DNA of 24,937 nt from a virus. Location: positions 1-24,937 of the IMG/VR virus record IMGVR_UViG_3300017725_000064. One strand, 5' to 3'. The translations under genes and the position numbers were made by a program. Positions 1-24,937 of the stretch are shown here, piece by piece. The stretch's first letter is position 1. Each line of letters opens with the position of its first letter. The notes beneath the pieces were generated by a model, which saw nothing but the letters and a program-made list of their open reading frames with translations, did not search any database and was not told the DNA's origin.

Positions 1-116
1 CATGGTTAATGAACCTGACAATTCAAAATGATTTTATGATCAGTTCTGATAAAGTTTTGACCATTGTTGTACCCAATAGTAAATTGAAAACAAAGTATGA
101 GGATCTATTGAAGTGA
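1..116 (+). CDS. C-terminal end of an unidentified upstream protein (partial)
   Basis: An open frame enters from the left edge (codons from base 3) and ends at TGA 114-116, giving 37 residues that finish in KTKYEDLLK. The stop overlaps the GTG start of the polymerase gene (GTGA), so the two cistrons are probably translationally coupled. In T4 the gene just before 43 is the translational repressor regA, but I see no convincing match to the RegA C-terminus, so the identity is left open. The tail has a short hydrophobic strand (VLTIVVP) followed by a charged helix. Confidence 0.6.
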   Translation, partial: WLMNLTIQNDFMISSDKVLTIVVPNSKLKTKYEDLLK

Positions 117-1573
117 GGTTTTATACCAACGTCCAGATGATCGGAAACAATTTTCTCGTCCGTGGATATGAGGATGGGCAAAAAGTGATGTTCCAAGAGA
201 AGTATTCTCCCACTCTTTTTGTAAAATCTAAGAGAGAGACCAAGTACCGTACACTTGAGGGTGAACATGTTGAACCCATCAAACCTGGATTGGTAAGAGA
301 CTGCAGAGACTTCATCAAAAAGTATGATGGTGTAGAGGGATTTAAGGTTTATGGGAATGAGAGATATCAGTATCAATATATTTCTGATAAGTATCCTGAG
401 CAGGAGATCAAGTTTGATCTAAACAAGATTGGACTGGTCACCATGGATATTGAGGTACAGTCTGAAGAGGGATTCCCTAGTCCTGATTCATGTTCTGAGG
501 AGATGTTATCTATCTCAATTCAAGATTATACTACTAAACAGATTACTACCTGGGGTCGTCATCCATATACCCCCTCACAGAATAATGTGACTTATCATTA
601 TCATAGTGATGAGATTGCTATGCTTGAATCTTTTTTGTATTGGTGGGAACAGAATACTCCTGATGTGATCACTGGTTGGAATGTTCGTCTATATGATATT
701 CCATATCTCTGTGGTCGTATGTCACGAATCATGGGTGATAAGAAAATGAAACAACTTTCACCCTGGAAGATGGTAGATCATCAGGTGATTGGTATCTCTG
801 GTCGTGAATATAATGTCTATTCGATTTCTGGTGTTACTACACTTGACTACCTGGAACTCTATAAGAAATTTACTTATGTGAATCGTGAGTCCTATAGATT
901 GGACTTTATTGCTGAGGTTGAACTAGGACAGAAGAAACTAGACCACAGTGAGTTTGATACTTTTAAGGACTTCTATAGGGGAAACTGGAAGAAGTTCATT
1001 GATTACAACATCAAAGACGTGGAACTTGTTGACCGTTTGGAAGACAAAATGAAACTGATTGAGTTGGTCATCACCATGGCATTTGATGCAAAGGTGAACT
1101 TCATTGATCCTATGGCTCAAGTCCGTATGTGGGATACGATTATCTACAACTACCTCAAGAAGAGAAATATTGTCATTCCACCTAGGAATACATCTGAGAA
1201 GAGTGATAAGTTTGCTGGGGCTTATGTTAAAGAACCTAAACCAGGTGTTTATGAATATGTGGTATCCTTTGACTTGAACTCTCTGTATCCTCACCTGATG
1301 ATGCAGTATAATATCTCTCCCGAAACACTCATGAGTGAAAAACATCCTAGTGTCACAGTGGACAAGATCCTAGGTGAGAAACTTAACTTTGAACTTTATA
1401 GCGACTATGCTGTCTGTGCTAATGGAGCTATGTTCCGTAAAGATACCAAGGGTTTCTTGCCTGAATTGATGGAGAAGATGTATGCTGATCGTAAGGTCTT
1501 CAAGGGTAAGATGTTGAAGTCAAAACAGAAATTAGTTGACATTGAAGCTGAAATGAAACGGAGGGGAATCTGA
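113..1573 (+). CDS. 43: DNA polymerase gp43, N-terminal half (exonuclease and palm motif A), split gene
   Basis: This is the first half of the T4-type family B replicative DNA polymerase, 486 aa. The 3'-5' exonuclease motifs are visible: Exo I MDIE (D112, E114), Exo II GWNVRLYDIPYL (D195) and Exo III YNIKDVEL (Y298, D302). Polymerase motif A is SFDLNSLYPHL (D387). The frame then runs into the fingers region and stops at KRRGI before motif B. T4 gp43 is about 900 aa, so this is roughly half; motifs B and C are in a separate ORF at 2726-3892. The GTG start overlaps the preceding TGA. The stop overlaps the purM ATG (TGATG). The frame ends at a natural junction with a strong SD in its last codons, so this does not look like a random frameshift. 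Function requires association with the C-terminal half, which is inferred from split polymerases known in some Aeromonas T4-like phages. Confidence 0.95.
   Translation: MRFYTNVQMIGNNFLVRGYEDGQKVMFQEKYSPTLFVKSKRETKYRTLEGEHVEPIKPGLVRDCRDFIKKYDGVEGFKVYGNERYQYQYISDKYPEQEIKFDLNKIGLVTMDIEVQSEEGFPSPDSCSEEMLSISIQDYTTKQITTWGRHPYTPSQNNVTYHYHSDEIAMLESFLYWWEQNTPDVITGWNVRLYDIPYLCGRMSRIMGDKKMKQLSPWKMVDHQVIGISGREYNVYSISGVTTLDYLELYKKFTYVNRESYRLDFIAEVELGQKKLDHSEFDTFKDFYRGNWKKFIDYNIKDVELVDRLEDKMKLIELVITMAFDAKVNFIDPMAQVRMWDTIIYNYLKKRNIVIPPRNTSEKSDKFAGAYVKEPKPGVYEYVVSFDLNSLYPHLMMQYNISPETLMSEKHPSVTVDKILGEKLNFELYSDYAVCANGAMFRKDTKGFLPELMEKMYADRKVFKGKMLKSKQKLVDIEAEMKRRGI
1560..1566 (+). promoter_or_regulatory. Strong ribosome binding site for purM
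   Basis: GGAGGGG lies 6 nt before the purM ATG at 1573 and is made from the last codons of the polymerase N-half (Arg-Arg-Gly). It is one of the best Shine-Dalgarno matches in the window. By contrast the C-terminal polymerase half at 2726 has no recognisable SD. Confidence 0.7.
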
Positions 1574-2505
1574 TGGACTACAAAACTTCTGGAGTTGATA
1601 TTATTAAGGGTAGATCTTTTGTTGAATACATTAAGGTACTGGCACCTAAGATTGACGGTGGATTTAGTGGAATGATGGAGATCCCATCAGGATATGAGAA
1701 ACCCGTGTTGGTATCTGGAGCTGATGGTGTCGGAACTAAAATGAATATCTGTAGGATTGCTCATGATTACACCACTATTGGTCAGGATCTTGTTGCTATG
1801 TGCGTTAATGACGTTATATGTTCCGGTGCTAAACCATTATATTTTTTAGATTATGTCTCTACCAAAACACTTGATGCTAATGTCAGCGACATTGTATATG
1901 GGATTAATGTTGGTTGTACAATAGCGGGGATGGAACTAATAGGTGGAGAAACTGCAGAACATTTCAGACAAAATGATTATGATGTTGCTGGCTTCTGTAC
2001 TGGTATTGTAGAGAAGAATGATATTGTTGATGGTAGAAACATCCAAGCGGGTGATGTAGTCATTGGTATTGAGAGTAATGGACTTCATAGTAATGGATAC
2101 ACACTCATCAATGATATGTTGTGGAGAAATTACATTAAATATAAAGAGATGCCTGAGTTGTTGAGACCAACTACCATCTATGCTCGTCTAATCCAGCACC
2201 TATTGGATGAGGTTCCTATCCTAGGTATGGCACATATCACTGGAGGTGGTATCCCTGAGAACCTTCCTAGGTGTCTTCCATCAGGTCTTACAGTTGATGT
2301 TGATTACTCTTCTTGGGAGAGACCAGAACTCTTCAATAAGATCCAACAGGCAGGAGACATTGATGAGGAAGAAATGAGAAATGTATTCAATCTAGGTATT
2401 GGATTCTGTTTAGTTGTACCACAAGATGTGGTAGAACATACTCAGACTATTATTGCCGATAGACCATATGGTATGAGATCATGGATTATTGGAGAAGTAA
2501 AATGA
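1573..2505 (+). CDS. purM: Phosphoribosylaminoimidazole synthetase (AIR synthetase, PurM)
   Basis: PurM converts formylglycinamidine ribonucleotide plus ATP to aminoimidazole ribonucleotide in purine synthesis. The 310-aa product is slightly shorter than the usual bacterial enzyme (about 345 aa). Family signatures are clear: YKTSGVDI at the N-terminus, VLVSGADGVGTK (bacteria usually have GTDGVGTK), DLVAMCVNDVICSGAKP, FLDY, ELIGGETAEH, SNGLHSNGYT, HITGGGIPENLPR and FNLGIGF. The ATG overlaps the stop of the polymerase N-half and has a strong SD. The stop overlaps the next ATG (ATGA). purM is a known cyanophage auxiliary gene thought to support nucleotide supply, but here it sits between the two halves of the DNA polymerase. 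The C-terminus (PYGMRSWIIGEVK) appears intact. Confidence 0.95.
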   Translation: MDYKTSGVDIIKGRSFVEYIKVLAPKIDGGFSGMMEIPSGYEKPVLVSGADGVGTKMNICRIAHDYTTIGQDLVAMCVNDVICSGAKPLYFLDYVSTKTLDANVSDIVYGINVGCTIAGMELIGGETAEHFRQNDYDVAGFCTGIVEKNDIVDGRNIQAGDVVIGIESNGLHSNGYTLINDMLWRNYIKYKEMPELLRPTTIYARLIQHLLDEVPILGMAHITGGGIPENLPRCLPSGLTVDVDYSSWERPELFNKIQQAGDIDEEEMRNVFNLGIGFCLVVPQDVVEHTQTIIADRPYGMRSWIIGEVK

Positions 2506-2720
2506 CGGACAAAATTGACACACAGGGTATGAGTCTTCCTGGTGGATCAAAGAAACCAAGTAGTTTTACTCCCATGAAGGTCACACCTAGGAGGTTGTTA
2601 TCACCTGAATTTGTGAAAGAAATGAAGATCCTTATCAATGAGATTCTGGATCAACGTGAAGGTAAGATGGATTATGATTCTTACTTTGATGTAGATAAGT
2701 TCAAGTACGATGTCAAGTAA
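2502..2720 (+). CDS. 72-aa protein of unknown function between purM and the polymerase C-half
   Basis: The ATG overlaps the purM stop (ATGA) with GGAG at 2491-2494 as SD, which is preferred over the upstream ATG at 2481. The protein has a flexible Gly/Ser/Pro-rich N-terminus (SLPGGSKKPSSFTP), then a predicted helix (SPEFVKEMKILINEILDQRE) and an acidic/aromatic tail (YDSYFDVDKFKYDVK). It shows no polymerase, intein or homing-endonuclease motif. It lies inside the insert that interrupts gene 43, 5 nt before the polymerase C-half. I do not recognise the family. Confidence 0.75.
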   Translation: MTDKIDTQGMSLPGGSKKPSSFTPMKVTPRRLLSPEFVKEMKILINEILDQREGKMDYDSYFDVDKFKYDVK

Positions 2721-2725
2721 ATAAT

Positions 2726-3892
2726 ATGGGATACTTAATCGGTGGTGCTGGAGAGGGACCTGATCAGAAGATTATTGAGTCTTCTGGTAATCAGTACGAA
2801 AAACTCTCTGACAGTGAGTTGAGAAAACTCAGAGATCAGACAGAGAAAGATGTTGCAAAGTTCAACAATTTCCAAATGGCTAGGAAGATTGCTCTTAACT
2901 CTGCTTATGGGGCTATCGGTAATCAGTATTTTAGGTACTACAAGCTGGCCAATGCAGAAGCAATTACACTCTCCGGGCAGGTGTCTATCCGGTGGATAGA
3001 AAATAAAGTAAACATCTATCTAAATAGTTTGTTAAAGACAGAAGATGTAGATTATGTTATCGCATCTGACACTGATTCAATCTATCTTAATTTTGGACCT
3101 CTTGTTGATAAATTTTTTAGCAATAAGCTCGGCGAGAAAACTAAGATTGTGGGGATCATTGACCAGATCTGCCAGGATAAACTGGAACCGTTTATTGAGA
3201 AAAGTTACCAGAAACTGGCGACATATGTGAATGCATATGATCAAAAGATGCAGATGAAGCGAGAGAACATCGCTGATCGCGGAATCTGGACAGCAAAGAA
3301 AAGATATATTCTTAACGTATGGGATAGTGAGGGTGTTCGTTATGAGGACCCAAAACTAAAAATCATGGGGATTGAAGCAGTAAAATCCTCAACACCTGCA
3401 CCTTGTAGGGATATGATTAGGGGTGCTTTGAAACTGATGATGAACGGGACTGAGGAGGATGTCATCAAATATATTGATGAATGTAGGGTTAAATTTAATA
3501 ATATGTCACCGGAGGAGATTGCCTTTCCTCGTAGTGTATCTGATGTACACAAACATAAGAACCATTCTACAATTTATGGTAAGGGATGTCCTATGCATGT
3601 CCGTGGGTGTCTCCTACATAATCATTTAGTGAAGGAGTTAAAACTTGAGTCCAAGTATTCTTACATTAATAATGGTGACAAGATTAAGTTCATTCACTTA
3701 TCAAAACCAAACCCTATCAGGGAAAATGTAGTTTCCTTTGCCTCAGACTTCCCATATGAGTTTGGACTTGGCAAATACATTGATTATGAACTACAATTCA
3801 ACAAAGCCTTCCTTTACCCAGTAAAGGTAATTCTTGACGCCATTGGTTGGAATGTTGAGAAGACTGTAAACTTAGAATTATTTTTTGGATAA
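2726..3892 (+). CDS. 43: DNA polymerase gp43, C-terminal half (motifs B and C, thumb), split gene
   Basis: 388 aa completing the family B polymerase. Motif B is RKIALNSAYG (K54, N58, Y61-G62) and motif C is the catalytic SDTDS (D115, D117). The KKRYILN segment (KxY motif) and SSTPAP follow, and the end VNLELFFG resembles the T4 gp43 tail LDFLFG that binds the sliding clamp. The first 25 residues (Gly-rich, GYLIGGAGEGPDQ) have no clear T4 counterpart; residues 28-50 form the helical fingers segment before motif B. The two halves total 874 aa, close to an intact T4 gp43. No good SD precedes the ATG, so expression may depend on readthrough coupling from the 72-aa ORF. The stop overlaps the uvsX ATG (TAATG). 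Confidence 0.95.
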   Translation: MGYLIGGAGEGPDQKIIESSGNQYEKLSDSELRKLRDQTEKDVAKFNNFQMARKIALNSAYGAIGNQYFRYYKLANAEAITLSGQVSIRWIENKVNIYLNSLLKTEDVDYVIASDTDSIYLNFGPLVDKFFSNKLGEKTKIVGIIDQICQDKLEPFIEKSYQKLATYVNAYDQKMQMKRENIADRGIWTAKKRYILNVWDSEGVRYEDPKLKIMGIEAVKSSTPAPCRDMIRGALKLMMNGTEEDVIKYIDECRVKFNNMSPEEIAFPRSVSDVHKHKNHSTIYGKGCPMHVRGCLLHNHLVKELKLESKYSYINNGDKIKFIHLSKPNPIRENVVSFASDFPYEFGLGKYIDYELQFNKAFLYPVKVILDAIGWNVEKTVNLELFFG

Positions 3893-4902
3893 TGGATTTT
3901 CTAAAAGACATAGTAAAAGAGATCGGAGATGACTATACAAGACTCGCAGCCGACATCGACGAAACAGAAACTTTCGTGGACACAGGTTCGTACATCTTTA
4001 ACGGACTGTGTTCAGGTAGTATATTTGGTGGCGTATCTGGGAATAAGATTACTGCCATTGCTGGGGAGTCTTCTACTGGAAAAACTTTCTTTAGCTTGGC
4101 AGTCGTCAAGAATTTCCTTGATTCTAATCCTGATGGGTATTGTCTATATTTTGACACTGAAGCCGCTGTCAATAAGGGTCTACTCGCAAGTCGTGGGGTA
4201 GATCTAAATCGTCTTGTGGTGGTCAACGTGGTCACCATTGAAGAGTTCAGATCCAAGGCCCTTAAGGCTGTGGACATTTATCTCAAAACCCAAGCAGAAG
4301 ACCGCAAACCCTGTATGTTTGTGTTAGACTCACTTGGTATGTTGTCTACAGAGAAAGAGATCACAGACGTACTCAACGATAAAATGGTTCGTGATATGAC
4401 AAAGTCACAACTTGTCAAAGGTGCGTTTCGTATGTTGACTCTGAAACTAGGACAAGCAAACATCCCCATGATAGTTACAAATCACACTTATGATGTTATC
4501 GGATCATACGTTCCCACCAAAGAGATGGGCGGAGGCAGCGGTCTCAAATATGCGGCAAGTACAATCATTTATCTCTCAAAAAAGAAAGAAAAGGATGGAA
4601 CAGAAGTCGTTGGAAATCTTATTAAAGCTAAGACAGCAAAGTCGCGTCTAAGTAAGGAGAACAAAGATGTTACGGTACGCCTTTATTATGATGAGCGTGG
4701 TCTCGATCGATATTTTGGTCTTCTTGAGTTGGGTGAACTGGGAGGTCTGTGGAAAAATGTTGCAGGTCGTTATGAGATGAATGGTAAGAAGGTCTATGCT
4801 AAAGAGATCTTGAAAAATCCTGACAAATATTTTACTGAAGAGGTCTTACAGAAACTAGATGAAATCGCAAAAGAAGAGTTCTCATATGGTTCGGCAGTAT
4901 GA
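3892..4902 (+). CDS. uvsX: UvsX RecA-like recombinase
   Basis: UvsX is the T4-type strand-exchange ATPase used in recombination-dependent replication and repair. The 336-aa product has Walker A GESSTGKT (58-65), an FDTEAA segment (88-92) like the RecA catalytic glutamate region, Walker B CMFVLDSLGML (141-151) and the loop EMGGGSGLKYAAS (211-223). Length is slightly below T4 UvsX (about 390 aa). It overlaps gene 43 by one base at its start and the oxygenase gene at its end, inside the replication operon. Confidence 0.95.
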   Translation: MDFLKDIVKEIGDDYTRLAADIDETETFVDTGSYIFNGLCSGSIFGGVSGNKITAIAGESSTGKTFFSLAVVKNFLDSNPDGYCLYFDTEAAVNKGLLASRGVDLNRLVVVNVVTIEEFRSKALKAVDIYLKTQAEDRKPCMFVLDSLGMLSTEKEITDVLNDKMVRDMTKSQLVKGAFRMLTLKLGQANIPMIVTNHTYDVIGSYVPTKEMGGGSGLKYAASTIIYLSKKKEKDGTEVVGNLIKAKTAKSRLSKENKDVTVRLYYDERGLDRYFGLLELGELGGLWKNVAGRYEMNGKKVYAKEILKNPDKYFTEEVLQKLDEIAKEEFSYGSAV

Positions 4903-5398
4903 TGTTCTCCCTGAATCATACTGTAAAAAACTAATCAAAATCTTTGAAAACTCTTCCCATCAAGAGTTTATTAATGATGATCATAAACCATGTTTTACTC
5001 AGGTAAATCTGAATCAAGAGAAGATGGAGATGGTCCGTGAAATGATTCCCATTGTCAAGGGAGTTCGTACAATGTATCAATTGGATACAAAGTCACGGTT
5101 TCTCCCTGAGATTAAATCTCTTGAAGAGTTTAGAATTAAGAGATATCTTCCCAATGGGCATGAAAGATTTGATGAACATGTAGATATTATTGATTATGAT
5201 AGCGCTCGTCGGGCGGTATCATTTTTGTTTTATCTAAACGATAATGATGGAGTCACTCACTTCACAAGACAAAGCTTTACAGTCAAACCGAAGACTGGTA
5301 GGGTAGTGGTGTTCCCACCGACCTGGGCTCATCCACACTATGGTGCAGCACCTAGTTCGACCAAGTATATAATGAGCACTTACATTCACTATGGATAA
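4886..5398 (+). CDS. 2-oxoglutarate/Fe(II)-dependent oxygenase
   Basis: A 170-aa double-stranded beta-helix dioxygenase. Visible ligands are HVD (H98, D100), the distal His in AHPHYG (H151) and a likely 2-oxoglutarate-binding Lys in TKYIMSTY (K160). The surrounding VSFLFYLND and GRVVVFPP are typical of the prolyl-4-hydroxylase-like family. The frame extends upstream to an ATG at 4859, but 4886 is preferred because AAGAAGAG lies just before it and it shortens the overlap with uvsX to 17 nt. The gene is wedged between uvsX and helicase 41 and overlaps the latter by 8 nt. Such oxygenases are common in cyanophages; the substrate is unknown. Confidence 0.88.
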   Translation: MVRQYDVLPESYCKKLIKIFENSSHQEFINDDHKPCFTQVNLNQEKMEMVREMIPIVKGVRTMYQLDTKSRFLPEIKSLEEFRIKRYLPNGHERFDEHVDIIDYDSARRAVSFLFYLNDNDGVTHFTRQSFTVKPKTGRVVVFPPTWAHPHYGAAPSSTKYIMSTYIHYG

Positions 5399-6764
5399 GA
5401 TTGAGTTCCTAATTCTGAACAACTTGGTCAACAATGAGGAATATCTTCGTAAGGTCATTCCTTTTTTAAAGGATGAGTATTTTGAGGATACAAATCAAAA
5501 GATTGTCTTCCAAGAGATTGCAAGTTTTGTGGAAGAATATAATGAAATGCCCACAAAAGAAGTTCTATATATTGAAGTTGAGAAAAGAAAGGATATAAAT
5601 GAAGATGTATATAAACATATACATCACTTAGTTGATCACCTTGATGGTCAACCAGTTGAGTTTGATTGGTTAGTTGATACAACTGAGAAGTGGTGTCGCG
5701 ACAGAGCAATCTACCTTGCACTCATTGAATCTATTGGTATTGCTGATGGACAGAATGATAAAAAACAACCCGACGCCATACCTTCTATTCTATCTGATGC
5801 TCTTGCTGTCAGTTTTGATAATCATGTTGGGCATGACTACCTCCTAGATTATGCTGAGAGATATGACTTATACAACACCAAGGAAGAAAGAATTCCATTC
5901 GACTTGGAATACCTCAACAAGATTACGTCGGGCGGCCTTCCAAATAAAACACTCAATATTGCTCTTGCTGGCACTGGTGTTGGTAAATCTTTGTTTATGT
6001 GTCATGTCGCAAGTAGTGTGTTACTCCAAAACAAGAATGTATTATACATCACGCTTGAGATGGCTGAGGAACGAATTGCAGAAAGAATTGATGCTAATCT
6101 TTTGAACATTAATATTCAGGAGATCTCTGATCTACCCAAGTCAATGTTTGAATCTAAGGTGACAAACTTATCTAAGAAAACACAAGGAACCCTGATTATT
6201 AAAGAATATCCTACAGCATCGGCACATAGTGGACATTTTAAATCACTTCTTAATGAACTTGCACTTAAGAAATCATTTAGACCTGATATTATTTTCATTG
6301 ATTACCTTAATATATGTGCTTCCTCGCGATATCGCGCTGGTGGCAATGTCAATTCATATACAACTGTCAAAGCTATTGCTGAAGAACTTAGAGGACTGGC
6401 TGTTGAAGCAAACGTCCCTATCGTTTCTGCCACGCAGACCACTCGTTCTGGTTATGGTAGCTCTGATGTTGAGCTTACTGACACTTCTGAGTCCTTTGGT
6501 CTCCCTGCTACTGCTGATCTTATGTTTGCCCTTATTTCTACTGAAGAGCTCGAAGAACTGGGACAGATACTAGTAAAACAATTGAAGAATAGGTATAATG
6601 ATATCAACGTATACAAGAGATTCGTGATTGGTATTGATAGGGCAAAGATGAGATTGTATGATTGTGAACAGTCTGCTCAAGATGACATCCTTGACAATAC
6701 TAGGGAAGAGGAGTATGATCCAGAGGAGAAACCAAAGAAATCATTTGAGGGATTTAAGTTTTGA
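5391..6764 (+). CDS. 41: Replicative DNA helicase gp41 (DnaB-like)
   Basis: T4 gp41 is the hexameric 5'-3' helicase that works with primase gp61. The 457-aa protein has an alpha-helical N-terminal domain (1-150), then the RecA-like ATPase core: Walker A ALAGTGVGKSLF (191-202), the YITLEMAEERIAERIDA segment typical of DnaB (219-235), Walker B DIIFIDYLNI (299-308) and a sensor region VPIVSATQT. The C-terminus is acidic then basic (EEEYDPEEKPKKSFEGFKF), similar in style to T4 gp41 tails. The start overlaps the oxygenase gene by 8 nt. Confidence 0.95.
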   Translation: MDKIEFLILNNLVNNEEYLRKVIPFLKDEYFEDTNQKIVFQEIASFVEEYNEMPTKEVLYIEVEKRKDINEDVYKHIHHLVDHLDGQPVEFDWLVDTTEKWCRDRAIYLALIESIGIADGQNDKKQPDAIPSILSDALAVSFDNHVGHDYLLDYAERYDLYNTKEERIPFDLEYLNKITSGGLPNKTLNIALAGTGVGKSLFMCHVASSVLLQNKNVLYITLEMAEERIAERIDANLLNINIQEISDLPKSMFESKVTNLSKKTQGTLIIKEYPTASAHSGHFKSLLNELALKKSFRPDIIFIDYLNICASSRYRAGGNVNSYTTVKAIAEELRGLAVEANVPIVSATQTTRSGYGSSDVELTDTSESFGLPATADLMFALISTEELEELGQILVKQLKNRYNDINVYKRFVIGIDRAKMRLYDCEQSAQDDILDNTREEEYDPEEKPKKSFEGFKF

Positions 6765-7045
6765 ACGGTTACTATTCAGTGTTTAATCCCAGAGGTGAAA
6801 AGATTGCCGATTGTGGTAGTCAAAAGGATGCTGTCAATCTTCTCAATATGAGAAACAATAGATGGGAAGGACATTACTATATGTTTAATCCTCTTCCTGG
6901 TGATATAATTGATGTCAGTTCCGGTAAACAACTTCCTACCCGAGACATCGTAGTTAATATGGATGGTGGTATAGGTAGTTCTTGGAAAGAAATTGAATAT
7001 ACAAAACAACTCCCCGAAAATCAACAACAACCTTTAGACTTATGA
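6761..7045 (+). CDS. 94-aa unknown protein with C-terminal VVNMDGG motif
   Basis: The likely start is TTG 6761, overlapping the helicase stop (TTGA), with GAGG about 10 nt upstream. The N-terminal part reads YSVFNPRGEKIADCGSQKDA, like a small beta-hairpin domain. The C-terminal half contains DIVVNMDGGIGSSW, which recurs almost exactly in the unknown protein at 22307-22621 (DIVVNMDGGVGGSW). The stop overlaps mazG (ATGA). No function is recognised. Confidence 0.8.
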   Translation: MNGYYSVFNPRGEKIADCGSQKDAVNLLNMRNNRWEGHYYMFNPLPGDIIDVSSGKQLPTRDIVVNMDGGIGSSWKEIEYTKQLPENQQQPLDL

Positions 7046-7446
7046 CTGTAGATACACAACGATACCTTGAATTTGTAAATGGCGTTACCTCGGAACAAAG
7101 TAAAAGTCACGAAGCTTTTGTATATCGTATCCAGGAACTTGAAGGTCAGGGATTTCCTTCCGAGCGACTGCTTACTGCTGCTGTAGGTATGTCCGCAGAG
7201 GCAGGTGAGTTTACTGAGATTGTCAAGAAGATTGTATTTCAAGGTAAACCTGTCAATGAAGAAAACTTGTTTCATCTGAAACGAGAACTTGGTGATATTA
7301 TGTGGTATGTGGCTCAAGCCTGTATGGGACTAGATACAACCATTGATGAGATCATTGAAATGAATGTAGAGAAACTTGAGAAACGATACCCTGGTGGATC
7401 GTTTGATGTTCACTACTCTGAAAACCGTAAACAAGGAGATGTATGA
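7042..7446 (+). CDS. mazG: MazG-like nucleotide pyrophosphohydrolase
   Basis: An all-alpha NTP pyrophosphohydrolase of 134 aa, a single MazG domain. The Mg-binding motifs are visible: E53-AG-E56 in SAEAGEF and E82-LG-D85 in RELGDIMWYV. MazG is a widespread cyanophage auxiliary gene, first proposed to lower ppGpp but shown for one cyanophage enzyme to prefer deoxynucleotides, so a role in dNTP pool cleaning or host DNA recycling is likely. It is in the replication operon with ATGA overlaps at both ends. Confidence 0.92.
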   Translation: MTVDTQRYLEFVNGVTSEQSKSHEAFVYRIQELEGQGFPSERLLTAAVGMSAEAGEFTEIVKKIVFQGKPVNEENLFHLKRELGDIMWYVAQACMGLDTTIDEIIEMNVEKLEKRYPGGSFDVHYSENRKQGDV

Positions 7447-7670
7447 TTCAGATTGAAATGGATGTTAGAGCTGCAGCAGCAGTGAGAGAATCACTCTTCC
7501 GAGATACAAAAGACTATACATATGATTCAACCTGTTGCCCTCAACGGATTGTTGATCTTCGTAATGTTATCAGTAATTTAGACGAACAAATTGAGAAAGA
7601 ATTGGAAGTAGCCTTTAAAGCAATCTCTGAACTTGAAAAAGAAGCACCTGATTATGGAGTAGGTAAATGA
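7443..7670 (+). CDS. 75-aa unknown protein
   Basis: Good SD AAGGAG at 7433-7438, 4 nt before the ATG, which overlaps the mazG stop (ATGA). The product starts MIQIEMDVRAAAAVRE, has two adjacent cysteines (STCCPQ) and a long acidic helix (RNVISNLDEQIEKELEVAFK). Overlap with both neighbours and the SD support it as a real gene. Function unknown. Confidence 0.75.
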   Translation: MIQIEMDVRAAAAVRESLFRDTKDYTYDSTCCPQRIVDLRNVISNLDEQIEKELEVAFKAISELEKEAPDYGVGK

Positions 7671-7879
7671 AAATTTTAACACTAGAAGATTATCAAAAAG
7701 CAGGAGAAACTTTCTGGCCTAAGTATTGGTATGTTGCTAAAGAACTAGGTGAAGGTGCTAAACCCGAACAAGTTCTCAAAGTGATGGAAGCAGTGGGTGG
7801 TTTAGCACTTAAATTTGCACTAGACGATAAAGAAGGACCATTCGGTTTCAATAAAAAAGATGAGGAATCAACAAACTAA
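7667..7879 (+). CDS. 70-aa unknown protein
   Basis: ATGA overlap with the preceding gene and TAATG overlap with the next. The sequence is rich in aromatic residues near the N-terminus (GETFWPKYWYVAKELGEG) followed by a helix (EQVLKVMEAVGGLALKFAL) and an acidic/lysine tail. No signal peptide or known motif seen. Confidence 0.72.
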   Translation: MKILTLEDYQKAGETFWPKYWYVAKELGEGAKPEQVLKVMEAVGGLALKFALDDKEGPFGFNKKDEESTN

Positions 7880-8115
7880 TGACACTTTCTAAAAATACAT
7901 TAGACAATCTTCTTGAAGCAGAATCTTATATTCGTTCTGCAATTAAATCTGCTGCAGTGAATGAGAAACCACTGGTAGTTAAACAACTATCAGAGATTTT
8001 GATGAGTATGGAACAAACTAAAAAGTTTGATGAAATTATGGATATGATCGATAGTAGGGAACTGGGAAGTAAAGGCCAATTTGGTTCCTTCTTTAATGAT
8101 GACGACACTGATTAA
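7879..8115 (+). CDS. 78-aa unknown protein, helical and acidic
   Basis: Starts by TAATG overlap with the preceding gene. The product is predicted mostly helical (LLEAESYIRSAIKSAA, LVVKQLSEILMSMEQ) with a C-terminal acidic tail FFNDDDTD. It lies at the end of the replication operon. Function unknown. Confidence 0.72.
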   Translation: MTLSKNTLDNLLEAESYIRSAIKSAAVNEKPLVVKQLSEILMSMEQTKKFDEIMDMIDSRELGSKGQFGSFFNDDDTD

Positions 8116-8305
8116 CTATCTAAACGCCTTTTGGGCTGTTGTGATAATGAACTGTATTCAACCAGTGAACTGGCAAGCGTGTCTTCCTATTCATGAGTGG
8201 TTGATACCAGAAATAATGAAGGGAGTTGAGATTTATCTCAATCCCTCTTCTCTGTATCAAACTGAAAGAGAATATCTCGACTCTATAAATAAAGACAGGA
8301 AATAG
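8096..8305 (+). CDS. 69-aa ORF of uncertain status
   Basis: An open frame with ATG codons at 8096 and 8099, the first overlapping the preceding gene by 20 nt. The product has a hydrophobic N-terminal stretch with Trp and Cys (LNAFWAVVIMNCIQPVNW), then a charged helix (SSLYQTEREYLDSINKDRK). No clear SD is present. A strong terminator-like hairpin (8220-8246) and a late promoter (8284-8291) lie inside the frame, so this may be a decaying or non-coding stretch instead of a gene. Confidence 0.5.
   Translation: MMTTLINYLNAFWAVVIMNCIQPVNWQACLPIHEWLIPEIMKGVEIYLNPSSLYQTEREYLDSINKDRK
8220..8246 (+). terminator. Strong hairpin, likely terminator of the replication operon
   Basis: AGGGA(g)TTGAGAT pairs with ATCTCAATCCCT across a TT turn, a 12-bp stem with one bulged G, followed by TCTTCTCTG. 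It sits just before the late promoter at 8284, as expected for the end of an early/middle unit. The downstream tract is only partly T-rich. Confidence 0.6.
8284..8291 (+). promoter_or_regulatory. T4-type late promoter TATAAATA
   Basis: A perfect TATAAATA box, preceded by C as in the CTATAAATA consensus described for cyanophage late promoters, starts 36 nt before the ATG of the lysine-rich protein gene at 8320. Recognition would be by the gp55-type late sigma factor with gp33 and the sliding clamp (family knowledge). Confidence 0.78.
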
Positions 8306-8319
8306 TAATTGTAAAGAAG

Positions 8320-9279
8320 ATGTCTGCATCTATGCGTAATTTTATGGAAGCGTACAGCGCTGTCCATAGTACCGAAGCTAGAGAAGAACTAACAGCGAAA
8401 AGAGACGAGATCGCTGAAATGGACCTCTCTGGGATCAATGATGAAGAACTTGAGGATCTTTGTGAAGAAGCACTTGGTGAACTTCTGGACGAAGGTTATA
8501 CAGTAGAAGAGTGTGAAGCAATCTTCACCACAGTCATTTCAGAAGCTAAAGTAACTTACGGTCACGATACCGCTGGTACTAAAGCCAAAAAGACAGATAG
8601 ATTGGAGAGAGGTTTGAAGTCAGCCATTGGCACGGTCAAGTCGAAAGCTGCTAAAGGTGCAGTCAAAGCATATGGGGCATATAGAGACGCTAAAGCTAAT
8701 GCTAAGATGAAGGCTAGAAGAGCTGGTCAGACAACTAAGAACATGTCAGCTCAGGCTCAGAGAAAAGGTTCTGAGATGAAGGCTAAGGCTAAGAGTGGTA
8801 TCAAGTCAATGCTCAAGAAAGGAGCTATGAAGGTAGCTCGTGGAGCTGTCAACGTAGCCAAGAGAATGAGTGAAGGTGCTAAACCAGATTACCTTGATTT
8901 TGATAAGGATGGAAATAAGAAAGAGCCAATGAAGAAAGCTCTTTCTGATAAGAAGAACATTAGAGGTAATAATTCTGCAGAACAGAAAGCACGTCTTGAG
9001 AAGAAACGTGGTATGAAACTTGATGACCATCCTCAGTTCAAGAAAGAGGGTTATATGCCTATGAATAAGGCAAAGGTTGATTCTCAAAAGAACAAAGCTT
9101 ATAATAAGGACATGATGGCTCAGTCAAAGGGTGACACCAAGGAAGCTGACAAACAGTTTAAGCGTCGTATGGCCATGGATTCCATGACAAAGATGAAAAA
9201 AGAAGAACTGGAGCTCCAGGGGTTTACAGAATCTGAAATTCAACGTATCATCGAGGTTGTTGGTTCTTGGGAAAATTGA
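8320..9279 (+). CDS. Lysine-rich putative virion or packaged protein with a DxDxDG loop
   Basis: 319 aa with an acidic N-terminal helical region (1-75, EELEDLCEEALGELLDEGY), a very basic Ala/Lys/Arg-rich centre (85-185, such as AKANAKMKARRAG) and a basic C-terminus. Residues 190-207 read DYLDFDKDGNKKEPMKKA, where D193-x-D195-x-D197-G resembles an EF-hand or dockerin calcium loop. Related lysine-rich proteins are common in cyanophage late clusters. A perfect late promoter 36 nt upstream supports late expression, so a DNA-associated or ejected virion protein is my inference. The exact function is unknown. Confidence 0.85.
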   Translation: MSASMRNFMEAYSAVHSTEAREELTAKRDEIAEMDLSGINDEELEDLCEEALGELLDEGYTVEECEAIFTTVISEAKVTYGHDTAGTKAKKTDRLERGLKSAIGTVKSKAAKGAVKAYGAYRDAKANAKMKARRAGQTTKNMSAQAQRKGSEMKAKAKSGIKSMLKKGAMKVARGAVNVAKRMSEGAKPDYLDFDKDGNKKEPMKKALSDKKNIRGNNSAEQKARLEKKRGMKLDDHPQFKKEGYMPMNKAKVDSQKNKAYNKDMMAQSKGDTKEADKQFKRRMAMDSMTKMKKEELELQGFTESEIQRIIEVVGSWEN

Positions 9280-9455
9280 TGTATAAGTATCCTTGGCCTC
9301 ACTTTGTGAACGAGGATAGTAAAACTGTTTACACCTATGTCGCGAGTGGGTGGCCAACTGTTATGGGTGTGCCGATCAAAGTGAAAGAATATTTCGGACC
9401 AGAATATGAGAGCAAACTGGTATCATTGGATTACTTAGAGGAATTGCAAAAATGA
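9279..9455 (+). CDS. 58-aa unknown protein
   Basis: The ATG at 9279 overlaps the preceding stop (TGATG), preferred over an in-frame TTG at 9267. The short product is rich in aromatic residues and proline (MYKYPWPHFVNEDSKTVYTY, SGWPTVMGVPIKVKEYFGP). The stop overlaps the next start (ATGA). Probably a co-expressed late protein. No family recognised. Confidence 0.72.
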   Translation: MYKYPWPHFVNEDSKTVYTYVASGWPTVMGVPIKVKEYFGPEYESKLVSLDYLEELQK

Positions 9456-10822
9456 GTACAATCCCTCCCGAAGCTAAGAAAGCCATGTTGGCGGTCGTTG
9501 ATGCGATGGGCAGTGATGATTATAACTACTACTCTGATTTCTCAACTACAATGGCTGCCTCTGGTAGATCCAGAATCATAGCCACGTTTAGAGTAGTAGT
9601 CCCACAAGTTCAAAGACAGAGAGCTACGGCTAATCTCAAGAAGAACCTTGAGAACTCTAATTATATTGTAAGTACTGACAGTAAGGACACTCAGATTGAT
9701 GTTCTGATTAAAAATACGAATAAGAAAATTAGAATAAATGTAAAACCACCTGTTGGTGGTGGTTATTCAGCTTCTAAGAAGACAGCGATCGCTGAATCTG
9801 GTCAAGCAGTTTACGCTCAGTACGTTATTGATAATGCTGGAGTTACTGTTGATAGTGTTATTGATTCACAGAAACTAAAGAAGGCATACGACAAGTGTGT
9901 TACTACAGGTGCCTCCTTTGAAGAGATTGAGTCGATGGATCCTGATTGGAAGAAGTCATCCATCATGGGAGCACTTAAACTCAAAACACCATACGGTCAA
10001 GGATATAAGTATCTCCGTGGTGGTGACATGGTTGATAAGGTTGGTGATGTTTTCAAGAAAGTTAAGAAAGTTCAGGGTTGGTATGGTGACCTGAATAAGT
10101 GGTCACCAGCTGATATTTACATTGCTAAGAGTGGATTCACTGCTCAACAATTGCAGGAGGAACTGGCTGGTATCACAACATGGGAAACTCTGAATGCTAG
10201 AATGTTTGAACTCTTGAAAGACAAGAAGTTCATTGGAGTTTCACTCAAGAAGATGGAGAGAGGAGCAAACCTCGCAGATATAAACTTTCCTACTGATAAA
10301 TCTACAGTTGATTTTAAGTATGAGAAGATGGAGTCACCCATGACTTCAACCAGTGGTTATCTCATCATGAAGAAAGGACCTCAGGAAATCAAAGTTAACT
10401 TCAGAACATTTACTAGTTCTGGTGGTTTCTCTGGTGAGGTTCTTGGTGGATCGGCTAGACATGGAAAGGTCGGACATGGGGCAATGAGTAACCTTCTGAA
10501 ATCTCATGGATTTGATCAACTCCCAGACAACCCAACTTCTAGGAGAATTGCCGTTCAGGGAGATGAAAAGATGGCTGAGTGGGTGGCTAAAACATCAAAA
10601 AGTCTCGGACTTGTCAACGCAAATCAAGAAGCTGAAGCTGAGATGAGGTGGTTACAAGGAGACACAAATTATAGACAATCGAAGTATCTTACAGTAAAAT
10701 TGTTTGAAATCATCAATGGTATCAATGATGATAAAAAGAAAAATATGTTAATGGAAGATATGTATAGATACGCTTCCTCTACTGTCACAGGGGTATCAGG
10801 ACCATACGTTAAACTATCCTGA
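9452..10822 (+). CDS. 456-aa unknown protein, possible PD-(D/E)XK-like nuclease
   Basis: Starts by ATGA overlap with the preceding gene and ends just before a terminator. Residues 72-125 hold a pattern reminiscent of PD-(D/E)XK nucleases: DTQIDVLIKN (D83), then a strand IRINVKPP (K98; Asn replaces the usual Glu), then ESGQAVYAQY. Further on is KWSPADIYIAK (216-226), a W-x-P-x-D-I motif that I recall from other phage nuclease-like proteins but could not verify. The middle and C-terminal regions are mixed alpha/beta. Its position in a late cluster also allows a virion-protein role. The nuclease idea is inference only. Confidence 0.8.
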   Translation: MSTIPPEAKKAMLAVVDAMGSDDYNYYSDFSTTMAASGRSRIIATFRVVVPQVQRQRATANLKKNLENSNYIVSTDSKDTQIDVLIKNTNKKIRINVKPPVGGGYSASKKTAIAESGQAVYAQYVIDNAGVTVDSVIDSQKLKKAYDKCVTTGASFEEIESMDPDWKKSSIMGALKLKTPYGQGYKYLRGGDMVDKVGDVFKKVKKVQGWYGDLNKWSPADIYIAKSGFTAQQLQEELAGITTWETLNARMFELLKDKKFIGVSLKKMERGANLADINFPTDKSTVDFKYEKMESPMTSTSGYLIMKKGPQEIKVNFRTFTSSGGFSGEVLGGSARHGKVGHGAMSNLLKSHGFDQLPDNPTSRRIAVQGDEKMAEWVAKTSKSLGLVNANQEAEAEMRWLQGDTNYRQSKYLTVKLFEIINGINDDKKKNMLMEDMYRYASSTVTGVSGPYVKLS

Positions 10823-10836
10823 CACTTGACAAACCG

Positions 10837-10865
10837 GACCATCCGACTTGACTGGGTGGTCTTTT
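10837..10865 (+). terminator. Rho-independent terminator after the 456-aa gene
   Basis: GACCATCC (10837-10844) pairs with GGGTGGTC (10854-10861), one G-U pair, 9-nt loop, followed by TTTTC. It starts 14 nt after the upstream stop codon and overlaps the -35 of the next promoter. Confidence 0.75.
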
Positions 10866-10876
10866 CATGCTAATAT
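10848..10876 (+). promoter_or_regulatory. Sigma70-like promoter for the methyltransferase
   Basis: TTGACT (10848-10853), 17-bp spacer, TAATAT (10871-10876), 22 nt before the ATG at 10899. The -35 lies in the loop of the terminator hairpin. It would be read by host RNA polymerase, so the gene is likely expressed early, unlike its late neighbours. Confidence 0.72.
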
Positions 10877-10898
10877 TGAATTATAGGAATGAGTCTAC

Positions 10899-11816
10899 AT
10901 GGCCAAGATCGTTGAACGTCGTAAGTACCCCACTGTCCTCCGGTATCCCGGTGGTAAATCACGGATCATTTACTACCTGTTCCGTAAGAACATGATTCCT
11001 GAGAACATCAAAGAATACCGTGAAGGTTTCCTTGGTGGTGGATCTTGTGCTCTTACTTTCTCTGTCATGTATCCAGGTGTTCCTGTCTGGGTCAATGATT
11101 TGTACTACAATCTGTTCGCTTTCTGGACTCAACTACAGAAGAATCCTGATGCCCTTATCAATCGACTCCTTGAACTCAAGGATGAAGCTTGTCGTGCTGA
11201 GGGTGTTGAGGAACTGGAGGCTAAACACCGAGCTCTCTATGCTGATATGAGAGATCTCATCAACACTTCTGACGATGACTTTGAACTCGCCACTGCTTTC
11301 TATGTCCTGAATCGTTCTAGTTTCGGTGGTTTTACTGAACAGAACAAGAATGCTTTCATCCGTGATTCTTACAAGAACACCATTTTCTCACAGAGTAAGA
11401 TCAAGAAACTTGCTAACATCAGTGAGATCATTCAACCCTGGAGGATTACCAATCAGGACTATCGTGACCTGATGGAAGCTCCTGGTGAGGATGTATTTGT
11501 ATTCCTTGACCCTCCATATCTCATCAAAGATATGTTGTATGGTAAGAACAAGGAGATGCACACTGGTTTCTCTCATGAAGGCTTCGTCAAAGCGTGTAAG
11601 GACACCCCCCACAATTGGATGATTACCTACAATGAACACCCCTGGTTAAGGGAACAGTTCGATGAATTTCATATGGAAACTTTTGAGTTTCGTTATAGTC
11701 TCGCTCATCGTAAAGAAAACAAGAATAAAAAGGAAGAACTTCTAGTCATGAACTATGTTCTTCCCCGAGATCAAGAGTCATCAACAAATGCTCTGGAGGA
11801 TGTCCTATACGCCTGA
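10899..11816 (+). CDS. Dam-type (D12 class) N6-adenine DNA methyltransferase
   Basis: 305 aa, close to typical D12-class enzymes (270-300 aa). Visible motifs are LRYPGGKSR (14-22, D12 N-terminal motif), REGFLGGGSCAL (41-52, SAM-binding motif I), VWVNDLYYNL (63-72), LNRSSFGGF (137-145) and the catalytic FLDPPYLIK (202-210, DPPY at 204-207). It transfers methyl from SAM to adenine N6, probably in GATC if it follows T4 Dam, though specificity cannot be read from the sequence. No restriction enzyme gene is adjacent, so it is a solitary methylase, probably protecting phage DNA or marking it. It has its own sigma70-like promoter and an upstream terminator. Confidence 0.93.
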   Translation: MAKIVERRKYPTVLRYPGGKSRIIYYLFRKNMIPENIKEYREGFLGGGSCALTFSVMYPGVPVWVNDLYYNLFAFWTQLQKNPDALINRLLELKDEACRAEGVEELEAKHRALYADMRDLINTSDDDFELATAFYVLNRSSFGGFTEQNKNAFIRDSYKNTIFSQSKIKKLANISEIIQPWRITNQDYRDLMEAPGEDVFVFLDPPYLIKDMLYGKNKEMHTGFSHEGFVKACKDTPHNWMITYNEHPWLREQFDEFHMETFEFRYSLAHRKENKNKKEELLVMNYVLPRDQESSTNALEDVLYA

Positions 11817-11819
11817 TCA

Positions 11820-11827
11820 TCTAAATA
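11820..11827 (+). promoter_or_regulatory. Possible weak late promoter TCTAAATA
   Basis: One mismatch from TATAAATA, 30 nt before the ATG at 11850, in the only gap between the methyltransferase and the cytidylyltransferase-like gene. Spacing is shorter than for the perfect boxes (36-38 nt). A TATAAT at 11839-11844 lies too close to the ATG and lacks a -35. Confidence 0.35.
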
Positions 11828-11849
11828 ATCCCATGGGATATAATAACTG

Positions 11850-13091
11850 ATGAAGAGTTTTTTCAACTTTTTAAAAGAAGCTAGAACTTCGACCGTCTCT
11901 GATCAAGCCCAAAGAAAGGGTTTAACGGGAGATGGTCATGGTAATTGGTATGATAAAGAGGGTGCTAGGGTAGCTGTTACTAGCAAGGGAACCCTTCAGA
12001 TGCTTACTAAGAAGGAACTATCCCAAGAAGAACCAAAAAAAGAATTAAAATCTTCAGATGAACCACAATCTGTCCGACAAATGCCTGTGCAGCAGGGAGA
12101 ATTTGGAACATTTGGAGATGGAAAACCAAGAAGAATGCCAGCTCCTACTAGAGCTGATGGGTCAGCTAAAGAAGATCTTGGACCTCTCACAGTCACTTTC
12201 GGCAGATTCAACCCTCCAACGATTGGACATAAAAAGTTATTAGATGCTGCTAAAAAGGCAGCAGGTAAGGGATCTTTAAAGATATATCCCTCTAGATCAG
12301 TAGATCCTAAGATGAATCCTCTTGATCCAGACGAGAAAGTTGATGTCATGAGACAGTCTTTTCCAGATTATGCTGAGAATATAGTCAATGATCCCAACTC
12401 TAAGACTATTTTTGATGTTTTGAAACAGGCATATTCAGATGGACATTCAAGTGTTAAAATTGTGGTTGGTGGTGACCGGGTTCAGGAATTCACCAAACTC
12501 TCTAGCGAATACAACGGAAAACTCTATGATTTTTCTGACGTGGCAACTGTATCGGCTGGTGATAGAGACTCAGATGCAGAAGGAACTGAGGGAATGTCGG
12601 CGTCGAAGATGAGAAAAGCGGCCCTTGAGGACGATTTTGAGACATATCGTACTGGTATTCCTGACACAATCGACGACAAAACTGCTAAAATGATGATGAC
12701 AACTCTCAAAAAGAGAATGTCAGTCAAAGAGGGGTGGTCACTTTGGGAGATTGCACCTAAGTTTGATTGGAAAAACCTTAGAGAAAACTATATCAATGGT
12801 GGTCTTTTTAAGGTTAATCAGTTAGTTGAGAGCCTTAACACTGGACTCATCGGCAAGGTCATTCGTAGAGGAACCAACTATCTAATCTGTGTGACCGAAG
12901 ATAATGTGATGTTCAAATCCTGGATTAGTGACCTAAATGAGTACACTGAGGTCAAAATGAACAGGAAAAAGAGAGATGGTAAACACCCAAACACCCTTAT
13001 TGGAACTGATGGGTACCTGAAGAATGTACAAGATAAGACTCCTGGATATGATTATGGTAAACAATTCATAAATAAGTACAGGAAAAAGTAG
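11850..13091 (+). CDS. Cytidylyltransferase-like protein with virion-type flanking domains
   Basis: 413 aa in three parts. Residues 1-60 (FFNFLKEARTS, GDGHGNWYDKEGARVAVTSKG) resemble an N-terminal module found in cyanophage late proteins. Residues 113-290 form a nucleotidyltransferase domain: TVTFGRFNPPTIGHKKLL with TIGH (124-127), KIVVGGDRVQEF, and GMSASKMRKAAL (248-259), the counterpart of the ISSTxxR motif. Residues 300-413 hold a further conserved-looking domain (TGLIGKVIRRGTNYLICVTE). The domain family makes CDP- or NAD-type products; the real substrate is unknown. Position in a late cluster suggests it may be packaged (inference). Confidence 0.85.
   Translation: MKSFFNFLKEARTSTVSDQAQRKGLTGDGHGNWYDKEGARVAVTSKGTLQMLTKKELSQEEPKKELKSSDEPQSVRQMPVQQGEFGTFGDGKPRRMPAPTRADGSAKEDLGPLTVTFGRFNPPTIGHKKLLDAAKKAAGKGSLKIYPSRSVDPKMNPLDPDEKVDVMRQSFPDYAENIVNDPNSKTIFDVLKQAYSDGHSSVKIVVGGDRVQEFTKLSSEYNGKLYDFSDVATVSAGDRDSDAEGTEGMSASKMRKAALEDDFETYRTGIPDTIDDKTAKMMMTTLKKRMSVKEGWSLWEIAPKFDWKNLRENYINGGLFKVNQLVESLNTGLIGKVIRRGTNYLICVTEDNVMFKSWISDLNEYTEVKMNRKKRDGKHPNTLIGTDGYLKNVQDKTPGYDYGKQFINKYRKK
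13067..13074 (+). promoter_or_regulatory. Probable late promoter CATAAATA
   Basis: One mismatch from TATAAATA, inside the end of the preceding gene and 37 nt before the ATG at 13104, the same spacing as the perfect late boxes at 8284, 15331 and 23142. Confidence 0.55.
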
Positions 13092-13103
13092 TAAAACAGT
13101 CTC

Positions 13104-14234
13104 ATGGATATTGAACTCAGAGAATTGAGTGCCATCTACCTTCAAAACCTCCAAGAAGACATGGAGAGTGGGGGGCAAGATGGTGGAGCTGATGTTGGAG
13201 CTCACGCTAAGGCTATCAGATATCAATCTCGTAGAGATGGTGTTCCCCTACCTAAGGCTTTTAATGATTATGTTGCAAAGAATCAACTGAGTGGTACTGA
13301 GAGAACTGCACTGAGGCAGAAACTCGGTTTCATGGGTGAAGAAACAGAAGTATTGGATGAGAAAAAAGAATGCAATCACTCCCCCAAGGGTGAAGATTGT
13401 CCTATTCATGGTAAGGAAAAAGAATGTTCCATGAAGGAAGAAGATAACTATAAGACTAAGGATAAGATCCTTAATAAGGCAAAACCACTCCATAAACACC
13501 TCTACAAGAATCTCCATAAGAAAGATACTGATGGTGATGTCAATGAGCATGTCTCTTGGAGAACTGATCTCTCTGAGTATGTTGGTGGAAATGCTTCACC
13601 AAAAGGAAAGACTGATACTAAATCTGGAGAGAAAATCTCTGAGAAAAAGGTAAAAAATAAGGTTATTATCAATCCCCCCATGGGAATGACAGAAGCTATT
13701 GCAGAATTGGGAGGTCAAATCCTTGAGATGATTGAGGTTGAAGAGGCAGTGTATGGCGGTACTCCTAAGAAAAAGGAAGAACCAAAAGATACTCGTATGA
13801 CTGTTACTAATGCTGATAAGAAAGGAAACACTCCCGCATATCAGAAAATGATGTCTGGTGATAAACGTTATAAGAAAGCAGATCACATGGGTGAAGATGC
13901 ATCAATGAGTCCTCAAGAACTGCAACTTCAAAAGAAGAAAGCAATGATTGATAGAATGATTGCTCAGAAAAGACAGCAAGGATTGAGTAAGGTGAAAAAG
14001 TCTGAAGCACCTACAAAAGCAATGGGTGAATCAACCGAAGATTCTCTGAAAGACCGTCGTATGGAGCGTGGTGGTGTTGACGGCAACAACCGTTATAATA
14101 GTGCTACCAAGAATGTTGCTATGGGTGGTGGAAAGAAAAAACCCTATGACGGTATGTCGGCACTTGAGAAAGTGAAGGCAAGTATCCGTGCTAAACATGG
14201 ACAGGGTGCTATCATTGATACCAAGAAGAAGTGA
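13104..14234 (+). CDS. Putative late/virion protein with a Cys/His cluster
   Basis: 376 aa, hydrophilic, rich in Lys, Glu and Gly. Residues 90-108 contain C90-N-H92, C99-P-I-H102 and C108 (ECNHSPKGEDCPIHGKEKEC), spacing that could bind zinc. D141-T-D143-G-D145 with E148 resembles part of a calcium loop. The C-terminal third is basic with MIDRMIAQKRQQG and LKDRRMERGGVDGNNRY, segments I associate with cyanophage late proteins. A probable late promoter lies 37 nt upstream. The ATG follows the preceding stop by 12 nt. No catalytic domain seen. Confidence 0.82.
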   Translation: MDIELRELSAIYLQNLQEDMESGGQDGGADVGAHAKAIRYQSRRDGVPLPKAFNDYVAKNQLSGTERTALRQKLGFMGEETEVLDEKKECNHSPKGEDCPIHGKEKECSMKEEDNYKTKDKILNKAKPLHKHLYKNLHKKDTDGDVNEHVSWRTDLSEYVGGNASPKGKTDTKSGEKISEKKVKNKVIINPPMGMTEAIAELGGQILEMIEVEEAVYGGTPKKKEEPKDTRMTVTNADKKGNTPAYQKMMSGDKRYKKADHMGEDASMSPQELQLQKKKAMIDRMIAQKRQQGLSKVKKSEAPTKAMGESTEDSLKDRRMERGGVDGNNRYNSATKNVAMGGGKKKPYDGMSALEKVKASIRAKHGQGAIIDTKKK

Positions 14235-14235
14235 C

Positions 14236-14745
14236 ATGCCAGCAAAATCAAAGGCCCAACAAAGGTTCTTCGGGATGGTTAGATCAACTCAGAAAGGGGA
14301 AATGAAAAGTCCCTCGTCTGAGATTTCTCAAGCTGCAACCTCCATGTCTAAGTCCGACGTGAAGAAGTTTGCTAAAACCAAACACAAAGGACTACCTAAT
14401 AAGGTAGAGGTAGAAGAAGGACATAAGACCTGTAAGTCAGGTAGTTACTATTGTTATACTGACAAGAAGTGTAAGCCTATTCCAAAAGGGTTTAAAATGG
14501 TTGGTCCTGCTGGCATGCTCCGCAAAGAGAATGGGCATACTGTGGATGATGATGAGAATAAGAATGGAAATGGTTCCAATGGGAATGGAAATGGTTCCAA
14601 TGGGAATGGGGGTGATAATGGTGGATCCTCCTCAGTAGGAGAGTCCTATGACGCTAATGATTACAACACCCTGAAGAGTCAGATTGGTTCATACAAGAGT
14701 CATCGTAAGACCTTCAAACAGTTCATGGGCAAATCTAAGTCATGA
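14236..14745 (+). CDS. DUF3008-like protein with Cys-rich centre and Asn/Gly repeat
   Basis: The start at 14236 gives MPAKSKAQQRFFGMV, matching the family start (an upstream ATG at 14188 is inside the preceding gene). Residues 1-57 resemble DUF3008: MPAKSKAQQ, then a helix, then KKFAKTKHKGLPNKVE. Next is a cysteine-containing segment (TCKSGSYYCYTDKKCKPIPK) followed by GPAGMLRKENGH, a segment I associate with cyanophage virion-type proteins. Residues about 110-135 are a low-complexity Asn/Gly/Ser repeat. The C-terminal tail is YKSHRKTFKQFMGKSKS. It is the second of three closely packed late genes, overlapping the next by 4 nt. Function unknown. Confidence 0.82.
   Translation: MPAKSKAQQRFFGMVRSTQKGEMKSPSSEISQAATSMSKSDVKKFAKTKHKGLPNKVEVEEGHKTCKSGSYYCYTDKKCKPIPKGFKMVGPAGMLRKENGHTVDDDENKNGNGSNGNGNGSNGNGGDNGGSSSVGESYDANDYNTLKSQIGSYKSHRKTFKQFMGKSKS
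14563..14604 (+). repeat. 21-bp tandem repeat encoding Asn-Gly-Ser units
   Basis: Two perfect copies of a 21-nt unit starting AATGGAAATGGTTCC (14563-14583 and 14584-14604), followed by degenerate AATGGG copies. It encodes an NGNGSNG-type linker inside the DUF3008-like protein. In-frame copies may change by slippage without breaking the gene. Confidence 0.88.
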
Positions 14746-15059
14746 TGAAAGTAGGTGCCGACGGATATACAAATGCGGCAAATTCCGCTGGTCCTAACGC
14801 TGGATTCGACAAGAGATTGTTTAAGGGTGATGATGATCTTCTAAGTCAGGACTTTCAGACCGCAGCTGAGACAGGACAGAATAGATATAATACTTTCTCC
14901 TCTGTTTATCCTGTGATGAAAGTATCTCTGTCAAATAATAAAGGTGATGGGCCATCAATTGATCAAATGGTTGATGCCTCTAAAGCTTTTGTGAATAAAA
15001 TTGATGAGACAAACAGAAAAAACTTCTCTGAATTTTTCAAAGAAGCTAAAAATAAGTAA
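14742..15059 (+). CDS. 105-aa putative late protein
   Basis: The ATG at 14742 overlaps the preceding stop (ATGA; a second in-frame ATG follows at 14745). Features are a Gly/Asn-rich start (GADGYTNAANSAGPNAGFDK), a central strand-rich segment (NTFSSVYPVMKVSL) and a C-terminal helix (DASKAFVNKIDETNRKNFSE). It resembles short proteins found beside cyanophage virion genes. No enzyme motif is visible. Confidence 0.78.
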   Translation: MMKVGADGYTNAANSAGPNAGFDKRLFKGDDDLLSQDFQTAAETGQNRYNTFSSVYPVMKVSLSNNKGDGPSIDQMVDASKAFVNKIDETNRKNFSEFFKEAKNK

Positions 15060-15093
15060 AAATTTATATATAGTGTAGTTATGAATTATTACT

Positions 15094-15297
15094 ATGCTAT
15101 CCTTTTTACTTCCACTAGCATCAAAAATTATTAAAGATGCTATCAACAATATTCCCGAAAATGAAGAACTCGGTGAGAAAATGGTTGAGATCTGTCTTGT
15201 TATTCTTTCTAAGGCAGTTAAGTTGACCAAGACTGATATGGACGATCAACTCTTAGAAGTTGTGACTAAAGCAATCAATAATCGCGAAGAAACATAA
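15094..15297 (+). CDS. 67-aa unknown protein
   Basis: Starts MLSFLLPLASKIIKDAINN, a short amphipathic or hydrophobic helix, then ENEELGEKMVEICLVILSKAVKL and an acidic/Leu helix. It could be a peripheral membrane protein, but the hydrophobic stretch is too short for a confident membrane span, so a holin call is not justified. A weak TATATATA at 15065-15072 lies 29 nt upstream. It ends directly before the terminator at 15302. Confidence 0.7.
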   Translation: MLSFLLPLASKIIKDAINNIPENEELGEKMVEICLVILSKAVKLTKTDMDDQLLEVVTKAINNREET

Positions 15298-15301
15298 TCA
15301 A

Positions 15302-15326
15302 AGGAGACCAATCTACAAGGTCTCCT
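15302..15326 (+). terminator. Hairpin terminator
   Basis: AGGAGACC (15302-15309) and GGTCTCCT (15319-15326) form a perfect 8-bp stem with a 9-nt loop, 5 nt after the upstream stop codon. The following CTATTATAAATATTT is AT-rich and includes the next late promoter. Confidence 0.75.
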
Positions 15327-15330
15327 CTAT

Positions 15331-15338
15331 TATAAATA
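15331..15338 (+). promoter_or_regulatory. T4-type late promoter TATAAATA
   Basis: A perfect TATAAATA 38 nt before the ATG at 15369 and directly after a terminator hairpin. TTTAAAGGAAAG just before the ATG supplies the SD. Confidence 0.78.
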
Positions 15339-15368
15339 TTTCTATAAAAGAATTTAAAGGAAAGAATC

Positions 15369-15938
15369 ATGCCTTTATGGGGAATAACTGATGAGTCAAA
15401 ACCAAAGTGGCTTACTGACTCTGAGAAAAAAGAAGTATATGCTAATAACAGTGGCTGGGTTGTTGAAGGTGGATCCACAATGACCGGTAATGGTAATGTA
15501 GATGCACAACCTGAAGTTTTATGTTGTATTAGTGAGCTTGCTGATAGACTACAAAATGCTACAATCACTGAGATTGAATTTATGACAACCGCCTTTAGTA
15601 AAGGTGCTGGTGGTACAATCTCTATGCGTGTAAGATGGAATGAAGCAGTAACTGTAACTGGAACACCACATTTCGTCATTAATAACACAACAGACGCAGC
15701 AAGACATCAAACTTGTCTTTATGTTAGTGGATCAGGTACTAATGAATTGATATTTGGTAAAACATTAGCTGGGGGATCAGCAGATATAAATGCTTCAGAT
15801 GTACTCAATGTTATTGCTAACCCACTTGCACAAAACGGTGGTTCAACAATTAAGGATACTGGTACAACAACGAACTCAGAGATTACAAGTTCTACTGCTA
15901 TTGGCACTGCCGCTGGCACATTGACTATTGCTGCATAA
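15369..15938 (+). CDS. Putative virion structural protein with Ig-like beta domain
   Basis: 189 aa. It begins MPLWGITDESKPKW, a start I recognise from repeated cyanophage virion-associated proteins. Residues 60-150 are rich in beta strands: EIEFMTTAFSKGAGGTISMR, then VRWNEAVTVTGTPHFVIN, an Ig-like pattern seen in adhesion and decoration domains (EAVTVTGTP). The C-terminus is Thr/Ser/Ala-rich with no charged tail, typical of surface proteins. A perfect late promoter and SD (AAAGGAAAG) support late, high expression. A head- or fibre-decoration role is inference. Confidence 0.83.
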   Translation: MPLWGITDESKPKWLTDSEKKEVYANNSGWVVEGGSTMTGNGNVDAQPEVLCCISELADRLQNATITEIEFMTTAFSKGAGGTISMRVRWNEAVTVTGTPHFVINNTTDAARHQTCLYVSGSGTNELIFGKTLAGGSADINASDVLNVIANPLAQNGGSTIKDTGTTTNSEITSSTAIGTAAGTLTIAA

Positions 15939-15943
15939 CATCG

Positions 15944-16324
15944 ATGTTATTTTCTGAATTGAACGAAGAGAACTTTCTTCTTTTTGCTATTAAAAATTAT
16001 GAGAATCCTCAGGCGGTGACCAAGGAAGATTTTGAGAAGGACTTGAATCATTTTAGATATATTAAAAGATTGTTGAAACGGTATAACAACACAGGTGAAT
16101 TAAAAACTCACCTGTTAATTAATCACTTCATCATCTTGTATAATATCTTTGGTGATGCTGCCACTCCCATGTTCTTCTACAAAATAGAAGATAATCTGTG
16201 GTCATCTGTTAAGACGTTTATTGTCTTTCTAGACAGATTGCCAGAGTATCCTCATACCTATATTCATGATATTCCATTGGATGATAACTGTTTAAAGGAG
16301 TTAAGGAAAGTCGCAGATGGATGA
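15944..16324 (+). CDS. 126-aa conserved-type phage protein (DUF7207-like)
   Basis: The ATG at 15944 is 5 nt after the preceding stop. Sequence features are an aromatic helix-rich body (HFRYIKRLLKRYNN, LLINHFIILYNIFGDAATPM, SVKTFIVFLDRLPEYP). This composition matches a small protein found next to similar short genes in marine T4-like phages, which I recall as DUF7207; that label is from memory. The last bases overlap the next gene by 8 nt. Function unknown. Confidence 0.78.
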   Translation: MLFSELNEENFLLFAIKNYENPQAVTKEDFEKDLNHFRYIKRLLKRYNNTGELKTHLLINHFIILYNIFGDAATPMFFYKIEDNLWSSVKTFIVFLDRLPEYPHTYIHDIPLDDNCLKELRKVADG

Positions 16325-16523
16325 TCAAAAACTCAATAGAATTATAGAGATTATTAGAGACCTCAATGAAGAGGGGATGGTGCCAACAAATAACGTTGGT
16401 CAAGGAAAAATTGCAGGGACAGTAGAGGCTGGTGACGATCCACCAGTAAGAAAGCCTAGGAAAAGGTACATTTATCAAAAGGGTTTAAGGAAAACTTGGA
16501 GCCCTACAGATGGAAGAAAATGA
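16317..16523 (+). CDS. 68-aa basic unknown protein
   Basis: Overlaps the preceding gene by 8 nt; AAGGA lies about 11 nt upstream of the ATG. Residues 1-30 form a charged helix (LNRIIEIIRDLNEEGM), then a Gly-rich linker and a basic tail RKPRKRYIYQKGLRKTWSP. The tail could bind nucleic acid, but this is only a composition argument. Confidence 0.76.
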   Translation: MDDQKLNRIIEIIRDLNEEGMVPTNNVGQGKIAGTVEAGDDPPVRKPRKRYIYQKGLRKTWSPTDGRK

Positions 16524-16899
16524 AGTTAAGATAGCAGTCTTGCAGCAAAAAATAGAAGATCTTAAACCTATTGTGCTTAGGATTGATACTGCAATTCAAA
16601 AATTATCTGAGGTAAATATAACAGTTAGCAGAATGCTTGCTGTTCATGAAGAACGAATATCAAAACAAGAAGAAATCGACACAGTATTGTTTGCTAAAAT
16701 TGACAAACTCCGTGATAAAATGGACAGGGATCATGACCTCGTATTGCAAAGAATACGTCAATTAGAGAAGAGGGTATGGATGGCTGTCGGTGGTTTTGCT
16801 GTCCTGACATTTTTCATTAATAATAACGGACTTGTCAGTAAGGTATTGACACCTGTCAATGAACCCTCTACAATACAGAGAAGCGCGATTGATGGTTAA
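16510..16899 (+). CDS. Coiled-coil protein with one C-terminal membrane helix
   Basis: 129 aa. GGAG at 16498-16501 is the SD, and the gene overlaps its predecessor by 14 nt. Residues 1-95 form heptad-rich coiled coil (IAVLQQKIEDLKPIVLRIDT, EERISKQEEIDTVLFAKIDK). Residues 98-113 (VWMAVGGFAVLTFFIN) are a likely membrane span, followed by a short polar tail. It resembles the DUF7201-type small proteins of marine phages (from memory). A role at the cell membrane is possible. The stop overlaps the primase ATG (TAATG). Confidence 0.8.
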   Translation: MEENEVKIAVLQQKIEDLKPIVLRIDTAIQKLSEVNITVSRMLAVHEERISKQEEIDTVLFAKIDKLRDKMDRDHDLVLQRIRQLEKRVWMAVGGFAVLTFFINNNGLVSKVLTPVNEPSTIQRSAIDG

Positions 16900-17870
16900 T
16901 GGATTTTATTGATGTAAAATACATCAATTTGATTTCTTCTAGGCTCTCTAAATTTAAAAAGGTAAAACCATATCTTTATAACTTCCGGTGTCCCCTTTGT
17001 GGTGATTCCCAGAAGCATAAGAATAAGGCTCGTGGATACCTGTATAGAGTCAAGAACAATACAAATTATAAGTGCCACAACTGCGGTGTGAGTTTGTCGT
17101 TTAACAATTTCCTTAAAGAGGTTGATTGTGAGACACATAAACAATATACCTTTGAGAAATTCAAAGAGGGTCACACCGGTAAGAATTTTGTGACTGAAAC
17201 TCCTGAGGGTGTATTCAAAACAATAGATACTTCCAAACCTAAGTTTGAGAAGAGGGCGAAGATGGACCTGCCAAAAGCTTTTGATGTACCTAGGACTAAG
17301 AAATACTTAGAAGACAGGGCAATCTTTTCTGGTGACTTCTATTTCTGTGAAGACTTTAATAAGTTTACCGGCAGTGACAGTAAACATGAGGATCCTAGGA
17401 TTGTCATACCCTTAATAAGAAATAATGTGTTGGTAGGGATACAGGGAAGAGCCCTAGATCGTAACCCTGTTAAATACTTAACCATAATGTTCGATGAAGA
17501 TGCGCCGAAAGTCTATGGGCTTGATAGAGTTAATAAAGAATTTCCCGTCTATGTCGTCGAAGGACCCTTTGACAGCACTTTCCTCCCTAATAGTGTGGCT
17601 ATGTGTGGTAGTGACGGTGAAATTCGTGATCTTGAGGGAAGCGATATCGTTTATGTTTATGATAATGAACCCCGCAATAAAGAGATTGTTAACCGCATTG
17701 GACGAGTCATTGAACGTGGAGGAAAGGTCGTTATCTGGCCACCGAACGTAAGAGAAAAAGACCTAAATGATATGGTTCTCGCTGGACATAAGGTTCCAGA
17801 ACTAGTAGAATCAAATGTATATTCTGGATTAAAAGCAAAACTTAAATTTACTACCTGGAAAAAGATATGA
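16899..17870 (+). CDS. 61: DNA primase gp61
   Basis: Makes RNA primers with helicase gp41. The 323-aa protein starts with a zinc ribbon: C31-PL-C34 and C59-HN-C62. A TOPRIM-like catalytic core follows: VYVVEGPFDS (E221, D225) and the acidic VYVYDNE (D255, E257), where Mg ions bind. T4 gp61 is about 340 aa, so the length fits. It overlaps the coiled-coil gene by one base and nrdA by four (ATGA), placing replication and dNTP synthesis on one transcript. Confidence 0.92.
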   Translation: MDFIDVKYINLISSRLSKFKKVKPYLYNFRCPLCGDSQKHKNKARGYLYRVKNNTNYKCHNCGVSLSFNNFLKEVDCETHKQYTFEKFKEGHTGKNFVTETPEGVFKTIDTSKPKFEKRAKMDLPKAFDVPRTKKYLEDRAIFSGDFYFCEDFNKFTGSDSKHEDPRIVIPLIRNNVLVGIQGRALDRNPVKYLTIMFDEDAPKVYGLDRVNKEFPVYVVEGPFDSTFLPNSVAMCGSDGEIRDLEGSDIVYVYDNEPRNKEIVNRIGRVIERGGKVVIWPPNVREKDLNDMVLAGHKVPELVESNVYSGLKAKLKFTTWKKI

Positions 17871-20170
17871 GTAATGGTACGAAGGTAAAGAAGAGAGATG
17901 GAAGAATTGAATCTCTGGACCTTGAAAAGATGCATTTAATGGTTGAGGAGGCATGTATTGATCTTGCAAATGTCTCTGCTAGTCAGGTAGAAATGCAATC
18001 AGGTATCCAGTTTTATGATGGTATTACTACTGATGAGATTCAGGAGATCTTGATTAAGAGTGCTAGTGACTTGATTGATCTGGAACATCCTAACTATCAG
18101 TTTGTCGCAGCTAGACTCCTTCTGTTCTCCCTAAGGAAACAGATGTATGGGCGTATGAGGGATATGCCTGACCTTATCGACCATATCACTGACAAGTGTT
18201 ACTCTGGTGTGTATGATAAGGAGATCTTTGTAAAGTATTCAGAAGAAGAAATTAAAAAGGTTGGTCATTGGGTCAATCATGATCGTGATTTCTTGTTCAC
18301 ATATGCTGGCTTGAGACAAGTTGTAGATAAATACCTAGTACAAGATAGAAGCTCATCGAAGGTATACGAGACTCCACAGTTCATGTATATCATGATCGCT
18401 TTGACTATCTTCCAAGAGTATCCCAAAGACACACGTCTAAGTTATGTGAAGAGATACTATGATGCAATCAGCAAACACCGACTCAACATCCCAACACCAA
18501 TCATGGCGGGTGTCAGAACGCCTCTCCGTCAGTTTGCGAGTTGCGTTCTCATTGATGCTGACGACACCCTGGATAGTATTTTTAGTTCTGATATGGCCAT
18601 CGGTCGTTATGTTGCACAAAGGGCTGGAATTGGTATCAACGCGGGGAGGATACGTGGTATCAACTCTAGAATTAGGGGTGGAGAAGTTCAACACACTGGC
18701 GTTGTTCCTTTCCTTAAAAAGTTTGAATCAACTGTACGATGCTGTACGCAAAATGGAATCCGAGGTGGATCAGCAACAGTCCACTTCCCAATCTGGCACC
18801 AAGAAATAGAAGATATTATTGTTCTTAAGAACAACAAAGGTACAGAAGACAATCGAGTGAGGAAACTTGACTACTCCATCCAACTATCAAAGATTTTCTA
18901 CGAACGTTTCATTGCAGATGGAGAGATTAGCCTATTCTCACCGCATGACGTACCAGGTTTGTATGATGCTTTTGGTACTGATAAATTTGACGATCTCTAT
19001 GTACGTTATGAATCAGATGAGTCTGTTCCAAGAAAGACTATCGGGGCACAGAAGCTGATCCTTGATCTTTTGAAGGAGAGGGCAGAGACTGGTCGTATTT
19101 ACATTATGAATATTGATCATTGTAATAGTCACTCATCTTTCAAAGACAAGGTGAATATGAGTAACTTGTGTCAGGAGATTACTTTACCAACGTATCCATT
19201 GAATCATATCGATGATCTGAGTGGTGAGATTGCCCTTTGCATTTTGTCAGCTGTCAATGTGGGTAAGATCAAATCCGATGAGGAACTGGAGGACCTCTGT
19301 GACCTCTCTGTGCGGTCTCTGGATGAGTTGATTGATTACCAAGATTATCCAATTAAGGCAGCGGAGATTGCGACCAAGTCAAGACGTTCTCTAGGGATTG
19401 GATTCATTGGTCTGGCTCATTACCTGGCTAAACTAGGATTCAAATATGGTGAACAGGGAGCTTGGAATGCGGTACACCAACTTTCTGAGTCTTTCCAATA
19501 TTACCTACTGAAGTCATCCAATAACTTGGCCAAAGAGAAAGGACATTGTGAATATTTTGGAAGGACCAAATATGGTGATGGTATCCTACCAATTGATACA
19601 TACAAACAGGAAGTAGACGAAATTACATCACAGGAGTTGCAACATGATTGGAAGTCTCTTAGGGCATCTATCAATGAGTTCGGTCTCAGGCACTCAACAC
19701 TGTCCGCACAAATGCCATCGGAAAGCAGTTCCGTTGTGTCAAATGCAACCAATGGAATTGAACCACCCAGGGACTACTTGTCCATTAAGAAATCCAAGAA
19801 GGGACCTCTTAAACAAATTGTTCCCTCCTATGGAACTTTGAAAAACAACTATACTCTCTTGTGGGAGATGGAAAGTAATGAAGGTTACATTAAAATTGTA
19901 GCAGTTATGCAGAAGTTCTTTGACCAAGCTATATCTGGAAACTGGTCTTATAATCCTGAAAATTATCCAGATAATGAGGTCCCCGTGTCACAAATGGCAA
20001 ATGATCTCTTGACTACATATAAGTATGGATGGAAGACCTCTTACTATCAAAATACAAATGACCTCAAGACTGATGAGGTAGAAGAAGAGGATACAAGAAC
20101 CAAATTAGATTCATTGTTAACAGAATTAGAACAAACCGAGGAGGGAGAGTGTGAATCCTGTGCAGTTTAG
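17867..20170 (+). CDS. nrdA: Ribonucleotide reductase class Ia, large subunit
   Basis: Converts ribonucleoside diphosphates to deoxy forms with NrdB. The 767-aa chain matches E. coli NrdA (761 aa). An ATP-cone-like N-terminus (KVKKRDGRIESLDLEKMH) is followed by the catalytic barrel. Active-site cysteines are present: C226 (ASCVLID), thiyl radical C435 (NLCQEI) and C458 (ALCILSAVNVG). NGIRGGSATVHFPIWH is a barrel signature. The C-terminal redox pair is C762-x-x-C765 (ECESCAV), used for re-reduction by glutaredoxin or thioredoxin. The gene starts by ATGA overlap with 61. Reductase is a core gene in T4-like cyanophages. Confidence 0.97.
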   Translation: MSNGTKVKKRDGRIESLDLEKMHLMVEEACIDLANVSASQVEMQSGIQFYDGITTDEIQEILIKSASDLIDLEHPNYQFVAARLLLFSLRKQMYGRMRDMPDLIDHITDKCYSGVYDKEIFVKYSEEEIKKVGHWVNHDRDFLFTYAGLRQVVDKYLVQDRSSSKVYETPQFMYIMIALTIFQEYPKDTRLSYVKRYYDAISKHRLNIPTPIMAGVRTPLRQFASCVLIDADDTLDSIFSSDMAIGRYVAQRAGIGINAGRIRGINSRIRGGEVQHTGVVPFLKKFESTVRCCTQNGIRGGSATVHFPIWHQEIEDIIVLKNNKGTEDNRVRKLDYSIQLSKIFYERFIADGEISLFSPHDVPGLYDAFGTDKFDDLYVRYESDESVPRKTIGAQKLILDLLKERAETGRIYIMNIDHCNSHSSFKDKVNMSNLCQEITLPTYPLNHIDDLSGEIALCILSAVNVGKIKSDEELEDLCDLSVRSLDELIDYQDYPIKAAEIATKSRRSLGIGFIGLAHYLAKLGFKYGEQGAWNAVHQLSESFQYYLLKSSNNLAKEKGHCEYFGRTKYGDGILPIDTYKQEVDEITSQELQHDWKSLRASINEFGLRHSTLSAQMPSESSSVVSNATNGIEPPRDYLSIKKSKKGPLKQIVPSYGTLKNNYTLLWEMESNEGYIKIVAVMQKFFDQAISGNWSYNPENYPDNEVPVSQMANDLLTTYKYGWKTSYYQNTNDLKTDEVEEEDTRTKLDSLLTELEQTEEGECESCAV

Positions 20171-20210
20171 GGTGTCATCAGAAGTGAATAGTGTGAAAAA
20201 GATTGAAGGC

Positions 20211-21341
20211 ATGACTGTCTTCAATACGGAACAGGTCAATACGAAGAAACAACCAATGTTTTTTGGTAAACCACTGGGTGTCCAAAGATATGATTCTTAT
20301 AAGTATCCTATCTTTGATAAACTGACAACTCAACAGTTAGGTTACTTCTGGAGACCTGAGGAGGTCTCTCTACAGAAGGATCGTGGTGATTATCAAACAC
20401 TTAGACCAGAACAAAAACATATCTATACTTCTAATCTGAAGTATCAGATCATGTTGGATTCTATTCAAGGTCGTGGACCTGGTATGGCGTTTATTCCATA
20501 CTGTTCACTTCCTGAACTGGAAGCATGTATGGAAGTGTGGGGATTTATGGAGATGATTCATAGTCGTTCCTATACTTATATTATCAAGAACATATATGCA
20601 GACCCATCAGAGATCTTTGATAAGATTGTTACTGATCCACGTATTCTAGAACGTGCTTCGAGTGTAACAGAATCTTATGACGACTTCATTAGAAGTGCAC
20701 ATGAATGGGGTGCTGGTCATATGTGGGAGGAAGATTGGAAAGATTCACCGTCTGCACATTGGTCTCGTCTTGACGTTAAGCGAAAGCTTTATAGAGCAGT
20801 AGCAAATGTCAATATCCTTGAAGGAATTCGGTTTTATGTTTCTTTTGCTTGTAGCTTTGCTTTTGGTGAACTTAAACTCATGGAAGGTTCAGCAAAGATT
20901 ATCTCTCTTATTGCTAGAGATGAGAATCAACACCTTGCCATCACTCAAAATATTTTGAACAAGTGGAAACAGGGTGATGATCCCGAGATGAAACAGATCG
21001 CCAAGGAAGAAGAAGAGTGGGTTTATGCCATGTATGACAGGGCAGTAAACGAGGAGAAAAGATGGGCTGACTACTTATTCAAAGATGGATCAATGATTGG
21101 TCTGAATGATACTCTCTTGAAACAGTATGTTGAGTGGACAGCTAATCGCAGACTTAAGTCACTTGGTATGAAACCTGTTTATGACATTGCTGCAAAGAAT
21201 AATCCACTACCATGGACTCAGCATTGGATTTCTTCTAAAGGACTTCAAGTGGCACCACAGGAAACAGAAGTAGAGAGTTATGTTGTTGGAGGAATCAAAC
21301 AAGATGTCAAAAAAGACACCTTCTCAGGATTCAAACTTTGA
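20211..21341 (+). CDS. nrdB: Ribonucleotide reductase class Ia, small subunit
   Basis: 376 aa, the length of E. coli NrdB. Iron ligands and the radical tyrosine are all in place: D83 (LDSIQ), E114, H117 and Y121 (MEMIHSRSYTYII), E204 (NILEGIRFYVSF), E238 and H241 (RDENQH). The C-terminus TFSGFKL is the tail that docks on NrdA. The frame extends upstream to GTG 20151 within nrdA, but ATG 20211 aligns with the E. coli N-terminus (..QPMFFG), so it is chosen; the SD (GAAGG) is very close and the start is the weakest part of this call. Confidence 0.95.
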   Translation: MTVFNTEQVNTKKQPMFFGKPLGVQRYDSYKYPIFDKLTTQQLGYFWRPEEVSLQKDRGDYQTLRPEQKHIYTSNLKYQIMLDSIQGRGPGMAFIPYCSLPELEACMEVWGFMEMIHSRSYTYIIKNIYADPSEIFDKIVTDPRILERASSVTESYDDFIRSAHEWGAGHMWEEDWKDSPSAHWSRLDVKRKLYRAVANVNILEGIRFYVSFACSFAFGELKLMEGSAKIISLIARDENQHLAITQNILNKWKQGDDPEMKQIAKEEEEWVYAMYDRAVNEEKRWADYLFKDGSMIGLNDTLLKQYVEWTANRRLKSLGMKPVYDIAAKNNPLPWTQHWISSKGLQVAPQETEVESYVVGGIKQDVKKDTFSGFKL

Positions 21342-21486
21342 AGATATCTGGTGGGAAATGGAGGATATTGAACCTCTTACTCCCCCAGTGAAAGCAAAAA
21401 AGATAGATGATTGGTGGTTCCATGAGGAGCCACTAAATATGGTAGATGAAAATTTATCATGTGGAAGAAAATCAAGAGTACCCTGA
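21304..21486 (+). CDS. 60-aa acidic Trp-rich unknown protein
   Basis: The ATG at 21304 overlaps the end of nrdB by 38 nt; GGAGG lies about 14 nt upstream. The product is acidic with four Trp in two pairs (NFEDIWWEMEDIEPLTPP and KKIDDWWFHEEPLN). Its 3' end overlaps the nuclease ORF by 41 nt. A shorter version from ATG 21358 is possible. The composition suggests a real coding frame but no family is recognised. Confidence 0.55.
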   Translation: MSKKTPSQDSNFEDIWWEMEDIEPLTPPVKAKKIDDWWFHEEPLNMVDENLSCGRKSRVP

Positions 21487-21940
21487 GTACCCCAATCCCT
21501 GGAGATATAACGGCAGCGTGTTTGACGGGAGCCTTATTCGGGACTTTCACGGTTTTGTTTATAACATTACCAATCTCACAAACCAACGACAATACATTGG
21601 GAGAAAGTATTTTTGGCAAAAACGAAAGCCTAGACCTACAGTTGGTAATCCCAAACCAAGGAGAGTTACATCTGAAAGTGACTGGAGAAAATACTACGGT
21701 AGTTGTCCAGAGCTTAAAGAAGATGTTAAACAGTTCGGAAGGGATTCCTTTAGGAGAACTATACTGAGTCTACACAAAACGCCTGGGAAAGTGAACTATG
21801 AAGAGACCCGTCAGTTGTTTTTGAATAATGTGTTGACAGAGGGCTTGACAGATGGAACCCCTGCCTACTACAATAGCAATGTCCTAGGTAGGTACTATAG
21901 AAAAGATTACTATGATTTTGGAAACGATTCTGGCACTTAG
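21446..21940 (+). CDS. GIY-YIG-like endonuclease
   Basis: 164 aa. FVYNITNLTNQRQYIGRKYF (37-56) fits the GIY-YIG pattern (VY, 10 residues, YIG), followed by WRKYYGSCPELKEDVKQFG, RRTILSLHKTPGKVNYEETR with a candidate catalytic Glu, and a C-terminal YYNSNVLGRYYRKDY. It resembles Seg-like or small homing endonucleases of T4-like phages, here next to nrdB without any intron in view. Such enzymes can be free-standing selfish elements or may serve in DNA processing. The start at 21446 is preferred because the family's PWxYNG segment lies inside the frame. Confidence 0.85.
   Translation: MKIYHVEENQEYPEYPNPWRYNGSVFDGSLIRDFHGFVYNITNLTNQRQYIGRKYFWQKRKPRPTVGNPKPRRVTSESDWRKYYGSCPELKEDVKQFGRDSFRRTILSLHKTPGKVNYEETRQLFLNNVLTEGLTDGTPAYYNSNVLGRYYRKDYYDFGNDSGT
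21459..21767 (+). CDS. Possible overprinted membrane protein inside the endonuclease gene
   Basis: 102 aa in a different forward frame from the endonuclease, whose reading frame contains it. It has features of a real small membrane protein: a basic start (MWKKIKS), PIPGD, then one hydrophobic segment (ITAACLTGALFGTFTVLFIT, about 18-37), and a soluble tail with two beta-like stretches (LDLQLVIPNQGELHLKVTGE). An open frame this long can occur by chance in this base composition, so it is a candidate, not a firm gene. Confidence 0.4.
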   Translation: MWKKIKSTLSTPIPGDITAACLTGALFGTFTVLFITLPISQTNDNTLGESIFGKNESLDLQLVIPNQGELHLKVTGENTTVVVQSLKKMLNSSEGIPLGELY

Positions 21941-22310
21941 TGCCGTCGATTATGACCACTTAACAAGAGCGGTCAAGGTTGAAGCAAGACCTAATACCAT
22001 GGATGAGTACTGTGTGGCAGTGTCTATCCTCAATCGTGTTAGATCTCCCTATTACCCTAACACTGTTGCTGATGTAGTATATGCTCCTGGCCAGTATCAA
22101 GGATTTGATTATTGGAGACCTGTTGCTCCCACTACTTTGGTAAATGAATTTAAATCCGAACTTGGTCGTTCTAAACTTCTACAAGCATATGAAATCATTG
22201 GGGATAGGACTGACTTTAAAGGACAAAGAATGTTACCACATCGTGTCGTATCAGAAGATCCAATGTGCGATCAAAAAGGTAACTTCTTTCACTATCACTG
22301 GCAAACATGA
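21912..22310 (+). CDS. SleB-like cell wall hydrolase
   Basis: 132 aa. The family core is visible: RAVKVEARPNTMDEYCVAVS (catalytic Glu candidate E24 in VEAR), ILNRVRSPYYPNT and VADVVYAPGQYQGFDYWRP. SleB-type enzymes cleave peptidoglycan as lytic transglycosylases. No clear signal peptide is seen (a short hydrophobic start, ILETILALSAV, is not enough), so it may act in lysis with a holin or as a virion enzyme. It overlaps the endonuclease gene by 29 nt and the next by 4 (ATGA). Confidence 0.85.
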   Translation: MILETILALSAVDYDHLTRAVKVEARPNTMDEYCVAVSILNRVRSPYYPNTVADVVYAPGQYQGFDYWRPVAPTTLVNEFKSELGRSKLLQAYEIIGDRTDFKGQRMLPHRVVSEDPMCDQKGNFFHYHWQT

Positions 22311-22621
22311 CCTATCCAGCACCAATGATATGTCCCTATGATGAATGGTTTAGTGAACCTATTATGACAGAAACACAAATGGAGTATATGAAATTGTATA
22401 GTGTTCGAGAAGAAGATGATATTGTTGTCAACATGGATGGTGGGGTTGGTGGTTCTTGGGGTGTAAGTAAAGAACCAGAGAACATTCATCAGTTGATGTA
22501 TGATATATCCACAGAGAGTGCATCAATCACTCTTCAATTGGACCCTCTACCACCACTTGGTGGTGGTTCCGAGACATTCCAAGAGGGCTATTGGCAGTCG
22601 GGAATAGGTCTGTTAAATTAG
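22307..22621 (+). CDS. 104-aa unknown protein with VVNMDGG motif
   Basis: ATGA overlap with the hydrolase. Residues 38-51 read DIVVNMDGGVGGSW, nearly identical to the motif in the protein at 6761-7045 (DIVVNMDGGIGSSW). The N-terminus is Pro/aromatic-rich (YPAPMICPYDEWFSEPI) and the tail Gly-rich (PLPPLGGGSETF, SGIGLLN). The region encoding PPLGGG contains an ACCACCA/TGGTGGT inverted repeat. Function unknown. Confidence 0.78.
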   Translation: MTYPAPMICPYDEWFSEPIMTETQMEYMKLYSVREEDDIVVNMDGGVGGSWGVSKEPENIHQLMYDISTESASITLQLDPLPPLGGGSETFQEGYWQSGIGLLN

Positions 22622-22624
22622 AGA

Positions 22625-22689
22625 AGTGGTTGAGACACCACTGCGGTAACTCCCTTGGTAGTTCAGAGTTAGCGGCGATAGGAACTACC
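22625..22689 (+). other. Two hairpins before the tRNA cluster
   Basis: AGTGGT-TGAGAC-ACCACT (22625-22642, perfect 6-bp stem) and GGTAGTTC...GAACTACC (22657-22664 with 22682-22689, perfect 8-bp stem, 17-nt loop). No protein-coding signal is apparent. They could be processing signals, a terminator without a T tract, or a small RNA. The TTGAGAC sequence recurs in a hairpin loop after tRNA-Asn. Confidence 0.55.
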
Positions 22690-22693
22690 TCTT

Positions 22694-22767
22694 GGGTCAG
22701 TAGCTCAGTGGAATAGAGCCACGCACTTCTAATGCGTTGGTCGGGGGTTCGAATCCCTCCTGACCCG
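22694..22767 (+). tRNA. tRNA-Arg (anticodon TCT)
   Basis: Full cloverleaf: acceptor GGGTCAG/CTGACCC, D arm TAGCTCAGTGGAATAGAGC, anticodon stem ACGCA/TGCGT with loop CTTCTAA (TCT at 22728-22730), T arm GGGGGTTCGAATCCCTC. No 3' CCA encoded. It reads AGA codons. Confidence 0.95.
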
Positions 22768-22772
22768 TTCAA

Positions 22773-22845
22773 TCCTCTATAGCTCAGTTGGTAGAGCAGG
22801 TGACTGTTAATCACCCTGTCCCTGGTTCGAGTCCAGGTGGAGGAG
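22773..22845 (+). tRNA. tRNA-Asn (anticodon GTT)
   Basis: Acceptor TCCTCTA/TGGAGGA (one G-U), anticodon stem GGTGA/TCACC with loop CTGTTAA (GTT at 22806-22808), T arm CTGGTTCGAGTCCAG. No CCA encoded. It begins 5 nt after tRNA-Arg, so the two are likely cut from one transcript. Confidence 0.95.
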
Positions 22846-22848
22846 TTA

Positions 22849-22929
22849 GGAACTTGAGACGTTCCAACCAAAGGTGCCACTAATACTTGGTGGAATTAAC
22901 CCCCTTTGGATGTTCAGGAAGGGTTCCTG
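22849..22929 (+). other. Structured spacer after tRNA-Asn
   Basis: Three hairpins: GGAAC-TTGAGAC-GTTCC (22849-22865, loop as in the hairpin at 22625); CCAAAGG/CCTTTGG (22868-22874 with 22903-22909) enclosing CCAC/GTGG; and CAGGAA-GGG-TTCCTG (22915-22929). No complete tRNA cloverleaf fits, and no gene is seen here or in 22930-23000. It may be an RNA processing spacer or an unannotated structured RNA. Confidence 0.5.
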
Positions 22930-23000
22930 TCCTACTTCATTATAAACTGTCAGTATACTGGGTGTGACGCCCATATAGCATACGGATAAGTATAGTGTAT

Positions 23001-23072
23001 GCCTCCGTAGCTCAGTGGTAGAGCAGGGCTTTTGTAAAGCTCAGGTCGCAAGTTCAAATCTTGTCAGAGGCT
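23001..23072 (+). tRNA. tRNA-Thr (anticodon TGT)
   Basis: Acceptor GCCTCCG/CAGAGGC (one mismatch), D arm TAGCTCAGTGGTAGAGC, anticodon loop TTTGTAA (TGT at 23033-23035), T arm GCAAGTTCAAATCTTGT. The acceptor mismatch is the only irregularity. No CCA encoded. Confidence 0.93.
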
Positions 23073-23088
23073 TCGGGTTAATCCCGAA
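23072..23088 (+). terminator. Short hairpin directly after tRNA-Thr
   Basis: TTCGGG-TTAAT-CCCGAA, a 6-bp stem sharing its first base with the tRNA discriminator, followed by TTTCCC. It could terminate or mark the 3' end for processing. Confidence 0.45.
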
Positions 23089-23112
23089 TTTCCCTTCCGT
23101 GTGAAGAGGTCT

Positions 23113-23132
23113 GGGGAGTGTTATCACTCCCC
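23113..23132 (+). terminator. Hairpin before the talC late promoter
   Basis: GGGGAGTG-TTAT-CACTCCCC, a perfect 8-bp stem (9 with the flanking T-A), 10 nt before TATAAATA. There is no T run after it, so termination efficiency is uncertain. Confidence 0.55.
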
Positions 23133-23141
23133 ACCACTTGC

Positions 23142-23149
23142 TATAAATA
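23142..23149 (+). promoter_or_regulatory. T4-type late promoter TATAAATA for talC-def
   Basis: A perfect box (CTATAAATA) 36 nt before the talC ATG at 23178 and just after a hairpin, the same terminator-then-late-promoter layout as at 15302-15338. Confidence 0.78.
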
Positions 23150-23177
23150 TTACTCATCTATTCAGTTCCAAGTTTCA

Positions 23178-23846
23178 ATGAAAATCTTTTTAGATACTGC
23201 TGATACAGGTATCATTCGTCAGTGTTATAATACTGGTTTGATTGATGGAGTCACTACTAATCCTACTCTCATCATGAAGAGTGGTAAAAGTCCTGTTGAT
23301 GTCTACGAGACAATCAAAGATATTGGCATCAAAGATATCAGTATGGAAGTCGTAGGTGACTTTAATGAGATGGTAAAGGAGGGTCAGAGACTCTATAATC
23401 GTTTTGGTTCTGTAGCTACCATTAAAGTACCTTGTACTGAAGATGGTTTGATGGCTTGTAATTACCTTTCTAAAGAGGGTATCAATGTGAATGTCACACT
23501 GATCTTCTCAGCGGCTCAGGCAATCTTAGCAGCTAAGGCTGGAGCTAAGTATGTCTCTCCTTTCATAGGTAGATTGGATGATCAATCCGTCGCTGGTCTT
23601 GAAGTAGTCAGGTCTATTTCTGAGTTGTATCGTATTCATGGTATGAAAACTCAGGTTCTGTCAGCTTCAATTCGTAGTGTTCAGAGGGTTGTTAGGTCTT
23701 ATTATAATGGAGCTCAGGTAGTGACAATGCCTCCTGAAATCTTTAAGAAAATGTATGATCATATACTAACTGATAAAGGTCTTGAGATCTTTGATAAAGA
23801 TTGGGCAGAAGTTACTCATAGGGTATCTCAACCAGATGAAGAGTAA
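23178..23846 (+). CDS. talC: Transaldolase-like protein TalC
   Basis: 222 aa, the short fructose-6-phosphate aldolase/TalC type. Motifs are MKIFLDTADT (start), DGVTTNPTL (23-31), TIKVPCTEDGL with the Schiff-base Lys K83, NVTLIFSAAQA, and YVSPFIGRLDD. ATG 23178 matches the family start; an upstream in-frame ATG at 23118 lies before the late promoter and is rejected. In cyanophages TalC is thought to push host carbon through the pentose phosphate pathway toward NADPH and ribose for nucleotides. It is followed by def with a TAATG overlap. Confidence 0.95.
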   Translation: MKIFLDTADTGIIRQCYNTGLIDGVTTNPTLIMKSGKSPVDVYETIKDIGIKDISMEVVGDFNEMVKEGQRLYNRFGSVATIKVPCTEDGLMACNYLSKEGINVNVTLIFSAAQAILAAKAGAKYVSPFIGRLDDQSVAGLEVVRSISELYRIHGMKTQVLSASIRSVQRVVRSYYNGAQVVTMPPEIFKKMYDHILTDKGLEIFDKDWAEVTHRVSQPDEE

Positions 23847-24277
23847 TGATTTTAGAGATACTAAAAGATGGTGATGAGATACTAAGAAAAGAATCTTGTC
23901 CTGTTATTCTGACTGATGAGGTTAGAAAGTTAATCGAAGATATGAAAGAAACTATGATTCATGCTGATGGTATGGGTCTATCAGCTCCTCAAGTTGGTAA
24001 GAATATCAGAGTGATTGTTGTTAAACTTTTGGATAATAAAACCCAAGAAATGATTAATCCTGTTATTAAGTGGCATTCCATAAACACTTGTAATCTTCAG
24101 GAAGGTTGTCTCAGCATTCCTGGTATGTACTTTGATTTGACTAGACCAATAAAGATATCAGTCAAGTTTCAAGATTTGAGCGGTAAGTATAAAAAGTGGA
24201 AACTCAAATCATGGGAATCTCGTGTTGTTCAACATGAGATTGATCATCTAAATGGTGTGTTGATGACAGACTACTAG
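23846..24277 (+). CDS. def: Peptide deformylase
   Basis: Removes the N-formyl group from new proteins; cyanophage enzymes are thought to favour photosystem proteins such as D1. The 143-aa product is shorter than typical bacterial PDF (about 170 aa) and ends soon after the metal site, as in other cyanophage PDFs. Motif I GMGLSAPQ (42-49), motif II EGCLSIP with metal ligand C88, and motif III QHEIDH with H130, E131 and H134 are intact. It overlaps talC by one base. The last base of its TAG stop is the first base of tRNA-Val. Confidence 0.95.
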   Translation: MILEILKDGDEILRKESCPVILTDEVRKLIEDMKETMIHADGMGLSAPQVGKNIRVIVVKLLDNKTQEMINPVIKWHSINTCNLQEGCLSIPGMYFDLTRPIKISVKFQDLSGKYKKWKLKSWESRVVQHEIDHLNGVLMTDY

Positions 24278-24348
24278 GGAGATTAGCTCAGAGGTAGAGC
24301 ACCTCGTTTACACCGAGATTGTCACAAGTTCGATCCTTGTATCTCCCA
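24277..24348 (+). tRNA. tRNA-Val (anticodon TAC)
   Basis: Acceptor GGGAGAT/ATCTCCC, D arm TAGCTCAGAGGTAGAGC, anticodon loop TTTACAC (TAC at 24309-24311), T arm ACAAGTTCGATCCTTGT. The outer pair of the anticodon stem is mismatched. Its first base is the last base of the def stop codon, so processing of the tRNA removes the def stop region. No CCA encoded. Confidence 0.93.
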
Positions 24349-24357
24349 TCACAGAAG

Positions 24358-24375
24358 TTATCTCAGTTTAGATAA
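24358..24375 (+). other. AT-rich hairpin after tRNA-Val
   Basis: TTATCT-CAGTTT-AGATAA, 6-bp AT-rich stem, weak as a terminator. It lies in the 62-nt gap between tRNA-Val and the Phd-like ORF. TATAAT at 24400-24405 is too near the next ATG and has no -35. Confidence 0.35.
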
Positions 24376-24410
24376 TCTGAAGTATGATTCTTTTATACAT
24401 ATAATCAACT

Positions 24411-24584
24411 ATGAAATTTTATTCAGTGAAATACTGGCAAGAGAATTGGGAAACTCTTATGGAAAGAGTTGAAAATGGAGAGACAATAGGTATAGAGAAT
24501 GACAAAGGGGAAAAGGCAGTGATGGTTCCGGCGGATGATGAACTCATACGCATATACACAGAACAGAACAATGAAGGATCCTGA
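24411..24584 (+). CDS. Phd/YefM antitoxin-like small protein
   Basis: 57 aa, starting MKFYSVKYWQENWETLMERV. The layout matches Phd/YefM antitoxins: a first beta strand (KFYSV), a long helix (QENWETLMERVENG), strand (ETIGIEN), turn (DKGEK) and strand (AVMVPADD), then an acidic tail. The GE.AVMVP segment parallels the family G(E/K)xxAVL(V/M) motif. No partner toxin gene is adjacent in the window. No clear SD precedes the ATG. The stop codon TGA is immediately followed by tRNA-Ile. Similar solitary antitoxin-like genes may bind host toxins or act as regulators (inference). Confidence 0.7.
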   Translation: MKFYSVKYWQENWETLMERVENGETIGIENDKGEKAVMVPADDELIRIYTEQNNEGS

Positions 24585-24656
24585 GGGACTGTCGCATATT
24601 GGTTAATGCTCGCTCCTTATAAGGGCGCAAACTGGGTTCAATTCTCAGCAGTCCTA
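24585..24656 (+). tRNA. tRNA-Ile (anticodon TAT)
   Basis: Acceptor GGGACTG/CAGTCCT (one G-U), D stem GCAT/ATGC, anticodon stem CGCTC/GGGCG with loop CTTATAA (TAT at 24618-24620), T arm CTGGGTTCAATTCTCAG. It starts on the base after the Phd-like stop codon. TAT is uncommon in bacteria, which usually read AUA with a lysidine-modified CAT tRNA. Confidence 0.88.
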
Positions 24657-24660
24657 CCTT

Positions 24661-24733
24661 GGGGGTTTAGCAATCTGGTGAATGCAGCAAACTCATAATT
24701 TGCCTAAGGTGAGTTCGATCCTCACAATCCCTA
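24661..24733 (+). tRNA. tRNA with CAT anticodon (Met or Ile-lysidine)
   Basis: Acceptor GGGGGTT/AATCCCT (two G-U pairs), anticodon stem GCAAA/TTTGC with loop CTCATAA (CAT at 24694-24696), T arm GTGAGTTCGATCCTCAC. It lies 4 nt after tRNA-Ile. It may be elongator Met or an AUA-reading Ile tRNA; the sequence alone does not decide, but the TAT tRNA next to it makes Met more likely. Confidence 0.88.
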
Positions 24734-24735
24734 TT

Positions 24736-24757
24736 GGGTCAGTTCTACGACTGACCC
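24736..24757 (+). terminator. Terminator after the tRNA cluster
   Basis: GGGTCAGT-TCTACG-ACTGACCC, a perfect 8-bp stem with 6-nt loop, followed by CTTG. It starts 3 nt after the last tRNA and overlaps the approach to the next promoter. Confidence 0.7.
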
Positions 24758-24758
24758 C

Positions 24759-24787
24759 TTGACCTATGAGATCATACCCTCTATAAT
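24759..24787 (+). promoter_or_regulatory. Sigma70-like promoter
   Basis: TTGACC (24759-24764), 17-bp spacer, perfect TATAAT (24782-24787), 22 nt before the ATG at 24810. It is the strongest host-type promoter in the window and directs an early transcript to the right. Confidence 0.8.
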
Positions 24788-24809
24788 TACAGAGTAATCC
24801 ATACAGAAG

Positions 24810-24937
24810 ATGACTATTACTTCCAAGTTCAAGAAAGATATCAGCACTCTCCGATCTGCTGTCGGTGGTGATTTCTATCTCGATGTAAAGAATCCGAAAC
24901 TTTACAAGAAGATCCGTAAATTTTATCAGAACAATGG
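24810..24937 (+). CDS. Start of an unknown basic protein (partial)
   Basis: 42 codons in view before the window ends; starts MTITSKFKKDISTLRSAVGG and continues FYLDVKNPKLYKKIRKFYQN. It is Lys-rich. A strong sigma70-like promoter precedes it, so it is probably an early gene. No family is recognised from this part. Confidence 0.7.
   Translation, partial: MTITSKFKKDISTLRSAVGGDFYLDVKNPKLYKKIRKFYQNN

Follow-up and report, generated by a model that had tools for sequence, protein, structure and literature searches.

Gene content of the locus

The window, meaning the whole 24,937-base stretch of DNA analysed here (IMG/VR record IMGVR_UViG_3300017725_000064), is a fragment of a genome. Its left end lies 112 nt ahead of gp43, and its gene run includes gp43, uvsX, gp41, a DNA methyltransferase gene, a primase-like gene, nrdA, nrdB and a transaldolase gene, with six tRNAs. 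This gene content identifies the window as that of a T4-like marine cyanophage.

The DNA polymerase gene, gp43, is present as two halves, between which lie a complete purM gene and a 72-aa open reading frame (ORF). This arrangement had been described from the sequence in an earlier note on this DNA, and both the ORFs and the profile matches agree with it at the coordinates given in the Table. The genes are closely packed: the TGA stop of the N-half overlaps the purM start (TGATG), the purM stop overlaps the start of the 72-aa ORF (ATGA), and the ATG of the C-half is located 5 nt downstream of the stop of the 72-aa ORF.

Table. Features of the split gp43 locus and its insert in the window.
Feature	Positions	Strand
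gp43 N-half (43A-like): exonuclease, NTD, palm motif A, first finger helix; GTG start	113..1573	+
Insert left edge: ..AAACGGAGGGGAATC / TGATG; same place in empty-site relatives: ..CGACGAGGTATT / AAGTAATGGG	1550..1575	+
purM (AIR synthase), 310 aa, complete	1573..2505	+
72-aa ORF, phrog_1286, no function assigned	2502..2720	+
Insert right edge: TCAAGTAAATAAT / ATGGG; empty-site AAGTA retained	2711..2728	+
gp43 C-half (43B-like): MGYLIGG tip-loop head, second finger helix with motif B, palm motif C, thumb, clamp-binding tail	2726..3892	+
uvsX (RecA-like), next gene in the replication operon	3892..4902	+

The purM product matches phrog_1207 end to end and scores above the NCBIfam cut-off for TIGR00878 (330.6 vs 236.35 bits, residues 1-310); as judged by profile, it is a full-length AIR synthase. 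It is 85-92% identical to PurM from other cyanophages. The phrog_1286 family is found near purS/purM in other cyanophages and, like phrog_1132 and purS, is a recurring neighbour in the gene set of cyanophage purM. In many unsplit relatives, purM is located in the same cluster, immediately upstream of gp43. The set formed by purM and its companions recurs and is movable.

Polymerase halves and the break point

In profile searches the N-half (486 aa) matched positions 7-495 of phrog_262, and also phrog_2062, while the C-half (388 aa) matched positions 486-852 of phrog_262, and also phrog_1918; separate families for each gp43 half exist in the PHROGs database. Exonuclease and palm motifs were found on both sides of the insert, and the LELFFG tail of the C-half aligned with T4 LDFLFG, in agreement with the motifs and the clamp-binding tail assigned previously. 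In the alignment with T4 gp43, the N-half extended to residue 491 and the C-half began at residue 525. Only the finger-tip loop is left out of this alignment, and therefore no catalytic sequence has been lost, as the earlier note had supposed in stating that little or no polymerase sequence was missing.

The note had also placed the split in the fingers. Alignment with T4 gp43, with contiguous cyanophage gp43 and with the halves of Aeromonas phages 44RR and 25 refined this position to the loop that connects the two finger helices. Beyond the helix shared with these proteins the N-half continues for about 13 residues, and the head of the C-half is about 27 aa long. In one relative (L040) the halves lie in one frame, separated by a single in-frame stop. 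A fold of the L040 read-through product, predicted from 42 aligned sequences with low confidence (pLDDT 69, pTM 0.53), would place the finger helices at residues 448-485 and 513-562, with the stop (residue 488) inside a disordered loop (487-511). The possibility that the MGYLIGG head of the C-half is an added domain was considered and dropped, as the single in-frame stop in L040 suggests that the head is the native tip loop.

The locus thus has the features of a split T4-type gp43: the N and C parts of one PolB are encoded in consecutive cistrons and jointly make up the whole protein except the tip loop, the fission lies in the finger tip, where 44RR and phage 25 are also split, the catalytic motifs are retained, and both cistrons are under purifying selection.

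Joining of the halves after expression into a single-chain polymerase, by a split intein or a group I intron, is extremely improbable. Both elements are known from gp43 of Aeromonas T4-like phages (the split intein of Aes123 PolB1, PMC11923092; a group I intron, PMC2993671), but the C-half head has no intein match, no Hint or intein domain was found at the polymerase halves, whose tails are too short for one, and the empty sites of relatives are plain stop-start overlaps. No Rfam intron match was obtained in positions 1200-3200 with E values up to 1. Ribosomal frameshifting was rejected as well, because it cannot join the halves with purM between them. At all empty sites except that of L040, the C-half is in the same relative frame, which the stop-start overlap forces.

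The arrangement in other contigs

The search for purM between polymerase fragments in other genomes, which the earlier note had proposed, was positive. L085 and L086, independent contigs that each come from another metagenome, carry the same 1155-nt insert with approximately 100% protein identity, and two more (L005 and L119) have purM between the halves without the 72-aa ORF; the four originate from four other metagenomes. Since the same type of locus is found in independent contigs, an assembly join at 1573 or 2726 is ruled out, and the arrangement was not considered an artefact.

In a second gp43 lineage, which is distantly related (74-75% identical), purM is preceded by phrog_1132 and in some members also by phrog_1179, and is mostly followed by purS. 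Members with purM or purM-purS cassettes include L023, L250, L252 and L377, the last with phrog_1132 and purM at the junction, while L248 and L251 were seen from the N side. In L319, the end of purM overlaps the start of the C-half as TGATG. In another contig (L286), a near-identical N-half precedes purM and then petE, after which the contig ends. Its purM is far more diverged (dS 0.55) than is its N-half (dS 0.11), suggesting that purM was replaced in place. At other loci the junction is occupied by a thioredoxin-like gene (L173), by an HNH endonuclease gene (L010, L197), by small ORFs or, in L363, by PurS with no purM.

These comparisons indicate that purM cassettes entered the split junction in at least two lineages, probably three. 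A single ancestral junction purM was rejected, as the purM tree, which is weakly resolved, requires 3-4 changes for the purM sequences found at junctions.

Age and spread of the split

The nearest N-half relatives whose contigs include both halves number 73, and 18 of these were split. In total, 100 distinct split loci were gathered, including those from a pattern scan for empty junctions. In this sample, which is enriched for empty sites, the gap between the halves was 14 nt or less in 73 loci, mostly as TAATG or TGATG overlaps. Cultured phages with split gp43 include ACG-2014f, S-H34 and S-CREM2.

In eleven relatives (L310, L312, L316, L320, L326, L327, L339, L340, L345, L348 and L355), both halves of which are 90-94% identical to those of the window, no gene separates the halves (AAGTAATG). 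In these relatives a 5-nt gap, AAGTA or AAATA alone, separates the last matched N-half codon from the ATG of the C-half, and the right edge of the insert in the window retains AAGTAAATAAT-ATGGG. These empty sites, together with the retained right edge, indicate that the window lineage was split first and that purM was inserted afterwards. By sequence comparison the split is widespread in cyanophages and older than the purM insert.

The earlier note had read the locus as gene 43 split by purM, and this part of it does not hold. That a purM cassette, or a mobile element carrying purM, split an intact gene 43 in the window lineage would fit the coincidence of insert and split in the window, but it is very unlikely, given the close relatives that are split without an insert, the split genes of ACG-2014f and S-H34 with other inserts, and the annotation of DNA polymerase subunits A and B in S-CREM2.

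The split is scattered on the gp43 tree, where its distribution requires a minimum of 6 to 8 changes of state, and a single origin, with all split sequences as one clade, was rejected (AU p 6e-43). A short tip (39 aa over the stretch compared) is the usual form in unsplit relatives, a few of which have a medium tip (53 aa); the medium tips, such as that of RN05-S, look like re-fused split tips. The split L059 and the unsplit L215 are 92-100% identical on each side of the tip. Either the tip has been exchanged by recombination, possibly driven by HNH endonucleases, or fission has been undone repeatedly by deletion of the tip.

The first of these possibilities can be extended to a split tip that is itself a mobile allele, with HNH homing at the junction turning unsplit, short-tip gp43 into split gp43 and purM and other genes riding along. 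The discordance with the gp43 tree and the L059/L215 pair are consistent with such homing, as are HNH ORFs (phrog_374) located exactly between stop and start in the two separate lineages represented by L010 and L197. It is nonetheless doubtful, since HNH genes were found in only 2 of the 100 split loci, where they interrupt genes already split, and much the same pattern would result if the split had repeatedly been lost through deletion of the tip; medium tips such as that of RN05-S look like re-fusions. In the window the insert consists of purM and phrog_1286 only, with no homing endonuclease gene. Somewhat less likely still is a broader scheme, in which the laterally spreading, HNH-moved allele would provide a neutral docking gap that repeatedly loads, swaps and loses metabolic sets (purM, purS, thioredoxin, perhaps petE), with a matching shift in translation of the second subunit.

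Gaps longer than 60 nt were found at 23 of 96 split junctions, at 31 of 83 gaps between the C-half and uvsX, and at 30 of 43 gaps between uvsX and gp41. These counts do not support the junction as a special hot spot for insertion, as it is no more prone to insertion than neighbouring gaps of the operon; it behaves as an ordinary operon gap. The special tie between a purine enzyme and the polymerase that the note had drawn is weakened by this result and by the position of purM just upstream of gp43 in unsplit relatives.

Translation, selection and assembly

The Shine-Dalgarno (SD) sequence of purM, GGAGGGG, is located within the end of the N-half and is strong (-10.0 kcal/mol), as had been noted. 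The ATG of the C-half in the window has no recognisable SD (-0.5 kcal/mol), whereas the corresponding value in empty-site relatives is -7.3 kcal/mol. Thus, in the window purM occupies the ribosome-binding site from which the C-half is translated in empty-site relatives, and the C-half is left almost without an SD. Its translation probably depends on reinitiation or coupling from the upstream ORF. In L005, the SD energy of the C-half is 0.0 kcal/mol and the stop of the upstream purM is 33 nt from the C-half.

In comparisons of the window with L005, L327 and L345, dN/dS was 0.03-0.06 (about 0.04) for both halves. For purM, dN/dS was 0.12-0.17. The synteny with uvsX and gp41 is maintained across many phages. 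Another polymerase gene may be present elsewhere in the genome, because the window begins so shortly before gp43. The genome is incomplete, which leaves room for a decaying polymerase at this locus and another enzyme replicating the genome, but the intact motifs, the low dN/dS of both halves and the maintained synteny make this exceedingly unlikely.

The two halves very probably assemble in trans, as the earlier note had concluded they must. The purifying selection on separate cistrons with intact motifs argues for this by analogy with the split gp43 of Aeromonas phages, the halves of which co-purify and are polymerase-active (PMC2988022).

Comparison with known split genes

In Aeromonas phages 44RR2.8t and 25 (43A/43B), as in the window, a T4-type gp43 is split in the same finger-tip stretch, with halves of 498/391 aa compared with 486/388 aa. 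44RR_A ends ..IKKILASRGVKLDH and 44RR_B starts MELELFRDFNEEELTYLNTLSTDEL, at the same tip as the split in the window. The intervening DNA varies among the Aeromonas phages, with 49 nt in 44RR and a homing endonuclease gene in phage 25. The window differs from them in that the insert is a metabolic gene and a small ORF rather than an untranslated spacer or an endonuclease gene, in that the C-half has no intron and begins with the MGYLIGG head, and in its cyanophage lineage.

In ACG-2014f, S-H34 and S-CREM2, the split point and the operon position ahead of uvsX and gp41 are the same as in the window, and the C-half of ACG-2014f, with a putative ATT/ATC start, also has a GYLIGG head, whereas that of Makaravirus has none. 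Unlike the window, these phages lack purM, and their halves are separated by small ORFs (phrog_3538, phrog_3571 or an unassigned 98-aa ORF; two in ACG-2014f isolates, one in S-H34). Elsewhere in cyanomyoviruses, purM (phrog_1207) is not located between polymerase halves but ahead of gp43, in the interval from gp44 to gp62, or in other parts of the genome.

Other essential phage enzymes are also made in separately translated, cooperating parts, such as those of Aeh1 nrdA, split by mobE, and of T4 gene 39/60, split by mobA (PMC2988022). Those inserts are homing endonuclease genes, whereas the insert in the window is purM and phrog_1286. A literature search of open-licence papers found none that deals with split gp43 in cyanophages or with polymerase halves separated by a metabolic gene. 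Split gp43 is already known; the auxiliary metabolic gene as its insert is the new element.

Proposed history and significance

In conclusion, the locus is best explained, with a probability of roughly 0.86, as a two-subunit gp43 of a T4-like marine cyanophage that arose by an old fission in the finger loop, later received purM and the 72-aa ORF, and assembles in trans. The comparison of relatives shows that fission in the loop between the finger helices produced separate N- and C-genes, in its simplest form through overlap of a stop codon with a newly formed start codon (TAATG). The junction then became an ordinary operon gap, which genes could enter without touching either half, and the empty-site relatives show that purM and the 72-aa ORF were inserted there in the window lineage. 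The purM gene would be translated from the ribosome-binding site of the former junction and the C-half probably by reinitiation or coupling, and the two polypeptides would associate via the palm and finger interface into an active polymerase, as selection, the intact motifs and the Aeromonas precedent suggest.

Split gp43 was earlier regarded as an oddity of a few Aeromonas phages. The present analysis shows the finger-tip split to be common in uncultured marine cyanophages and scattered over the gp43 tree, with an insertion point able to hold metabolic genes. These loci form a natural series of states, from a short contiguous tip through a fused medium tip, an in-frame stop and a stop-start overlap to an endonuclease gene or a metabolic cassette in the gap, which bears on how essential enzymes tolerate fission, on whether fission is reversible, and on how auxiliary metabolic genes enter core operons.

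Possible start codons of the C-terminal half

In the two ACG-2014f cyanophage genomes (L001 and L282), the homologous start position of the C-terminal half of the DNA polymerase, gp43, is ATT or ATC, with ATG, GTG and TTG all absent there, and the related contigs L010 and L197, which bear an HNH gene, likewise have ATT and none of these three codons. GAGG or GGAGG lies 5 nt upstream of all four positions, and initiation of the C-half at AUU or AUC is possible. In L010, a GTG in the same frame precedes the ATT by 15 nt. The deposited ACG-2014f annotation starts the C-half about 50 residues too late to take in the finger helix.

Other gene arrangements

Another split position lies directly after motif A, where an HNH endonuclease ORF, intact in three contigs and decayed in L178, separates the gp43 parts, and the C-part begins MWKDVRKM. 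Genes encoding PurS (PF02700) were located between polymerase halves in two contigs, in L363 without purM. L286 carries a near-identical N-half (99%), beyond which come a purM that has diverged further (85%), the plastocyanin gene petE and the contig end. The tRNA genes of the window adjoin a transaldolase gene.

Coordinates of features in the window and in related contigs and genomes
Feature	Source	Positions
Homologous C-half start position, ATT	L001	5845
Homologous C-half start position, ATC	L282	3501
Homologous C-half start position, ATT	L010	4734
Homologous C-half start position, ATT	L197	2361
Post-motif-A split	L189	690-1718
Post-motif-A split	L191	4988-6001
Post-motif-A split	L192	1574-2587
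Post-motif-A split	L178	5015-5531
N-half, purM, petE region	L286	1-1188 (minus strand)
purS	L023	5001-5282
purS	L363	10294-10572
Spacer	L175	1039-1141
TAA-GTG junction	L040	2996-3009
tRNA-Arg, Asn, Thr, Val, Ile, Met (six genes)	Window	22693-24734

Junctions lacking an inserted gene

The halves in L175 are separated by a 101-nt spacer with no ORF, which carries a terminator-like hairpin, GGAGGGTAAAACCTCC-T6, and recalls the untranslated spacer of Aeromonas phage 44RR. The simplest form of the split is the junction in L040, where both halves share one frame, with TAA and then GTG between them, and read-through could still produce a full-length polymerase.
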